A stretch of 64,000 nucleotides of DNA from contig JOAZ01000006.1 in the NCBI GenBank assembly GCA_000720535.1, positions 62,001 to 126,000 on the forward strand, written 5' to 3'. Below, in pieces: positions 1 through 64,000 of this stretch (positions are counted from its first letter, which is position 1; each line of letters opens with the position of its first letter). Source of the DNA: Streptomyces halstedii (lineage in GTDB: Bacteria > Actinomycetota > Actinomycetes > Streptomycetales > Streptomycetaceae). The notes below the pieces were generated by a model. It worked only from the letters and a program-made list of their open reading frames with translations. It did not search any database and was not told the DNA's origin. The translations under genes were made by a program, and so were the position numbers.

Positions 1-31
1 TGTCCGCGTACGGCACTGCCGTACGCGGACA
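1..31. terminator. Perfect inverted repeat, likely bidirectional terminator
   Basis: Two 14-nt arms (TGTCCGCGTACGGC and its exact reverse complement) are separated by 3 nt. It lies 30 bp beyond the stop codon of the first minus-strand gene, so it can end that transcript and probably also one entering from the left edge. There is no U-tract, which is usual for Streptomyces hairpin terminators. Confidence 0.75.
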
Positions 32-60
32 TCCGCGTTCCCGCCGCCCCGTCCGCCGGG

Positions 61-579
61 TCAGTAGCGCTGTTCCGCCCTGACCAGGCAGCGCTCCACC
101 CGGGAGACCGCCTGGGGGTCGTCCATGCGGACCGACACGGTCCTGGACGCGCCGGCGGCGAGGGTGACCGCGGCCCTTCCGGTGTCCACCGTCGTGCCGG
201 CGGCGTCGGTGAACGTCACGGACACGGCGTACGTGTGCGAGGTGGTCGCGGTCGAGCGGATCTGGACCGTGGCCGCCGTCACGGCCTTGCGTTCGCCCCG
301 CGCGGGCTCGGCGCAGCGCAGGACCCGGACTTCCGGAGACCGGGAACCGGTCGAGGCGGTCGCCGTGGAGCCCGACGAGCGGTTGCCGCTGTTGCCGGAG
401 TGGTTACTGTAACCGCCATTGCTCTTCTTGGAGTTGGAGCACCCACCGCCACTGGATCCGCTGCTTCCGCCACGGCTCTTCCCTCCGCTCGTGCCACCGT
501 GGCCGGAGGTCTGGAAGCCGGTGAGCGCGAGCACCACCACGGCCAGTACCGCCGCGAACCTGATCCGTCGCCCCATCAT
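61..579 (-). CDS. Secreted Ser/Gly-rich protein of unknown function
   Basis: This encodes 172 aa. I chose the ATG at 579 because an AAGGGGGG ribosome site lies just upstream; the longer reading frame to 693 would put a non-signal-like stretch in front. Residues 2-25 are a basic then hydrophobic signal peptide (RRIRFAAVLAVVVLALTGF). Residues 27-80 are almost only Gly, Ser, Asn and Lys, a flexible linker. The C-terminal 90 residues look like a small all-beta domain (VQIRSTATTSHTYAVSVTFT) of the FxLYD-like type seen in streptomycete lipoproteins, with two cysteines that could form a disulfide. It probably acts outside the cell. No function can be named. Confidence 0.7.
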   Translation of the reverse strand: MMGRRIRFAAVLAVVVLALTGFQTSGHGGTSGGKSRGGSSGSSGGGCSNSKKSNGGYSNHSGNSGNRSSGSTATASTGSRSPEVRVLRCAEPARGERKAVTAATVQIRSTATTSHTYAVSVTFTDAAGTTVDTGRAAVTLAAGASRTVSVRMDDPQAVSRVERCLVRAEQRY

Positions 580-817
580 CGATGCGGCCCCCCTTGCTGT
601 CGTGAGCCGGCCCGGTGCCGGCTGCCCTGCGGTCGCGCAGCCGCGCGCGACCGCACCGCACAGCTTTCCTCGCCGGTCCCACGACTCGGTCATCCTCCTG
701 TCACGGTCTGGTCATGGTCGGGTCATAAATTCCGGATGGCGGGACGAACGGGTCCGGCGTAGCGTCGGGCGAAGGGGTGTCGTGCAGTTCCGTGCGCGCA
801 GGCCCGGGAGGCCGTCC

Positions 818-1624
818 ATGATTCGCAACGTACTCGGCTCGGTCCTCGCCCTTGTCGGAGCGGCCGCGGCCGTCCAGAGCCCCTTCAACAGCTGGTACAA
901 CCACCGGCTGGGCCGCGACTACCGCGTCCAGGACCTGTTCGGCGGCATCACCGGCACCTCGTCCGCCGTGATGCTCTCGATCCTGCTGCCGTTCCTCTTC
1001 GCCGCGCTGGTGACCCTGGCCGGGGTCGTCCTGCGGTCGCGCTGGCTGGTGACGGCGGCCGGCCTGATCGTGCTGGCCTTCACCGTGCTGTGGATGGTCC
1101 GGCAGGGGCTGGCGGCGGGCAGTCTGAGCGTCGGCGGCGGGACGGGACTGCGGTACGGCGTCGCCGAGGCCCTGGGCGGCGGTGTGCTGCTCCTGCTGGG
1201 CGCGCTGTTGATGTCGGGGCGGACAGGGGGCGTACGGCGGCGGCGCGCCGCCGACCCGTATCCCGCGCCGGCGGACGACCGGCCCGACACCTGGCCCCCG
1301 ACACGCGAGCCCGGCCCCTCCGTACAGACCTCGCCGGGCCCCGAGCCGGAGGCGGACCCCTACACCGGACCGGGCCGGCACCGGGGACCTTCGGGCGACC
1401 AGGACACGGCCGGATTCCCCGCCCGGGAGGCCCAGGGGACGTACGGGACCGAAGGGGCCCCGGAGACGCAGGAGCCGCACGAGGTGCCGGGAAGCCAGGA
1501 GACGCGGGAAACGCAGGAGATACGGGGAACGCAGGATCCCCAGGGGGCGCACGGGGCTCACGAGGCCCGGGGCGAGGACGGCCCGGACGAGGACCCCGGC
1601 AGCTACCGCCCTCCGCACCCCTGA
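818..1624 (+). CDS. Four-helix membrane protein with long acidic tail
   Basis: This encodes 268 aa from ATG 818, preceded by GGGAGG. An upstream extension of the frame to 419 is antisense to the previous gene and was discarded. Four hydrophobic segments are visible near residues 3-20, 48-72, 77-97 and 113-131. The first ends before a conserved-looking SPFNSWYNHRLGRDYR stretch that would sit outside the first helix. Residues 135-268 form a cytoplasmic-type, disordered, acidic tail made of imperfect short repeats built on ETQE/GTQ. I do not recognise an enzyme family. The gene is convergent with the kinase downstream. Confidence 0.7.
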   Translation: MIRNVLGSVLALVGAAAAVQSPFNSWYNHRLGRDYRVQDLFGGITGTSSAVMLSILLPFLFAALVTLAGVVLRSRWLVTAAGLIVLAFTVLWMVRQGLAAGSLSVGGGTGLRYGVAEALGGGVLLLLGALLMSGRTGGVRRRRAADPYPAPADDRPDTWPPTREPGPSVQTSPGPEPEADPYTGPGRHRGPSGDQDTAGFPAREAQGTYGTEGAPETQEPHEVPGSQETRETQEIRGTQDPQGAHGAHEARGEDGPDEDPGSYRPPHP

Positions 1625-1665
1625 CACACGGCACGCACAGCACGCCGGGCGGGCGGGCGCCGGGG

Positions 1666-4038
1666 TCAGGTCCGCGCCCTGCTCCCCGTGCCCGTGCCCT
1701 TCAGGGCGTCCAGCGCGTACACACAGCGGTCCTTGCTGCACGCGTACACCACACCCGCCTGAGCCACCGGTGAGCCGGTGATCTCGCCGCCGGTGGCCAG
1801 CTTCCAGCGGAGCTGGCCACCGGCGGCGTCCAGCGTGTAGAGCACATGGTCCGCCGAACCGAAGTGGACCCGGCCGTCCGCGACCACCGGGGCCCCCACC
1901 ACCTCGCCGCCCGCCGCGAACCGCCACTTCGGCGTCCCGGTCACCGCGTCCAGGGTGTACAGCGCGCTGCCGCTGCCCACATGCACGTTCCCGCCGGTGA
2001 CCAGCACCGGTTCGACGGACTGCCGCGCCTCGGTCGCGATCCGCCACCGGTCCTTGCCGGTCGAGGCGTCCAGCGCGTAGACGGTGCCGAGGTAGTCGGC
2101 GAGGTACACACCGCCCCCGGTGACCGCCGGCCCCGGGGCGAAGGCGGGCGGCGAGAGGAAGGCGGCCGGTGACTCGAAGTGCCAGCGCACCCGGCCCGAG
2201 ACCGTGTCCACGGCCAGCACGCGGGTCCCGGCGGCGACGTACACGAAGCCGTCCTCCGCCGGGGTCACCCGCACCGGCACCCCGCCGCACGAGGCCGCGT
2301 CACCGACCGGGTACGACCAGCGCTCCAGGCCGGTGCGCGCGTCCACGGCCCGCAGCCGGGCGTCCTGCCAGAGGTAGACCGTGCCGTCGTGGAGGACCGG
2401 TCCGGCCTCCGGTGTCTCGAAGTCGGTCTGCACCCCCCGGACCTCCCACAGCTTCTCGCCGCTGGACGCCTCCCACGCCTGGACGCCCCCGCCGCGCGTG
2501 GCGGTCAGCACGGTGCCCCGGTCCGCCTTCAGGGCGTACACCCAGGCATCCGTCCGCAGCCGCCACCGCTCAGCGCCGGTCGTCGCGTCCAGCGCGTACA
2601 GCGAGGGACCGTCCGACGCGTGGATCCGGCCGCCGTCGACGGCCATCGACCAGGCGACGTCCCGGGTCTTGAACTGGCGGCGCCCGTTGCCCACGTCCAG
2701 CGCGTGCACCTCGAAGGAGGTCACGTAGAGCAGGTCCCCCACCACGACCGGGGTCCCCCACACATCGTTCGACATGCGAAAACGCCAGGGACGCCAGCGC
2801 TCGGGGCCCGCGGGCACCGCGTCCGGGGCGGGCGCGGGCGGGGCCGCCGGGTGCGGGGCCGGGGCCGTCCCGGCGGGCGGACGCACCCAGCCGGTCGCCG
2901 GATCGGCGTGCGCGGCGGCCGCGCCGCGCACGTCCACGGGGCGCGGGCCGGGACCGATCGGCACCTGGGCGCCGGGCAGCCGCACCGGACCGCCCTCGGG
3001 CTGCGGGGACGGGAGCGGAGCGGGGGCCGGCGCGGAACGGGCGTCGCCGTCACCCCGCCAGGCGGTGTCCCGGCCGGCGCCCGGCGGCGGCTGCCGCGGG
3101 GGCGGCGGTACGGCCACCGGGGCGGGCGGCGCGGCGATCGCGCGGCCGCCGCCGCGCCGCTGCTCGATCATCGCGGTGGCCGGGATCGGCAGCCAGGCCG
3201 AGGCGGTGCCGCTGTCGTCGCCGCCCGAGGCGAACAGGTGCGGTGCCAGCTGGGACTGGAGATCGGCGGGGCTGGGCCGCCGGGTCGCGTCCATCTGCAT
3301 ACAGGACTGGATCAGGGGGCGCAGGTCGTCGGGCAGCCCCTCGGTGTCCGGGCCCTCCCGCAACAGCATGAACACGGTCTCCACGGGGTTCGCCCCGTGG
3401 AACGGCGCGTGCCCGGTCGCCGCGAAGACCAGCGTCGAGCCGAGCGAGAACACGTCACTGGCGCCCGTCACGCTCCGCGAGTCACGCGCCTGCTCCGGCG
3501 ACATGTAGGCGGGGGTGCCCACCGCGACGTTCGTCATGGTCAGCCGGGTGTTCGAGACACCCGAGGCGATACCGAAGTCGATCACCCGCGGCCCGTCCTC
3601 GACCACCAGGACGTTGGACGGCTTCAGATCGCGGTGGACGAGCCCGGCACCGTGGATCGACTGGAGGGCCTCGGCGATCCCGGCGGCCAGCCAGCGCACG
3701 GCCTGCGTGGGCATGGGACCGCACTCGTTCACTATCTCCTCAAGGGAGGGGGCCGGGACGTACGCGGTGGCCAGCCAGGGGACGGCCGCGCGCGGGTCGG
3801 CGTCGACCACGGCGGCCGTGTAGAACCCGCTGACGGCGCGGGCGGCCTCCACCTCACGCGTGAAACGGACCCGGAACAGCTGATCCTCGGCCAGTTCCGT
3901 GCGAACCGTCTTGATCGCCACCCGTCGGCCCGACGCCGAGCGTGCGAGATAGACCAGCCCCATGCCGCCGGCCCCGAGCCGCCCCAGCACCTCGAACGGG
4001 CCGATCCGCCTCGGATCGTGCCGCGTCAGCTGCTCCAC
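1666..4038 (-). CDS. Ser/Thr protein kinase with C-terminal PQQ beta-propeller
   Basis: This encodes 790 aa. The GTG at 4038 has GGGAGG upstream; the open frame continues to 4509, but that part has no kinase homology. Residues about 13-270 form a Hanks-type kinase: glycine loop [13 protein letters not shown] lysine, HRDLKPSN catalytic loop, VIDFG magnesium site and [10 protein letters not shown] roughly 150-residue Pro/Ala-rich linker follows. The C-terminal 370 residues carry about eight PQQ-type blades recognisable by repeated YALDA-TG--RW patterns. I see no membrane segment, unlike PknB-type sensors, so the propeller is probably cytoplasmic and may bind a substrate or partner protein. The kinase residues look intact. 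The domain assignment is firm and the ligand is unknown. Confidence 0.93.
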
Positions 4039-4241
4039 TTGCCTGCCACCTCCCCGTACGGACCTCAGGCAACCAAGGCCCGCGAAATACCGCCCTGTGC
4101 AGCGTCTCACCACTGAGCACCACCGGCGGTGCGCCCCCGATTGTTCCTGGCTCGCCGTCCGGTTGCGAACCCGGGGGCGGATCGGGGTGTCTTGTGTCAG
4201 TCCACCCGTTTCAGGACACCACGGCCCCGGCGGCGGTACGG

Positions 4242-5042
4242 CTACGCCCGCGGCCCGGCCGGCTCCAGCACCGCGAAGACGGCACCCTGGTCGTCCTGGA
4301 GCACCGCGATCCGCCCGCGCGGGACGTCGTAGGGCGGTGCCGAGATCCGGCCACCGAGGTGGACGGCGGTCCCGGCCGCCCGGTCGCAGTCGGCCACGGC
4401 GAAATAGCTGAGGAAGTAGCTGGGCATCATCTCGGGGAACGCGTCCGTGAGCACGGCACGCCCGCCGACCGCGGTCTTTTCGCCCGGTTCGGTCCCGGGC
4501 GGGGACCACGTCCGCAGCCCCGTGCCGGCCGCGGGCCCCGGCCCGCCGGGGACGACCAGGTCGGCGCCCCGGAAGCCGAAGACCTCCTCGTAGAAGGCGT
4601 CCACCCGCTCGGGCTGCCGGGTGTACACCTCGGTCCAGCAGAAGGCGCCGGGGGCGTTCCGCTTCTCGAACCCGGCGCGTTCGTCCGCCTGCCAGAGGCC
4701 GAAGACGGCGCCGCCGGGGTCGGCGGCCTGCGCGAGGACCCCGGCCCGGCCCGCGCGGACCGGATCGGTGATCACCTGGCCGCCGGACTTCCGGATCAGG
4801 GCGACGGTGGCGAGGATGTCCTCGGTGGCGAAGTAGACGCCCCAGGCGGTCGGCATACGGCCGTCCCGCTTGGCGGCGAGGGCCGCGACGAGCGCGCCGT
4901 CGCTGTACGCGTCGGCGAACGGCATGCCGTCACCGGCCCGGAAGGTCCAGCCGAAGAGCCCGCCGTAGAAGCGCTTGCCCGCTTCGAGGTCGGAGAGCTG
5001 CACATCGACCCAGCACGGCGCGGACTGCGCGAATGCGGCCAT
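4242..5042 (-). CDS. Two-domain VOC (glyoxalase/bleomycin-resistance fold) protein
   Basis: This encodes 266 aa from ATG 5042 with GAGGAGGG upstream. There are two tandem vicinal-oxygen-chelate modules. The first begins at [23 protein letters not shown] and the second at [24 protein letters not shown], about 130 residues apart, each with the beta-alpha-beta-beta-beta signature. Such duplicated proteins form one metal site from two half-barrels. Streptomycetes carry many paralogues annotated as hydroxylases or resistance proteins, mostly without tested substrates. It is transcribed away from the TetR gene at 5385, which could regulate it. Confidence 0.85.
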
Positions 5043-5182
5043 GGGCCCGTCCCTCCTCGATGGTGACGCCCGTCACACCCAACGTAGCGTCGGGCGGCGC
5101 GCGGCGCGCCCCGAGGCCGCCCTCCGACATCGGGACTCCGTGAATAGAACTTTTGCCCGAACCGTGAAGACGTGGGCGCAGG

Positions 5183-5228
5183 GTGGACACGCGTTGTCCA
5201 CCGAAGTTATCCACAGGGTGTTGATAAC
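5183..5228. promoter_or_regulatory. Cluster of four DnaA-box-like 9-mers / 23-bp palindrome
   Basis: In the 342-bp gap between the VOC gene and the TetR gene there are four matches to the DnaA box: GGTGGACAC at 5182-5190 (minus orientation, 7/9), TTGTCCACC at 5194-5202 (8/9), a perfect TTATCCACA at 5207-5215, and TGTTGATAA at 5219-5227 (minus, 8/9). Their centres are 11-13 bp apart, close to one helical turn. The last two also make the palindrome GTTATC-N11-GATAAC (5206-5228), with an inner ACA/TGT. It may therefore be a DnaA-binding cluster or the operator of the TetR regulator 157 bp downstream. The rest of this gap shows nothing else. Confidence 0.55.
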
Positions 5229-5384
5229 AAAATCGGACCGGAACACCTCGTTCCAGCCCTCCGGCCTCCCCGTTTCCCCTCCCCGGCCCCCCGGAATCGT
5301 GCCCTCCGCCCGGTCCCCAGCGGGCTGTTCCCCATTTGCAGTCGGTCAGATCGCGCTCCGACCCCCCGTCGGTAAGCTGACGGC

Positions 5385-6032
5385 ATGACAGGACAAGTGC
5401 GCACCGTCGACGGCCGCGTGGCTGGTCGGCGAGGTCAGGCGACGCGGCAGAAGCTGCTCGACTGCCTCAGCGAGATGCTCAGCTCCTCGCCGTACCGGGA
5501 CGTCAAAGTCATCGACGTCGCCCGGAGGGCGGGGACTTCACCCGCGACCTTCTACCAGTATTTCCCCGACGTCGAAGGCGCCGTTCTCGAACTCGCCGAA
5601 GAGATGGCCCGCGAGAGCGCCGGACTGACCGAACTGGCCGCGGACCGCTCCTGGGTCGGCAAGGCGGGACGGCAGACCGCCGAGGAACTCGTCGACGGGT
5701 TCCTCGACTTCTGGCGGCGCCATGACGCGATCCTGCGCGTGGTGGACCTCGGCGCCGCCGAAGGGGACAAACGGTTCTACAAGATCCGCATGAAGGTCCT
5801 GAACTCGGTCACCGGCTCCCTGACGGGCGCTGTCAAGGACCTCCAGGCCAAGGGCCGGGTCGACAAGGACGTCAGCCCCGCGGCCGTGGCGGGCTCGCTC
5901 GTCATGATGCTCTCGGCCGTCGCCTCGCACCAGAAGGGGTTCACCACCTGGGGCGTGAAGCAGGCCGAACTCCGCCCGAACCTCGCCCTGTTGGTACACC
6001 TGGGCATCACCGGCAAGAAGCCGGTCAGGTAG
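5385..6032 (+). CDS. TetR/AcrR-family transcriptional regulator
   Basis: This encodes 215 aa from ATG 5385. The N-terminal helix-turn-helix spans about residues 18-65 (RQKLLDCLSEML, then VIDVARRAGTSPATFYQYF), which is the TetR recognition helix with the typical FYxYF ending. The remaining 150 residues are the all-helical ligand and dimer domain and give no clue to the ligand. It is divergent from the VOC gene, and the shared 342-bp intergenic region carries a 23-bp palindrome that would suit autoregulation. A strong hairpin follows the stop codon, so it is probably monocistronic. Confidence 0.9.
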   Translation: MTGQVRTVDGRVAGRRGQATRQKLLDCLSEMLSSSPYRDVKVIDVARRAGTSPATFYQYFPDVEGAVLELAEEMARESAGLTELAADRSWVGKAGRQTAEELVDGFLDFWRRHDAILRVVDLGAAEGDKRFYKIRMKVLNSVTGSLTGAVKDLQAKGRVDKDVSPAAVAGSLVMMLSAVASHQKGFTTWGVKQAELRPNLALLVHLGITGKKPVR

Positions 6033-6102
6033 GCGCCGGCCAGGACCCACCGCATACACCACCGGGTGCCGCGCGGACATCCCGCGGCCCCGTCCTGTCT
6101 CG

Positions 6103-6137
6103 CCGACGGCGGACCACCTCAGGTGGTCCGCCGTCGG
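6103..6137. terminator. Long perfect hairpin terminator
   Basis: The arms at 6103-6119 and 6121-6137 are exact reverse complements (17 nt, CCGACGGCGGACCACCT), so the folded stem is about 15-16 bp with a tiny loop. It lies 70 bp after the TetR stop codon and before the next plus-strand gene. Confidence 0.8.
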
Positions 6138-6201
6138 TGTTCCCGCGCCCGGCCGCCCCCCGCACCGGGCGGACGCGTCTGCGGCGCGGTGGAATGGGTC
6201 C

Positions 6202-6870
6202 ATGAGCGATACACAGAAGGCCTTCCGCGGCCTGCTCCACGCCCAGCGCGTCTGGGACGTCACCCTTCCCCGCTTCGAGACCTCCACCGCCCCCGCGGAC
6301 CCCCTCACCCTGTTCCGTACCTGGTTCGCCGAGGCGGCCGGCGCCGGCCAGAGCGAGCCGCACGCCATGACGCTGTCCACCGTGGACGCCGAGGGCCGGC
6401 CCGACGCCCGGATCCTGACCCTGCACGACGCCGACGAGCGCGGATGGCACTTCGGCACGCACACCACCAGCGAGAAGGGCCGCCAGCTCGCGGCCCGCCC
6501 GCACGCGGCCCTCACCTTCTACTGGCCCGTCCAGGGGCGCCAGGTCCGGGTACGGGGGACGGTGACCCCGGTGGGCCGCGCCGAGAGCCGGGCGGATCTG
6601 CGCGCCCGGTCCACCGGGGCCCTGGCGGCGGCGCTCACCGGGACGCAGAGCGAGGTGCTGCGCTCCCGCGACGCCCTGCTGCGGGCCTCCGAGGCCGCCT
6701 GGGAGCGCGCGCGGGCGGAACCGGACACCGAGGTGGAGACCTGGACGCGCTACGTGGTCGAACCGCACGAGGCCGAGTTCTTCCAGGGGGACGCGGAACG
6801 CCGCCACGTCCGCCTGCGCTACCGCCGGGAGACCGGCGGACCCTGGACCCGGGAGCTCCTCTGGCCCTGA
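6202..6870 (+). CDS. Pyridoxamine-5'-phosphate-oxidase-like FMN flavoprotein
   Basis: This encodes 222 aa from ATG 6202. It has the split-barrel PNPOx fold: AMTLSTVDAEGRPDARILTL (residues 54-73) is the FMN-binding beta hairpin, GWHFGTHTTSEKGRQLAARP follows, and the C-terminal dimerisation motif ends in RLRYRRE--GPWTRELLWP, like PdxH. The authentic pdxH is probably the gene at 31875-32594, which keeps the better substrate motifs. This paralogue lacks the usual PdxH N-terminal segment (MREQYRS...). It may oxidise pyridoxine phosphate or another small substrate with bound FMN. It is followed closely by htpX, but with a gap of 74 bp containing a possible promoter. Confidence 0.85.
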   Translation: MSDTQKAFRGLLHAQRVWDVTLPRFETSTAPADPLTLFRTWFAEAAGAGQSEPHAMTLSTVDAEGRPDARILTLHDADERGWHFGTHTTSEKGRQLAARPHAALTFYWPVQGRQVRVRGTVTPVGRAESRADLRARSTGALAAALTGTQSEVLRSRDALLRASEAAWERARAEPDTEVETWTRYVVEPHEAEFFQGDAERRHVRLRYRRETGGPWTRELLWP

Positions 6871-6944
6871 CGCCGGAGGACATTTATCCGCTTCGCACGG
6901 AGAAAGGGGCACTATGGGAGACAGGTGAGCTCTTGGAGGCACCC

Positions 6945-7856
6945 ATGGCACGAGCCCGTTCCCGTTACGCCCCTGACCGGGGGCTGACCACCCGCATGGT
7001 CGGCACCATGTTCTTCATCGGCCTGCTCTACGTCGTCCTGGTGGGGATCCTCCTCGCCGTCCTGCACGGAGCCTGGCCGTTCATCCTGATCGTCGTGGGC
7101 GGTCTGTTCATCGCCCAGTTCTGGTTCAGCGACCGCATCGCCGCCTTCGGCATGGGCGCGCGCGAGGTCACCCCGCAGGAGGCGCCCGAACTGCACGGGG
7201 CCGTCGACCGCATCTGCGCCCTGGCCGACATGCCGAAACCCAAGGTCGCGATCGCGCGGAGCGACGTACCGAACGCGTTCGCCACCGGGCGCAGCGAGAA
7301 GTCCGCGCTGGTCTGTGCCACGACCGGACTGCTGCGCAGACTGGAACCCGACGAGCTGGAGGGGGTCCTCGCGCACGAGATGTCGCACGTCGCCCACCGC
7401 GACGTCGCGGTCATGACCATCGCCTCCTTCCTCGGGGTCCTCGCCGGGATCATCACCCGGGTCGCCCTGTGGGGCGGTCTGGCCCGCAACAGCCGGGGCA
7501 ACGACCCGGCCGGCATGATCATCATGCTCATTCCGCTGATCAGCGCGGTGGTGTACGCCCTGAGCTTCCTGCTGACCCGGCTGCTCTCCCGCTACCGCGA
7601 GCTGTCGGCCGACCGCACCGCCGCCCTGCTCACCGGCCGCCCCTCGTCCCTGGCCTCCGCGCTCACCAAGGTCAGCGGCCAGATGGCCAGGATCCCGACG
7701 GAGGACCTGCGCAAGGCGGAGCCGTACAACGCCTTCTACTTCGTGCCGGCCTTCTCCTCGAAGGAGAGCCTCGGCCGGCTCCTCTCCTCGCACCCGACGC
7801 TCGAACAGCGCCTCGACCAGCTGGCCCGCATCTCCGCCGGCCTGTCCCGTCCGTAA
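6945..7856 (+). CDS. htpX: Zinc metalloprotease HtpX homologue (M48)
   Basis: This encodes 303 aa from ATG 6945 behind TTGGAGGC; the frame stays open to 6066, but that part is antisense-type and lacks homology. Two membrane segments lie near residues 21-60, and the M48 active site LAHEMSHVAHRD (HEXXH) lies near residue 145, followed by two further hydrophobic helices and a downstream E in the RYRELSADR motif that supplies the third zinc ligand. HtpX degrades damaged membrane proteins in envelope stress. The stop codon is 9 bp from the start of pspAB, so the two genes are almost certainly co-transcribed. Confidence 0.92.
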   Translation: MARARSRYAPDRGLTTRMVGTMFFIGLLYVVLVGILLAVLHGAWPFILIVVGGLFIAQFWFSDRIAAFGMGAREVTPQEAPELHGAVDRICALADMPKPKVAIARSDVPNAFATGRSEKSALVCATTGLLRRLEPDELEGVLAHEMSHVAHRDVAVMTIASFLGVLAGIITRVALWGGLARNSRGNDPAGMIIMLIPLISAVVYALSFLLTRLLSRYRELSADRTAALLTGRPSSLASALTKVSGQMARIPTEDLRKAEPYNAFYFVPAFSSKESLGRLLSSHPTLEQRLDQLARISAGLSRP

Positions 7857-7865
7857 GGAGCCTCC

Positions 7866-8450
7866 GTGGGCCTGCTCGACACCATCCTGGGCCGCAGCAA
7901 ACCGGTCCGGCCCGACCTCGACCAGCTCTTCGCCGTCCCCTCCGCGGCCCTGACCCTCCAGGCCGGCACGGGTTTCACCCCGACCGGGCTGGGGTCGGTG
8001 TGCTTCGCGGGGGTGGAGGGCGGCACCTTCGCGCGTATCCAGCAGGACGTAGGGGAGCTGCTGGACGCGGACACCGGCCGGGGCGGGGTCCCGGTGGAGT
8101 TCAGCCGGGACACCTACGGCTACACCTGGCTGCTCGCCCGGCAGCCCGCCGACGACACGGCGGGTCTGGTCAACGACCTGCACGCGGTGAACACACTGCT
8201 CCAGGACGGCGGATTCGGGCCTCATCTGCTCTGCTCGCTGATCGGGTTCCGCCACGCGGACGGGCGGCGGCTGGCGCTGGTCTACCTCTACAAGCGCGGC
8301 ACGTTCTACCCGTTCGCCCCGGCCGCGGACGGCGGGGAGCGGCGTGACAACCAACTGGAACTCCAGGTGAGAGCCCTGCTGGGCGACGACCTCCGGGTGG
8401 AGGAGGACCTGGCCCGCTGGTTCCCGGTGTGGGGCGCGCCGGGACTGTGA
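7866..8450 (+). CDS. pspAB: PspA-associated protein PspAB
   Basis: This encodes 194 aa, starting at GTG 7866 with AAGGAG directly after the htpX stop. It opens with GLLDTILGRSKPVRPDLDQLF and contains CFAGVEGGTF and YLYKRGTFYPFAP, the pattern I know for the PspAB family found next to HtpX or PspA in actinobacteria and archaea. There is no signal peptide and no membrane helix, so it is a soluble partner. The role, linking membrane stress sensing to the HtpX protease, is inferred from the family and from the nine-base spacing. The exact biochemical activity is unknown. Confidence 0.8.
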   Translation: MGLLDTILGRSKPVRPDLDQLFAVPSAALTLQAGTGFTPTGLGSVCFAGVEGGTFARIQQDVGELLDADTGRGGVPVEFSRDTYGYTWLLARQPADDTAGLVNDLHAVNTLLQDGGFGPHLLCSLIGFRHADGRRLALVYLYKRGTFYPFAPAADGGERRDNQLELQVRALLGDDLRVEEDLARWFPVWGAPGL

Positions 8451-8543
8451 GCCGCGGGGCCGTGATCATTTCGCAACCGATTCCGGCCTGGAGTGAGACC
8501 TATCATGTGCATGTCGGTAGGCCTGTCCGGTTACGCTCCGGTC

Positions 8544-9728
8544 ATGCCCGACAGCTCTGCCGCCCCTGCCGCCCTGTCCGACTCCACCGACCGCACCGAC
8601 CACCGGCCGGTCTACGTGGTCGGCGGTGGCCCCGGCGGCCTCGCCACCGCCGCGGCCCTGCGGGAGCGGGGCGTCCGGGCGGTGGTGCTGGAGAAGGCCG
8701 GGGACGTGGGCGACTCCTGGCGCCGCCACTACGAGCGGCTGCACCTGCACACCACCCGGCGGTGGTCGTCCCTGCCGGGGCTGGCGATGCCGCGCCGGTT
8801 CGGCCGCTGGGTCTCGCGCGCGGACATGGTGCGCTACCTGGAGAAGTACGCCGAGCACCACGACCTGGAGGTGGTGACCGGTGTCGAGGTGTCCCGGATA
8901 GACCGGGCCGCCGACGGTACGGGGTGGCGGCTGAGCGCCACCGGCGGGCGGGTGCTGACCGGCCGCGCGGTGGTCGTGGCGACCGGCTTCAACCACACAC
9001 CGCTGATCCCCGAGTGGCCCGGCCGCCAGGGCTTCACCGGCACGCTGCTGCACGCCGCCGACTACCGGGAGCCCGGCCCGTACGCGGGCAAGGACGTGCT
9101 GGTGGCCGGCATCGGCAACACCGGGGCCGAGATCGCCGTGGACCTGGTGGAGGGCGGCGCCGCCCGGGTACGGATAGCCGTGCGCACACCTCCGCACATC
9201 GTGCGCCGCTCCACGGCGGGCTGGCCCGCGCAGGCCACCGCCGTCCTGGTCCGCCGGCTGCCGGTCCCGCTGGTCGACGCGGCCGGGCGGCTGATGTGCC
9301 GGATCTCCGTGCCCGACCTGTCCGCGCACGGGCTGCCCCGCCCGCGCAAGGGCCTCTACTCCCGGGTGCGCCAGGGCGCGATCCCGGTCCAGGACGTCGG
9401 GCTGGTCGCCGCGGTGAAGAGCGGCCGGGTGGTCCCGGTGGCGGCCGTCGAGTCCTTCGACGGGGACGCGGTGGTGCTCGCCGACGGAACCAGGGCGACC
9501 CCGGACACGGTGATCGCCGCGACCGGGTACACGCGTTCGCTGGAGGGGCTGGTGGGCCACCTCGGCGTCCTGGACGACGGGGGCCGGCCCGTCGTGCGCG
9601 GAGCCCGCACGCCCAAGCAGGCACCCGGGCTCTACTTCACCGGCTTCACCAACCCGATCAGCGGGATGCTGCGCGAGATAGCCCGGGACGCCCGCAGGAC
9701 GGCGGCGAGGCTGGCCGCGAAGGGCTGA
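8544..9728 (+). CDS. Flavin-containing monooxygenase-type FAD/NAD(P) oxidoreductase
   Basis: This encodes 394 aa. The FAD Rossmann motif YVVGGGPGGLATAAALRERG begins about residue 22, a second nucleotide motif VLVAGIGNTGAEIAVDLVEGG lies near residue 185, and the ATGY signature of class B monooxygenases appears at IAATGYTRSL and earlier as VVATGFN. These features fit enzymes that use NAD(P)H and oxygen to hydroxylate soft nucleophiles or ketones. The start is uncertain: GTG 8493, ATG 8505, ATG 8511 and ATG 8544 are all in frame and none has a strong ribosome site. A TATCAT at 8501-8506 could be a -10 box, which favours 8544. The gene ends at a shared hairpin with the MFS gene. Confidence 0.85.
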   Translation: MPDSSAAPAALSDSTDRTDHRPVYVVGGGPGGLATAAALRERGVRAVVLEKAGDVGDSWRRHYERLHLHTTRRWSSLPGLAMPRRFGRWVSRADMVRYLEKYAEHHDLEVVTGVEVSRIDRAADGTGWRLSATGGRVLTGRAVVVATGFNHTPLIPEWPGRQGFTGTLLHAADYREPGPYAGKDVLVAGIGNTGAEIAVDLVEGGAARVRIAVRTPPHIVRRSTAGWPAQATAVLVRRLPVPLVDAAGRLMCRISVPDLSAHGLPRPRKGLYSRVRQGAIPVQDVGLVAAVKSGRVVPVAAVESFDGDAVVLADGTRATPDTVIAATGYTRSLEGLVGHLGVLDDGGRPVVRGARTPKQAPGLYFTGFTNPISGMLREIARDARRTAARLAAKG

Positions 9729-9749
9729 GGGGACAGGTCCTCTCGGCTG

Positions 9750-9765
9750 CCGGGGTCGGCCCCGG
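9750..9765. terminator. Short GC hairpin between convergent genes
   Basis: CCGGGG at 9750-9755 pairs with CCCCGG at 9760-9765 across a 4-nt loop, sitting between the stop of the monooxygenase and the stop of the MFS gene, so it can serve both strands. Confidence 0.5.
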
Positions 9766-11088
9766 TCAGGCCGCGCCCGCGCGGGGACGGCGGATGACCA
9801 GGGCCATCAGGGCCGCCGTGGCGCACATGGCTCCCGCCGCGTACCAGACGACGTCGTACGAGCCGAACGCGTCACGGGCCACCCCGCCCAGGAACGCGAC
9901 CAGGGCGGCGCCCACCTGGTGGGAGGCCAGCACCCAGCCGAAGACGATCGCGCTGTCCTCGCCGTACTGCTCACGGCACAGGGCCAGCGTCGGGGGGACG
10001 GTGGCGACCCAGTCCAGGCCGTAGAAGACGATGAAGAAGACCATCGGCGGATGCACGGACGGGGCCAGCAGCATGGGCAGGAAGAGCAGCGAGACGCCGC
10101 GCAGCGCGTAGTACAGGGCCAGCAGTCTGCGGGCGTCGAAGCGGTCCGTGAGCCATCCGCTGAAGATCGTGCCGATGACGTCGAAGACCCCGACGACCGC
10201 CAGCAACGAGGCCGCGGCGGTGATCGGCATGCCGTGGTCGTGCGCCGAGGGCACGAAGTGGGTGCGGATCAGGCCGTTGGTGGAGGCCCCGCAGATCGCG
10301 AACGTGCCGGCCAGCAGCCAGAAGGGGCCGGTACGGGCCGCGTCGAGCAGCACCCGCACCGCTCGGGTGGCGGCGCCCTTCGCGGGGGCGGGCTTCTCCA
10401 CGTACGCGCCGCCGTAGGGGGCGAGGCCCACGTCCGCCGGGTGGTCCCGCATCAGCAGCCAGACGAACGGGACGACGACGAGCGCGGCCAGAGCGACCGT
10501 CACCGAGGCCGGGCGCCAGCCGTGGCCGTCGACGATCCAGGCGCACAGGGGCAGGAAGACGAGCTGGCCGGAGGCCCCGGCCGCGGTCAGGATGCCGGTG
10601 ACCAGGCCCCGGCGGGCGACGAACCAGCGGTTGGTGACGGTCGCCGAGAACGCCATCGCCATCGATCCGGTGCCCAGGCCCACCAGCAGGCCCCAGTAGA
10701 GCATCAGCTGCCAGGCGGCGGTCATCCAGACACTGGCCAGCGCCCCGGCGGCCACCGCGCTCAGCGCCACGGCCACCACCCGGCGGATGCCGAACCGGTC
10801 CATCAGCGCCGCGGCGAACGGCGCGGTCAGCCCGTACAGGGCCATGTCGATGGAGACCGCCAGCCCGATCTCGCCACGGGACCAGCCGAACTCCGTGTGG
10901 AGCGGGTCGATCAGGAGGCCGGGCAGGGAGTTGAAGGCCGCGCCGCCGATGATCGTCACGAAGGTGACGGCGGCGACGATCCACGCCCGGTGGATCCGCG
11001 GGCGGGAGGGGTCGCGGAGCCACGCGGTACGGGAGGGGCGGCGGGGCGGGACGGTCTGGGCCGGCGCGCTGTCGGTGATCCGGTTCAC
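9766..11088 (-). CDS. Major facilitator superfamily transporter
   Basis: This encodes 440 aa with about twelve hydrophobic helices. The loop between helices 2 and 3 reads MDRFGIRRV, the usual MFS motif A (DRFGRR type), and a second copy SGWLTDRFDARR occurs in the C-terminal half. The overall pattern is that of the oxalate/formate antiporter-like (OFA) MFS branch, with GEIGLAVSIDMALYG in helix 2. I chose GTG 11088; an alternative GTG at 11163 lies 3 bp after the stop of the upstream DUF2809 gene and would give a 25-residue hydrophilic extension. Neither has a good ribosome site. The substrate is unknown. Confidence 0.85.
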   Translation of the reverse strand: MNRITDSAPAQTVPPRRPSRTAWLRDPSRPRIHRAWIVAAVTFVTIIGGAAFNSLPGLLIDPLHTEFGWSRGEIGLAVSIDMALYGLTAPFAAALMDRFGIRRVVAVALSAVAAGALASVWMTAAWQLMLYWGLLVGLGTGSMAMAFSATVTNRWFVARRGLVTGILTAAGASGQLVFLPLCAWIVDGHGWRPASVTVALAALVVVPFVWLLMRDHPADVGLAPYGGAYVEKPAPAKGAATRAVRVLLDAARTGPFWLLAGTFAICGASTNGLIRTHFVPSAHDHGMPITAAASLLAVVGVFDVIGTIFSGWLTDRFDARRLLALYYALRGVSLLFLPMLLAPSVHPPMVFFIVFYGLDWVATVPPTLALCREQYGEDSAIVFGWVLASHQVGAALVAFLGGVARDAFGSYDVVWYAAGAMCATAALMALVIRRPRAGAA

Positions 11089-11166
11089 GTCCCCCAGCGT
11101 CGTGGTCCGGCCGGTCCCGCACGAGCGGCCTGGATGCCACCCTTCGCAAGGATCGGGCCACACGGG

Positions 11167-11601
11167 TCAGACGTGCGCGAGGGTCCGCCGGGCGGTGAGG
11201 CGGGTGTGGACGGCCCACGCCAGGGCCGCGCCCACCGCGTACCAGAACAGGTCGGGGGCGTTGAACGTCGAGCCGAGGACCAGCCGGGCCGCCGTGCTGT
11301 GCCGGGACAGCTCGGCGGGCAGGTCCGTCAGTTGGGCCAGCTCCACCGCCCAGCTGACCGCCAGCGCGGTCCCGGCGGCCGTGAGCGGCCGCACCCGGGG
11401 CACCAGGAAGACCACCAGGGTGTGGATGAGTACGGTGTACAGGGCGTCCCCCGCGTACTTCGCGACCTCGCCGCCGGACACCGCGCGGACGCCGAGCCCC
11501 GCGGCCACGGTCAGGACGGCGGCAGCCGCGGCAGCCGCGCGGACAGCGGTGGCGGTGGCGGTGGCGGGAATGGACGCGTGGCCGGGGGACTTCTCCGTCA
11601 T
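11167..11601 (-). CDS. DUF2809-family small membrane protein
   Basis: This encodes 144 aa with four hydrophobic segments. The pattern KYAGDALYTVLIHTLVVFLVP and later GSTFNAPDLFWYAVGAALAW, with an acidic VELAQ between, matches the DUF2809 family as I know it. The ATG at 11601 is taken; an in-frame TTG at 11640 is possible. It reads in the same direction as the MFS gene and is separated from it by under 80 bp, so they may form a two-gene operon. It diverges from the AraC-type regulator at 11664, which could control it. The function of the family is not established. Confidence 0.75.
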   Translation of the reverse strand: MTEKSPGHASIPATATATAVRAAAAAAAVLTVAAGLGVRAVSGGEVAKYAGDALYTVLIHTLVVFLVPRVRPLTAAGTALAVSWAVELAQLTDLPAELSRHSTAARLVLGSTFNAPDLFWYAVGAALAWAVHTRLTARRTLAHV

Positions 11602-11663
11602 GGCGGTGACGTCTATCAGGCCGAAGCCGGAAGAACCCAATCCGTGGGAGAACAGGAGTCCGT

Positions 11664-12659
11664 GTGCCGCACCGTGTCGTGGTCCTCGCCCTCGACGGGC
11701 TGATCCCCTTCGAACTGGGCATCCCCCAGCGGATCTTCGGTCTCCCCCACAAGCCCGGCCCGCCCGGCCGGGGCGAGAAGCTGTACGAGGTCGTGACCTG
11801 TTCCACCCGGCCGCCGGGCCCGGTCCCCACCGACGCCGACTTCCACATCCTCGTGGAGCACGGCCCCGAGGCCCTGGCCACCGCAGACACCGTCGTCGTA
11901 CCCGCCTCGTACGCGCTGGGACCGGTCCACCGGGAGGGCAGGCTCACCGGCGAACTGGCCGCCGCCCTGGCCCACATCAGGCCGGGGACCCGGCTGGTGT
12001 CCATCTGCACGGGCGCCTACGTCCTCGCCGCCGCCGGATACCTCGACGGGCGCCCCGCCACCACGCACTGGTCCTCGGCCGACCACTTCCAGCGGCTCTT
12101 CCCGAAGGTCCGCGTCGATCCGGACGTGCTGTTCATCGACGACGGGGACGTGCTGACCTCGGCCGGGGTGGCCGCCGGCATCGACCTCTGCCTGCACATC
12201 GTGCGCCGCGACCACGGCACCGCCGTCGCCAACGACGTGGCCCGGCGCACCGTCGTACCGCCCCACCGCGACGGCGGCCAGGCGCAGTTCGTCCGGCGGC
12301 CGCTGCCGGAGACGGGTCTCGCCTCGACGGCGGCGGCGCGGGCCTGGGCGCTCGGGCGGCTGGACGGGCCGGTCTCGCTGCGGGAGATGGCGGCCCAGGA
12401 GTCCATGAGCGTACGGACGTTCACCCGCCGCTTCCGCGAGGAGGCCGGCGTCAGCCCGGGGCAGTGGCTGACGCGGCAGCGGGTGGAGCGGGCGCGGCAT
12501 CTGCTGGAGTCCACGGACCTGTCGGTCGACCGGGTGGCGCGCGACGCGGGGTTCGGTACGGCGGCCTCCCTGCGCCAGCACGTGCGGGCCGCGCTGGGCG
12601 TGTCACCGACGGCCTACCGGCGGACGTTCCGGACGAAGGCCATGGCACCGGGGAGCTGA
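11664..12659 (+). CDS. GlxA-type regulator: DJ-1/PfpI domain plus AraC DNA-binding domain
   Basis: This encodes 331 aa from GTG 11664 with AGGAG 5 bp upstream. Residues 1-185 form a class I glutamine-amidotransferase-like (DJ-1/PfpI) domain: VVVLALDGLIPFELGIPQRIF at the start and a nucleophile-elbow region VSICTGAYVLAAAG with a cysteine. Residues 220-325 contain two AraC helix-turn-helix units (SLREMAAQESMSVRTFTRRF and VDRVARDAGFGTAASLRQH). Proteins of this layout are transcription factors rather than proteases. It probably senses a small metabolite and acts on the divergent DUF2809/MFS genes or on distant targets. Confidence 0.9.
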   Translation: MPHRVVVLALDGLIPFELGIPQRIFGLPHKPGPPGRGEKLYEVVTCSTRPPGPVPTDADFHILVEHGPEALATADTVVVPASYALGPVHREGRLTGELAAALAHIRPGTRLVSICTGAYVLAAAGYLDGRPATTHWSSADHFQRLFPKVRVDPDVLFIDDGDVLTSAGVAAGIDLCLHIVRRDHGTAVANDVARRTVVPPHRDGGQAQFVRRPLPETGLASTAAARAWALGRLDGPVSLREMAAQESMSVRTFTRRFREEAGVSPGQWLTRQRVERARHLLESTDLSVDRVARDAGFGTAASLRQHVRAALGVSPTAYRRTFRTKAMAPGS

Positions 12660-12680
12660 GCGCGAAGGGGCCGGCCCGGC

Positions 12681-12741
12681 TCCTGAGCCCTCGGAGCCGG
12701 TGCCTGAACCGTCGGAGCCGGTCCCTGAATACTCGGAGCCG
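12681..12741. repeat. Three imperfect 20-21-bp tandem repeats
   Basis: Between two convergent stop codons (12659 and 12754) the unit CCTGA-N4-TCGGAGCCGG occurs three times (about 12681-12700, 12701-12721 and 12722-12741). I see no gene or classic hairpin in this stretch. Confidence 0.6.
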
Positions 12742-12753
12742 TGCGCCGGGCCC

Positions 12754-13236
12754 TCAGAGGCGTGCGCCGCCGAGGGCACCCGGCTGCTCACCCCGGGATC
12801 CTGAACGCTCACCCAGGGCGGCCGGCGGCTGCACCGGGACGCCCCGGTCGATCTCGCACCAGATCCGCTTCCCGGCGCCTTCGGGCTGCCAGCCCCAGCG
12901 GTCGGCCAGGCCGTCCACCAGCTCCAGACCCCGGCCGCCGGTGTCCTCACCCTCCGCGTGCCGCGGGCGGGGCGGGCGGCAGCTGGTGTCCGCCACCTCG
13001 ACCCGGACCGTGCCGGCCGACTCCGCCGAGCCGAACAGCATCCGCAGCACGGCCGGACAGCCCGTGTGGACCACCGCGTTGGTGACGAGCTCCGAGATGA
13101 GCAGGACGAGCGTCTCGGCGAGCGAGTCGTCGTCGTCCATCCCGGACCCGGCCAGCCGCGACCGCGCCCATCTGCGGGCCCGTCCCACCTCCGCGGGATC
13201 CGCCCCGACCTCCAGTTGAACCTGAAGCACCTGCAC
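12754..13236 (-). CDS. RsbW-like ATP-binding anti-sigma/regulatory kinase
   Basis: This encodes 160 aa from GTG 13236. The GHKL ATPase signature is visible: LVLLISELVTNAVVHTG (N box, about residues 43-59), VRVEVADTSCRPPRP (G1 box) and GGRGLELVDGLADRWGW (G2 box). Proteins of this size in streptomycetes act in partner switching by binding or phosphorylating STAS antagonists. A STAS protein is encoded 1.1 kb away at 14319-14693, so a pairing is possible but unproven. The final 30 residues are a Pro/Gly-rich tail with no domain. Confidence 0.88.
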   Translation of the reverse strand: MQVLQVQLEVGADPAEVGRARRWARSRLAGSGMDDDDSLAETLVLLISELVTNAVVHTGCPAVLRMLFGSAESAGTVRVEVADTSCRPPRPRHAEGEDTGGRGLELVDGLADRWGWQPEGAGKRIWCEIDRGVPVQPPAALGERSGSRGEQPGALGGARL

Positions 13237-13378
13237 CGCTCACACCATCCGAACCGGCGGACACATCGCCTCGCGTCTCCTCGGGATCACGGAACGTGAC
13301 TCCCCTACGAGACAGCATGGTTGACGTACAGTCACCGCAACAAGCGCTTCGGGCATATTCCAGCGTGAAGGAGTACCC

Positions 13379-13636
13379 GTGGTGCATACTGTGCGACGCG
13401 CGCTGCGGAGAGTCGAACAGAAGCGCGCCGACGCCCGGGTGATCCGCTCCCCGGCGGCTCCGGCACAGCTCCTCGGTCCGCGAGCGGATCGCGGGCCCCG
13501 GACCGGGGCGGCCGCGCGGGCCACCCCCGGAGTCCCTGGTTCCACAACCACTCGCATCCCACGGAGCGTACCCGAGCGGACGGGCCGACTCCGCCCGGTG
13601 ACCGGCCCGGACGAAAGTTCGGACCGACACCGGTAG
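13379..13636 (+). CDS. Possible small basic protein, 85 aa
   Basis: The GTG at 13379 is preceded by GAAGGAG with 5-nt spacing, better than many genes here, and opens an 85-codon frame rich in Arg, Ala and Pro (VHTVRRALRRVEQKRADAR at the N-terminus). Codon third positions are GC-rich only in the first third and drift later, and no domain is visible. It is divergent from the RsbW-like gene. It may be a real short gene, a leader peptide, or chance. The rest of the 13237-13725 gap shows nothing except CAAGCGG repeats near 13698-13722. Confidence 0.3.
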   Translation: MVHTVRRALRRVEQKRADARVIRSPAAPAQLLGPRADRGPRTGAAARATPGVPGSTTTRIPRSVPERTGRLRPVTGPDESSDRHR

Positions 13637-13725
13637 CGCTGCGTCACCCTCCGGCCTGCGCCGGTCGGCCGGGGCGGTCGCCCGAGCGGTGCCCCCTCAA
13701 GCGGCGCCTCTCAAGCGGGCACCTC

Positions 13726-14250
13726 TCACGTGTCCGGTGCCACCACCGTGAAGTAGGCCGAGAACGCGGCGACCGCGTCCGCCTCGGCGACACGGCCGTC
13801 GCCGTCGCCGTCCAGGCTCCGGGCCGCCACACCCGCGACGTCGTCGGCGGCGCCCAGCACCCGCAGGGCCCGCTCGACGGCCTCGACCGGGGCCGAGCCC
13901 GCGGAGCCGTCGCCGCCCGCCACGTCGAGCGCGGCCCGCAGGAAGGGCCGGGCGATCTCCGCGAACCGCTCCGGGCTGTCCCGCAGCCGCTTCACCGCGC
14001 CGCCCACGAACTCCGCGCGGTTGACCCGCTGGTCGCCGTCCACGTCCGCGATCCCCGCCATGCCCTGCCAGAAGGCCTCGGCACCCGAGTAGAGCGCCTG
14101 CCCCTTGTCGCAGCGGGCCCGCGTGCCGAACTCCGCGAGCAGCCGGGCCGCCGCGGCGTCGAAGTCCGCGCGGTCGATGTACCCGTTGCCGTCCTGGTCG
14201 AAGGCCGCGAAACGATGAGCGATCTTGCGCTCGTACTCTGCGCTGTCCAT
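13726..14250 (-). CDS. EF-hand calcium-binding protein
   Basis: This encodes 174 aa from ATG 14250. Three canonical EF-hand loops are visible: DQDGNGYIDRADF (about residue 18), DVDGDQRVNRAEF (about residue 68) and DGDGDGRVAEADA (about residue 150). A fourth, degenerate site lies in the middle. The length and spacing match calerythrin-like sarcoplasmic calcium-binding proteins of actinomycetes. There is no signal peptide, so it probably buffers or senses calcium in the cytoplasm. It is transcribed with, and 69 bp downstream of, the STAS gene. Related Streptomyces proteins (Cab family) affect spore germination and aerial growth, but I cannot assign this one to a named member. Confidence 0.9.
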   Translation of the reverse strand: MDSAEYERKIAHRFAAFDQDGNGYIDRADFDAAAARLLAEFGTRARCDKGQALYSGAEAFWQGMAGIADVDGDQRVNRAEFVGGAVKRLRDSPERFAEIARPFLRAALDVAGGDGSAGSAPVEAVERALRVLGAADDVAGVAARSLDGDGDGRVAEADAVAAFSAYFTVVAPDT

Positions 14251-14318
14251 GCCGGGAGCGTACGACGTCCGGCACCTCACGTGTCACCCCGTCCGCCGGC
14301 GGCGCCACCACCCGCCGC

Positions 14319-14693
14319 TCACGCTCCGAGCGGCCGTGACACCCCGTCGGTGGCGGCCCCGGCGTCCGGGTAGACCTCGAAGAGCCGGCGCACCCCGAGG
14401 GCGCCGAGCACCTTGTTGACGTGGGAGCCGTCCTCCGCCCCCCGGGCCGGGAGTATCAGCCGCAGCCGTCCGCCGCAGGACTTCATGAGGCGGCGGGTGG
14501 CGATCAGGACGTTGACGCCGCTGGAGTCGCAGAAGAAGACGCCCGCGAGGTCCAGGACCAGGTCGTGCCGGCCGTCGGCCACGGCCCCGTGGACGGACTG
14601 GCGCACCGCGGTGGCGGACGCGATGTCGAGCTCGCCGCGGATCCGCAGCACGGTCCACGCGCCCTGCTCGCTCTCGTCCACCTTCAGCGCCAC
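14319..14693 (-). CDS. STAS-domain anti-sigma factor antagonist
   Basis: This encodes 124 aa from ATG 14693. The STAS fold is recognised by WTVLRIRGELDIASA at the N-terminus and LVLDLAGVFFCDSSGVNVL near residues 46-64, where the first serine of the DSSG motif is the expected phosphorylation site. In partner switching the unphosphorylated form frees a sigma factor from an RsbW-type kinase. A divergent sigma-factor gene starts 291 bp away and an RsbW-like gene lies nearby. The C-terminal tail after residue 105 is divergent. Confidence 0.9.
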   Translation of the reverse strand: MALKVDESEQGAWTVLRIRGELDIASATAVRQSVHGAVADGRHDLVLDLAGVFFCDSSGVNVLIATRRLMKSCGGRLRLILPARGAEDGSHVNKVLGALGVRRLFEVYPDAGAATDGVSRPLGA

Positions 14694-14818
14694 GCCACTG
14701 GACCTCTCGTTCCGGGTGGTTCCGGAGGATCCGGAAGTTTCCGTTCCCCCTCGCGGCTGCCCGCGCCGGGCGCCCGCGAAACACCGGTGCGCTCATCGGC
14801 CCGGCTCATGTTCCCTCT

Positions 14819-14845
14819 ACAAATGATCACTTACTGATCGTTTGT
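14819..14845. promoter_or_regulatory. Inverted repeat in the STAS/sigma divergent region
   Basis: ACAAATGATC at 14819-14828 and GATCGTTTGT at 14836-14845 are reverse complements with one mismatch and a 7-nt spacer. The site is AT-richer than its surroundings and lies between two divergent regulatory genes, so it is a candidate operator for one or both. Confidence 0.45.
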
Positions 14846-14984
14846 CCGGCGGCTACACGGCAAGACGTGACGTATTCCCTATCATCTGGCGCCACTCGGG
14901 GGACGTACTTGGTGCAAAGGTACGTGGACCCGAGAGGCTGCCTACTACATTCGACGTGACGAGGGGCACAGAGCTGGGGGCCGG

Positions 14985-15566
14985 ATGGCGAAGGACGCAC
15001 CACCACGCTGGGACCGCCGCATGCAGCAGCGGCTGACGCGCGGCGAGGCGGCGGCCCTCGGCGAGCTCTACGACCGCTTCGCCCCGCTGGTGCACAGCCA
15101 GGCCCATCGCATGCTCGACGACGAGGAGGCCGCGGACCTGGTGACCCGGGAGGTCTTCGGTCACATCTGGGAGAACCCGGACGCCTACGACCCCGCGCAG
15201 GGGCCGATGCGGTCCTGGGTGGCCCGGCTCACCCACCGCCGCTGTGTGGAGCGGCTCCGCGCGACGCACGGCGAGGCGGAGGGACCCGACGCCGGGGCGC
15301 ACCACCAGGAGCTGGAGCAGCGGGTGCGCAGGGCCACGGCCGCGGCCCGCGCCGACTACATCGTCGCCTCCATGCCCGCTTCGCTGCGGGCGGCCCTGGA
15401 GCTGGCGTACATCCAGCGCCGCGACTACCGCCAGGCCGCCGCCGACCTGGGAGTCACCGGGGACGAGGCCCGGCGCCGGCTGCGGCTCGGGCTCCAGCTG
15501 CTCTCCACCGCGAACCCCCGCCCGCCCGAGGGGTCGGGGCCGCCCGGATACGGACCGACACCATGA
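14985..15566 (+). CDS. ECF-like sigma-70 family RNA polymerase sigma factor
   Basis: This encodes 193 aa from ATG 14985 after GGGGG. Region 2 spans about residues 22-95 (ALGELYDRFAPLVHSQAHRML, then MRSWVARLTHRRCVERLRA) and region 4 about 120-170 (LRAALELAYIQRRDYRQAAADLGVTGDEARRRLRLGLQLL). The region-4 helix-turn-helix is shorter and less typical than in classic ECFs, and region 2.2 is fairly divergent. Its stop overlaps the start of the anti-sigma gene in an ATGA arrangement, the standard layout of a sigma/anti-sigma pair. Confidence 0.88.
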   Translation: MAKDAPPRWDRRMQQRLTRGEAAALGELYDRFAPLVHSQAHRMLDDEEAADLVTREVFGHIWENPDAYDPAQGPMRSWVARLTHRRCVERLRATHGEAEGPDAGAHHQELEQRVRRATAAARADYIVASMPASLRAALELAYIQRRDYRQAAADLGVTGDEARRRLRLGLQLLSTANPRPPEGSGPPGYGPTP

Positions 15567-16838
15567 GCTGGGAGACCGGTGGCACAGGCCGCGAGAACGA
15601 GGATCTGGACGCCGGGCGCATACCGCGGCCCCGGGCCGCCGTGGAGGAACACGCGCTCCGGGCGCCCGCCGGAGGCGACGGGAACGGTCCGGGCGACGGG
15701 AACGGTCCGGGCGGCGCGGACGGTCCGGGCGGCGGGGTGCTGAGCCACCAGGTCCTCAAGTCGCTGCTCGGCGCGTGGGCGCTGTCCGCCTGCTCGGCGG
15801 AGGAGACCGCCGCGGTGGAGGAGCACCTCACCGAGTGCGCCCGCTGCGCCGAGGAGGCGCTGCGGCTGCGCGACGCCGTGGGCCTCCTGCACTCCGGCCG
15901 CAGCCTGGACCTGGATCCGATGCTCCGCTCCCGGGTGCTGGAGGGCTGCCTCGGCCGCCGTCCCGCGCGCATCCCGGTACCGTCCTGGGCCGCCCCGTAC
16001 GACGCGGAGACCGCCCGGCTCGACGCCCTGCTGCGGGACTTCGGTGACGCGGAGTGGCACGCGCCGGTGCGGCTGCGGTGGTACGAGGACGAGCGGTCGT
16101 CGCAGCGCAGGACGACGGTGGCCGGGGGTGATCCGCCATCTGACGGCGGTCGACGGCCTCGTCTCCGCCGCCCTCGGCCTGGACGATCCCCTGGGGAGCG
16201 GCGTGAAGCCGCTCTCGCCGACCGAGCGGACCGAAACGTACTGGGCGGCCGCTTATCAGCCACCGACCCGTGCCGTCCGCGAACCCTGGCGCGACCAGGG
16301 CCACACGCTCGTCCGGACGGTGTCGTTCGCCGGCCGGGGCGTCGGTGAGATCTCGGTGCCCTACGGCGGCTTCGCGCTCCCCTTGCGGGACGCGCTGCTG
16401 GAGCGGGCCTTCGAGTGCTGGGTGCACGGCGGCGACATCGCGAAGGCGGTGGACTACCCGCACGAACCGCCCTCGGCACCGCATCTGCACCGTCTGATCG
16501 ACCTGGCGGTCAGGCTCCTGCCCGCCACCCTCGCCGGGCGCCGCCGCGCGGGACTGGCCGCACCGGCCCGCGGGCTGGTCGCGGCGGGTTCGCCGGGGCG
16601 CTCGCTCCATCTGGAGGTGGAGGGCAAGGGCGGCGGTGACTGGTACATCGCGCTGGACTCACCGGCGGCCGTGGGCTCCCCGGACCACGCGGTGGCACGG
16701 GTCGCCCTGGACGGCGTGGAGTTCTGCCGGCTGGTCGCCGGACACGTCCCGCCGGTGGAGGCGGCGGCCGGGCAGGAGGGCGACCGGGAGGCGATCAACG
16801 ACGTGCTGACCGCGGCGGCGTCCCTCAGCCGCCTCTGA
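15563..16838 (+). pseudogene. Anti-sigma factor, zf-HC2 plus MDMPI domains, split by a one-base frameshift
   Basis: The reading frame from ATG 15563 encodes a zinc-binding anti-sigma domain (HQVLKSLLGAWALSACS, then EEHLTECARCAEEAL, the H-x3-C-x2-C site) and the start of a mycothiol-dependent maleylpyruvate isomerase-like (MDMPI) domain (YDAETARLDALLRDF). At the run of five Gs at 16124-16128 this frame leaves the family pattern and becomes Arg/Pro-rich. The +1 frame resumes the domain at once (GVIRHLTAVDGLVSAALGLDD) and continues to the stop at 16838. Skipping one G gives a 424-aa product of normal length. The gene overlaps the sigma gene by 4 bp. It is either a real inactivating indel, a programmed slip, or a base-calling error. 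Confidence 0.85.
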
Positions 16839-16960
16839 CCGCCGGGCCCGGAGGCTTCGAAGCCGGGCGGGGCGCCCGGCCCGAGGGCCGGAAGCCGGGC
16901 CCGGAGGCCTGGAAGCCCAGCCGGGCGCGCGGCCCGGAGGTCAGAAGCCGGGCCCGCGTC
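16839..16960. repeat. GC-rich imperfect repeats between convergent genes
   Basis: The short motif GGCCCGGAGG-N-GAAGCC recurs about three times between the stops at 16838 and 16961, with local hairpin potential such as GGCTTCGAAGCC. It probably helps termination. I see no coding sequence. Confidence 0.55.
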
Positions 16961-17863
16961 TCAGGGGAAGATCACCGTACGGCGGCCGTTGAGCAGGATG
17001 CGCCGCTCGGCGTGCCAGGTGACGGCGTGGGCGAGCGCCCGGCACTCCACGTCCCGCCCGACGGCCACCAGCTGGTCCGGGGTGACGCCGTGCCCCACCC
17101 GCTCGACCTCCTGCTCGATGATCGGGCCCTCGTCGAGGTCTGCGGTCACGTAGTGGGCGGTCGCGCCGATCAGTTTCACCCCGCGCGCGTGCGCCTGGTG
17201 GTACGGCTTCGCGCCCTTGAAGCTCGGCAGGAAGGAGTGGTGGATGTTGATGATCCGCCCGCTCAACTGCTTGCAGAGGTCGTCGGAGAGCACCTGCATG
17301 TAACGGGCCAGGACGACCAGTTCGACGTTCTCGCCGCGCACCAGCTCCAGCAGTTGGGCCTCCGCCTCCGGCTTGGTGTCCCGGGTCACCGGGATGTGCC
17401 GGAAGGGCACGCCGTACGAGGCGGCGAGTTCGGCGAAGTCCGTGTGGTTGGAGACGACGGCCACGATCTCGACGGGCAGCGCGCCCGTACCCGAGCGGAA
17501 CAGCAGGTCGTTGAGGCAGTGACCGAACTTGCTGACCATCAGCACCACCCGCATCCGCTCCGAGGCGCGGTGTATCTGCCACTCCATCCGGAACGACTCA
17601 CCGATGGCGGCGAAGCTGGCCCGCAGCTTCGCCACGTCCACATGGGCGTCCGCCGTGAAGTGGACGCGCATGAAGAAGAGACCGGTGTCGTGGTCGCCGA
17701 ACTGCTGGCTGTCCTCGATGTTGCAGCCCGTCATGAAGAGATAGCTCGACACGGCGTGCACGATGCCCTGCTTGTCGGGGCACGAGAGCGTGAGGACGTA
17801 CTGCTCGGCGGCGATGTCCGAAGCGGCGGCGGTAACGGAGTCGGCAGGCTGCGGCGCGGTCAT
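16961..17863 (-). CDS. purU: Formyltetrahydrofolate deformylase
   Basis: This encodes 300 aa from ATG 17863 (GTG 17881 is an alternative). Residues 20-95 form an ACT-like domain (YVLTLSCPDKQGIVHAVSSYL), and residues 100-300 the formyltransferase fold. The catalytic signature IINIHHSFLPSFKGA is present with its histidine, and HYVTADLDEGPIIEQ carries the conserved aspartate. PurU hydrolyses 10-formyl-THF to THF and formate, balancing one-carbon pools and supplying formate to purine synthesis. It is monocistronic or coupled to the gene upstream at 17892. Confidence 0.96.
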   Translation of the reverse strand: MTAPQPADSVTAAASDIAAEQYVLTLSCPDKQGIVHAVSSYLFMTGCNIEDSQQFGDHDTGLFFMRVHFTADAHVDVAKLRASFAAIGESFRMEWQIHRASERMRVVLMVSKFGHCLNDLLFRSGTGALPVEIVAVVSNHTDFAELAASYGVPFRHIPVTRDTKPEAEAQLLELVRGENVELVVLARYMQVLSDDLCKQLSGRIINIHHSFLPSFKGAKPYHQAHARGVKLIGATAHYVTADLDEGPIIEQEVERVGHGVTPDQLVAVGRDVECRALAHAVTWHAERRILLNGRRTVIFP

Positions 17864-17891
17864 CCCCGTAGGGTGCCACACCGCCTGCCGG

Positions 17892-18389
17892 TCAGGCCGA
17901 TCCGGTCATGATGCGGAGCACGTCCAGCGAGTGCGGCGGGCTGTCCGGGTCCTCCGCGTCGTTGGTGGCGAGCATCACATGGGCCTCGCGGGCGGCCACG
18001 ACGGCCTCCGGCCAGCCGGGGTGCTCCAGGTAGGCGGAGACCGGGGCGTCCGCGCCTATCTGGTGCATGATGCGCAGCACCCGCAGGGCCGCGACGTCCA
18101 CCAGCGCGGCCTCGGCGGAGTCCCGGAAGATCGTCCCGACGTACTTCTCGGCGGACCAGTTGTCCAGCCAGGTGTCCTCGACCAGGCGGTACACGGCGTC
18201 GGTCACGTCGCCGTACCCTTCCAGGCCGGCGAGCCAGCACTCCTGGTGGAAGACGGGGTCGGAGAGCATGTGCAGCGCCGAGCGCACATTGCTGCGCCAG
18301 CGCCACCACGGCATGTCGTTGAGCGGCATACCGCCCATGGTGGAGGAGCGACGGCCGCGACGGGAAGTGTTCTCCGAACCTTGCTGCAC
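17892..18389 (-). CDS. SCO4402-family conserved protein
   Basis: This encodes 165 aa. The sequence around STMGGMPLNDMPWWRWRSN and LEGYGDVTDAVYRLVEDTW matches what I remember of the SCO4402 family, which is highly conserved in Streptomyces and has no assigned function. The GMPLNDMPWW stretch would be a natural ATG start near residue 18-21, so the first residues may be over-extended. It is mostly helical with no membrane segment. Its stop lies 28 bp before the purU start, so the two may be co-transcribed. Confidence 0.8.
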   Translation of the reverse strand: MQQGSENTSRRGRRSSTMGGMPLNDMPWWRWRSNVRSALHMLSDPVFHQECWLAGLEGYGDVTDAVYRLVEDTWLDNWSAEKYVGTIFRDSAEAALVDVAALRVLRIMHQIGADAPVSAYLEHPGWPEAVVAAREAHVMLATNDAEDPDSPPHSLDVLRIMTGSA

Positions 18390-18512
18390 GGTTGTCGATC
18401 GTACGTTCCGTCCGCCGGCGTCCGCACCGCCCCCCGTAATTCACCGGGCCGCCACCCGGGGTCACCCCTGACGCGGCACGGCGTTACCCGTCGGGCGGAA
18501 CAGTCCGTGACC

Positions 18513-19784
18513 ATGACCGTACGGCGACGCTCCTCCTCCCCCGGCCCCCGCGGGCTCCTCGTACGTACGGCGGTGGCCGGGGCGCTGCTCGTCTCCGGCT
18601 GCGGCGTGCTCCCCGGGACGTCGGGGGGATCCAGGGACCCCGTCACCGTGATGACCTGGGCCCCCGACACCACCGGGCCGGAGACCGTGAACATGGCGGG
18701 CATGCCGGCCATGGCGCGGACCTACGCGGCCTGGGTCAACGACCAGGGCGGTGTCGACGGGCACGAACTGCGGGTGCTGACCTGCAACGAGGGCGACACG
18801 GCGCTCGGCGCGTCGAAGTGCGCCCGGCGGGCGGTGGACGAGGACGTGGTGGCGGTCGTCGGCTCGTACAGCCGCCACGGGCGCTCCTTCCTGGCCCCGC
18901 TGGAGGCGGCCGGCATCCCCTACATCGGCGGGTACGGGGCGTCGCCCGAGGAGTTCACCAGCTACCTCTCCTACCCGGTCAACGGCGGCCAGTCGGCGCT
19001 CGTCGCGGGCAACGGCAAGCAGTTGGCGGGCGCGTGCGAACGGGTGTCCCTGGTACGGCCGGACACCCTGGTGGGCGACACCATGCCCGCGCTGGTGGAC
19101 GTCAGCCTCACCGGTGCGGGCCGCCCCGCCGCCCACGACATACCGGCCCCGGAGGGCGCCACCTCGTACGACGCGCAGGCGGCCGAGGCGCTCCGGGAGG
19201 CGGACGGCGGCTGTGTGACGGCGGTGCTCGGCCAGGGCACGGAGACCTTCTTCGACTCCCTGCGGCGGCTCGGACCCGAGGACACCGCCGTACGGATCTC
19301 GTCGGTGCTCGGCAGCGTCGGGCAGCCGCTGATCGACCGCACGGGCGGCCGGAACAGCCCGTTCGAGGGGGCGTACGTCACCGGCTGGTACCCGGAGTCG
19401 AGCGACGCCCGCTGGGACGAGATGCGCCGGGTGATCCGCTCGTACGCCTTCGGGGACAACCGGATCGACCCGGAGGACACCGGGGTGCAGACCACCTGGA
19501 TCGCCTACACGGTGCTCAGGACGGTCGTCGAGGCGATGGACCGGGCGGAGATCACCGCCGGGGGCGTCGGCGTCGCCCTCAACCGGGGCGCCCGGGTCGA
19601 CACCGGGGGGCTCACCCCGGTGCTGCGCTGGCGGTTCGCGGACATGGTGGGCTCGGCCGCGTACTCCAGGATCGCCAACGGGCGGGTGACGTTCCAGGTG
19701 GTGCGGGACGGACGTCTGGTCACCGACCGGAAGGGCTTCGTGGACGTCTCGGAGACCCTGGTGGACGCCCGCCTGCGCGGCTGA
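18513..19784 (+). CDS. ABC transporter substrate-binding lipoprotein (branched-chain amino-acid type)
   Basis: This encodes 423 aa from ATG 18513. The N-terminus is a lipoprotein signal with RRR, a hydrophobic core and the lipobox LVSGC, so Cys30 would be lipidated. The mature part follows the periplasmic-binding-protein type I pattern: MTWAPDTTG, then MARTYAAWVNDQGGVDGHELRVLTCNEGDTALGASKCARRAV and VVAVVGSYSRHGRSFLAPLEAAGIPYIG. No permease or ATPase gene is adjacent, so it is an orphan receptor or works with a distant system. The ligand cannot be deduced. Confidence 0.88.
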   Translation: MTVRRRSSSPGPRGLLVRTAVAGALLVSGCGVLPGTSGGSRDPVTVMTWAPDTTGPETVNMAGMPAMARTYAAWVNDQGGVDGHELRVLTCNEGDTALGASKCARRAVDEDVVAVVGSYSRHGRSFLAPLEAAGIPYIGGYGASPEEFTSYLSYPVNGGQSALVAGNGKQLAGACERVSLVRPDTLVGDTMPALVDVSLTGAGRPAAHDIPAPEGATSYDAQAAEALREADGGCVTAVLGQGTETFFDSLRRLGPEDTAVRISSVLGSVGQPLIDRTGGRNSPFEGAYVTGWYPESSDARWDEMRRVIRSYAFGDNRIDPEDTGVQTTWIAYTVLRTVVEAMDRAEITAGGVGVALNRGARVDTGGLTPVLRWRFADMVGSAAYSRIANGRVTFQVVRDGRLVTDRKGFVDVSETLVDARLRG

Positions 19785-19794
19785 CCCCGGGGCG

Positions 19795-19915
19795 CGCGGC
19801 GGGCCGCCGGACCCCGGCACGCGGCCGGTCCGGGCCCTGGGACGTGGTCGGTCCGGACCCCGGGGCGCGTCGCCGGTCCGGGCCCTGGGGCGCGTGGCGC
19901 GGACGCCGGGCGCGC
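19795..19915. repeat. Imperfect GC-rich repeats between convergent genes
   Basis: The element GGTCCGG-N-CCC(T/C)GGG-CG(C/T)G recurs four times in the 130 bp between the stops at 19784 and 19917. I see nothing coding. Confidence 0.5.
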
Positions 19916-19916
19916 C

Positions 19917-21362
19917 TCAGAGCTGCGTGGGGTCGCGCTCGGTCAGCCCGTACTCCCGGGCGATGGAGTTCCAGAGCCCCGAGGCTTTCTGCTTGGCCTG
20001 GGTGGCCTCTCCGCTGGAGTGGTCGGCCTTGCCCTTCTCGTCGGTCGAACGGGCCGTGCCGCCCTTGCAGACCTTCTTGCCGTTCTTCGCCTGGCCGGCC
20101 CACGCCGCGTAGTGGTCGTCCGCCTCGGCGGAGGCCTGCCAGGCGGCGGTCAGCGAGGAGGTCAGCTCCTCGTGGGAGGGCAGCTGGTCGACGCTGATCC
20201 CTTCGAGGCGGGTCACCAGGTCGCGGCGCTGGCCGGCGGCGTCCTTGAGGTCGGCGGCCGCCTGGTCCAGATCGTGGCAGCCCTTGATCTTCTCCACGGC
20301 GCCGATCACCGCCGCACGGCTGTTGTTGCTGTCGGCGAGGAGCTTGTCGAGCGCCTCCGCCTGTGCCTTCACCGGGTCGGCGGCCTGGGCCGGGGGCTCG
20401 CCCGCGGACGAACTCTGCGCGGCCACCGGCTGCTTGTCGTCCTTGGTGTCGCCGCCGCCGCTCATCAGGGCACCGGCCCCGAGCCCGACCACCGCGCACC
20501 CGATGACGACCGCCGCGATCAGCGGGATGTGCGGCGAGCGTCTGCGCTGTTCGCCGTGGCCGTGCCGCTCCGGCTCGGGTTCCGGTTCGGACCGCATGCC
20601 CTGGAGGCCCGAGTGGTACGGCTCGGCGGGCTGCGGCGGACCCTGCTGCCCGTGCGCCCCGGGGAACGGCTGAGCCGGTCCCGGCTGCTGGTGCTGCTGC
20701 CCGGGGGCGATGTGGGGCATCTGCTGGGTGCCGGGCGCCGGTTCGGGGGCGCGGAACAGGTTGTCGAACTCGGCGGGCGGCTGCCGCTCGTCCGGGGTCC
20801 CCGGCCGGATGCCGTACGGGGCGCCGCCGGGCACCGGCGGGATGTACTGGGTCGCGTCGGCGTCCCCCGCCTGGGCGGGCGGCTGACCGACCGGGCCGGG
20901 AGAGCCCGGCACCGGCGGGATGTACTGCGTGGCGTCCGCGTCCCCGCCGCCGGGCAGGGCCTCCGGGGGCAACGGCTGGGCGTACGGCTGGGGCTGGTGG
21001 TGCTGCGGCTGGTGGTGCTGCGGCTGATGCTGCTGGTACGGGTCCTGCGGGGACCCGTACACCGGCTGCCCGTACGGGTCCTGCGGGGCCTGGTAGCCCC
21101 CGTGCTGCGGGGCGTACCCGCCCTGCTGGGGCTGCTCCGGCGGCAGCTGTCCCGGCGGAAGGCCGTCCTGGGGTGCGGACTGCGGGCCCCAGGACTGGCC
21201 CCACGGCTGACCGCCCGCGGGAGCGGCGGGTTCGGCGGGCGGGTTGGCCGCCTGCCCCCCTGCCGCCCAGGGAGCGCTACCGTCTGCGGGCAGCACGAGC
21301 CCTTCGTGCGCGGGCCGTCCAGCAGGGGGTTGCTGCTCGTCGCCCTGTCCGCTCTGCGTCAC
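19917..21362 (-). CDS. Single-pass membrane protein with Pro/Gln-rich cytoplasmic N-terminus
   Basis: This encodes 481 aa from ATG 21362. Residues 1-275 are disordered and rich in Pro, Gln and Gly, with two copies of GDADATQYIPPVPG (about residues 140 and 167) and a QPQHH repeat. A basic patch GEQRRRSPHIP precedes one membrane helix (LIAAVVIGCAVVGLGAGALM, about residues 285-305). The C-terminal 175 residues are outside, helical and Lys-rich, with a single pair of cysteines (KGCHDLD and KVCKGG). Threonines in ATQYIPPV are plausible phosphorylation sites for a Ser/Thr kinase, since such motifs recur in streptomycete kinase-linked proteins. The function is unknown. Confidence 0.75.
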   Translation of the reverse strand: MTQSGQGDEQQPPAGRPAHEGLVLPADGSAPWAAGGQAANPPAEPAAPAGGQPWGQSWGPQSAPQDGLPPGQLPPEQPQQGGYAPQHGGYQAPQDPYGQPVYGSPQDPYQQHQPQHHQPQHHQPQPYAQPLPPEALPGGGDADATQYIPPVPGSPGPVGQPPAQAGDADATQYIPPVPGGAPYGIRPGTPDERQPPAEFDNLFRAPEPAPGTQQMPHIAPGQQHQQPGPAQPFPGAHGQQGPPQPAEPYHSGLQGMRSEPEPEPERHGHGEQRRRSPHIPLIAAVVIGCAVVGLGAGALMSGGGDTKDDKQPVAAQSSSAGEPPAQAADPVKAQAEALDKLLADSNNSRAAVIGAVEKIKGCHDLDQAAADLKDAAGQRRDLVTRLEGISVDQLPSHEELTSSLTAAWQASAEADDHYAAWAGQAKNGKKVCKGGTARSTDEKGKADHSSGEATQAKQKASGLWNSIAREYGLTERDPTQL

Positions 21363-21517
21363 CGGGACTCCTACGTGTCAACCTACGGAATCGTCGGCTC
21401 ACGCTACCGGGTGAACGGCGCCCCGCGCCAAGCGCCCAGGTGCGCTCACCGCCCCTTCACACCGGGGGTAACACGCGGGGCCCTCACGACGCTGATCACG
21501 GGGACGCGCGCGGCCGC

Positions 21518-22900
21518 TCAGGCCGCCTGCAGTTCGAGGCGGGCGTCGAACTCCCGGACCGCGGGCTGGTCACCGTAGGGCGCGAGGCGCTGCTGGAGGT
21601 CGTCGAGATACTCCGCGCCCCGGCTGGAACGCACCGTCCCCAGCAGTTCCACCGCCCGCAGCCCCGTGTGGCAGGCCTGCTCCACCTCGTGCTGCTGGAC
21701 CTGTGCCGTGGCCAGCAGGACCAGGCCGATGCCCCGGCGCCGGATCCGGGACTCCGGCAGGGCCGCCAGTGCCTCCTTCGCCCGGCGCGCGGCCGGTTCG
21801 CCCTGTCCCAGGTCGCGGTGGCAGTGGGCCAGTTCGTCCGCGAGGTAGCCCTCGTCGAAGTGGGCGATCCAGGACGGGTCGTCGCCGGTGTCCGGCTCGG
21901 CCCGCTCCAGCGCGTCCACGGCCCGGCCCGCCACGGCCTGGCAGGTGCGGGCGTCCCCCATCAGCGCGTGCCCCCGGGCCTCCGCCGCGTGGAACATCGC
22001 CTCGGCCCGCGGGGTCACCCTGCCCCGCGCCCCCTCCTGCGCCGCCCGCGCCAACTGCGCGATCTCCCGGGGGTTGCCCAGTTGCGCGGCGAGGTGGCTC
22101 ATCGACGCGGCCAGCACATAGCCGCCGTACGCCCGGTCGCCCGCCGCCTGGGCCAGGCGCAGCGCCTGGATGTAGTACCGCTGGGCCAGGCCCGGCTGGC
22201 CGGTGTCCACCGCCATGTACCCGGCGAGTTCGGTGAGCCGGGCGGCCGCGCCGAACAGCTCGCGGCCGGTCGATTCGCGGTACGCCCCCGAAAGCAGCCC
22301 GGACACCACGCTGTTGAGGTAATGCACCAGGACGGGCCGGACATGGCCGCTGCCGAAGCGGTGGTCGAGGTCGACGAGCGCGGCGGTCATCGCGCGCACG
22401 GCCGCCACGTCCGCCGGCCCGACCCGGCCCCCGGCCGTCCGCGCCACCTGCGGGTCGGCGCCCGAGATCAGCCAGTCGCGGCTGGGCTCGACCAGCGCGG
22501 AGGCGGCCACCGCCGAACCCGACAGCAGGTCGCGGCGGCCCACGTCGCTGCGCCACAACTCGCAGACCTGCTCGATCGCGCCGAGGACCGTGGGAGCGAA
22601 CTGGAGCCCCACGCCCGAGGCCAGGCTCTTGCCGTTGGCCATGCCGATCTCGTCGATCGTGACCGTACGTCCGAGCTTGCGGCCGAGTGCCTCGGCGATG
22701 ATCCCCGGGGCCCTGCCCCGTGGTTGCTGTCCGCGCAGCCACCGTGCCACGGAGGTCTTGTCGTAGCGGAGGTCGAGCCCCCGTTCGGTCCCGACCATGT
22801 TGACGCGTCGGGCGAGGCCCGCGTTGGAGCACCCCGCCTCCTGGATCAGCGTCTGGAGCCGTTCGTTCGGCTGGCGTGCGACGAGAGGCCTGGCTGCCAT
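21518..22900 (-). CDS. HTH/TPR-type transcriptional regulator (NsdA-like)
   Basis: This encodes 460 aa from ATG 22900, with AGGGGGA upstream. The N-terminal 80 residues hold a helix-turn-helix (RLQTLIQEAGCSNAGLARRVNMVG, then KTSVARWLRGQQPRG). The rest is a helical array of tetratricopeptide-like repeats (AAARLTELAGYMAVDTGQPGLAQRYYIQALRLAQAAGD and similar). This layout is shared with NsdA and NsdB, negative regulators of differentiation and antibiotic production in S. coelicolor, though I do not claim orthology. An 8-bp inverted repeat lies 18 bp upstream of the start codon, suggesting autoregulation. Confidence 0.8.
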   Translation of the reverse strand: MAARPLVARQPNERLQTLIQEAGCSNAGLARRVNMVGTERGLDLRYDKTSVARWLRGQQPRGRAPGIIAEALGRKLGRTVTIDEIGMANGKSLASGVGLQFAPTVLGAIEQVCELWRSDVGRRDLLSGSAVAASALVEPSRDWLISGADPQVARTAGGRVGPADVAAVRAMTAALVDLDHRFGSGHVRPVLVHYLNSVVSGLLSGAYRESTGRELFGAAARLTELAGYMAVDTGQPGLAQRYYIQALRLAQAAGDRAYGGYVLAASMSHLAAQLGNPREIAQLARAAQEGARGRVTPRAEAMFHAAEARGHALMGDARTCQAVAGRAVDALERAEPDTGDDPSWIAHFDEGYLADELAHCHRDLGQGEPAARRAKEALAALPESRIRRRGIGLVLLATAQVQQHEVEQACHTGLRAVELLGTVRSSRGAEYLDDLQQRLAPYGDQPAVREFDARLELQAA

Positions 22901-22917
22901 GTTTCCCCCTGGGAGCG

Positions 22918-22941
22918 CAGTGATCAAGGAAGGGATCACTG
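22918..22941. promoter_or_regulatory. Perfect 8-bp inverted repeat upstream of the HTH/TPR regulator
   Basis: CAGTGATC (22918-22925) and GATCACTG (22934-22941) are exact reverse complements with an 8-nt spacer. The site lies immediately upstream of the ribosome site of the minus-strand regulator gene. It could be an operator for the regulator itself or a 5'-UTR hairpin. Confidence 0.5.
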
Positions 22942-23175
22942 CCCGGCGTTGGCGCAAGAAATGCGCATATTCATCTTCATTGGGTACAACCTTGAGTTCG
23001 GTGCGCAGTCGTGCATGTGGCTACCCGCACTTGGGGGCACCGCCTCACGCGCGCCCCCGTCGATGCACCCGTGCGCCCTGTGTGAGGGTCCGGTGCGCCG
23101 TCACCGGCGGCCGTGCGCCCGTAACTCCGGATGGTGCCGTCAGTTGTGCTGTTCGTGGAAGAGCGCATCGGAGTG

Positions 23176-23841
23176 ATGGAAGCCGCGCGGGTGGTACGGG
23201 TCCCCGAGCAGCGAGGTGAGCAACTGCTCCAGGCCGCGGCGTGGTACGCGGAGGAACGGCACTGGGACGTGGTGCCCGGCACCTGGCTGGACGCGGTGGA
23301 GGGCACCGAGCGCTGTTCGTGCGGGGAGGCGGGCTGTGCCGCCCCCGGGGCCCATCCCACCCGGTCCGACTGGGCGGGCCAGGCCACCGGCAGTGCGGCG
23401 GCCGCCCGCCGGATGTGGTCGAGGCAGCCGGGGTCCTCGGTGCTGCTCCCGGCCGGACGGGCCTTCGACGCGCTCGACGTCCCGGAGTCGGCCGGTTTCC
23501 TGGCCCTGGCACGGATGGAGCGGATGGGACTGGCCCTCGGCCCGGTCACCCGCACCCCGGACCGCAGGATGCTGTTCCTCGTGCTGCCCGGCGCCGCCGC
23601 CAAGGCGCCCGCCCTGGTGAGCCGGCTCGGCTGGGACGCCGGGGCGCTCGACCTGGTGGGCCGGGGCGAGGGCCATTACGTGGTGGGTCCGCCGACCCGG
23701 GTCGGCGGGCGCGGGGCCGTGCAGTGGGCGCGCCGGCCGAACCAGGCCAACCGCTGGCTGCCGGACGCCGAGGAGCTGATCAGCCCGCTCGCCTACGCCT
23801 GCGCCAGGGAGGACGCCGACGCCCGGACACGCCTTTCGTAG
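23176..23841 (+). CDS. Stand-alone prim-pol (AEP) N-terminal domain protein
   Basis: This encodes 221 aa from ATG 23176 (GTG 23173 is equally possible). It resembles the N-terminal prim-pol domain of bifunctional DNA primase/polymerases: AAAWYAEERHWDVVPGTWL, then GAHPTRSDWAGQATGSAAAARRMWSRQP and SVLLPAGRAFDALDVPE. A cysteine-rich insert ERCSCGEAGCAAPGAHP could bind zinc. The usual acidic catalytic pair of prim-pols is not obvious, only FDALDV remains, and no helicase or HTH part follows. Such short versions are widespread in Streptomyces. It is followed within 40 bp by an ABC transporter operon. The polymerase activity is doubtful. Confidence 0.7.
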   Translation: MEAARVVRVPEQRGEQLLQAAAWYAEERHWDVVPGTWLDAVEGTERCSCGEAGCAAPGAHPTRSDWAGQATGSAAAARRMWSRQPGSSVLLPAGRAFDALDVPESAGFLALARMERMGLALGPVTRTPDRRMLFLVLPGAAAKAPALVSRLGWDAGALDLVGRGEGHYVVGPPTRVGGRGAVQWARRPNQANRWLPDAEELISPLAYACAREDADARTRLS

Positions 23842-23878
23842 GCTGGTCCCCATGACGGGGACTTCGAAAGGCAGTGCC

Positions 23879-24694
23879 ATGCCGGAACACGTGGAGCACG
23901 CGGAGAGCACGGACGGGACGGCCGCAGCGGTACCGGCCGTCCGGGTCGAGGGGCTGTGGAAGCGGTTCGGTGACCAGATCGCGGTCGCCGGGATCGACCT
24001 GGAGCTGCCCGCGGGCAAGTTCATCGGCCTGGTGGGACCCAACGGCGCGGGGAAGACGACCACGCTGTCCATGGTGACCGGGCTGCTCAGGCCGGACATG
24101 GGGCGCATCGAGGTCGGCGGCCACGACGTGTGGCGGGATCCGGTCGAGGTGAAGTCCCGTATCGGGGTGCTCCCGGAGGGGCTGCGGCTCTTCGAGCGGC
24201 TGTCAGGACGCGAGCTGCTCGCGTACACCGGGCGGTTGCGGGGGCTGCCGGGCGCGGAGGTGGACAAGCGGGCCACCCAGCTGCTGGACGTGCTCGATCT
24301 CGCGGGGGCCCAGCACAAGCTGGTCGTGGACTACTCGACCGGGATGCGGAAGAAGATCGGGCTCGCGGCGGCACTGCTGCACAACCCCGAAGTGCTCTTC
24401 CTCGACGAGCCGTTCGAGGGGGTGGACCCCGTGTCGGCGCAGACCATCCGCGAGGTGCTGGTGCGCTACACCCGCTCCGGCGCGACGGTGGTCTTCTCCA
24501 GCCATGTGATGGAGCTGGTGGAGTCGCTCTGCGACTGGGTGGCCGTCATGGCGGCGGGCCGTATCCGGGCGCAGGGCACGCTCGCCGAGGTGCGCGGCGA
24601 GGCGCCCTCGCTCCAGAGCGCCTTCCTGGAGCTGGTCGGGGCGGGCGGCCGGGAGACCAGCGGCTCCCTGGACTGGCTGGGCGGCACCCGATGA
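23879..24694 (+). CDS. ABC transporter ATP-binding protein
   Basis: This encodes 271 aa from ATG 23879, preceded by AAAGG with 8-nt spacing; ATG 23852 is an alternative giving nine more residues. All nucleotide-binding motifs are visible: Walker A GPNGAGKT (about residue 50), signature YSTGMRKK, Walker B VLFLDEP and the switch histidine SSHVME. It belongs to the ABC-2 exporter class (one ATPase with a separate multi-helix permease). Its stop overlaps the start of the permease by 4 bp, so the two form an operon. Confidence 0.93.
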   Translation: MPEHVEHAESTDGTAAAVPAVRVEGLWKRFGDQIAVAGIDLELPAGKFIGLVGPNGAGKTTTLSMVTGLLRPDMGRIEVGGHDVWRDPVEVKSRIGVLPEGLRLFERLSGRELLAYTGRLRGLPGAEVDKRATQLLDVLDLAGAQHKLVVDYSTGMRKKIGLAAALLHNPEVLFLDEPFEGVDPVSAQTIREVLVRYTRSGATVVFSSHVMELVESLCDWVAVMAAGRIRAQGTLAEVRGEAPSLQSAFLELVGAGGRETSGSLDWLGGTR

Positions 24695-26331
24695 CCGTAC
24701 TCACCCCCGCGGGACCCGCCGTCCCGGTGGCCGGGGCCCCGGCCCTCGTCCCCGTGTTCGTACGGCTCAAGCTCTCGCTGCTGCGCAACGGGCTGCGCCG
24801 GTCGTCGGGGCGCAAGGCGGCGTACGTCAGCTCCCTCGTCGTCACCCTGCTGCTGGCGGCCGGGCAGGTGGCGGGCCTGGTGCTGCTGCGCGGGCACGCG
24901 CAGGCCGGGACCCTGGCGGTGCTGCTGGTGGGGGTGGTGGCGCTCGGCTGGGCGGTGCTGCCGCTGTTCTTCCCGAGCGGCGACGAGACCCTGGACCCCA
25001 GCCGGCTGGTGATGCTGCCGCTCAGGGCGCGTCCGCTGATCGGCGCCCTGCTGGTGTCCTCGCTCGTCGGGATGGGGCCGCTCTTCACCATGGCCCTGGC
25101 CGTCGGGTCGGTGATCGCCGTGGCGCACGGGGCGGTGGCGACGGTCGCCGGGGTCGTCGCGGCCCCGCTGTCGCTGCTGGTCTGTGTGGCGCTGTCACGG
25201 TGGGTGGCCACGGCCAACGTCCGGCTGCTGACCTCGCGCAAGGGCCGTGACCTGGCGGTCCTCAGCGGACTGGTGATCGCGGTGGGCATCCAGTTCGTCA
25301 ACTTCGGCGCCCAGCGCCTGGGTCAGGCGGGCGGGCTGTCCTCGCTGGAACCGGCCGCGGACGTGGTGCGCTGGCTGCCCGCGGCCTCGGCGATCGGCGC
25401 GGTGGGATCGGCCTCCGACGGGTCGTACGGCGCGGCCGCCGGCCAGCTGGCGGTCTCGGTCCTCGCCCTGGGAGCCCTGCTGTGGCTGTGGCACCGGAGC
25501 CTGGACAAGCTGATGTCGTCCCCGGACGGTTCGACGCTCGCGGCGGCGGAGCCCTCGCGCCGCCGGTCCGGGACGGAGCGCTCCGGGTTCTTCGGGCTGC
25601 TGCCCGAGGGCCGTACGGGCACGGTGATGGAGCGGAGCCTGCGGTACGTCGTCCGGGACCCGAAGACCAAGGCGGCCTGGGTGACGGCGCTGGCCATCGG
25701 GCTGATCGTGCCGGTGCTCAACGCGGTGCAGGGCGTCGGCTCGGTCTACTTCGCGTGCTTCGCGGCCGGGATGCTCGGCATGCAGATGTACAACCAGTTC
25801 GGGCAGGACACCTCCGCGTTCTGGATGGTGGCGACGACGCTCTCCTCGACCCGGGACGCCTATGTGGAGCTGCGGGCGCGTGCCCTGGCCCTGCTGCTGA
25901 TCACCTTGCCGTACACGGTCCTGGTGGCCGTGGTGACGGCGGCCGTGCTCGGTGACTGGCCGGCCCTGCCGGGGGTGGTGGGGCTGTCGTTCGCACTGCT
26001 GGGCGCGATGCTGGCGACGGGTGCGCTGGCGTCGGCGCTGTTCCCGTACTCGATCCCGCAGGACGGCGCGTTCAAGAACGTGGTGCCGGGGCAGGCCGGA
26101 CTCGCCTGGATCTCCATCCTCGGCGGGATGCTGACGTCCGCGCTGCTGAGCGCGCCCGTGATCGTCCTGACGGTCTGGCTGCATCTGGCCGGTCACCAGG
26201 GCTGGTTGTGGGCGCTGCTACCGGTGGGCGCGGTGTACGGGACGTTCATCGGGTGGCTGGGGATACGGCTGGCCGCACCGCGCACCGCGCGGCGGTTGCC
26301 GGAGATCCTGGCCGCGGTGAGCAAGGGCTGA
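24691..26331 (+). CDS. ABC transporter permease (ABC-2 type)
   Basis: This encodes 546 aa from ATG 24691, overlapping the ATPase stop (ATGA). About a dozen hydrophobic segments are spread over the protein, with a hydrophilic loop near residues 270-310 (KLMSSPDGSTLAAAEPSRRRSG). The segment YVVRDPKTKAAWVTALAIGL after this loop marks the start of the second half and is typical of large streptomycete ABC-2 permeases. The direction is probably export; the substrate is unknown. Confidence 0.88.
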   Translation: MTVLTPAGPAVPVAGAPALVPVFVRLKLSLLRNGLRRSSGRKAAYVSSLVVTLLLAAGQVAGLVLLRGHAQAGTLAVLLVGVVALGWAVLPLFFPSGDETLDPSRLVMLPLRARPLIGALLVSSLVGMGPLFTMALAVGSVIAVAHGAVATVAGVVAAPLSLLVCVALSRWVATANVRLLTSRKGRDLAVLSGLVIAVGIQFVNFGAQRLGQAGGLSSLEPAADVVRWLPAASAIGAVGSASDGSYGAAAGQLAVSVLALGALLWLWHRSLDKLMSSPDGSTLAAAEPSRRRSGTERSGFFGLLPEGRTGTVMERSLRYVVRDPKTKAAWVTALAIGLIVPVLNAVQGVGSVYFACFAAGMLGMQMYNQFGQDTSAFWMVATTLSSTRDAYVELRARALALLLITLPYTVLVAVVTAAVLGDWPALPGVVGLSFALLGAMLATGALASALFPYSIPQDGAFKNVVPGQAGLAWISILGGMLTSALLSAPVIVLTVWLHLAGHQGWLWALLPVGAVYGTFIGWLGIRLAAPRTARRLPEILAAVSKG

Positions 26332-26374
26332 GGGGGCTGACGGGACGTCCCGGGGCCGGCGGCCGGGGGGTCGC

Positions 26375-26454
26375 GTGCGGCGTGCCGGCGTGCGGCAGGA
26401 CGGCGTGCGGCAGGACGGCCAGGGGGTGGCCGGTCAGCGGTCGGCGGGGGCCGG
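26375..26454. repeat. Tandem repeats between convergent genes
   Basis: GCGTGCGGCAGGACG occurs twice in tandem near 26388-26417, preceded by a partial copy and followed by repeats of GGCCGGTCAG. This fills the space between the permease stop and the hydrolase stop. There is no coding signal. Confidence 0.55.
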
Positions 26455-27360
26455 TCAGGGGGTGGCCGGGGGGCCGGTCACCTCCCGGTCCTTGCGGCGC
26501 TCCTCCGCGAGCCGGTCGAGGAAGGGTTCCACCGCCGCGCGCCAGCCTTCCGGCCGGTCGTAGTGGACCAGGTGTCCGGCGTCGGCGACCTCCGCGTACT
26601 CCCCGCGCGGCAGGACCCGGACCATCTCCTGGGCCTCGGCCCTGCCCAGCTGGCCGTCGATCCCGCGCAGCACCAGGGTGGGGCAGCGCACCTGCGCCAG
26701 CTCCTCCCAGTGGGCGTCGTAGACCCAGGTGGCCCGGGACTCCAGCATCTGCCGCCGGGAGAAGACCGGACGCCAGCCGTCCGGGCTCTCGGCCATCACC
26801 TCGGCGAAGAACTCGCCTCGGGCCGGGTTCGGCCGCTCCACCCACGGGTCGTCCTCACCGAACCACTTCCGTACGTCGGCGAGGGTGGCGAAGGGCAGGG
26901 GCCAGGTCTCGAACCAGTCCTCCCACTCCCGCTGGGAGGCGGCGCCGGGCGCGGAGGCGCGCATGTCGCAGATGACGAGGCCCGCCACGAGGTCGGGGCG
27001 TTTCGCGGCCAACTGCCAGGCGGTGAGGGCGCCCATCGCGTGTCCGACGAGGGTGACGGGCGCGAGGCCGAGCTGTTCGATCGCGGCCTCGACGTCACAG
27101 ACGTAGGCGTCACGGGTGAAGGGACCCCCGGACGGCTTCTCGCTGCGGCCGTGCCCCCGCTGGTCGAGGCCCACGGGCCGGTGGCGTTCGGAGAGCCAGC
27201 GGGCGGTGGAGGTCCAGTGGGCGGCCCGTCCCATCAGACCGTGGAGCAGCAGGACACCGGGGGCCCGCTCGCCCTCCGCCCCTTGCTTGGGCGGATCCGC
27301 GAATTCCCAGGCCGACAGGCGTAGCCCGTCGGAACCGGTCACATCAACGCGCCGCACCAT
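26455..27360 (-). CDS. Alpha/beta hydrolase-fold protein with Ala at the nucleophile position
   Basis: This encodes 301 aa from ATG 27360, with AAGGGGG upstream; GTG 27393 is an alternative. The fold is clear: VLLLHGLMGRAAHWTSTARWL with the oxyanion HG, GLDQRGHGRSEKP, the elbow TLVGHAMGALTAW, a candidate acid in LVLRGIDGQLG and the histidine in VADAGHLVHYDRPE. The elbow should read G-x-S-x-G, but the codon is GCG, giving Ala (27040-27042). The ordinary serine mechanism is therefore absent. The protein may be a non-catalytic ligand binder, or use another chemistry as cofactor-free dioxygenases of this fold do. Confidence 0.88.
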   Translation of the reverse strand: MVRRVDVTGSDGLRLSAWEFADPPKQGAEGERAPGVLLLHGLMGRAAHWTSTARWLSERHRPVGLDQRGHGRSEKPSGGPFTRDAYVCDVEAAIEQLGLAPVTLVGHAMGALTAWQLAAKRPDLVAGLVICDMRASAPGAASQREWEDWFETWPLPFATLADVRKWFGEDDPWVERPNPARGEFFAEVMAESPDGWRPVFSRRQMLESRATWVYDAHWEELAQVRCPTLVLRGIDGQLGRAEAQEMVRVLPRGEYAEVADAGHLVHYDRPEGWRAAVEPFLDRLAEERRKDREVTGPPATP

Positions 27361-27730
27361 AGGTTCTGGCACCCCCTTCTGGTTCTCGCTCACCGCATGG
27401 TCGCCGCCGCCAGGCTATCGAACCTTTATTCGAAAGACGGGTTCCGGCTCGCAACACCCCACCATCGAGTGACACCGCTCCAGGATTGGCGGCCGGTGCC
27501 GGGGGGAGATCTTCTCCGGGCAGCGGATCACTCGGGGACAGGGATCCGCGGTCACTGACCTTGAGAGCTCGGGGCTCCAGGTCAGCGCAGGGGAGGACGG
27601 GCCCCGGCACCCTCGGGCGCCGGGGCCCTCCGTCGTTCCGGAAGGGGGGACGTGTGCCGGCTCGGGAGGCGTGGCGCGGGCCGGTCCCGCGGGTGTGGCG
27701 TGCGCCGCTCCGTAAAGCGGGACGCGCGCC

Positions 27731-27802
27731 GTCCGGGGAGACATGGCGCGCGCGGTCCGGGGAGAGGTGGCGCGCGCGGTCCGGGGAGACATGGCGCGCG
27801 CG
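27731..27802. repeat. Three 24-bp tandem repeats
   Basis: The unit GTCCGGGGAGACATGGCGCG plus CGCG occurs at 27731-27754, 27755-27778 and 27779-27802. The middle copy differs at two bases (AGG for ACA). Weaker related sequence precedes it from about 27670. Because 24 is a multiple of three, it would read as an eight-residue repeat in any frame. Confidence 0.8.
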
Positions 27803-28027
27803 GGGCATGCCTCGGGTCGCGCCCGGGAGCGCGGCGGGCACCGCGCGGTGCGCATGCCAGTACTTCGGGCGCATTTCCCGCTCCCTCCCCGACCGCCCGG
27901 CGGGCCGTGCCGGCACCCTCAGGTCATATGCCTGGCCACAGCCTGGCACGCGTTTCGCCCGCGCGCTGCGATTCCGGGCGGAAAACAGAAAGCGGGCTGT
28001 ACCAGCGCACTTCTGCACGTGCATCCG

Positions 28028-28080
28028 CACCTGCACGCGCCCGGCCTCCGGGAGGGTCCCGGAGGCCGGGCGCGCAGGTG
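28028..28080. terminator. Very long GC stem-loop downstream of dmdR1
   Basis: The arms around 28036-28053 and 28057-28074 (CGCGCCCGGCCTCCGGGA and its complement) are exact over 18 nt with a 3-nt loop. An outer CACCTG/CAGGTG pair extends the stem with a small bulge. It lies 140 bp after the dmdR1 stop codon on the minus strand and is the probable transcript end. Confidence 0.75.
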
Positions 28081-28220
28081 GCGAGGGGTACGGGCGCCCG
28101 GCCCATGGGGCGCGGACGCGGGCCGCGCATGCGGACCGGGGTGAGGGACCACCTCGGCCGCACGCGGGCCGGTCGTCGTTCGCGGCCGCGGGCGCCGGTC
28201 GGCGCGGGGCGGCCGCGCGC

Positions 28221-28913
28221 TCAGCGCCTGGCGACGAAGACGTGGGAGGCCACACCGGCCTCCAGCTCCGCCACCTCACCGCTGGAACCGACCAGCACAC
28301 CGCCGGCCGACTCCGTCACGCTGACCACCGCGCCGGGCTGCACGCCCGCCCGCCGCAGCGTGTACATCAACTGGGCGTCGGTCTGGATCGGCTCACCGAT
28401 CCGCCGCACCACCACGGTCTTGCCCTCCGCGCCCGGGTCGAGATCGGCCAGGCTGACCATGCTCGCGTCCAGGAACGGATCGGCCTCGGTCTGCTCGCCC
28501 AACTCCTCCAGACCCGGGATCGGGTTGCCGTACGGAGACTCCGTCGGGTGGCGCAGCAGCTCCAGCACCCGGCGCTCCACGGCCTCGCTCATCACGTGCT
28601 CCCAGCGGCACGCCTCGGCGTGGACCTGCTCCCACTCCAGGCCGATCACGTCGACGAGCAGACACTCGGCGAGCCGGTGCTTGCGCATCACCCGTGTCGC
28701 CAGGCGGCGCCCTTCCTCGGTCAGCTCCAGATGCCGGTCCCCGGCGATCCGGACCAGCCCGTCCCGCTCCATGCGCGCCACCGTCTGGCTGACCGTCGGA
28801 CCGCTCTGGTCCAGCCGTTCGGCGATCCGGGCGCGCATCGGGACCACGCCTTCCTCTTCGAGCTCGAGGATGGTGCGGAGATACATCTCCGTTGTGTCGA
28901 TCAGTCCGGACAT
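28221..28913 (-). CDS. dmdR1: Iron-dependent transcriptional repressor, DtxR/IdeR family
   Basis: This encodes 230 aa from ATG 28913, with GAGGGG upstream. Domain 1 (residues 1-75) is the winged helix, MSGLIDTTEMYLRTILELEE then IAERLDQSGPTVSQTVARME. Domain 2 has the metal and dimer residues MRKHRLAECLLVDVIGLEW, EACRWEHVMSEAVERRV and HPTESPYGNPIPG. Domain 3 is an SH3-like fold (about 155-230). It matches DmdR1 of S. coelicolor (SCO4394 as I recall), which with ferrous iron represses siderophore genes through 19-bp iron boxes. No iron box is visible near the gene itself. Published work describes an antisense gene, adm, over dmdR1; the antisense strand here is open too, but see findings. Confidence 0.95.
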   Translation of the reverse strand: MSGLIDTTEMYLRTILELEEEGVVPMRARIAERLDQSGPTVSQTVARMERDGLVRIAGDRHLELTEEGRRLATRVMRKHRLAECLLVDVIGLEWEQVHAEACRWEHVMSEAVERRVLELLRHPTESPYGNPIPGLEELGEQTEADPFLDASMVSLADLDPGAEGKTVVVRRIGEPIQTDAQLMYTLRRAGVQPGAVVSVTESAGGVLVGSSGEVAELEAGVASHVFVARR

Positions 28914-29113
28914 AAGTGCCCCTCGATGCTGTGACATGAAAATCGTCGTGCGATGGCCCTTCACCAATTCTGACCCATACCGCTGACAACCGTGCCGCCC
29001 CCGTCGGATACCGGACAGGCGCGGGGCTCCGCCCGGTATTGACAGGCCACCGGTCCGGCCCGCAACGTGATCGGCGGCACGACACCTCCGGCCCCCGTGG
29101 AAAGGGTTCCTCG

Positions 29114-29869
29114 ATGAGCGACACCAAGCTCGCCGGTCAGTTCTTCGACGCAGCGATCGGCCTGCTGGAGCGTGTGCGCGACGAGGAGGCCGGGGCGATC
29201 GCCGCGGCGGGGGCGGCGATCGCGGACACGGTCGCCGCGGGCGGGCGGCTCTTCGCCTTCGGGGCCGGTCACTCCTCGCTCGCGGCACAGGACGTCGTCT
29301 ACCGCGCGGGCGGACTCGCCCTGATGAACCTGCTCGCCGTGCCGGGCACCGTCGGCGTCGACGTCATGCCGGCCACGCTGGGCTCGGCGCTGGAGCGGGT
29401 GGACGGGCTGGCCGGGGCGGTGCTCGACTCCAGCCCCGCCAGGTCGGGCGACCTCCTGGTGATCATCTCCCTGTCGGGGCGCAACGCGCTGCCCGTGGAG
29501 ATGGCGCAGAACGCGCGGGCGCTCGGGCTGACCGTCGTCGGGGTCACCTCGGTCGCGTACACGACGGGCACCCGGTCCCGGCACGCCTCGGGGGGCTTCC
29601 TGCGGGACCACTGCGACATCGTGCTCGACAGCAAGATCTCCATCGGCGACGCGGAGCTGACGGCCGCCGGGGTGGAGGCGCCCTTCGCGCCCGCCTCCAC
29701 GGTCGTCACCAGCGCGCTGATGCAGGCGATGATGGCCACCGCCGCGGAGGAGCTGGTCGCCCGGGGCGTCGAGCCGCCGCTGCTGCGCTCGGGGAACGTG
29801 GACGGCGGGCACGAGTGGAACGGGCGTGTGATGCGGGAGTACGGGGACCGGATCTTCTACCGGCACTGA
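29114..29869 (+). CDS. SIS-domain protein, UPF0309 family
   Basis: This encodes 251 aa from ATG 29114. The sugar isomerase (SIS) signatures are FAFGAGHSSLAAQDVVYRAGG (about residues 42-62) and LLVIISLSGRNALPVEMAQNARALG (about 115-139), where serines bind a phosphosugar phosphate. It is the UPF0309 family as I know it (SCO4393 is the S. coelicolor member). It probably acts on an amino-sugar phosphate, but no substrate is proven. It diverges from dmdR1 across a 200-bp region that contains both promoters. Confidence 0.88.
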   Translation: MSDTKLAGQFFDAAIGLLERVRDEEAGAIAAAGAAIADTVAAGGRLFAFGAGHSSLAAQDVVYRAGGLALMNLLAVPGTVGVDVMPATLGSALERVDGLAGAVLDSSPARSGDLLVIISLSGRNALPVEMAQNARALGLTVVGVTSVAYTTGTRSRHASGGFLRDHCDIVLDSKISIGDAELTAAGVEAPFAPASTVVTSALMQAMMATAAEELVARGVEPPLLRSGNVDGGHEWNGRVMREYGDRIFYRH

Positions 29870-29998
29870 GCCGCGCCCCGGTTTGGGCGGGGCCTCGTTC
29901 CCGGTCCTGGCGCGGCCTCCTTCCCGGTCCTGTCCCCGGGCGCCGGGGCGGGCTGGGGTGCCGTTCGCGTGGGTGCGGCCTGGGCCGCGCGCGGGGTT

Positions 29999-30019
29999 CC
30001 GTCCTCAAACGCCGGACGG
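29999..30019. terminator. Hairpin of the Streptomyces TCAAACGCCGGACG type
   Basis: CCGTCC (29999-30004) pairs with GGACGG (30014-30019) over the loop TCAAACGCC. This exact motif is a dispersed element found at many gene ends in streptomycetes. Here it follows the SIS gene by 130 bp and overlaps the 29-bp repeat array. Confidence 0.65.
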
Positions 30020-30094
30020 GCTGGAAGTGCCCCGCACACGCCGGACCGGCTGGAAGTGCCCCGCACATGCCGCACCGGCTGAACGTGCCCCTAC
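30009..30094. repeat. 29-bp tandem repeat, three copies
   Basis: The unit starting ACGCCGGACGGGCTGGAAGT and ending GCCCCGCAC occurs at 30009-30037 and 30038-30066 with one difference, then degenerates at 30067-30094. It is an expansion of the CGCCGGACGGGCTG part of the dispersed terminator element. Confidence 0.75.
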
Positions 30095-30118
30095 GTGCCG
30101 GGGCCGGGGCACAGGGCG

Positions 30119-31492
30119 TCACCGGGGTGGTGGGGTGGTCAGTCGGGCCAGGTCCAGGGCCGAGGCGACCCGGACCGCCACGCTCTCCGCGTACATCGCG
30201 TCCGGCCGCTCGAAGGCGCTGCGGTTCGCGGCGCGCAGGAACGTCACCACGCCGAGTGTCCGCCCCCGGCTCCGCAGCACCGCGCACAGCGCGTGCACCG
30301 CGTCCGGGGGCCACTGGCGCTCCACCGCCCACGCCTGGTCCGCCCCGGTCCGCGCGCTGGTGCGGACCGTCCCCGTACGCTCCACCGCCTGGAGCGCCGG
30401 GTGCCCCGCCTCGTACCGCACCGGGATCGAGCCGCCCGACACCGGCAGGCAGGGGCCCGGCGCGTCGGACGGCGTAGCCACGGCGCGTACCAGCCGCTCG
30501 CCGGAGACCAGGTCCACCAGCACGTGGTCGGCGAATCCGGCCAGGGCGTAGTCCAGGGTCGAGGTCGCCGCCTCCATCGGGTCCTCGCACTCGGCCGCCT
30601 GCCGGGCGGCCCGGTGCAACTGGTTGGAGCGGAAGCGCAGCCGGTCCGCCTCCTGCTCAGCGAGCTTGGCTTCCGTCACGTCCCGGAACAGCCAGCCCAC
30701 CCCCAGAGGAACCGGTTCTTCCGCCAGCGGCGAGACCAGCCGCACGAAGCCGCTGCGCCAGCACCGACGCCGTTCGCCCTCGGAGGTCCGCAGCGTCACC
30801 CAGAGCTCGGCCGGGGCGGGCGGTGAGCCCTCGGCCAGCACGTGCTGGAGCGCGCCCTGGAGCTCCTCCGCGCCCTGGGCCAGCAGCTCGCCCAGCGGCC
30901 GTCCCAGCGGCGCCGTACGCCCGACGCCCCACGCACGGGCCGCGTAGGAGTTGACGACGGCGGGCCGCAGATCGGCGTCGACCAGGACCACGCCCCAGGA
31001 CGCGTCGTCGAGCAGGGCCTCGCTCAGCGCGATGGAACGCTCCAGGTCGATCTGCGCGTGCACCTCGCTGAACGCGCAGTAGACCCCGGCGGGCGTGCCG
31101 TCCGCGCCGCGCACACCGGACGACTGGGTCCGTACGAGAACCCGGCCGCCGTCCTTGCGCAGCAGCGCGAACTCGTGGACCCGCCGGCCCGGGGCGTCCA
31201 TGGCGCCCATCAGCCGCCGCCGTACGTCCTCCGCGTCCGCGCTGCGCACCGCCCACCCGGCGAAGCCCCGGCGTCCGACGGCCTCCTCGGCGCTCCAGCC
31301 GAGGACGCGTTCGGCCTCACGGTTCCAGTGGGTGACGATTCCGTGCGCGTCGAAGGCGCAGAGCGCGGCGTCCATCCCGTCGAGAAGCGCCGCGAGCAGT
31401 ACCGCGCCCTCGGGCCCCGCGCCTTCACGCGGACCGGGACCTTCCTCCGGCCCGATCGCGTCGGCGATCCCACTGCTCCTGGAAGCACTCAC
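30119..31492 (-). CDS. PAS-PAS-GAF sensory protein without an output domain
   Basis: This encodes 457 aa from GTG 31492 with GGAGG upstream. PAS 1 covers about residues 33-140 (LDGMDAALCAFDAHGIVTHWNREAERVLGWSAEEAVGR). PAS 2 covers about 155-290 (LLDDASWGVVLVDADLRPAVVNSYAARAWGVG, and its end GWLFRDVTEAKLAEQEADRL). A GAF-like domain follows to residue 445 (SLDYALAGFADHVLVDLV, then LGVVTFLRA). In related streptomycete proteins a SpoIIE phosphatase or kinase normally follows, but this one ends at residue 457. It may regulate by protein contact. It is transcribed away from the small transcript at 31.6 kb. Confidence 0.85.
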   Translation of the reverse strand: MSASRSSGIADAIGPEEGPGPREGAGPEGAVLLAALLDGMDAALCAFDAHGIVTHWNREAERVLGWSAEEAVGRRGFAGWAVRSADAEDVRRRLMGAMDAPGRRVHEFALLRKDGGRVLVRTQSSGVRGADGTPAGVYCAFSEVHAQIDLERSIALSEALLDDASWGVVLVDADLRPAVVNSYAARAWGVGRTAPLGRPLGELLAQGAEELQGALQHVLAEGSPPAPAELWVTLRTSEGERRRCWRSGFVRLVSPLAEEPVPLGVGWLFRDVTEAKLAEQEADRLRFRSNQLHRAARQAAECEDPMEAATSTLDYALAGFADHVLVDLVSGERLVRAVATPSDAPGPCLPVSGGSIPVRYEAGHPALQAVERTGTVRTSARTGADQAWAVERQWPPDAVHALCAVLRSRGRTLGVVTFLRAANRSAFERPDAMYAESVAVRVASALDLARLTTPPPR

Positions 31493-31612
31493 TCCGCACC
31501 TCCCGCAAAGCGGATCCAGCCTTTATGCACGTCAGACCATTGAACTCGAAGGTGAGCCACCCCACAGCCACTTCCCGGAAATCCGGTGTCCACCCGTTCC
31601 CCGGTAATTCCC

Positions 31613-31642
31613 TTGTGTCCCTCGGGAGGCGGTGCCTAGGCT
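31613..31642 (+). promoter_or_regulatory. Candidate vegetative promoter
   Basis: TTGTGT (31613-31618) and TAGGCT (31637-31642) are 18 bp apart and match the HrdB-type consensus reasonably. The start of transcription would be near 31649, just before the ribosome site at 31656. Confidence 0.45.
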
Positions 31643-31675
31643 GTGGTCACACGTTGAAAGGAGGTGATCCGAAAA

Positions 31676-31714
31676 GTGCGGTCTTATCGGATTCGTGAGG
31701 TGGCTGCGGGCTGA
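31676..31714 (+). CDS. Candidate 12-codon leader peptide behind an extreme Shine-Dalgarno
   Basis: GTG 31676 begins the peptide VRSYRIREVAAG and stops at TGA 31712-31714, which lies at the top of the hairpin 31707-31721. The preceding GAAAGGAGGTGATCC is an exact complement of the last bases of 16S rRNA, far longer than any other ribosome site here. The spacing from the end of the match is 5 nt. A second ORF, GTG 31695 to TAG 31796 (33 aa), overlaps in another frame and could be translated instead. Confidence 0.4.
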   Translation: MRSYRIREVAAG

Positions 31715-31776
31715 CAGCCCGTCGTCGCACACAGTGCACCTCGGCAGGCTGTCTGCCGAAACCCACGCAGTCACCG

Positions 31777-31839
31777 ACCCGCAGGCCCGCCGGTAGATCC
31801 GGCCGGCCCCTCCTCACGGAGGGACCAGGGCCTGCGGGT
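31777..31839. terminator. Branched terminator-like structure
   Basis: ACCCGCAGGCCC at 31777-31788 pairs perfectly with 31828-31839. Inside are GCCGG/CCGGC (31789-31803) and CCCTCC/GGAGGG (31808-31823), making a three-way junction followed by TTT on the plus strand. Confidence 0.6.
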
Positions 31840-31851
31840 TTCCGCGTGCCA

Positions 31852-31867
31852 GGGGCCGGTGGGCCCC
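31852..31867 (-). terminator. Hairpin terminator of pdxH
   Basis: GGGGCC (31852-31857) pairs with GGCCCC (31862-31867) over a 4-nt loop, 8 bp after the pdxH stop codon on the minus strand. Confidence 0.5.
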
Positions 31868-31874
31868 GCACGCG

Positions 31875-32594
31875 TCAGGGGCAGAGGCGCTCGACCCGCC
31901 AGCCGGTGCCCTCCCGGACGTACCGCAGCCGGTCGTGCAGCCGGTTCTCGCGGCCCTGCCAGAATTCGACGGTCTCCGGGACGACCCGGAAGCCGCCCCA
32001 CTGCGGGGGAGCCGGAACCTTCTCGCCCTCCGGATAGCGGGCGTCCAGCTCCTCGTAGCGGCCGACCAGCTCCTCGCGTGAGCCGACGACCGACGACTGC
32101 TCGCTCGCCCAGGCCCCCAGCTGGGAGCCGTGCGGCCGGGTGCGGAAGTACGCGACGGTCTCGTCCCGGCCGACGCGCGCGGCGGAGCCGGTGACGATCA
32201 CCTGGCGGGCCAGCGGGTGCCAGGGGAAGAGCAGCGAGGCGTACGGATTCGCGGTCAGTTCGCGGCCCTTGCGGGAGCCGTAGTTCGTGAAGAAGACGAA
32301 ACCGCGGTCGTCGTAGTGCTTGAGCAGCACCGTGCGGGAGGACGGCCGGCCCTCGGGGGTGGCCGTGGAGACCACCATCGCGTTCGGCTCGTGGAGCATC
32401 CCGCCGGCCGCGACCTGACGGAACCAGCGGGCGAACTGGTCCATGGGGCCGGCGGCCAGGTCCTTCTCGGTGAAGTCCTGGGATCGGTACTGCTCGCGCA
32501 TCGCGGCGGGATCGGTGGTGCAATCGGAAGCAGAGGCGCGCGAGGAGGCGGAAGCGGAAGACGGAGTGGCGTCAGCTGTGGGCACGGAGGCCAT
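31875..32594 (-). CDS. pdxH: Pyridoxamine 5'-phosphate oxidase
   Basis: This encodes 239 aa. The first 30 residues are a Ser/Ala/Thr-rich extension, so the true start may be the ATG near residue 32 ([20 protein letters not shown]), where homology to PdxH begins. FMN and substrate motifs are intact: [53 protein letters not shown] and the C-terminal [22 protein letters not shown]. It oxidises pyridoxamine or pyridoxine phosphate to pyridoxal phosphate using oxygen. It is divergent from the citrate synthase gene with about 200 bp between. Confidence 0.95.
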
Positions 32595-32796
32595 CCTGCC
32601 CCAGCGGTGCGCACGGCGGCCGGTGAGGGGCCCCGGCCGCCGACAGACTGGCCGGCGGTCCGCCTCGAACCGGCCGGATCCCGTGACCTGTGCCTGAGGT
32701 CACCCTTCCCCCCGTCGTGGGTACCCGCCAGTATCGTGGGCAGGCCCGAGGGTCCGAAGGGCCCGCACACAGCCGCCGAGCCGAGGGAGCCGCCTG

Positions 32797-33906
32797 ATGT
32801 CCGATTTCGTACCCGGACTTGAAGGAGTCGTCGCGTTCGAGACGGAGATCGCCGAACCCGACAAGGAGGGCGGCGCGCTCCGCTACCGCGGCGTCGACAT
32901 CGAGGACCTCGTCGGCCAGGTGTCGTTCGGCCATGTCTGGGGTCTGCTGGTGGACGGGGCGTTCAGCCCCGGGCTGCCGCCCGCCGAGCCCTTCCCCATC
33001 CCCGTCCACTCCGGTGACGTCCGGGTCGACGTGCAGTCGGCGCTGGCGATGCTGGCGCCGGTGTGGGGCCTGAAACCGCTCCTGGACATCGACGAGGAGA
33101 CCGCGCGCGACGACCTGGCGCGGGCCGCCGTCATGGCGCTCTCGTACGTCGCGCAGTCGGCGCGCGGCCAGGCGCTGCCGATGGTTCCGCAGAGCGAGAT
33201 CGACAAGGCGCGGTCGGTGGTCGAGCGGTTCATGATCCGCTGGCGCGGGGAGCCCGACCCCAAGCACGTCAAGGCCGTCGACGCGTACTGGACCTCCGCA
33301 GCCGAGCACGGCATGAACGCCTCGACCTTCACCGCCCGGGTCATCGCCTCGACCGGGGCGGACGTGGCCGCCGCGCTCTCCGGGGCGGTCGGCGCGATGT
33401 CGGGTCCGCTGCACGGGGGCGCCCCGTCCCGGGTCCTCGGCATGATCGAGGAGATCGAGCGGACCGGCGACGCCACGGCGTACGTGAAGCGGGCCCTGGA
33501 CAAGGGCGAGCGGCTGATGGGATTCGGCCACCGGGTCTACCGGGCGGAGGACCCCCGGGCGCGCGTCCTGCGGCGTACCGCACGGGAGCTGGCCGCGCCG
33601 CGCTTCGAGGTGGCCGAGGCCCTGGAGCGGGCGGCGCTGGAGGAGCTGCACGCCCGTCGCCCGGACCGGGTGCTGGCGACGAACGTCGAGTTCTGGGCGG
33701 CGATCGTGCTGGACTTCGCCGAGGTCCCGGCCCCCATGTTCACGTCGATGTTCAGCTGCGCCCGTACGGCGGGCTGGTCGGCGCACATCCTGGAGCAGAA
33801 GCGGACGGGCCGGCTGGTGCGCCCCACGGCGCGGTACGTCGGTCCGGGGCCGCGTGACCCACGGGAGATCGCGGGCTACGACCAGCTCGCGGGCCAGGGC
33901 GGCTGA
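32797..33906 (+). CDS. Citrate synthase-like protein (citrate synthase 2 type)
   Basis: This encodes 369 aa from ATG 32797, preceded by GAGGGAG. It is a short, type I-sized citrate synthase: SAAEHGMNASTFTARVIAST carries the first catalytic histidine, GPLHGGAPSRVLGMIEEI and GFGHRVYRAEDPRA the second and the oxaloacetate residues. The catalytic aspartate of the canonical NVDFYSG motif is replaced by glutamate in TNVEFWAAIVLDFAEVP. The DARA arginine motif follows normally. The annotation citrate synthase 2 is common in Streptomyces, but with this change the reaction (citrate, 2-methylcitrate or another condensation) is uncertain. Confidence 0.88.
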   Translation: MSDFVPGLEGVVAFETEIAEPDKEGGALRYRGVDIEDLVGQVSFGHVWGLLVDGAFSPGLPPAEPFPIPVHSGDVRVDVQSALAMLAPVWGLKPLLDIDEETARDDLARAAVMALSYVAQSARGQALPMVPQSEIDKARSVVERFMIRWRGEPDPKHVKAVDAYWTSAAEHGMNASTFTARVIASTGADVAAALSGAVGAMSGPLHGGAPSRVLGMIEEIERTGDATAYVKRALDKGERLMGFGHRVYRAEDPRARVLRRTARELAAPRFEVAEALERAALEELHARRPDRVLATNVEFWAAIVLDFAEVPAPMFTSMFSCARTAGWSAHILEQKRTGRLVRPTARYVGPGPRDPREIAGYDQLAGQGG

Positions 33907-33920
33907 CGGGCCCGCCCCGA

Positions 33921-34532
33921 TCAGGCCCCGGGCCGGACGTCGGCCGGCCCGGGCCGGCCGAGCACGCCGTCGAGCAGCGCCGCCCACTGCGCGACGACCC
34001 GCCGCCGCCGGGCGGTGTCGTCGGTCAGCAGGTTGGCGAGGCCGAGGCCGCGGGCCATGTCGAGGAGGCCCTGGACCGTTTCGCGGACCCCGGGGCGTTC
34101 CTCGTCGGCACCGAGGAGTTCGACGGCGATGCGGTGGGTCTCGCGGCCGACGCGGGCTTCGAGTTCGGTGACGCGGGGGCGGAGCTGTTCCTCGTTGGAG
34201 GCGGCGACCCAGAGCTGGAGGGCCGCGCGGAACAGGGGCCCGGTGTAGAGGTCCACGAGCGCGGCGACGACCTCGGCGCGGCCCTGGACGGGCAGCGCGC
34301 GCAGGGCGGCGGAGCGCTGCTCGGCGACGTACTCGACGGCGCCGGTGAACAGGTCCTCGCGGGTGGGGAAGTGGTGCTGGGCGGCGCCCCGCGAAACCCC
34401 GGCGCGTTCGGCGACGACGGAGACGGTGGAGCCCGCCCAGCCGTGTTCGGCCAGGCAGGCGACCGCCGCTTCCAGGAGCCCCTGGCGGGTGGCGCGGCTG
34501 CGGTCCTGCTTGGGGGGTGTCACAGCCGCCAT
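33921..34532 (-). CDS. TetR-family regulator of the acyl-CoA cluster
   Basis: This encodes 203 aa from ATG 34532, overlapping the end of the enoyl-CoA hydratase gene by 13 nt. The helix-turn-helix is RQGLLEAAVACLAEHGWAGSTVSVVAERAGVSRGAAQHHFPTREDLF (about residues 16-62). The QHHF recognition end is typical of regulators of fatty and branched acyl-CoA genes, which are commonly released by acyl-CoAs. As the last gene of the cluster it probably controls the upstream genes, and the palindrome at 44539-44552 is a candidate target. Confidence 0.9.
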   Translation of the reverse strand: MAAVTPPKQDRSRATRQGLLEAAVACLAEHGWAGSTVSVVAERAGVSRGAAQHHFPTREDLFTGAVEYVAEQRSAALRALPVQGRAEVVAALVDLYTGPLFRAALQLWVAASNEEQLRPRVTELEARVGRETHRIAVELLGADEERPGVRETVQGLLDMARGLGLANLLTDDTARRRRVVAQWAALLDGVLGRPGPADVRPGA

Positions 34533-35257
34533 GCCGGGTCCCGTCGTTCGAGGAAGGCCGTCATCCCCTCCCGGGCGTCGTCGGACGCGAACAGGGCCGC
34601 CGAGCGGGCGATGAGGTCTTCGGAGTGCTGGTCGAAGCTCCGCAGCACCCTAGCCGCGACCAGCTCCTTGGACGCGGCCAGCCCCTGGGGCGAGGCCCGG
34701 CGCAGTCCGTCGAGCACCGGTGCGAGCGCCGCGTCCACGTCCTCGGCCGCGACGGAGACGAGCCCGATCCGGGCGGCCTCGGCCGCGTCGAAGCGTTCCC
34801 CGGTGAGGTAGTAGCGGGCGGCGGCGCGCGGGTCGGTACGGGGCAGCAGGGGCAGGGAGATCACGGCGGGGGCGAGGCCGAGCCGGGACTCGGTGAGGGC
34901 GAAGGTCGCGCCGGGCCCGGCGGCGGAGACGTCGCAGGCCGCGAGCAGCCCGAGCCCGCCGGCCCGGACGTGCCCGGTGACCCGGGCGACGACGGGCTTG
35001 GGCAGGGCCACGATCCGGCGCATGAGGGCGACGAGCGCGTGCGGGTCGGGCGGTGCGGTGAGGTCGGCCCCGGCGCAGAAGGTGTTCCCGGTGTGCGTGA
35101 GCAGGACGGCTCGTACGGTCTCGTCGGCCGCGCACCCGTCGAGGGCATCGGCCAACTCCCCCACGAGCCGGGCACTCAGGGCGTTGCGGTTGGCCGGGGA
35201 GTCGAGGGTGAGGGTGGCGATACCGCGGTCGTGGGCGGGTGGGGCGAGCAGGCTCAT
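34520..35257 (-). CDS. Enoyl-CoA hydratase/isomerase family protein
   Basis: This encodes 245 aa from ATG 35257 with GGAGAG upstream. The crotonase fold is clear: TLDSPANRNALSARLVGELADAL, NTFCAGADLTAPP (oxyanion and CoA site) and VTGHVRAGGLGLLAACDVSAAG. One catalytic glutamate is kept in TESRLGLAP (equivalent to rat Glu164), but the other (Glu144 in GGGCELA) is replaced by Gly in GGLGLLA. Such single-glutamate members are isomerases or act on branched substrates like 3-methylglutaconyl- or isohexenylglutaconyl-CoA. It lies between the CoA ligase and the TetR gene. Confidence 0.88.
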   Translation of the reverse strand: MSLLAPPAHDRGIATLTLDSPANRNALSARLVGELADALDGCAADETVRAVLLTHTGNTFCAGADLTAPPDPHALVALMRRIVALPKPVVARVTGHVRAGGLGLLAACDVSAAGPGATFALTESRLGLAPAVISLPLLPRTDPRAAARYYLTGERFDAAEAARIGLVSVAAEDVDAALAPVLDGLRRASPQGLAASKELVAARVLRSFDQHSEDLIARSAALFASDDAREGMTAFLERRDPAWRL

Positions 35258-35416
35258 CGGGGGTGCTCTCCTTCTGCCGGGCGTCCGGTCGAGCGTGGTG
35301 GCGGGGCACGAACGGTCAGGCGCGCTCGCGGGCTTCCGCGTACGTCGGAGACCGCCGGCTTCCGGTCAGGGCTGCGCGCCTCCGAGACGCTCCCCTCCCC
35401 CGGAACGCCCACCCGT

Positions 35417-36985
35417 TCACGCGCGGTCCCGTAGTGCGCGGCGGAGGATCTTGCCGGAGGCGCCGCGTGGGACGGAGTCGATGAATTCCACCTGTCTCAC
35501 CTTCTTGTACGGGGCGACGCGTTCCGCGACGTACGCCGTCACCTCCTCGGCCGTGAGGTGCGGGGCCGTGGAGCGGCGGACCACGTAGGCCCTGGGGACC
35601 TCGTTCCCGTCCTCGTCGTACACGCCGATGACCGCCGCGTCCGCGACGGCGTCGTGGGTCAGCAGCAGGGCCTCCAGTTCGGCGGGGGCGACCTGGTAGC
35701 CCTTGTATTTGATCAGTTCCTTCACCCGGTCCACCACGTAGAGCCAGCCGTCGTCGTCGACGCGGCCCACGTCGCCGGTGTGCACCCAGCCGTCCGGGTC
35801 GATCATCGCGGCGGTGGCCTCCGGGCGGCCCAGGTAGCCCTTCATCGTCTGCGGGCCCCGGATCAGGATCTCCCCGTCGGCGCCGGGGCCGAGGTCGGGG
35901 CCGCCGTCGAGGGGGACGATGCGCATCCGGGTGGAGGGCAGGAGCTTGCCGACCGCGCCCGGCGGCGGGTTCTCCGCGTCCAGCGGGACGACATGGGTGC
36001 CGGGCGAGAGTTCCGTCATGCCGTACGCCTGGCGGACCGGGGGCAGGCCGAGGCGGGTGGAGCAGGCCGCGGCGAGGTCGGCGTCCAGCGGGGCGGCGGC
36101 GGAGACCAGGTAGGTGAGGGAGGACAGGTCGTACCGCCCCACGGCCGGGTGCTTGGCCAGGGCCAGGACGATCGGCGGAGCCACGTAGAGGCCGGTGACG
36201 CGGTGTTCCTGGATCGCGCCGAGGAACTGCTCCAGCTCGAAGCGGGGCAGCACGATCACCGTGGCGCCGTACCGCAGTGGGGCGTTCATCAGAGCCGTCA
36301 GACCGTAGATGTGAAAAAAGGGCAGGACGGCCAGGATCCGGTGGCCCGGTCCCATCGGGACGAAGGGGCGCAGTTGCTCCAGGTTGGTACCGATGGAGCG
36401 GTGGGTGAGCATGACGCCCTTGGGCGCGCCGGTGGTCCCGGAGGAGTACGGCAGGGCGGCGATGTCCTCGCCCGGGTCGAAGGCGACTTCGGGCTCGGCG
36501 GCGGTGGAGCCCAGCATGTCCAGGACGGACGTGTGCCCCTCGGCCCGGTCGCAGACGAAGATCTCCTCGATGCCGCCCGCGAGACCGGCCGCCCGCCGGG
36601 CCGTGTCCAGCAGCGGGGAGACCGTGACGATCCAGCGGGCCGAGGAGTCCGTCAGCTGCTTGGCGAACTCCTCGGCGGTGGCCAGCGGGTGGACGGTGGT
36701 GACGGCGGCTCCGGCGCGGGTGGCGCCGTAGAAGACGGCGGGGTAGGCGACGCTGTTGGGGCTGTGCAGGGCGAGCACGTCCCCCTTGCGCAGCCCGGCC
36801 TCGGCGAGGTGGGCGGCGACGCGCCGGTGGACGTGGTCGAGTTGGGCGTAGGTGACGCTCATGCCGTTGGTGCCGTCGATCAGGGCGACGGTGTCGCCGT
36901 ACTGCTCGGTGGCCCCGCCGAGGACGGCGTCGTGGATGGGTGTGTCCAGGGCCGGGACGTCTGCGTACTCGCTGTGGAACACCAT
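35417..36985 (-). CDS. Acyl/aryl-CoA ligase, 4-coumarate-CoA ligase family
   Basis: This encodes 522 aa from ATG 36985 with AGGGGA upstream. The AMP-binding motif YSSGTTGAPKGVMLTH (about 175-190), the QAYGMTELSPG motif, TGDVGRVDDDGWLYVVDRVKELIKYKG and the catalytic lysine in PRGASGKILRR are all intact. It activates a carboxylic acid to its acyl-CoA with ATP. The S. coelicolor relative (SCO4383, as I recall) was studied as a cinnamate/4-coumarate ligase. In this cluster the substrate may be a branched or terpenoid acid instead. Confidence 0.92.
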   Translation of the reverse strand: MVFHSEYADVPALDTPIHDAVLGGATEQYGDTVALIDGTNGMSVTYAQLDHVHRRVAAHLAEAGLRKGDVLALHSPNSVAYPAVFYGATRAGAAVTTVHPLATAEEFAKQLTDSSARWIVTVSPLLDTARRAAGLAGGIEEIFVCDRAEGHTSVLDMLGSTAAEPEVAFDPGEDIAALPYSSGTTGAPKGVMLTHRSIGTNLEQLRPFVPMGPGHRILAVLPFFHIYGLTALMNAPLRYGATVIVLPRFELEQFLGAIQEHRVTGLYVAPPIVLALAKHPAVGRYDLSSLTYLVSAAAPLDADLAAACSTRLGLPPVRQAYGMTELSPGTHVVPLDAENPPPGAVGKLLPSTRMRIVPLDGGPDLGPGADGEILIRGPQTMKGYLGRPEATAAMIDPDGWVHTGDVGRVDDDGWLYVVDRVKELIKYKGYQVAPAELEALLLTHDAVADAAVIGVYDEDGNEVPRAYVVRRSTAPHLTAEEVTAYVAERVAPYKKVRQVEFIDSVPRGASGKILRRALRDRA

Positions 36986-37183
36986 GGCGGTCCCCTGTCG
37001 TCGCGGTGCGGCGGGCACGGCGGGCCCCGCGTGGTGGGTGCGGGGCGCCGGCCGTGCGGGTGTGGAGCGTCAGAATCTCCCCGCGGGTGCGGAAGGGGGA
37101 GACCTCGGACCGGAGGGATACGGATGCGTCGTACATCGGGCTCGGCGCGGCCGGGCTCGGTACGCCCGGCTCGGTACGGCCGC
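36986..37183. other. 198-bp gap inside the cluster
   Basis: This is the largest break in the minus-strand cluster, between the acyl-CoA dehydrogenase stop and the CoA ligase start. It contains imperfect repeats of GGGCTCGG and GGCTCGGTACG (37138-37183). A separate promoter for the ligase, hydratase and TetR genes could lie here, but I cannot see a clear one. Confidence 0.4.
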
Positions 37184-38344
37184 TCAGTACGACTTGGGCA
37201 GGCCGAGCGACTGGTGGGAGACGTAGTTCAGGATCATCTCCCGGCTGACCGGGGCGATCCGGGCCACGCGGGCGGCCGTGACCAGGGAGGCGAGCCCGTA
37301 CTCGCGGGTGAGACCGTTGCCGCCGAGGGTGTGGACGGCCTGGTCGACGGCGCTCACACAGGCCTCGCCGGCCGCGTACTTCGCCATGTTGGCGGCCTCG
37401 CCCGCACCGACGTCGTCGCCGTCGTCGTACAGCCGGGCGGCCTTCTGCATCATGAGGCGGGCCAGTTCGAGGTCGATGTGGGCGGTGGCGAGCGGGTGCG
37501 CGATGGCCTGGTGGGCGCCTATGGGGGTCTTCCACACCTGGCGGGTGCGCGCGTACTCGACGGCCTTGCCGAGCGCGTACCGCCCCATCCCGATGCCGAA
37601 CGCGGCGGTCATGATCCGCTCCGGGTTGAGCCCGGCGAACAGTTGGAGCAGCCCGGCGTCCTCGTCGCCCACCAGCGCTTCGGCGGGCAGCCGGACATCG
37701 TCCAGGACCAGCTCGAACTGCTTCTCCGGGGCCTGGAGTTCCATGTCGATGGGGGTGCGCCCGAAGCCGGGTGTCTCCCGGGGGACGATGAAGAGGCAGG
37801 GCTTCAGCGTGCCGGTGCGGGCGTCCTCGGTACGGCCGACGACGAGGGTGGCGTCCGCGATGTCTACGCCCGAGACGAAGACCTTGCGGCCGGTGAGCAG
37901 CCACTCCTCCCCGTCGCGGCGGGCGGTGGTGGTGATGCGGTGGGAGTTGGACCCGGCGTCGGGTTCGGTGATGCCGAAGGCCATGGTGACGCCGCCGTCG
38001 GCGAGTCCGGGCAGCCACCGCCGCTTCTGGGCCTCGGTGCCGAAGCGGGCGATGACGGTCCCGCAGATGGCGGGCGAGACGACCATCATCAGCAGGGGCG
38101 ATCCTGCGGCCCCCAACTCCTCCAGCACGATGGACAGTTCGGCCATGCCGCCGCCTCCGCCGCCGTACTCCTCGGGGAGGTTGACCCCGAGGTAGCCGAG
38201 CTTCGCGGCCTCGGACCACAGCTCGCGGGGGTGGGAGCCCTCGCGGATCACGCCGGTCATGTAGTCGCGGCCGTAGCGCTTCCCGAGGGCGGCGACGGCG
38301 TCGCGCAGTGCCCGGTGCTCTTCGGTTTCGAGGACGGTGCTCAT
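37184..38344 (-). CDS. Acyl-CoA dehydrogenase
   Basis: This encodes 386 aa from ATG 38344, which overlaps the stop of the biotin carboxylase gene (ATGA). Family signatures: MAFGITEPDAGSNSHRITTTARRDGEEW for substrate and FAD binding, KVFVSGVDIADATLVVGR, and QVWKTPIGAHQAIAHPLA. At the C-terminus the usual Glu376-type catalytic base position reads ARIAPVSREMILNYVSHQSLGLPKSY, without that Glu, so the base must sit elsewhere, as in isovaleryl-CoA dehydrogenase. In this cluster it would make the alpha,beta-unsaturated acyl-CoA that the carboxylase uses. Confidence 0.9.
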   Translation of the reverse strand: MSTVLETEEHRALRDAVAALGKRYGRDYMTGVIREGSHPRELWSEAAKLGYLGVNLPEEYGGGGGGMAELSIVLEELGAAGSPLLMMVVSPAICGTVIARFGTEAQKRRWLPGLADGGVTMAFGITEPDAGSNSHRITTTARRDGEEWLLTGRKVFVSGVDIADATLVVGRTEDARTGTLKPCLFIVPRETPGFGRTPIDMELQAPEKQFELVLDDVRLPAEALVGDEDAGLLQLFAGLNPERIMTAAFGIGMGRYALGKAVEYARTRQVWKTPIGAHQAIAHPLATAHIDLELARLMMQKAARLYDDGDDVGAGEAANMAKYAAGEACVSAVDQAVHTLGGNGLTREYGLASLVTAARVARIAPVSREMILNYVSHQSLGLPKSY

Positions 38345-40368
38345 GCGTTCTCCTCCGGTGCGGGGGCCGATGGTGCGGGGGCGGGGCCGGGCGGTACGGG
38401 CACAGGGCCGGGAGGTACGGGTACGGATTCCGGCGGCGCGTCGGCGTCGGTGACGACGGCGAGCAGGGCGCCGACCTCCACCTGGAGACCGGGCGCCGCG
38501 TGCAGGGCGGTGAGGGTGCCGGAGGCCGGGGCGAGGACGCGGTGCTCCATCTTCATCGCCTCCAGCCAGATCAGCGGCTGCCCGGCCTCGACGGCCGCTC
38601 CCGGTGCGAGGCCGTCCGCGAGGCGGACCACGGTGCCGGGCATGGGGGCGAGCAGGGAGCCGGGTTCGGTGCGCTCGTCGGGGTCGGTGAAGCGGGGCAG
38701 GACGGTGAAGGTGTACGCCCCCGCCGCCCCGTCCACGTACACCCGGGAGCCGTGCGCGGTGACGGTGAAGTGGTGGGTGACGCCGTCCGTTTCGAGGGTG
38801 ACGCGGTCCGGGGCGGCGGACAGGACGCGTTCGCCGGTCTCGGGCAGGAGGGCGGCGCCCCGCGCGGTGCGGTAGGCGATCTCGTGGACGGCGCCGTCGG
38901 GTTCGGCGCGCAGGCTCCGCCGCTGCGGCCCGGAGGCCAGGTTGCGCCAGGCGCCGAAGCGGGCCGGTCCCCTCGCGGGGCGGTCGGCTCCCCGGGCGAG
39001 CGCGGCGGCGGTGGCGGCGAGCCGGACGGCGGACTCGGCGGCGGGCGCGGTGAGGGCGGCCAGGTGGCGGTCGAAGAAGCCGGTGTCCAGGCGGGCGCCG
39101 GTGAAGTCCGGGTGGCGCAGGGACCGTACGAGCAGGTCCCGGTTGGTGACCGGGCCGTGCACGCGGGCCCGTTCGAGGGCGCGGGCGAGGAGACGTACGG
39201 CCTCGGGGCGGGTGAGGGCGTGGGCGACGACCTTGGCGAGCATCGGGTCGTAGTGCACGCCGATGGTGTCGCCCCCGGTGTATCCGGTGTCGAGCCGCAG
39301 ACCGGGCTCGTCCGGCAGCTCGAACGTGAGCAGTGCTCCGGTCTGCGGACGCCAGTCACGGGCCGGGTCCTCGGCGTACAGCCGGGCCTCCACCGCGTGC
39401 CCCCGGGGCTCGGGCGGTGCCTCGGCCGGCAGGGGGGCGCCCTCCGCGACGCGCAGTTGCAGGGCGACCAGGTCGAGCCCGAACACGGCCTCGGTGACGG
39501 GGTGTTCGACCTGGAGGCGGGTGTTCATCTCCAGGAAGTACGGGCGGCCCTCGGCCGACACGAGGAATTCGACGGTGCCCGCGCTCCGGTAGCCGACCGC
39601 CCGCGCGGCGGTGACGGCCGCCTCGTGCAGCCGCTCCCGCAGACCCGGGTCCAGGCCGGGCGCGGGTGCCTCCTCGATCACCTTCTGGTGGCGGCGCTGG
39701 AGCGAGCAGTCCCGGGTGCCCAGCGCCCAGACCGTGCCCCGGTCGTCGGCCATGACCTGGACCTCGACGTGCCGGCCGCGTTCGACGTACGGCTCGGCGA
39801 ACACCTCCCCGTCACCGAAGGCCGCGGTGGCCTCGGCCGCCGCCGCCGTCAGCTCCCCGGGCAGCTCGGCCGGCTCCCGTACGATCCGCATCCCCCGTCC
39901 GCCGCCCCCGGCCGCCGCCTTCAGCAGCAGCGGCAGGTCATCGGCGGTGGCGGCGGCCGGATCGACGGGGGCCAGCAGCGGCACACCGGCCGCGGCCATC
40001 AGCTCCTTGGCTCGGGTCTTGGACGCCATCAGCCCGATCGCCTCGGCGGGCGGCCCGACCCAGACGAGCCCGGCGTCCCGCACGGCGCGGGCGAAGGAGG
40101 CGTTCTCGGAGAGGAATCCGTACCCCGGGTGCACGGCGTCGGCCCCGGCCGCCAGCGCGGCCCGTACGACGAGGTCGCCGCGCAGATACGTCTCCGCGGG
40201 GGCGGCCCCCGGCAGGCGTACGGCGGTGTCGGCCTCCCGTACGTGCAGGGCGTCGGCGTCCGCGTCGGAGTACACGGCCACGGTGGCGATGCCCAGGGCC
40301 CGGCAGGTGCGGAAGACCCGGCAGGCGATCTCGCCCCGGTTGGCGACGAGGAGCGTGCTGATGGTCAT
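38341..40368 (-). CDS. Acyl-CoA carboxylase alpha subunit: biotin carboxylase plus BCCP
   Basis: This encodes 675 aa from ATG 40368. Residues 1-450 are biotin carboxylase: LLVANRGEIACRVFRTC at the start, LKAAAGGGGRGMRIV for ATP, EMNTRLQVEHPVTE and the biotin-site FGDGEVFAEPYVERGRHVEVQV. The BCCP domain near residue 620 has the biotinylation site LEAMKMEH. The last 30 residues are a PVPVPPGP-type repeat tail that varies between strains. Together with the carboxyltransferase 8 bp upstream it carboxylates an acyl-CoA (methylcrotonyl-CoA or geranyl-CoA type). Confidence 0.93.
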   Translation of the reverse strand: MTISTLLVANRGEIACRVFRTCRALGIATVAVYSDADADALHVREADTAVRLPGAAPAETYLRGDLVVRAALAAGADAVHPGYGFLSENASFARAVRDAGLVWVGPPAEAIGLMASKTRAKELMAAAGVPLLAPVDPAAATADDLPLLLKAAAGGGGRGMRIVREPAELPGELTAAAAEATAAFGDGEVFAEPYVERGRHVEVQVMADDRGTVWALGTRDCSLQRRHQKVIEEAPAPGLDPGLRERLHEAAVTAARAVGYRSAGTVEFLVSAEGRPYFLEMNTRLQVEHPVTEAVFGLDLVALQLRVAEGAPLPAEAPPEPRGHAVEARLYAEDPARDWRPQTGALLTFELPDEPGLRLDTGYTGGDTIGVHYDPMLAKVVAHALTRPEAVRLLARALERARVHGPVTNRDLLVRSLRHPDFTGARLDTGFFDRHLAALTAPAAESAVRLAATAAALARGADRPARGPARFGAWRNLASGPQRRSLRAEPDGAVHEIAYRTARGAALLPETGERVLSAAPDRVTLETDGVTHHFTVTAHGSRVYVDGAAGAYTFTVLPRFTDPDERTEPGSLLAPMPGTVVRLADGLAPGAAVEAGQPLIWLEAMKMEHRVLAPASGTLTALHAAPGLQVEVGALLAVVTDADAPPESVPVPPGPVPVPPGPAPAPSAPAPEENA

Positions 40369-40376
40369 GTGGGTCC

Positions 40377-41975
40377 TCACATCCGGAAGACGCCGAAGCC
40401 GCCGCGTGCGCCCTCGACCGGTGCCGTGTGGATCGCGGACAGGCACATCCCGAGGACGGTCCTGGTGTCGCGCGGGTCGATGACCCCGTCGTCGTACAGC
40501 CGTCCCGACAGGAACATCGGCAGCGACTCCGACTCGATCTGCTGCTCGACCATGGCGCGCAGTCCGGCGTCGGCCTCGTCGTCGTAGGGCAGGCCCTTGG
40601 CGGCGGAGGAGGCGCGGGCGACGATCGACAGGACGCCCGCGAGCTGCTGGGGGCCCATGACGGCGGACTTGCTGCTCGGCCAGGCGAACAGGAAGCGGGG
40701 GTCGTAGGCGCGGCCGCACATGCCGTAGTGCCCGGCGCCGTAGGAGGCGCCCATCAGCACGGACAGGTGGGGGACACGGGAGTTGGCGACCGCGTTGATC
40801 ATCATGGCGCCGTGTTTGATGATGCCGCCCTGCTCGTACTCCTTGCCGACCATGTACCCGGTGGTGTTGTGCAGGAAGAGCAGGGGGATGTCCCGCTGGT
40901 TGGCGAGCTGGACGAACTGCGCGGCCTTCTGGGACTCCTCGCTGAACAGCACGCCCTGCGCGTTGGCGAGGATGCCGACCGGGTAGCCGTGCAGCCGCGC
41001 CCATCCGGTGACGAGGCTGCTCCCGTACAGCGGCTTGAACGCGTCGAAGTCCGACCCGTCCACCAGCCGGGCGATGACCTCGCGCGGGTCGAAGGGGACC
41101 TTGAGGTCGCCGGGGACGATCCCGAGCAGTTCGTCCTCGTCGTACAGCGGGGGCTCGGCGGCCGGCGGATCGGGGTGGGCCTTGCGCCAGTTGAGGCGGG
41201 CGACGATCCGGCGGGCCTGGCGGATCGCGTCGTGCTCGTCCACCGCGAAGTGGTCGGCGAGGCCGGAGGTGCGGGCGTGCATCTCGGCGCCGCCGAGCGA
41301 CTCGTCGTCGCTCTCCTCGCCGGTGGCCATCTTCACCAGGGGCGGGCCGCCGAGGAAGACCTTGGAGCGCTCCTTGATCATCACGGTGTGGTCGGACATC
41401 CCGGGGACGTACGCCCCGCCCGCCGTCGAGTTCCCGAAGACGACGGCCACGGTGGGGATGCCTGCCGCCGACAGCCGGGTGATGTCGCGGAAGAGCGCCC
41501 CGCCCGGGATGAATATCTCCTTCTGGGAGGGCAGGTCGGCGCCGCCGGACTCGACCAGGCTGACACAGGGCAGCCGGTTGGCGAAGGCGATCTCGTTGGC
41601 GCGCAGGGCCTTCTTCAGCGTCCAGGGGTTGGAGGCGCCGCCGCGTACGGTCGGGTCGTTGGCGGTGATCAGGCACTCGACGCCCTCGATCACCCCGATC
41701 CCGGTGACCAGGGACGCCCCCACCGTCCAGTCGCTGCCCCAGGCGGCGAGCGGGGACAGCTCCAGGAACGGGGTGTCCGGATCGACCAGCAGCTCGACGC
41801 GCTCCCGGGCGAGCAGTTTGCCGCGCCCCCGGTGCCGGGTCACGTACTTCTCACCGCCCCCGGCGAGAACCTTGGCGTGCTCGGCGTTCAGCTCGTCCAG
41901 TTTGACCAGCATGGCCGCACGGTGGTCCGCGTACTCGGGTCCGGCAGTGTCGAGCGCGGTGGGCAGGACGGTCAT
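40377..41975 (-). CDS. Acyl-CoA carboxylase beta subunit (carboxyltransferase)
   Basis: This encodes 532 aa from ATG 41975, overlapping the stop of the AtuA-like gene (ATGA). It opens [20 protein letters not shown], then [38 protein letters not shown], typical of methylcrotonyl/geranyl-CoA carboxylase beta subunits. Later it has [21 protein letters not shown] and [26 protein letters not shown]-like motifs (here HGAMMIN). The GGI(I)KHG region and [17 protein letters not shown] match this branch rather than propionyl-CoA carboxylase. It transfers the carboxyl group from biotin to the acyl-CoA. Confidence 0.93.
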   Translation of the reverse strand: [532 protein letters not shown]

Positions 41976-43675
41976 ACGGGCACCTCCGTGGGGTCCAGCA
42001 GCTCCACCGGCACGGGGAGGTGCCGCGAGCGCAGCCACTCCCCCAGGGCCTTGGCCTGCGGGTCGAAGCGGGCCTGCGCGGCGACGCCCTCGCCGAGCAG
42101 CCCGCGCACGACGAAGTTCAACGCCCGCAGACCGGGCAGCACATGGCGTACGACGGTGAGCGGCGCGGTCTCGGGCAGCAGCGCGGTGAAGCGCTCGACG
42201 GTCAGTTCATGGGCCAGCCACCGCCAGGCGTCGTCGGTCCGCACCCAGACCCCCACGTTGGCGTCACCGCCCTTGTCGCCGCTGCGGGCCCCGGCGACCA
42301 GGCCGAGCGGCACGGTACGGGTGGCTCCGGCGGGCAGGGGCGCGGGCAGCGGCGGCGGGTCGACGGGGCTCAGCTCCCGGTGGCGCCGGGCGGCCGGGAC
42401 GCGCTCCCGCCGCCCGTCCGGCAGCACCGCCGTGTGCGCGACCTCGTCCGCCGGTACGGTCCCGGCCTCGAACACCCCGTAGGGGGCGCCCTTTCCGGGC
42501 GGGGCGGTGACGTGGAAGCCCGGATAGCTGCCGAGGGCCAGTTCGACGGCGGCCCCGGAGACGGCCCGGCCGACCGCCTCGGCGTCCTGGTCGCGGACGA
42601 CGAGCCGGAGCAGGGCGCTCGCCGTCTCCTCGGTGGGCGCGTCGGGCCGGTCGGTGCGGGCCAGCTCCCACCGCACCTCGGCGGGTACGCGTCCGGCGCG
42701 GTCGAGGGCGTCGGCGAACTGCTCCTTCACCAGCCGGGCCTTGGCCTCCATGTCGAGGCCGGTCAGCACGAAGACGACCTCGTTGCGCCAGCCGCCGAGC
42801 CGGGTGAGCCCGGTCTTCAGCGTGGCCGGCGGGGCCTCTCCCCGTACGCCGTCGATCCGCACCCGGTCCGGGCCGTCCTGGGTGAGGGTCACGGTGTCGA
42901 GCCGGGCGGTGACGTCGGGTCCCGCGTACCGGGCCCCGGCGGTCTCGTACACCAACTGGGCGGTGACGGTGCCGATGTCGACGACCCCGCCCGTGCCGGG
43001 GTGCTTGGTGACGACGCTCGACCCGTCCGGGTGGATCTCCGCGAGCGGGAAGCCGGGGCGCCGCACGTCGTGCTCGCCGAAGAACGCGTAGTTCCCCCCG
43101 GTGGCCTGGGTGCCGCACTCCAGCACATGGCCCGCGACGACGGCCCCGGCCAGCGCGTCCAGGTCGTCGGGGCCCCAGCCGAAGTGGGCGGCGGCGGGCC
43201 CGGTGACCAGGGCCGCGTCGGTGACCCGGCCGGTGACCACGACGTCGGCCCCGGCGCGCAGGCAGGCGGCGATCCCGGCACCGCCGAGGTAGGCGTTGGC
43301 GGTGAGACAGCCGTCCGGCACGGGGAGGGCGTCGCCCTCGACATGGGCGACGCGCACGGGCAGCCCGGCCTTCTCCGCGACCTCCCGTACCGCGTCGGCG
43401 AGCCCGGCCGGATTGAGGCCCCCGGCGTTGGTGACGATCCTGACGCCGCGTTCACGGGCGAGGTGGACGTTCTCCTCCCACTGCCGCAGGAAGGTGGAGG
43501 CGTAGCCACGCCGGGGGTCCTTGAGGCGGCCGCGGCCGAGGATCAGCATGGTCAGTTCGGCGAGGTAGTCCCCGGTGAGGACGTCCAGCGGGCCGCCGGT
43601 GAGCATCTCGCGTACGGCGTCGAAGCGGTCGCCGTAGAAGCCGGACGCGTTTCCGATCCGCAGCGGCTCCGTCAT
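41972..43675 (-). CDS. AtuA-like DUF1446 acyclic-terpene-utilisation family protein
   Basis: This encodes 567 aa from ATG 43675. The N-terminal part [40 protein letters not shown] and [17 protein letters not shown] is the DUF1446 signature found in AtuA of Pseudomonas citronellolis and aeruginosa. A C-terminal domain of about 110 residues ([22 protein letters not shown]) is the AtuA-linked extension. AtuA has no established activity, but it is required for growth on citronellol. Both ends overlap neighbouring genes by 4 bp. Confidence 0.88.
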
Positions 43676-44478
43676 CGCTCCCCCTTCGGGGTGCGCCCCG
43701 CTCCGGCCGGTCCGGCGAAGGCCTGCGCGATGTCCAGCCACCGGTCGGCGTCCGGCCCCACGGCGCGCAGGGCGAGGTCGTCGCGGTGGGCGCGCTGGGT
43801 GACCAGGAGGCAGAAGTCGAGCAGCGGACCGCTGACCCGCTGGCCGGCGTCCTCGGGCCCGTACACGACCATCTCGCCTTCCAGGCCCTTGAGTTCGACC
43901 CGGAAGGGCTCGGCGGGCGGCTGCTGTCCGCGTACGGCGTAGGCGTAGTCCCGGGCCCGCACCCCGATGCGGGCGACGTGCCGCAGCCGCGCGGTGGGCT
44001 GTCGGCGCACGCCGAACGCGTCGGCCACGTCCTGGCCGTGCGCCCAGGTCTCCATGAGCCGGGCGGTCGCCAACGAGGCGACACCCATGGGCGGCCCGTA
44101 CCAGGGGAATCTGGCCCCCGGCGGCGCCGCCCGCAGCGCCTCACGCAGCCGGGCCCGGCCCTCTCGCCACCGGAGGAGCAGATCCTCGGCGGGCAGCAGC
44201 TCCACGATCTCCCGGGCCGCCTCGTCGACGAACGCCTCCGGGCGCGCGAGCGCCTTCTCCACCTCGGCCGGGAAGGCGCCGGGGTCGGTGACGGCGGTCA
44301 GCGCGACCTCGTCGGTCCAGTTCAGATGGGCGATCTGGTGGGCGACGGTCCAGCCGTCGGCCGGGGTCGGCAGGGCCCACTCCTCCGCGCTCGCGCCGGC
44401 GACCAGCAGGTCCAGTTCCTCGCTCTCCTGACGCAGATCGTCGAGCACGGCGGCGGTCACGGCCGAAGCGTCGGACAC
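43672..44478 (-). CDS. TIGR03084-family DinB-like metal-binding protein
   Basis: This encodes 268 aa from GTG 44478 with GGGAG upstream. It starts [23 protein letters not shown] and carries [18 protein letters not shown] and [18 protein letters not shown], where histidines of a mycothiol-dependent or DinB four-helix metal site are visible. The family is tightly linked to acyl-CoA metabolism clusters in actinobacteria, role unknown. As the first gene of the cluster it follows the candidate operator at 44539. Confidence 0.82.
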
Positions 44479-44535
44479 GGTGCGCTCCCTCAGGGCGTGG
44501 CGGTGTGCCCCGGAGCATGCCAGCGCCCCGAAAAA

Positions 44536-44555
44536 CAAGCAAGCGTGCTTGCATG
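44536..44555. promoter_or_regulatory. Palindromic TetR-type operator upstream of the acyl-CoA cluster
   Basis: GCAAGC-GT-GCTTGC (44539-44552) is a 6-bp dyad with a 2-nt centre, inside the wider CAAGCAAGCGTGCTTGCATG. It lies 61 bp upstream of the first start codon of the minus-strand cluster, in an AT-rich patch (AAAAACAAG and ATTTTTTT) unlike the rest. The cluster ends with a TetR gene, so this is the obvious candidate operator. Confidence 0.6.
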
Positions 44556-44599
44556 ATTTTTTTAGGAACCCGGGCCGGGAGCGGGGCCGGAGGGCGGGG

Positions 44600-44750
44600 A
44601 GGCCGGAGGCCGGTGCGGCCAGTTCCGCACGCCCGGCCGGTCAGCCCCACAGGTCCGGCCGGTCCCCGCAAGCCCGGCCGGTCAGCGCCACAGGTCCGGC
44701 CGGTCAGTTCCGCAAGCCCGGCCGATCCCGAGAGGCCGGGCCGATCCCCA
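44600..44750. repeat. Degenerate GCCCGGCCGG repeats
   Basis: The element GCAAGCCCGGCCG occurs at about 44668 and 44712, and GGCCGGTCAG(C/T)-CCACAGGTCC at about 44635 and 44680, giving a roughly 45-bp higher-order repeat. It lies between the cluster promoter and the short ORF and has no coding signal. Confidence 0.55.
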
Positions 44751-44758
44751 CAGAGGGG

Positions 44759-44926
44759 TCAGTCCCCCCGTTCGCCCTCCGCCTGGGACGGCTGGGTCCT
44801 CGGGGTGTCGGGGTGGACCTCGGACGCCCGGCCGCGTTCCGCGGCGTCGTCGCGTTCGCCCTCGGCCTGTGAGGGAGTGTGCGCGTACAGGCCGTCGTAT
44901 CCGTCAGTGTCCTTCTCGGTTCCCAC
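44759..44926 (-). CDS. Short acidic protein, 55 aa
   Basis: The frame from GTG 44926 to the stop at 44759 encodes 55 residues (MGTEKDTDGYDGLYAHTPSQ at the N-terminus), with two copies of SQAEGER (about residues 18 and 47). It has a strong GGAAGGAGG ribosome site, and its start lies 23 nt inside the end of the EamA gene on the same strand, so translation is probably coupled. Codon third positions are GC-rich throughout. It is soluble, acidic and of unknown function. Confidence 0.65.
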   Translation of the reverse strand: MGTEKDTDGYDGLYAHTPSQAEGERDDAAERGRASEVHPDTPRTQPSQAEGERGD

Positions 44927-45965
44927 GGACAGGCCTCCTTCCTCGGCTCGTCCCCTTCTCCATCCTCCCCCGCCGGGCCGTGGCCCGCACCGCGCCCATG
45001 CTGGCGCCGACGACCAGGGCGATGGCCAGGGCGTCCGTCATGGAGAGCGCCTGGTCCAGGATGAGGAAGCCCGCCATGGCGGCGATGGCGGGCTCCAGGC
45101 TCATCAAGACCGCGAAGGTGGGGGCGGGGAGCCGGCGCAGGGCCATGAGTTCCAGCGTGTACGGGAGGACCGAGCTGAGCAGCGCCACGGCCGCGCCCAG
45201 GCCCAGGGTGGAGGGGACCAGCAGCTTCGAGCCGGACTCCATGACGCCCAGCGGCAGCGAGAGGACCGCCGCCACCGCCAGGGCGAGGGCCAGCCCGTCC
45301 GCCTGCGGGAAGCGGCGGCCGGTGCGGGCGCTGAAGACGATGTACGCCGCCCACATCGCGCCCGCCGCAAGGGCGTAGGCCGCCCCGACCGGGTCCAGCC
45401 CGTCGAAGCCCGCCCCGGCTTCCCGGCCCTGCCCGAACAGCGAAGGCCCCATCCCGCTGAGGAGGACGACCCCGCAGAGCGCCAGCCCCGCCCAGACCAG
45501 GTTGAGGAGACGACGGGACGCCACGACGGACAGGACCAGCGGGCCCAGCACCTCCAGGGTGACGGCGGCGCCCAGCGGGATACGGTCGGCGGCCTGGTAG
45601 AAGAGCGTGTTCATGGCGCCCATCGCCACGCCGAACGCGAGCACCGTGCCCCAGTCCGCGCGCGAGTGGCCCCGCAAGGACGGGCGGCAGACGACCAGGA
45701 GCACGAGCGCCGCGGCGGCCAGCCGCAGCGTCACCACGCCCAGCGCGCCCGCCCTCGGCATCAGCAGAACCGCGACGGCCGCCCCGAACTGGACGGAGAG
45801 CCCGCCCGCGACCACCAGAGCGACCGGCCCGAGCGTCGTCCGGCGCGCGTCGCCGCGTCCGGGCCCGCCGCGCCCCGGGCCGCCGTGGCCCGTTCCGTCG
45901 AGCGCGGCCACCGCCTCGGGTACGCCGACGGCCGCCGTCGGTGCGGCACTGCGCGAGTCGTTCAC
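44904..45965 (-). CDS. EamA/DMT-family transporter
   Basis: This encodes 353 aa from GTG 45965, with GGTCCAGG upstream. After a Gly/Arg-rich N-terminal stretch there are ten hydrophobic segments in two five-helix EamA halves, the first starting LGPVALVVAGGLSVQFGAAVAVLLM and the second LDPVGAAYALAAGAMWAAYIVFSA. The AAYIVFSARTGRR region and the absence of other domains fit metabolite exporters such as RhtA. The divergent LysR regulator at 46081 probably controls it. Confidence 0.88.
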   Translation of the reverse strand: MNDSRSAAPTAAVGVPEAVAALDGTGHGGPGRGGPGRGDARRTTLGPVALVVAGGLSVQFGAAVAVLLMPRAGALGVVTLRLAAAALVLLVVCRPSLRGHSRADWGTVLAFGVAMGAMNTLFYQAADRIPLGAAVTLEVLGPLVLSVVASRRLLNLVWAGLALCGVVLLSGMGPSLFGQGREAGAGFDGLDPVGAAYALAAGAMWAAYIVFSARTGRRFPQADGLALALAVAAVLSLPLGVMESGSKLLVPSTLGLGAAVALLSSVLPYTLELMALRRLPAPTFAVLMSLEPAIAAMAGFLILDQALSMTDALAIALVVGASMGAVRATARRGRMEKGTSRGRRPVRGNREGH

Positions 45966-46047
45966 GGGGACCTGGACCTTTCGGGACGTCGGCTGGAGGC
46001 GGGGAACACCCAGGGCACACGGTAGAGACCGGCGCGCGCCAAGTGAA

Positions 46048-46066
46048 ATGCCTGATGTGCTCGCAT
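46048..46066. promoter_or_regulatory. Dyad in the EamA/LysR divergent region
   Basis: ATGC (46048-46051) and GCAT (46063-46066) flank 11 nt (TGC-N11-GCA), reminiscent of a LysR binding site. It sits between the two divergent starts and next to a CATTAT (46064-46069) that may be a -10 box. Confidence 0.35.
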
Positions 46067-46080
46067 TATGCTCCTCACGC

Positions 46081-46968
46081 ATGAACTCCCCCCACCACTC
46101 AGGACGCGGCGTCGAACTCAGACATCTGCGGGCGTTCCTGGCCGTCGCCGACGAGGGCAACGTCACCCGGGCCGCCGCCCGGCTGGGCCTGAGCCAGCCC
46201 GTCGTCTCCCGTACGCTCGCCGCGCTGGAGGACCGCCTCGGTGTCCGGCTGGTCGACCGGTCCACCCACCATCTGGAGCTCACGCCCGAGGGCGCCGTCT
46301 TCCGGGACAAGGCCGCCCTCGCGGTCGCGGCTTTCGACGACGCCGTCGAACCCGGCCGTCCGAGCCCCCGCCCGCTGAGGCTCGGGCACGCCTGGTCGGC
46401 GCTCGGCCCGTACACCACTCCCCTGCTGCGCACCTGGCAGCGGCGGTGCCCGCAGACCCCGCTGGAGCTGCGGCGCGTCGACGACCGTACGGCCGGTCTC
46501 ACGCGCGGCGAGGTGGACGCGGCGGTGCTGCGCGGGCCGGTGGAGACCCCGGGAGTCGTCACCGAGGTGCTGTACGCCGAAGGCCGGGTGGCCGCTGTCG
46601 CCGCCGACGGGCCGCTCGCCGCACACGCCTCGCTGCGCCTCGCCGACCTCACCGGCGAGGCCGTCGTCCTGAACACCGTCTCCGGCACCACCACCCTGGA
46701 CCTGTGGCCCCCGGACGCCCGGCCCGCCGCCACGCTCACCGTCGCCAACACCGACGACTGGCTGACCGCCATCGCGGCCGGCCGGGGCGTCGGGGTCTCG
46801 GGCAGTTCCACCGCCGGGACCCATCCGCACGCCGGGGTCGTCTACCGGCCCCTGGAGGACGCCCCACCGCTGCCCGTCCTGCTGGCCCGCCGGGACGGCC
46901 CGGCCCACCCCGCCCTGCCCGAACTGCTGGGGCTCATCCGGGAGATCGTCACCTGGGACGGCGAGTGA
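46081..46968 (+). CDS. LysR-family transcriptional regulator
   Basis: This encodes 295 aa from ATG 46081. The LysR DNA-binding domain is VELRHLRAFLAVADEGNVTRAAARLGLSQPVVSRTLAALEDRLGVRLVDRSTHHLELTPEG (residues 11-70). The effector domain follows with two alpha/beta subdomains. No ribosome site is visible ahead of ATG 46081, so it may be translated from a very short leader. It is divergent from the EamA transporter, the standard exporter-regulator layout. Confidence 0.92.
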   Translation: MNSPHHSGRGVELRHLRAFLAVADEGNVTRAAARLGLSQPVVSRTLAALEDRLGVRLVDRSTHHLELTPEGAVFRDKAALAVAAFDDAVEPGRPSPRPLRLGHAWSALGPYTTPLLRTWQRRCPQTPLELRRVDDRTAGLTRGEVDAAVLRGPVETPGVVTEVLYAEGRVAAVAADGPLAAHASLRLADLTGEAVVLNTVSGTTTLDLWPPDARPAATLTVANTDDWLTAIAAGRGVGVSGSSTAGTHPHAGVVYRPLEDAPPLPVLLARRDGPAHPALPELLGLIREIVTWDGE

Positions 46969-47040
46969 GAGCGTTCCGTACGGCTACGGGGACCGTCTGA
47001 CACCGGGGCGCGCCTGACGGACGGGCCGGTACGGGACACG

Positions 47041-47109
47041 GGGTCCGGGACGGGCACGGGGTCCGGGACGGGCACGGGGTCCGGGACGGGCACGGGGTCC
47101 GGGACGGGG
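47041..47109. repeat. 18-bp tandem repeat, three full copies and a partial one
   Basis: The unit GGGTCCGGGACGGGCACG is repeated exactly at 47041-47058, 47059-47076 and 47077-47094, and partly at 47095-47109. It lies in the 255-bp gap between the LysR gene and the LCP gene, which has no other content except GACCGGCGGCCGG repeats near 47140-47175. Confidence 0.85.
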
Positions 47110-47223
47110 CCGGACGCGGCGAACGCGGCGGGCGGGACCGGGACCGGCGGCCGGGACCGGCGGCCGGCCGGGACACGCCGGCCGACACGGAGTTCGCGGT
47201 CCCGTCCCCGTCCCCCGTCCCCG

Positions 47224-49041
47224 CTACTGCGCGCAGACCTGCTTGTCTCCCCCGACGCGCTGGATCTCGTCCGGTGCCTTCCGCGGGGCGCTCAGCGGGG
47301 TGCCCGCTTCCACGAAGTCGGGGCCAAGGGTCAGGACCATCGGGTCCCGCTCGCCCGCGTCCGTCGTCGTCGGCTTCAGTGCCGACGCCGACAGGCCCAT
47401 CATGTCGGCCAGCCGGCGCGCCTGGTCGGCCTGGTTGGGGGCGTAGACGAGCTGGGTCTTCTTGACGTTCTCCGGGGCGTTCGACTTGTTCGTGGACTTC
47501 AGTACGCCTTGCTTGTTCTGGAGCCAGTCCAGGGCGTTCTGCGCGGAGCCGGACGGGGCGCCGCCGTTGTAGACGTCCACCCGCACGTCCGCGGGCTCCG
47601 CCATCTCACCCTTGAGCTTCGCGGCTTCCTTCTCCTTGGCGGCGGCCTTCTTCTGGGCGGCGACCTCGGTGAAGGAGACGTCCTCGCGCATCATCGAGAA
47701 GACCTGCGGGGCCTTGTTCCTGTCGAGGACGACGGACGCCTTGTCCTCCGGGTTGTCCAGCACCGGCACCGTGGTGAACGTGATGTTCTTCGAGTCGACC
47801 GAGGCCAGTTCCATGCCGAGCTTGCGCAACTCGTTGATGTCACCGATCTTGTCGTCGACCGTGAGCGCCTTGGTGCCCGCCTCCGCCAGGGTCCACATCT
47901 TGGTGGGGCTGGTCAGGGTGTCGTTGGACTTGAGCTTGCGCATCAGCGAACTCAGGAACTGCTGCTGGAGTTCGATACGGCTCAGGTCGCTGCCGAATCC
48001 GACGGAATAGCGGGTGCGCAGGAACGACAGCGCCTCCTCGCCCTGGAGGTTGTGCTCGCCCTTCGTGAGGTTCAGATGGGACTTGGAGTCGTTGATGTCC
48101 TTGGCCAGGCAGACGTCCACCCCGCCGACCGCGGTGGACAGGGTCTTGACCGCGTTGAAGTCGGCCACCATGAAGTGGTCGACCTCCAGGCCGGTGAGCT
48201 CGGTGACGGTGCGCATCGTGCAGCTGGGCGTCCGGTCGAACTGCCCGAGGCTCGTGTTGAAGCGCTGGCCCTCGGTGCCGGGGATGGTCTTCGTCGTACC
48301 GTCGTCCTGCGCGGTCGGGCAGTCCGGGACGGTCGCTATCAGGTCGCGCGGAATGCTCAGCGCGGTGGCGTTGGTACGGTCCTTGGAGACGTGGAAGAGG
48401 ATCGTGGTGTCGGCGTGCCCGACGCTCTCCTTGTCCCCGTAGCCCTCGTTGCCCTTGCCGGTCCGCTTGTCGGTCCCGATCACCAGGACGTTGATGGGCC
48501 GGTCCTTGCTGAAGCCGCCGGTCCCGGCGCCGTCGCTGGAGACGGCGGTGATGTTGCCGTTGAAGTGCCGGTACGCCAGATAGCCCGCCGTGGCGGTGCC
48601 CACCAGCAGGAACGCCAGCACGCCTCCCGTCCAGACCAGGGCCTTCTTCTTCCCGGACTTACCGGACTTCCTGGACTTCGTCCTGCGCCGCCCCGTCGCC
48701 GCGGCGGCGCCCCGGGCTCCCGCCCGGCCGCCGCCCGGCCCGCGCTCGGACGGCGACTCGCTCCGCCCGGTTCCCCTGCGGCCACCGCGCTGGCCCGGTA
48801 CGGCGGCGCGCTCGTCCGCGGGCGGGGTGCCGGGCGCCTGCTCGCGGCGGGAGGACGGCGCCGCGGCCCTGGTCGCGGACGCGCCGGACGAGGACGGTGC
48901 GGCGGAGGGGGAACCGGACGCCGACGGCGCTCGCCCTGCGGAGGGGGTCAGTCGCAGTTCGTAATCGCCGGTGTCCGGATTGAGTACCCACTGGTCTGCG
49001 GGGTCGATGCCCTCGTCCCGCCCACGGCCTTGCGCGTCCAC
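47224..49041 (-). CDS. LytR-CpsA-Psr (LCP) family cell-wall glycopolymer ligase
   Basis: This encodes 605 aa from GTG 49041. The N-terminal 145 residues are cytoplasmic, disordered and basic, starting with ADQWVLNPDTGDYELRLTPS, which I know from other streptomycete LCP proteins. One membrane helix follows (KKKALVWTGGVLAFLLVGTATAGYLAY, about 140-165). The LCP domain (about 185-390) has INVLVIGTDKR, GHADTTILFHVSKDRTNATALSIPRDLIATVP and FNAVKTLSTAVGGVDVCLA. A LytR_C domain ends the protein (about 500-590). It attaches teichoic-acid or other polymers to peptidoglycan outside the cell. Confidence 0.93.
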   Translation of the reverse strand: MDAQGRGRDEGIDPADQWVLNPDTGDYELRLTPSAGRAPSASGSPSAAPSSSGASATRAAAPSSRREQAPGTPPADERAAVPGQRGGRRGTGRSESPSERGPGGGRAGARGAAAATGRRRTKSRKSGKSGKKKALVWTGGVLAFLLVGTATAGYLAYRHFNGNITAVSSDGAGTGGFSKDRPINVLVIGTDKRTGKGNEGYGDKESVGHADTTILFHVSKDRTNATALSIPRDLIATVPDCPTAQDDGTTKTIPGTEGQRFNTSLGQFDRTPSCTMRTVTELTGLEVDHFMVADFNAVKTLSTAVGGVDVCLAKDINDSKSHLNLTKGEHNLQGEEALSFLRTRYSVGFGSDLSRIELQQQFLSSLMRKLKSNDTLTSPTKMWTLAEAGTKALTVDDKIGDINELRKLGMELASVDSKNITFTTVPVLDNPEDKASVVLDRNKAPQVFSMMREDVSFTEVAAQKKAAAKEKEAAKLKGEMAEPADVRVDVYNGGAPSGSAQNALDWLQNKQGVLKSTNKSNAPENVKKTQLVYAPNQADQARRLADMMGLSASALKPTTTDAGERDPMVLTLGPDFVEAGTPLSAPRKAPDEIQRVGGDKQVCAQ

Positions 49042-49478
49042 GGTTGCCTGCGTCCTCCGTCGGGACCACGCGGCGTCTCCCCCTCAAGACGCCCGCGGTG
49101 TGTCTTACGGCAGTGCCGCGACCTGGGGGGTCGGCTGCACCGGAGCGCTCAGACTAGTCGCCCACCCGCCCTCAGGCGACGATCGTGACAAATCCAGCTC
49201 CGCACAGACGACATATCGCCATATTCGCTACTGCTTCACCACGGGCATCCGTCGCCCCGACCTGCCGCACCTCTCAGAAATCCCCATCACCGCCCTCTTT
49301 GAGACAGATTTCAAATAGAAGTGGCCACATGAGATCCCCAAACGAGACGTCAATTCTCCTATAGTTGCCGTTACTTGATCAGGAACAATCAGCTCCAGTT
49401 GCGGATCATTCACCGCGACCGCACCGAAGCACCTGGATCATCACCGACCCCGAACCGTCCGCCCTCCGAGGACTCCGA
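49042..49478. other. 437-bp divergent region before the conservon
   Basis: This holds the promoters of the LCP gene and the conservon. It is AT-rich for this genome between 49200 and 49420, with TATAGT (49360-49365) as a possible -10 box for cvnA. A 61-codon minus-strand frame (49228-49413) overlaps the promoter, lacks a ribosome site, and is probably not a gene. Confidence 0.5.
49360..49365 (+). promoter_or_regulatory. Possible -10 element of the conservon promoter
   Basis: TATAGT resembles a vegetative -10 box. The upstream -35 region is not convincing. It overlaps an alternative TTG start at 49365, which argues for a downstream translation start. Confidence 0.35.
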
Positions 49479-51092
49479 TTGCGCCCTTCACCCCGGCCGA
49501 CCGCATTCGCCCTGCTGATCTCGGCAGCCGTCACCGGTTCCCTGTGTCTGTGGGCGGTCGCCTCGGCGCCCGCCTCGGTACGGACGCCCCTGTCCTGGGG
49601 AGCGGGCTCCGCGGCCCTCGTGCTGAGCGTCTCCGTGGCCGTCACCGTCCACACCCTGGCCAAGGCGCGCGTGCTGCGGGCCCTGCGCGCCTCGGACGCC
49701 GAACGCTTCACCGCCGAGACCTCGCGTCTCGTCTCGTCCTCCGCCGCCGAGGCCCAGCGCTTCACCGCGGAGACGGCCCGTATCAGGGCGGCAGCCGCCG
49801 CGGAGACCGCCCGGGTCACCGCCGAGGCCGCCGAACAGGTCGCCGCCACGACGGCCGGGGCCGAGGCCGAGCACGCCCGCCTCACGGCGGACAACGCCCG
49901 GCTCACCGAACGCGCCCGGCGCAGCGAGACCGAACGCTCCGCCGCCGTCGCCGCCTGCGCCAACGCCGCGGGCCGTATGCAGGCGCTGGCCACCGGCATG
50001 CTGGCCGACCTGCGGGAGATGGAGCACCGGCACACCTCCGAGGAGGTCCTGGCCGACCTGCTGCACCTGGACCACCGCACCGCCCAGGCGGGCCGGCTCG
50101 CCGACTCCGTCGCGGTGCTGACCGGCGCGCGCTCCGGGCGCCGCTGGGCGAAGCCGATCGTGATGGAGTCGATCCTGCGCGGCGCGATGGGCCGCATCGG
50201 CGGCTACCAGCGCATCCGCCTGCACTCCACCAGCGACGTGGCGATCGCCGGGCACGCCGCCGAAGGCGTCATGCACGCCCTGGCGGAGCTGCTCGACAAC
50301 GCGGCCAACTTCTCGCCGCCCACCGCCGAAGTGCATGTGTACGTCGAGGAGGTCCCGGCCGGGGTCGTCATCACCGTCGAGGACAGCGGCCTGGTGATGA
50401 GCGAGGTGCAACTGCGCCGCGCCGACCGCTCCGTGTCGGGCCGCAACCAGGACCTCACCGGTCTCTCCGGGACCCGCCTCGGCCTGGCGGTGGTCGGCCG
50501 GCTGGCCCGTAAGCACGGGCTGACCGTCTCCTTCCGGCCTTCGGCGCGCGGCGGCACCGGCGCGCTGATGATGCTGCCCCAGGAGCTGATCTCCCGGGGC
50601 GCCCTCCCGCCCGGCCCGCCCGTACCGGCCCCCGCGGCCCGCCCGGAACCGGAGCCGGTCCACGCGTCGGCCCGCCCCGTGGACTCCGCGCCCGGGCAGG
50701 GGGCCCCGCGCCAGGACGCCCCCGTGCACGCCTCCGGAAACGCGCCCGGCAGCTCCCCCGGCGACGCCCCCCGAAACGACCCCGCGCACGCCCCCCGCGA
50801 CGCCTCCGGGAACGCCCCCGGCGACACCTCCGGACACGCCTCCGCGAACGCCCGTGAGAACGCCTCCGAATCGACCGGATCCGTCCCGCGGTTCGGCGAG
50901 AGCGGCCTGCCCAAGCGCCGCCGCGGCCGCACCCTGGCCGCCGCCGAAGCCCGTAACGGCAATGCCACACCCGGCGGTGCCGACTCCCCCCGGCCCCGTA
51001 CCACCGACCCGAAGGTGCAGGCGGCACGCTTCAGCACCTTCAGTCAGGCGGTCCGGGCCAACTCCCCGAACCCGGAAGGCAACACCCGATGA
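49479..51092 (+). CDS. cvnA: CvnA sensor: membrane protein with GHKL ATPase domain
   Basis: This encodes 537 aa from TTG 49479, behind CGAGGA; the frame is open from 49365, so the start is uncertain. Two membrane helices lie near residues 8-30 and 42-62, followed by an Ala/Thr-rich coiled coil (AETARIRAAAAAETARVTAEAAEQ). An ATPase domain has the N box ELLDNAANFSPP and GLSGTRLGLAVVGRLARKHG. There is no HisKA dimer domain with a phosphorylated histidine. The C-terminal 150 residues are a Pro/Ser/Asn-rich tail. CvnA proteins sit in the membrane and assemble with CvnB, C and D into a heterocomplex like a G-protein-coupled system. Confidence 0.88.
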   Translation: MRPSPRPTAFALLISAAVTGSLCLWAVASAPASVRTPLSWGAGSAALVLSVSVAVTVHTLAKARVLRALRASDAERFTAETSRLVSSSAAEAQRFTAETARIRAAAAAETARVTAEAAEQVAATTAGAEAEHARLTADNARLTERARRSETERSAAVAACANAAGRMQALATGMLADLREMEHRHTSEEVLADLLHLDHRTAQAGRLADSVAVLTGARSGRRWAKPIVMESILRGAMGRIGGYQRIRLHSTSDVAIAGHAAEGVMHALAELLDNAANFSPPTAEVHVYVEEVPAGVVITVEDSGLVMSEVQLRRADRSVSGRNQDLTGLSGTRLGLAVVGRLARKHGLTVSFRPSARGGTGALMMLPQELISRGALPPGPPVPAPAARPEPEPVHASARPVDSAPGQGAPRQDAPVHASGNAPGSSPGDAPRNDPAHAPRDASGNAPGDTSGHASANARENASESTGSVPRFGESGLPKRRRGRTLAAAEARNGNATPGGADSPRPRTTDPKVQAARFSTFSQAVRANSPNPEGNTR

Positions 51093-51526
51093 CCGCGACG
51101 ACCGACGAGAAGCTCAACTGGCTGCTGGAGGGCCTGCTGGACCGCACTCCCGGCGCCCGGCACGCCCTGGTCCTCTCCCGGGACGGCCTGAAGCTGTGCC
51201 GTACCCCCGAGCTCTCCGTCGACCAGGCCGACCAGCTCGCCGCGATCTCCGCCGGTATCCAGAGCCTGTCGCACGGGGCGTCCGTGGAGTTCGGCGACGG
51301 CAGCGGCGGCGTACGGTCGGCGATGGCCGAGTTCTACGGCGGGGTGCTGTTCATCGTCGAGGCGGGCGCGGGCGCCCATCTGGCGGTGGTCGCCGCGGAG
51401 GACTCCGACGTCGGCCTCGTCGGTCACAACATGAGCGAACTCGTCGAGCAGCTCGGCGAGCACCTGGTGGCCCCGCCGCGCGGCCCCGGCGCGGTGGCCC
51501 CGGCCACGGAAACCGCGGACGTATGA
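51089..51526 (+). CDS. cvnB: CvnB roadblock/LC7-domain protein
   Basis: This encodes 145 aa from ATG 51089, overlapping the cvnA stop (ATGA). The roadblock/LC7 fold is visible from LNWLLEGLLDRTPGARHALVLSRDGL to FYGGVLFIVEAGAGAHLAVVAAEDSDVGLVGHNM. In conservons this protein resembles MglB-type activators that bind the small GTPase CvnD. It is strictly linked to its neighbours. Confidence 0.93.
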   Translation: MTATTDEKLNWLLEGLLDRTPGARHALVLSRDGLKLCRTPELSVDQADQLAAISAGIQSLSHGASVEFGDGSGGVRSAMAEFYGGVLFIVEAGAGAHLAVVAAEDSDVGLVGHNMSELVEQLGEHLVAPPRGPGAVAPATETADV

Positions 51527-51894
51527 CGTCGGCGCCCCGGCCCCGCCCCGGACGCGACGACGCCCCGGACCGGCTCTACACCCTCACGGGAGGCCGCAGC
51601 CGGTCCGACTCGGACGTGTTCGACCTGGTCACCCTGGTCGTCGCCGAGTGCGATCCGGCGCCCGGGATGCAGTCGGAGCACGTCGCGATCCTGCGGATGT
51701 GCGCACGCCCCACCGCCCTCGTCGAGATCTCGGCCACCCTGAACCTGCCCGTCGGCATCGTCCGCATCATGCTGTGCGACCTGCTCGACACCGGCCGGAT
51801 CAGCGCCCGCCATCCCCGTACTGCCCGTGTCGCGGACCGGCTCCCCGACACCGACACCCTGGAACAGGTGCTCGTTGGACTCCGCAATCTCTGA
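51523..51894 (+). CDS. cvnC: CvnC, DUF742 protein
   Basis: This encodes 123 aa from ATG 51523, overlapping the cvnB stop. DUF742 is recognised by RLYTLTGGRSRSDSDVFDLVTLVV, the winged-helix-like RMCARPTALVEISATLNLPVGIVRIMLCDLLDTGRI and the C-terminal LEQVLVGLRNL. CvnC proteins connect the roadblock protein and the GTPase; a DNA-binding role is suggested by the fold but unproven. Confidence 0.92.
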   Translation: MTSAPRPRPGRDDAPDRLYTLTGGRSRSDSDVFDLVTLVVAECDPAPGMQSEHVAILRMCARPTALVEISATLNLPVGIVRIMLCDLLDTGRISARHPRTARVADRLPDTDTLEQVLVGLRNL

Positions 51895-52540
51895 CCGTGC
51901 CGCCCTACAGGCGACGGCCGACAACGGACTGAAGATCGTCGTGGTCGGCGGCTTCGGGGTCGGCAAGACCACCATGGTCCGTTCCGTGAGCGAGATACGT
52001 CCGCTCAACACGGAGGAGACCATGACCCGCGCGGGCGAGGACGTCGACGACCTCGGCGGTGTGCACTCCAAGACGTCCACCACGGTCGCCTTCGACTTCG
52101 GCCGCATCACGCTCGACGCGCGCTCGGTCCTGTACCTCTTCGGCGCCCCCGGCCAGGAACGCTTCTGGTTCCTGTGGGACCGCCTCTTCTCCGGCACCCT
52201 GGGCGCCGTCGTCCTCGTGGACACCCGGCGGCTCGCCGACTCCTGGTACGCGATCGACCGGCTGGAGCACCACGGCACGCCGTTCATCGTGGCGTGCAAC
52301 GACTTCGGCGGCCCGCTCCACACCGAGCAGCAGATACGGGAGGCGCTGGACCTCTCCCCGGACGTCCCGCTGGTCGAGTGCGACGCCCGGGACCGCTCCT
52401 CCAGCAAGTACGTCCTGATCACCCTGGTCGAACACCTCCACGCGCTGTCCGTCGCCCGCGCCGAGGGCGGCGGGGCGTCCGCCGCTTCGCTGGACGCTGA
52501 CCAGCCCCTGGCCGCCCTGACCCCGGAGCACAACCCGTGA
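51875..52540 (+). CDS. cvnD: CvnD small GTP-binding protein
   Basis: This encodes 221 aa from TTG 51875 inside the end of cvnC (20-bp overlap). The P loop VVGGFGVGKTTMVRS (G1) is intact, with LFGAPGQERFWFLWDRL as G3. The G4 motif is CNDFGG instead of NKxD, so guanine recognition may be altered. It is the Ras/MglA-like switch of the conservon. Confidence 0.92.
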   Translation: MDSAISDRAALQATADNGLKIVVVGGFGVGKTTMVRSVSEIRPLNTEETMTRAGEDVDDLGGVHSKTSTTVAFDFGRITLDARSVLYLFGAPGQERFWFLWDRLFSGTLGAVVLVDTRRLADSWYAIDRLEHHGTPFIVACNDFGGPLHTEQQIREALDLSPDVPLVECDARDRSSSKYVLITLVEHLHALSVARAEGGGASAASLDADQPLAALTPEHNP

Positions 52541-53768
52541 CCCAGTGCCCGCACGCGGCAGGTGCCGTCGACCTCTCCAGCCCCCGGTTCCAGGCCGACC
52601 CCGCCGAGCTGTACCGGGCGATCAGACGCGACCACGGAGCGGTCGCGCCGATCGTCCTGCCCGGTGGCGTCCCCGCCTGGCTCGTCGTCGGCTACCGCGA
52701 ACTGCACCAGCTCACCAGCGATCCGGCGCTCTTCAGCCGCGACTCGCACCTGTGGAACCAGTGGCCCGACATCCCCGACGACTGGCCGCTGATGCCCATG
52801 ATCAGCCGGGACCAGCCGTCGATCCTCTACACCGTCGGTGAACGGCACAGCCGCCGCTCGGCCGTGATCAGCGGTGCGCTGGAGGCCGAGGACCCCTTCG
52901 CGCTCAAGCAGCACACCGAGGCGTTCGCCGACGAGCTGATCGACGCGTTCTGCACGACCGGCGCCACCGACCTCGTCGCCTCGTACGCGATGATGCTGCC
53001 CGTCCGCGTGCTGGCGAAGCTCTTCGGGTTCGACAACGACAAGGGCCCCGCCCTCGTCACCGCGATGAACGACATGATCAACGGCGGCCCGGACGCCCTC
53101 GCGGGCCAGCGCCACATCGCCACCTCCGTGTTCCAGCTGCTGGCCGAGCGGCGGGCCGACCCCGGCGACGACGTGGCCAGCCGCATGCTCGCCAACACCT
53201 CCGGTTTCACCGACGAGGAGGTCGCCCGCGACCTGATGGTCATGATGGCCGCCGGGCACCAGCCGACGGCCGACTGGATCGGGAACTCGCTGCGCCTCAT
53301 GCTCACCGACGACCGGTTCACCGCCTCGCTCTCCGGCGGCCGGCACAGCGTCGCCGAGGCCATGAACGAGGTGCTCTGGGAGGACACCCCCTCCCAGAAC
53401 ATCGCCGGCCGCTGGGCCACCCGCGACACCCATCTCGGCGGCTGCCACATCAAGGCCGGCGACCTCCTCGTGCTCAGCCTCGCCGGGGCCAACTCCGATC
53501 CGCGGGTACGCACCGACGGCACGGTCCTCACCGGCGGCAACAACGCCTTCTTCTCCTTCGGGCACGGCGACCACCGCTGTCCCTTCCCCGCGCAGGAGAT
53601 CGCCGAGACCGTCGCCCGTACGGCGATCGAGGTCATCCTCGACCGGCTGCCGGACGTGGACCTCGCCGTCCCCGCCGAACAGCTCACCCGGCGGCCCTCC
53701 CCGTGGCTGCGCGGTCTGAAGGACCTGCCGGTGCACTTCACTCCCACCCCCGCCCTTGGAGGCCAGAG

Positions 53769-53772
<4 letters not shown>
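52537..53772 (+). CDS. Cytochrome P450 of the conservon, CYP157-like, lacking EXXR
   Basis: This encodes 411 aa from GTG 52537, overlapping the cvnD stop. The heme ligand is kept in FSFGHGDHRCPFP, but the glycine normally two after Cys is Phe. The K-helix EXXR is missing (NEVLWEDTPSQN), and the I-helix reads AAGHQPTADW instead of AGxETT. These losses match the CYP157 family, which has been described as lacking EXXR, and which is paired with CYP154 genes in conservons. It may be a non-catalytic or unusual heme protein working with the next P450. Confidence 0.92.
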
Positions 53773-56254
<2,482 letters not shown>

Positions 56255-56272
56255 CGGCGACCGCACGTCCGG

Positions 56273-56303
56273 ACGGCCCCGCACACCCCGTGTGCGGGGC
56301 CGT
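56273..56303 (+). terminator. Perfect terminator hairpin of serC
   Basis: ACGGCCCCGCACAC (56273-56286) pairs over 14 bp with 56290-56303 across a 3-nt loop, 19 bp after the serC stop. Confidence 0.85.
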
Positions 56304-56390
56304 TCCGCGTACGGCCCGTCAGCGCCGGCGCGTACGGGTCCTCGGCCCCGGCGGGTACGGCCTGTCAGTGCCGGTCACTACGCTCCGGGC

Positions 56391-56885
56391 ATGACGACAG
56401 CCGTGCCGTACACCGGCACCGAGAAGGAATCCCTGCACGCGAGCCTCGACCGCCACCGGGACGTGGTCCTGTGGAAGCTGGACGGGCTGGACGACGAGCG
56501 CCTGCGCCGCCCCATGACCCCCACGGGCACGAACCTGCTGGGCCTGGTCAAGCATCTGGCCACCGTCGAATACGGCTGGTTCTGCACCACGTTCGGACGG
56601 GAGGCGGAGGACTTCTGGTTCGACCCGTACACCCAGGACATGACGATCGCCCCGGACGAGACGACCGAGCAGATCCTCGCCTTCTACGCACGGGCCCGCG
56701 CCGCCGCCGACCGGGCGATCGAGGAGACCGGTCTGGACGACACCGGCACGTCGTGGAACGGCACCACGGTGTCGATGCGCTGGGTGCTCATCCACATGCT
56801 GGAGGACGTCCTGCGGCACGCCGGTCACATGGACATCGTCCGGGAGCTGATCGACGGCTCCACCGGGTCTCACCCGGCTTCCTGA
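56391..56885 (+). CDS. DinB-family (DUF664) four-helix metal-binding protein
   Basis: This encodes 164 aa from ATG 56391. LHASLDRHRDVVLWKLDGLDDERLRRPMTPTGTNLLGLVKHLATVEYGWF is the family start, with a histidine in the LVKHL motif, and the end has MRWVLIHMLEDVLRHAGHMDIVREL, giving the other histidines of a DinB metal triad. These proteins often act as thiol transferases with mycothiol. The gene is convergent with, and overlaps by 16 bp, the DUF4259 gene. Confidence 0.87.
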   Translation: MTTAVPYTGTEKESLHASLDRHRDVVLWKLDGLDDERLRRPMTPTGTNLLGLVKHLATVEYGWFCTTFGREAEDFWFDPYTQDMTIAPDETTEQILAFYARARAAADRAIEETGLDDTGTSWNGTTVSMRWVLIHMLEDVLRHAGHMDIVRELIDGSTGSHPAS

Positions 56886-57295
56886 CCCCCCGTCGCCAAG
56901 CTCGCGCGCAGGGACCGGACGCCGGAGCTCCACTCCTCGCCCTCGCCCACGTCCGCCCACAACTCCAGCAGTTCGGACGCGTCGGCGACCACCCGGTCCA
57001 GTGCCCGCACGGCCAGCTCCCGCAACTCCGGGGCGAGCGGGGGCATCGGTTCGTCCGGGGCGTACGCCGAGTCCACCGGGGTCCCGCCGGGGCACTGGGC
57101 GGCGAGCAGGGCGGCGGCGGCCACCGCCACCACCCCGTCGTAGGCGTCGAGGTACTCCCCCGCCCCGGTGCCGGCGGTCACGGCCAGCGCCTCCTTGACG
57201 ACGGCCTCCCGCTCGGCGGGCGGCGCGTCGTCCAGCCGTCCCGCGAAGTCCGCGGCGGTGTCACTGTCGAAATGGCCCATCCCCCAGGTCCCCAT
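56870..57295 (-). CDS. DUF4259-family protein
   Basis: This encodes 141 aa from ATG 57295, with GAGGGGG upstream. The opening MGTWGMGHFDSDTAADFAGRL matches the DUF4259 family start, and a helix ELLELWADVGEGEEW ends it. It is small, soluble and acidic. The function is unknown. Its end overlaps the DinB gene on the other strand. Confidence 0.8.
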   Translation of the reverse strand: MGTWGMGHFDSDTAADFAGRLDDAPPAEREAVVKEALAVTAGTGAGEYLDAYDGVVAVAAAALLAAQCPGGTPVDSAYAPDEPMPPLAPELRELAVRALDRVVADASELLELWADVGEGEEWSSGVRSLRASLATGGQEAG

Positions 57296-57446
57296 GGAAC
57301 CCCCTCCTCAGTCGGTGACCCCATCCTGCCGCCCACCACTGACAATCGGCCCGCAGTCGGGTTCCGGGGGCCACGGGGCGCGGCACCGTGCGGAGCTGGG
57401 GGGCACACGGCGAGGGGGCACGCGGCGAGGGAGCACACAGCGGGGG

Positions 57447-58112
57447 TTACGCGGCGGGCGGCTTCCGGGCGATCAGGAACGCCTGCGGCGTCTTCTCCGG
57501 GAAGGCGCTCCCGGTGTCCCTCTCGCGCACCATCCGGGCCCGCGGCTCCAGCCCGGCGTCCCGGAGCACCTCCTCCACCCGCTCGGGCCGGCGGCGCCGG
57601 AAGTCGAGCGCGATGTCCCGGCCGAAGCCCTCCGTGAGGTGGAGGGTCTCCTCACCGGCCTGGAATCCCAGCAGGAGGTGCCCACCCGGCGCCAGCACCC
57701 GGTGGAACTCTCCGAACGCCACGGGGAGTTGGTCGTCCGGCACATGGATCGTGGAGTACCAGGCGAGCAGCCCGCCCAGTGAGCCGTCCGGCAGGTCGAG
57801 GGCGAGCATCGACCCCTCCTCGAACCGCAGTCCGGGGTGGTGCGCCCGCGCCTCGGCCAGCATGCCCGGCGACAGGTCGATGCCGAACACGTCGGCGCCC
57901 AGCGCGTGCAGGTGTCCCGTGACCCGCCCCGTTCCGCAGCCGACGTCGGCCACCGGCCCGCCGCCGCCCGCCGCCACGAGTTCGGCGAAGCCGGTCAGCA
58001 TCGCCCGGTCGAGGGGCTTGGCGGCCAGTTCGTCCCGGAACCGGGTGGCGTAGTCGGAGGCGAGGGCGTCGTAGGAGGCCCGGGTGGTGTGGAGGAAGTC
58101 GGATGAGGTCAC
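57447..58112 (-). CDS. Class I SAM-dependent methyltransferase
   Basis: This encodes 221 aa from ATG 58112, overlapping the stop of the phosphatase gene by 4 bp. The SAM motif VADVGCGTGRVTGHLHALGADVFGIDLSPGML (motif I and post I) is intact, and FHRVLAPGGHLLLGF is motif IV/V. The fold is UbiE/ArsM-like. The target molecule is unknown. Translational coupling to the GAF-SpoIIE gene suggests a shared role, perhaps in signalling. Confidence 0.88.
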   Translation of the reverse strand: MTSSDFLHTTRASYDALASDYATRFRDELAAKPLDRAMLTGFAELVAAGGGGPVADVGCGTGRVTGHLHALGADVFGIDLSPGMLAEARAHHPGLRFEEGSMLALDLPDGSLGGLLAWYSTIHVPDDQLPVAFGEFHRVLAPGGHLLLGFQAGEETLHLTEGFGRDIALDFRRRRPERVEEVLRDAGLEPRARMVRERDTGSAFPEKTPQAFLIARKPPAA

Positions 58113-59935
58113 AGCCGGGCACTGTAGTGGCGCCCGGGTGGCCGCGGTACCGGATTCTCCGGGGGCCCGGTGACGCGGAGCGCGAGCACGGCCACGTCGT
58201 CGGAGCGCGGGAAGCCCTCCAGGCTGCGCGACAGCACCTCCAGGAACTGCGGCAGGGAGCCGTCCCCGTACGTGGACAGCAGGGACACCGCCTGTGCGAT
58301 GCCGTCGTCGATGTCACTGTCGCGGTGCTCGACCAGCCCGTCGGTGTAGAGCATCAGCACACTGTCCTGCGGGAGTTCGCGTACGTGGTCCCGGCGCGAG
58401 AGCCCGGCCGGGGAGCCGAGCAGAAGCAGGTCGTGTTCCTCCAGGACCGACACGCGCCCGCCGGGCAGCCGGAGCAGGGGCGGGGTGTGGCCGGCGTTGG
58501 ACCAGGTCAGCCGCCAGCGGTCGCCGAGCGGATCCAGACGGGCGTGCACGGCCGTGCCGCCGGGGCCCAGGGGGAGGACGGCGAAGGTGCTGTCGACGGC
58601 GGCCAGGGCGGCGGCGGGCGAGTGCCCGGGGTCCCCGAGGGTGGCCTGGCGCAGCATGCTGCGGACCTGGCCCATGACCGCGGCGGCCCCGATGTCGTGG
58701 CCGATGATGTCTCCGATGGACAGGATCAGCGCGGGCTGCCGCACGCCCGTCCCGCACGGTTCTGTCGTCCCGCCCGGTTCCGTCGTCCCGCACGCTCCGG
58801 CCGGGACGGGGTAGGCGTCGTACCAGTCCCCGCCGACCATGTCCTGGTCGGCGGCGGGCAGGTAGAGCGCGGCCATCTCCAGGCCCGGTACGGCGGGCAG
58901 GGCGGTGAGCATGGCCGACTGCAACTGTTCGGCGGTACTGAGCCGGTTCTCCACGAAGAGCGTGCGCTCCACGGCCTGGCTGACGTATCCGGCCACGGCG
59001 GTGAAGAACGCCTCCTCGGTGACCGTCAGGACGTGGGCGTCGACCCAGCACCACATCAGCACCCCGCGACCGCGCGCCAGCGGGACGCACAGGACGGAGC
59101 TGAGGCCCAGCGAGTCGAACCCGTGCCCGGCCTCGGGCCCATACCCGTCGGCGAGCGCGGCCCGGTCGGGGACGAAGACGGTGCGCTGCTCCCGCATCGC
59201 CTGGGCGCTGGGGAAGTCCGCGTCCCGCTCCAGGTGGTCGACGGCGCCCTCCTCGGGCCGCGCGTCGTCCGGGTGGGCCACCCGGGACAGCCCTCGCTCG
59301 TCGGCGAGCAGCAGGGTCACGTAGGAGGGTTCGACGGGACCGCCGAAGAGACGGTGCAGCCTGCGGACCAGGTCCGAGAGCTCACGGGAGCGGGCCAGCT
59401 CGACCGAGGCGCGCAGCAGGACGTCGGCCTGGTCCCGGTCGCGACGGATCTGCTGGGTGGCGATCCGCAGGCGCAGCTCGACCGAACAGGCTTCGGCGAG
59501 GTCCCGGAGGTCCCGCAGCTCGTCCTCGGCCCACTTCCGGGGCTCGTGGTCGATGGCGCAGAGCGAGCCGAGGACGTGGCCGTCCGCGTCGGTCAGCGGC
59601 ATCCCGGCGTACGCGATGACCCGCAGGTCGGGGATGGCGAGGCTGGCGCAGGTGAGCCGGTACAGCCGTGAGTCGTCGAGGACCAGCGGTTCGCCGCTCG
59701 CCACGACGTGCTGGCAGAACGAGTGGCTCAGGGGCGTCTCGCGCTGTCCCGCCCAGGGCTCTTCCAGCCCTGTCATGCCGGGGAAGACCTGGCGGTCGGC
59801 CTCCAGCAGCGACACCAGCGAGACGGGGACGCGAACGAGCCGGGCGACCAGCCGGGCGAAGCGGTCCATGCCGGGATCGGCCGCCGCGGTGAGCCCCGCG
59901 AGCCGCAGGGCCTCCAGCCTCCCCAGTTCGTCCAC
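58109..59935 (-). CDS. GAF-GAF-SpoIIE (PP2C) phosphatase
   Basis: This encodes 608 aa from GTG 59935 with AAGGA upstream; the frame to 60007 adds only an Arg-rich lead. The first GAF domain (about 20-165) contains PVSLVSLLEADRQVFPG and TPLSHSFCQHVVASGEPLVLDD. A second GAF follows (about 195-340). The PPM/SpoIIE phosphatase domain (about 370-590) has QDMVGGDWYDAYPV, LSIGDIIGHDIGAAAVMGQ and PRSDDVAVLALRV, giving the metal-binding acids. It would dephosphorylate a STAS antagonist in partner switching, with the GAF domains sensing a signal. Confidence 0.93.
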   Translation of the reverse strand: MDELGRLEALRLAGLTAAADPGMDRFARLVARLVRVPVSLVSLLEADRQVFPGMTGLEEPWAGQRETPLSHSFCQHVVASGEPLVLDDSRLYRLTCASLAIPDLRVIAYAGMPLTDADGHVLGSLCAIDHEPRKWAEDELRDLRDLAEACSVELRLRIATQQIRRDRDQADVLLRASVELARSRELSDLVRRLHRLFGGPVEPSYVTLLLADERGLSRVAHPDDARPEEGAVDHLERDADFPSAQAMREQRTVFVPDRAALADGYGPEAGHGFDSLGLSSVLCVPLARGRGVLMWCWVDAHVLTVTEEAFFTAVAGYVSQAVERTLFVENRLSTAEQLQSAMLTALPAVPGLEMAALYLPAADQDMVGGDWYDAYPVPAGACGTTEPGGTTEPCGTGVRQPALILSIGDIIGHDIGAAAVMGQVRSMLRQATLGDPGHSPAAALAAVDSTFAVLPLGPGGTAVHARLDPLGDRWRLTWSNAGHTPPLLRLPGGRVSVLEEHDLLLLGSPAGLSRRDHVRELPQDSVLMLYTDGLVEHRDSDIDDGIAQAVSLLSTYGDGSLPQFLEVLSRSLEGFPRSDDVAVLALRVTGPPENPVPRPPGRHYSARL

Positions 59936-60050
59936 GGAAGGTCCTTCGTCGATCGTTCGGCGGGAGTCACGTCCTCCACGCACGCCCCCTCCCGTGCCGC
60001 ACCTCACTCGTCACGGCACAGGCATGCACATAACGAAGATAGAGGACATT

Positions 60051-60602
60051 TCAGTCCCTGTCGTGGCCGGTGTCCGCGCTCCACGGCGCATCCCTCCGCC
60101 ACCGCACCTCCCCGTCCTCCCACTCCGGGGTCGCCTCAAGACCCGCGGCGGCGGCCACGACGGCGGAGGCCGCGTGACCGGGATGGATGTGGGCGACGAC
60201 CGTACGGATCCCCTCCCCGCCCGGCGGGCGGCCCAGCAGGTGCCGCACCAGGCCCGTCGCGGCCTCCTTGGCGTATCCCCGGCCCTGCCACCCGGCGCCC
60301 ACCACCCAGGCCACTTCCGCCCGCCCCTCCCGTACGGTCGCCTGCACGTAGCCGGCCAGGCAGCCTTCGGCGCGGACCCGGAGCACCCAGTTCCACCACC
60401 GCTCGGCCGGATCGGGCGAACCGGCGGTCTGCCGCTCGTAGCGGGCCCGGAGGGCGCCCGCGTCCTCCGGGCCGCCTCCGGTGTACGTGTAGAGGACATG
60501 GTCAGCGAGGACGGCGGCCATCTCGTCCGCGTGCGCGGGGTCGAGCGGTACGGCGTCGAGGCGGCCGGTCGCGAAGGGCCGTGGCCCGGCGGGCGTCGTC
60601 AT
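60051..60602 (-). CDS. GNAT-family N-acetyltransferase
   Basis: This encodes 183 aa from ATG 60602. The acetyl-CoA motif A is VVGAGWQGRGYAKEAATGLVRHLLG (Q-x2-G-x-G/A type), preceded by WVLRVRAEGCLAGYVQATV. It resembles RimJ/RimL-type acetyltransferases that modify amino groups of small molecules or protein N-termini. The substrate is not deducible. Confidence 0.88.
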   Translation of the reverse strand: MTTPAGPRPFATGRLDAVPLDPAHADEMAAVLADHVLYTYTGGGPEDAGALRARYERQTAGSPDPAERWWNWVLRVRAEGCLAGYVQATVREGRAEVAWVVGAGWQGRGYAKEAATGLVRHLLGRPPGGEGIRTVVAHIHPGHAASAVVAAAAGLEATPEWEDGEVRWRRDAPWSADTGHDRD

Positions 60603-60727
60603 GGACGGCGACCTTACGCCGGTCCCGGGCTCCGCCCGCCGTGGCCCTCGGCACCCGAAGGCTTGGCCGAGGGCCGAACGCGGACCGGCCGAGGACCGGC
60701 CGAGCGGGTCACCCTCTTTCGTGCACC

Positions 60728-61138
60728 ATGGGACATATGGAGACGATCCGTGAGCTAGAGCCTTTTGTGAAGCAGTACACCGTCCTGCTCAGCAGCCGCA
60801 GGCCGGACGGATCCGCTGCCCGTACCCCCGTCAGCATCGCCGTCGAGGGCGATCACGCGTACATCCGTACGTTCTCCTCGGCCTGGAAGGTCGACAGGAT
60901 GCGCAACCACCCCGTGGTGGAGATCGCTCCCTGCACCGTGCGGGGCGCGCCGACCGGGCCGCCGGTGAAGGCCTGGGCGCGGCTCCTGCCACAGGAGTCG
61001 AAGGAGAACACGCATGCCGCCCGGACGCTGTCCCGGAAGTACCCGGCGCTCCAGGGCGTGGCCGTGCCCCTCGCCCACCGGCTGAAGCGCGACCGGACGC
61101 TGCACTACGAGCTGCGGCCCTTCACCGACGAGAGCTGA
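60728..61138 (+). CDS. PPOX-class F420-dependent oxidoreductase
   Basis: This encodes 136 aa from ATG 60728 (ATG 60737 is possible). MGHMETIRELEPFVKQYTVL starts the split barrel, RTPVSIAVEGDHAYIRTFSSAWKVDRMRNHPVVEIAPCTVRG binds the flavin, and LHYELRPF ends it. This family, often annotated as F420-dependent, reduces an unknown substrate with the deazaflavin F420. It is convergent with the secreted propeller gene. Confidence 0.88.
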   Translation: MGHMETIRELEPFVKQYTVLLSSRRPDGSAARTPVSIAVEGDHAYIRTFSSAWKVDRMRNHPVVEIAPCTVRGAPTGPPVKAWARLLPQESKENTHAARTLSRKYPALQGVAVPLAHRLKRDRTLHYELRPFTDES

Positions 61139-61191
61139 GCGGTGCGGGGGCCGACCGCCGGGTCCGAGGCCGGGTCCGGCCACCGGTCCGG

Positions 61192-61208
61192 CCGGGGCCC
61201 GGCCCCGG
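61192..61208. terminator. GC hairpin between convergent genes
   Basis: CCGGGGC (61192-61198) and GCCCCGG (61202-61208) form a 7-bp stem with a 3-nt loop, just before the stop codon at 61211 on the other strand. Confidence 0.5.
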
Positions 61209-61210
61209 TC

Positions 61211-62221
61211 TCACCCGCGCCGCTTCCGGAAGCCGAAGACGGCCAGGGCGATGACGGCGAGCAGCACCGCGCCCCCGGTCACCGTGCCCTTCTCGGCAGC
61301 GTCTCCGTCCCCGTCCTCCCCGCTCCCCGTGCCCGAGGCCGTCCCGGAGGGCGCGGTGCCCTCCTTCTTCCCGTCCTTCCCGGCGTACCCGTCCTCGGCC
61401 TTGGCCTCCACCCGGACCACGCGGCTGTTCTTCCCCTCGGAGCCGAACATCATGGCCGAGCCGTCCGCCGTGTAGGTCACCGACTCCGACTGCCTCTGGA
61501 ACGGCACGACCACCGCGTGGTCCGCGCCGAGCCGGCCGTTCTCGAACGCGTAGCCCCGGGCGCTGAAGTAGGAGCGCAGCACCAGGTGCCGGCCGTCCGG
61601 GGAGAACGCCCCGTCCGTCACCCACGGCACCTCACCCACCCGCCGGAAGACGTTGTTCCGTCCGGTGGCCAGTTCCTCGGGGCCCTCGTAGAGCCCGCCT
61701 CCGTCCTCCTTCTTGGAGGCGATGTAGACCCGGCCGGTCTTCGGATGGACCATCAGCGCCTCGGCGTTGCGGGGCCCGTCGGCGTACGTCACGTCGAACT
61801 GGGTGGCCTGCACGGTGGCGTCTGCGAGCCGCTTGGGTTCGGGGAAGCGGTAGATCCACACGTGGTCCCAGGAACCGTCGAGGTTGTCACCGATGTCCCC
61901 GACGTACAGGTTCCCGTCCGGCCCGAGCGAGATCGCCTCCACGTCGCGGGGTTCACCGATCCCCCGCATGGTGATCGTCGCCACCGTCTCGCCGGTCCGT
62001 GAGTCCACCGCGAAGACGAAGGGCCCGTCGTCGCTGTCGTTGTGCGTCCAGTAGACGCCGGGGTGGATACGGCTCGCGGCGAGACCGCTGGACTCGGTGA
62101 TCCGGGGATCCTTGATCGTGAAGTTCTGGTCGGCCTTGCCGTCGTCCGCCACGGCGGGCGCCGCCCCCACGCACAGCAGAAGGGCGGCAGCGGCGGCGGA
62201 GAGGGGCAGCGACGGTCTCAT
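61211..62221 (-). CDS. Secreted, membrane-anchored beta-propeller protein
   Basis: This encodes 336 aa from ATG 62221. Residues 1-26 are a signal peptide ending AAPAVADD. The body has propeller-like blades with asparagine and aspartate turns (GLAASRIHPGVYWTHNDSDDGPFVFAVDSRTGETVATI, and later DGNLYVGDIGDNLDGSWDHVWIYRFPEPK). It ends with a Gly/Glu-rich linker and a C-terminal helix GTVTGGAVLLAVIALAVFGFRKRRG, typical of a stalk-and-anchor. The role outside the cell is unknown. It is divergent from the SGNH hydrolase. Confidence 0.82.
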   Translation of the reverse strand: MRPSLPLSAAAAALLLCVGAAPAVADDGKADQNFTIKDPRITESSGLAASRIHPGVYWTHNDSDDGPFVFAVDSRTGETVATITMRGIGEPRDVEAISLGPDGNLYVGDIGDNLDGSWDHVWIYRFPEPKRLADATVQATQFDVTYADGPRNAEALMVHPKTGRVYIASKKEDGGGLYEGPEELATGRNNVFRRVGEVPWVTDGAFSPDGRHLVLRSYFSARGYAFENGRLGADHAVVVPFQRQSESVTYTADGSAMMFGSEGKNSRVVRVEAKAEDGYAGKDGKKEGTAPSGTASGTGSGEDGDGDAAEKGTVTGGAVLLAVIALAVFGFRKRRG

Positions 62222-62279
62222 GCCACAAGTGTCCACTGTCACGTACCGGCGCGTAGCGGCGATCGGCCATGATGTGGCC

Positions 62280-62978
62280 ATGCGTTTTCTCTTCGTCGGT
62301 GACAGCATGACCGTGGGCAGCGCCGGCGACTTCACCTGGCGCTACCGCATGTGGCAGCACCTCGAAGCGACGCTCGGCGAGGGCGGTTACGCGATCACCG
62401 GCCCGCGCACCGAGCTGTACGACACCAAGGCGGGCGCCCCGCTCTCCCACGCGTACGGCGATCCGTCCTTCCCCGCCCACGCCCGCCGGCACCTGGCGGG
62501 ATGGGGCGAGGGCTGGCTGCACATGGCCCCGGTCGTCGCGGACGCGGTCACCGCGGCCCGCGCGGACGTACTGCTGGTCTCACTCGGCCTGATAGACCTC
62601 GGCTTCTACACGGACAGCGGCCAGACCGCCCTGAACGTACGGGAGTTCATCACCGCGGCGCGCACGGCGAACCCAGCTGTCCGGATGGTCCTGCTGCCCG
62701 TGATACCGAACATACGGGCGGAGTCCGACGCCCCCTTCGCCGCCGAGTGCGACCGCTTCAACACCCTCCTCGCGAAGGCGGTGGCCGACTTGGACACCGG
62801 GCCGTCCCCGCTGCTGCTGGCCTCCCGCCCGCAGGGATACGACATCCACACGGACACCTACGACGGCACCCACCCGGGCCCCAGCGGTGAACACCGCCTG
62901 GCCGCCGCGTTCGCCGACGCCATGCACCAGGCGTGGGGCGTCGGCGGCCCGTACGCGGGAGCCCTGGCCACGGTCTGA
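62280..62978 (+). CDS. SGNH/GDSL hydrolase
   Basis: This encodes 232 aa from ATG 62280. Block I FLFVGDSMTVGSAGDFTWRYRMW carries the nucleophile serine. VSLGLIDLGF and the C-terminal YDGTHPGPSGEHRLA give the Asp-x-x-His pair. There is no signal peptide. It would hydrolyse an ester or acetyl group on an unidentified substrate. It is divergent from the propeller gene with 58 bp between. Confidence 0.87.
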   Translation: MRFLFVGDSMTVGSAGDFTWRYRMWQHLEATLGEGGYAITGPRTELYDTKAGAPLSHAYGDPSFPAHARRHLAGWGEGWLHMAPVVADAVTAARADVLLVSLGLIDLGFYTDSGQTALNVREFITAARTANPAVRMVLLPVIPNIRAESDAPFAAECDRFNTLLAKAVADLDTGPSPLLLASRPQGYDIHTDTYDGTHPGPSGEHRLAAAFADAMHQAWGVGGPYAGALATV

Positions 62979-63220
62979 GGCGCGTCGCCCCCTCGCCAAG
63001 TCGGCGTCCTGGCGGCGCGCTTCCCGGCCCCGAGGCGGCTCACGGCCGGGGGCAGCGGAACCATACCGCCACCCCCGGCGTCGTCCTCCACGGGAGGCCG
63101 CCCGCACGGAAGCGGACTCCGGCGCCTTGGCCGTACGCGGGAGCGGGGCACGGTCGCCGTACAGGCACGATCGCCGCACGGGGCACGACGGCGCGGACAG
63201 GACAGGACACGGGGCACGGC

Positions 63221-64000
63221 ATGGGGAAGACCGGGGGCAGCGGCGGCTCGGCTCGGTGGAGTTGGGGGCGGGGACGGGTCCTCGCGTCGGTCGCCGTACT
63301 CACGGCCCTGCTGCTGGTCTTCCACTCCGCCGTCCCGGACACCCCCGCCCACCTCGGCAGCCTGCTGGAGACGTTCCTGCCCTGGCTGGGTCTCGCCGTG
63401 CCCGTACTGCTGGTCCGGGGCCTGCTGCGCCGCTCGTACACCGCCCTGTGCGCACTGCTGCTGCCGGTGGTGGCGTGGGCCGCGCTCTTCGGCGGGCTGC
63501 TGCTCCCCGGCGGCTCGGACGGGGACCTCACGGTCGTCCAGCACAACGTCAGCGACGTGAACCCGGACCCCTCCGGCACCGCCCGCGCGCTGCGTGCCAC
63601 GGGCGCCGACCTCATCGCCATGGAAGAGCTGATGCCCGCCGCGATCCCGGTGTACCAGGAGGTGCTGGGGGCCGACTACCCGTACCACGCCACCCAGGGC
63701 ACGGTGGGGCTGTGGTCCAGGCACCCGCTCTCCGACGTCCGGAAGACCGACAGCAAGCCGCAGGGGATCGCGTACGGCTGGGACCGGGGCATGCGGGCGA
63801 CGGCCAGGACACCGCACGGCGATGTCGCCGTGTACGTGGCGCACCTTCCCTCCGTGCGGATGGGCGTCACCGGCTTCCGGGCCGCGTGGCGGAACGAGAG
63901 CGCGGCCCTGCTCGGTGAAGCGCTCGCCGCCGAGCCGCTGGAGCGGGTGATCCTGCTCGGCGACCTGAACAGCACGCTGGACGACCGCGGCCTGTCCCCC
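63221..64000 (+). CDS. Endonuclease/exonuclease/phosphatase (EEP) family membrane protein, partial
   Basis: The gene starts at ATG 63221 and runs past the end of the window (260 codons seen). Three membrane segments lie near residues 20-37, 47-65 and 70-91. The EEP catalytic domain follows: VVQHNVSD, the metal glutamate in IAMEELMP, the histidine in YVAHLPSV and LLGDLNSTLDDRG with Asp and Asn. The active site is on the outer face if the helices are arranged as usual. Similar proteins in streptomycetes are called sphingomyelinase- or exonuclease-like; the substrate is unknown. The gap 62979-63220 holds short GGACAG repeats and nothing else. Confidence 0.85.
   Translation, partial: MGKTGGSGGSARWSWGRGRVLASVAVLTALLLVFHSAVPDTPAHLGSLLETFLPWLGLAVPVLLVRGLLRRSYTALCALLLPVVAWAALFGGLLLPGGSDGDLTVVQHNVSDVNPDPSGTARALRATGADLIAMEELMPAAIPVYQEVLGADYPYHATQGTVGLWSRHPLSDVRKTDSKPQGIAYGWDRGMRATARTPHGDVAVYVAHLPSVRMGVTGFRAAWRNESAALLGEALAAEPLERVILLGDLNSTLDDRGLSP

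Follow-up and report, generated by a model that had tools for sequence, protein, structure and literature searches.

The small RNA Ms_IGR-5 (RF02471), present in at least five phyla, holds a conserved short reading frame within a predicted pseudoknotted fold

The small RNA Ms_IGR-5 was first seen in Mycobacterium smegmatis. Rfam lists it as family RF02471 under the title 'Actinobacteria sRNA'. According to the accessible portions of the respective papers, the S. lividans homologue SLIV_16488 is marked as validated by RNA-seq (PMC8079986), the S. avermitilis homologue is a sRNA transcription unit with a mapped start and end (PMC8780764), an M. smegmatis RNA overlaps IGR-5 (PMC10454040) and ribosome-protected reads lie on the homologues of M. 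abscessus and M. smegmatis (PMC4974804), with the caution from the authors of the last study that footprints on small RNAs can also stem from RNPs. Neither a function nor a coding claim was found in the accessible literature on RF02471, Ms_IGR-5 and their homologues, and a term search of the available text of PMC5521070 and PMC6429828 found none for RF02471. The RNA described here belongs to this family by its score and departs from the family title, which is limited to Actinobacteria, by its presence in further phyla.

Several other systems resemble this RNA in one property and differ in another. In infC-type start-codon discrimination by IF3, a strong Shine-Dalgarno (SD) sequence accompanies AUU/AUC-type starts, as it does at some loci of Ms_IGR-5, whereas most Ms_IGR-5 loci (190/202) have ATG, GTG or TTG. 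Leader-peptide attenuators (PMC4833913) likewise have a short frame that ends in structure beside a terminator, but the gene they regulate lies downstream, and no regulated gene follows Ms_IGR-5 on the same strand. The dual-function sRNAs SgrS/SgrT and SR1/SR1P are also small RNAs that hold a short frame; their peptide acts (PMC11133741), while in Ms_IGR-5 the frame is kept and the peptide is not. In Staphylococcus aureus, extended SD motifs likewise go together with non-canonical starts of a regulatory kind (accessible part of PMC13009471), although those cases are mRNAs and uORFs and Ms_IGR-5 is a stand-alone pseudoknotted RNA. The S. coelicolor RNA scr3559 is listed as a Ms1/6S-like RNA, the type with a long hairpin that binds RNA polymerase.

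The window analysed here, a stretch of 64,000 nucleotides from Streptomyces halstedii, contains an RNA of ~190 nt (Table 1) that the earlier note had taken to be unannotated and without published description. It is a member of RF02471, with 80.9 bits (E 2.8e-16) against a cut-off of 45, and the only Rfam match at gathering threshold within the window. The further model matches in the window (2-4) scored 12.4 bits and below and were taken as chance, and ARAGORN found no tRNA-like domain with a tag frame, as in tmRNA, in the window. The RNA family is a known one, and what is new in the sequences compared is an SD stretch that exactly complements the 16S 3' end of the source genome, a conserved frame within a pseudoknotted fold and the presence of the RNA in at least five phyla.

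Table 1. Features of the Ms_IGR-5 locus, in positions of the window.
Feature	Position	Strand	Basis
Promoter-like -35 TTGTGT and -10 TAGGCT, 18-nt spacer	31613-31618, 31637-31642	+	sequence
Whole RNA, RF02471 match	31649-31847	+	Rfam
SD1 GAAAGGAGGTGATCC, 15 nt, exact complement of own 16S 3' end	31656-31670	+	
Micro-ORF of 12 codons from GTG, closed by TGA at 31712-31714	31676-31714	+	conservation of start, frame and stop
Pseudoknot 5' strand GGATT, ORF codons 5-6	31689-31693	+	
Invariant GAGGTG, codons 8-9, "SD2" (anti-SD-complementary), 9 nt before stop	31697-31702	+	
P2 5' strand GGTGGCTGC, ORF codons 8-11	31699-31707	+	
P3 5' strand, contains stop codon	31708-31719	+	alignment and MFE fold
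P3 3' strand	31747-31757	+	alignment and MFE fold
P2 3' strand GCAGTCACC	31767-31775	+	
T1, closing stem of the terminator, 12 bp (31777-31788 paired to 31828-31839)	31777-31839	+	alignment and MFE fold
T2, inner terminator hairpin (31789-31793 with 31803-31807)	31789-31807	+	
Pseudoknot 3' strand GATCC, loop of T2	31796-31800	+	

All the sequence parts that had been noted before, that is, promoter-like boxes, a 15-nt SD, a 12-codon ORF, a stop hairpin and a 12-bp stem with two inner hairpins, are present. The predicted minimum free energy is -111.8 kcal/mol (z -6.6), and none of 200 shuffles was equally stable. Transcription would start near 31650. In a fixed-position tally of 205 loci no base exceeded 52% at 40-13 nt before the SD, so conservation of the promoter is not established; by eye, a TAnnnT-like element lies upstream in many aligned rows.

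The frame is conserved far beyond this locus. The start at 31676, one of two that the earlier note had named, is conserved: an in-frame ATG, GTG or TTG that lies at 5-14 nt from GGAGG and is followed by an open frame as far as GAG was found in 190 of 202 distinct loci from six groups, compared with 8/202 and 0/202 when the wrong frames were given the same test. The remaining 12 loci have a one-base relative of ATG (ATT, ATC, CTG or ACG) at the start position. The distance from the SD to GAG occupies all three phases (66, 85 and 51 loci), which indicates that the frame is kept and not a fixed length; frame length lies between 11 and 19 codons. The stop lies exactly three codons after GAGGTG in 201/202 distinct loci, and within a set of 141 loci GAG and GTG are each present in 141 and the stop follows three codons on in 140, counts that must be read with the frame-end search, which asked for G[AT]GGTG, three codons and a stop in these 141 loci (only L092, whose stop comes one codon later, failed and was read one codon on), for GAGGTG, 2-4 codons and a stop in 47 loci, and for GAGGTG with no demand for a stop in 17. 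The loci are a retrieved subset of model and pattern matches, were found by models that themselves contain the GAGGTG letters, and share ancestry, so that they are not independent events; the 205 include three repeats (L142/L225, L146/L243 and L193/L257), leaving 202. TAG is the stop in 176 of the 202, TGA in 18 and TAA in 8, with a TAG baseline of 87/339 in crude genes of the actinomycete loci, and P3 may favour TAG. A 33-codon frame from 31695, which had also been pointed out, does exist, but we rejected it for lack of conservation: of 123 actinomycete loci, 24 have a codon other than GTG at its start, and in the 99 with GTG its length goes from 2 codons (19 loci) to 550.

This frame supplies the 5' strands of the fold. 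Codons 8-11 pair with GCAGYCACC to form P2, the stop codon sits in P3, and the inner loop of the terminator takes codons 5-6 as its partner in a pseudoknot. When RNAalifold was given 45 sequences and no structure, it found both P2 and the helix GGACN:N'GUCC. Together, P2, the pseudoknot, T1 and T2 are paired in 87.3% of the cells of this alignment, and on each of five measures the alignment did better than all 500 shuffles. P2 alone is paired in 97.0% of cells with 23 double-changed cells versus 5.4 in shuffled alignments, and in 55 held-out sequences from outside the first alignment it is paired in 481/495 cells with 26 double changes versus 6.4. For P3, scored on the first alignment only, 256/359 cells are paired and 27 double changes compare with 14.8 shuffled. 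Nearly all of the covariation in the pseudoknot is carried by one pair, pair 5, which is formed in 39 of the 55 held-out sequences versus 25.4 shuffled (0/2000 shuffles reach 39) and is compensated in L110. The other four pairs hardly vary, and the number of pair types is therefore no higher than in shuffled alignments (6 versus 6.0; 445/500 shuffles reach 6). At the locus in this window the ORF has GGAU instead of GGAC, and the loop has the matching AUCC.

Other helices fared differently. P1, a start-codon hairpin between GUCC of SD1 and GGAC, would compete for the GGAC of the pseudoknot; it is paired in 86.7% of cells versus 82.7% shuffled, with paired cells and covariation score above all 500 shuffles, but its 8 double-changed cells versus 6.7 are matched by 190/500 shuffles, and on this mixed support we keep it as a possible alternative only. 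The RF02471 consensus contains neither P2 nor the ORF-terminator pseudoknot. It has a helix between the SD and codons 10-11 in their place, which we rejected because it shows 0 double changes in the 45-sequence alignment and 500/500 shuffles are as good. The local hairpin GGGCT-GAC-AGCCC around the TGA stop is real at this locus, while the conserved elements are P3 and the long-range P2. Covariation is indeed seen in the stems, but the main ones, P2, P3 and the pseudoknot with the terminator loop, were absent from the earlier reading.

In other phyla the pseudoknot can be made of other letters. In Myxococcota we found CUACGGCG:CGCCGUAG, CAGUGAC:GUCACUG and CUACGACG:UGUCGUAG, and in one group of Acidobacteria (L230, L231, L232, L234 and L239) the partner is shifted to just past the terminator hairpin and differs among relatives (AACGCAA:UUGCGUU, ACACAA:UUGUGU and AAAUGC:GCAUUU). 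The mean helix score with own versus swapped partners was 17.08 versus 13.36 in Myxococcota (12 loci), 16.62 versus 13.67 in Methylomirabilota (13 loci), 15.32 versus 13.39 in other Actinomycetota (19 loci), 14.34 versus 12.85 in actinomycetes (121 loci), 13.11 versus 11.83 in Acidobacteriota (19 loci) and, with a weak difference, 12.33 versus 11.91 in Spirochaetota (6 loci, 5 distinct); this scoring omitted 15/205 loci with a weak P2 score or a short sequence and took both members of each repeat into the count. It put the loop of L265, L267 and L269 in the wrong place, and in these three the complement is visible by eye. Several Acidobacteria loci had no convincing partner in this comparison. 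Members of the Acidobacteria group with the shifted partner also have GGAGGATG in place of GGAGGTG (L230, L232, L234 and L239).

RF02471 was detected in 247/393 genomes of the source organism's class at E <=0.001 (244 above the cut-off) and in 46/246 genomes drawn from its phylum (24 above the cut-off). A pattern scan of a species-genome collection returned 74 stretches, including some from Acidobacteria, Methylomirabilota and a Spirochaetia MAG, of which 27 were inspected and 17 used. Three were dropped as ordinary coding DNA (L173, L176 and L203), and L152, L157, L172, L198 and L215 were inspected and left unused. The family is not confined to Actinobacteria as in its title, since a Methylomirabilota MAG (L159, 60.9 bits) and an Acidobacteria MAG (L142, 47.7 bits) exceed the Rfam cut-off of 45. 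R1, a covariance model of the RNA core built from 42 sequences, matched 36/40 Methylomirabilota, 23/149 Acidobacteriota and 6/120 Spirochaetota genomes, the seed genome included in each case, and 17/140 Myxococcota, where the seed genome is without a match and from which no sequence entered R1; the phylum labels rest on the seed-locus records and the scans covered the phyla reached by a seed genome. Among 26 Rfam-negative genomes of the source phylum, R1 added a match in 2 and none in 24, and neither gain was among the 18 of the source class; many genomes are without the RNA. A search with one exact pattern found no virus-borne copies. Two MAG contigs labelled Bifidobacterium breve (L178 and L214) have a mycobacterium-like copy, are probably misbinned and were dropped. 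Five loci give short Rfam matches of 135-151 nt (L116, L117, L119, L120 and L121), and in L120 the stretch from the stop codon to GGCCACC has shrunk to a few bases. Two matches to the family or the model occur in G072, G316, G375, G893 and G894.

A conserved micro-ORF in a pseudoknotted fold, present in at least five phyla, suggests that the RNA probably senses or holds ribosomes. The best reading, to which we give about even confidence from the sequences, is a stand-alone ribosome-gated regulatory RNA. A 30S subunit would be captured by SD1 and translation would proceed to the stop, for which the pseudoknot, P2 and P3 would have to melt; because the 5' strands of the core helices are codons 5 to stop, the frame cannot be read by a ribosome unless the core opens. 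When the stop codon occupies the A site, 6 nt separate the end of GAGGUG from the P-site codon, and as this is a normal SD spacing the anti-SD could grip GAGGUG and hold the terminating ribosome, although GAGGTG may instead be fixed for P2. A ribosome waiting at the stop would keep the core open, with CAGYCACC, the P3 3' strand and the terminator loop exposed, and the core would close when initiation or the ribosome supply drops. Ribosome occupancy would in this way be converted into RNA conformation, for which target pairing, a protein or RNA turnover are candidate readers. From the helices made of frame codons and the spacing of GAGGUG we infer capture, parking at the stop and switching. More tentatively, and with more doubt than belief, the RNA could be an ancient and widespread device for holding and re-using a ribosome, in which SD1 loads it, a frame of ~12 codons takes it across the RNA's own pseudoknot and a second SD, set at a constant distance, parks it before a mostly UAG stop, so that the fold would report the status of initiation, termination or recycling.

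The properties of SD1 bear on this reading and also on another possibility, which we consider unlikely, namely that the RNA is a ribosome decoy that only catches and holds 30S subunits or idle ribosomes, with the short frame and stop making capture reversible and the fold protecting the RNA. Within the window the 14-mer AAAGGAGGTGATCC has a single site at <=2 mismatches (0.13 expected), and the 7.74 Mb genome has exactly two copies, in SD1 and antisense to the 16S 3' end, the second locus being 16S rRNA according to Rfam. In 123 actinomycete loci the run of contiguous pairs between SD1 and the 16S tail has a median length of 16 (minimum 12) when G-U is included and of 9 for Watson-Crick pairs alone, while none of the 1960 further GGAGG sites of these loci exceeds 13 contiguous pairs; the SD is thus as extreme as had been noted. 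This strength would suit a decoy, as would the ribosome footprints on homologues (in the part of PMC4974804 available) and the 12/202 loci with near-cognate starts (L126-L128, L130, L131, L133, L134, L137, L139, L140, L124 and L023), at which ribosome departure would be slowed. However, RF02471 has a single match in the source genome and in nearly all matching genomes of the class (two in G072, G316 and G375), so titration of thousands of ribosomes would need extreme abundance, and a decoy leaves unexplained the pseudoknot between codons and the 3' end across phyla.

The ribosome-gated reading also has to be set against a micro-peptide gene or dual-function RNA, in which a peptide ending in E-V-x-x-x would act as the product. 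We regard this as improbable. Start, frame and stop are kept and E and V are present in 141/141 loci, as a peptide gene would have them, but residues 2-4 and the last three vary, with wide variation at codons 2-4, and so does the length. A conserved peptide product, as in dual-function sRNAs, was not found among the 141 loci, where only E-V is fixed. Moreover, GAG and GTG show no synonymous replacement in these loci, which points to a constraint at the RNA level. Across the loci compared, then, the start, the phase and the stop are kept while the peptide changes. The earlier note had offered a regulatory RNA that captures ribosomes or a very short peptide gene; of these, a regulatory RNA that engages ribosomes is well supported by the SD, the micro-ORF and the footprints on homologues, and a usual peptide gene is not, given the variable codons 2-4 and the fixation of the other codons at the nucleotide level.

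Just as improbable in our estimate is an ordinary base-pairing sRNA, whose C-rich 3' strands would meet mRNAs and whose SD and frame would have no role beyond linking it to ribosomes or protecting it. Its own transcription unit in S. lividans and S. avermitilis (accessible parts of PMC8079986 and PMC8780764) fits this proposal, but the 3' strands are accounted for by internal pairing and the frame is strictly kept.

Finally, we examined the genomic context. The RNA has a divergent PAS-domain gene on one side and a convergent pdxH on the other, and, as reported before, no gene follows on the same strand for 950 bp. Citrate synthase, at 32797, is the next on this strand, and the pdxH gene that separates it from the RNA is on the opposite one. 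In tblastn searches of 141 loci, many with a 1.5 kb flank, pdxH is downstream and convergent in 26 and citrate synthase lies beyond it in 20; elsewhere, in 18 loci read by eye, other genes flank the RNA. Crude gene calls place the next gene on the opposite strand in 83/136 loci, and neither the 141 loci searched with tblastn nor the 136 with gene calls revealed a conserved neighbour or a common downstream gene. We discarded the idea that the RNA acts in cis on pdxH or citrate synthase, as the gene order breaks even within the source genus, for instance in L085, L088 and L089. A leader-peptide attenuator of a downstream gene, for which the stop codon in a structured region beside a terminator would speak, is the least likely rival and very improbable, given the lack of a conserved downstream gene, the convergent pdxH and the frequent opposite-strand neighbours. 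The RNA looks like its own unit. In three Acidobacteria MAGs, tRNA genes lie within a few hundred bases after it (L142 2260-2435, L171 630-701 and L181 3042-3113).

To our knowledge, few structured RNAs are common to Actinomycetota, Acidobacteriota, Methylomirabilota, Myxococcota and Spirochaetota, and we know of none common to these five phyla that builds its fold from the codons of a conserved frame. Our results correct the RF02471 entry, with its Actinobacteria-only title and a consensus that is missing the helices supported here, and the loci with near-cognate starts offer a natural set for the study of start-codon discrimination. If the ribosome-holding device were true, it would represent a class of sensors for translation status that is new, and if the RNA senses ribosomes, it would give a handle on how initiation, termination or recycling is monitored in these bacteria.
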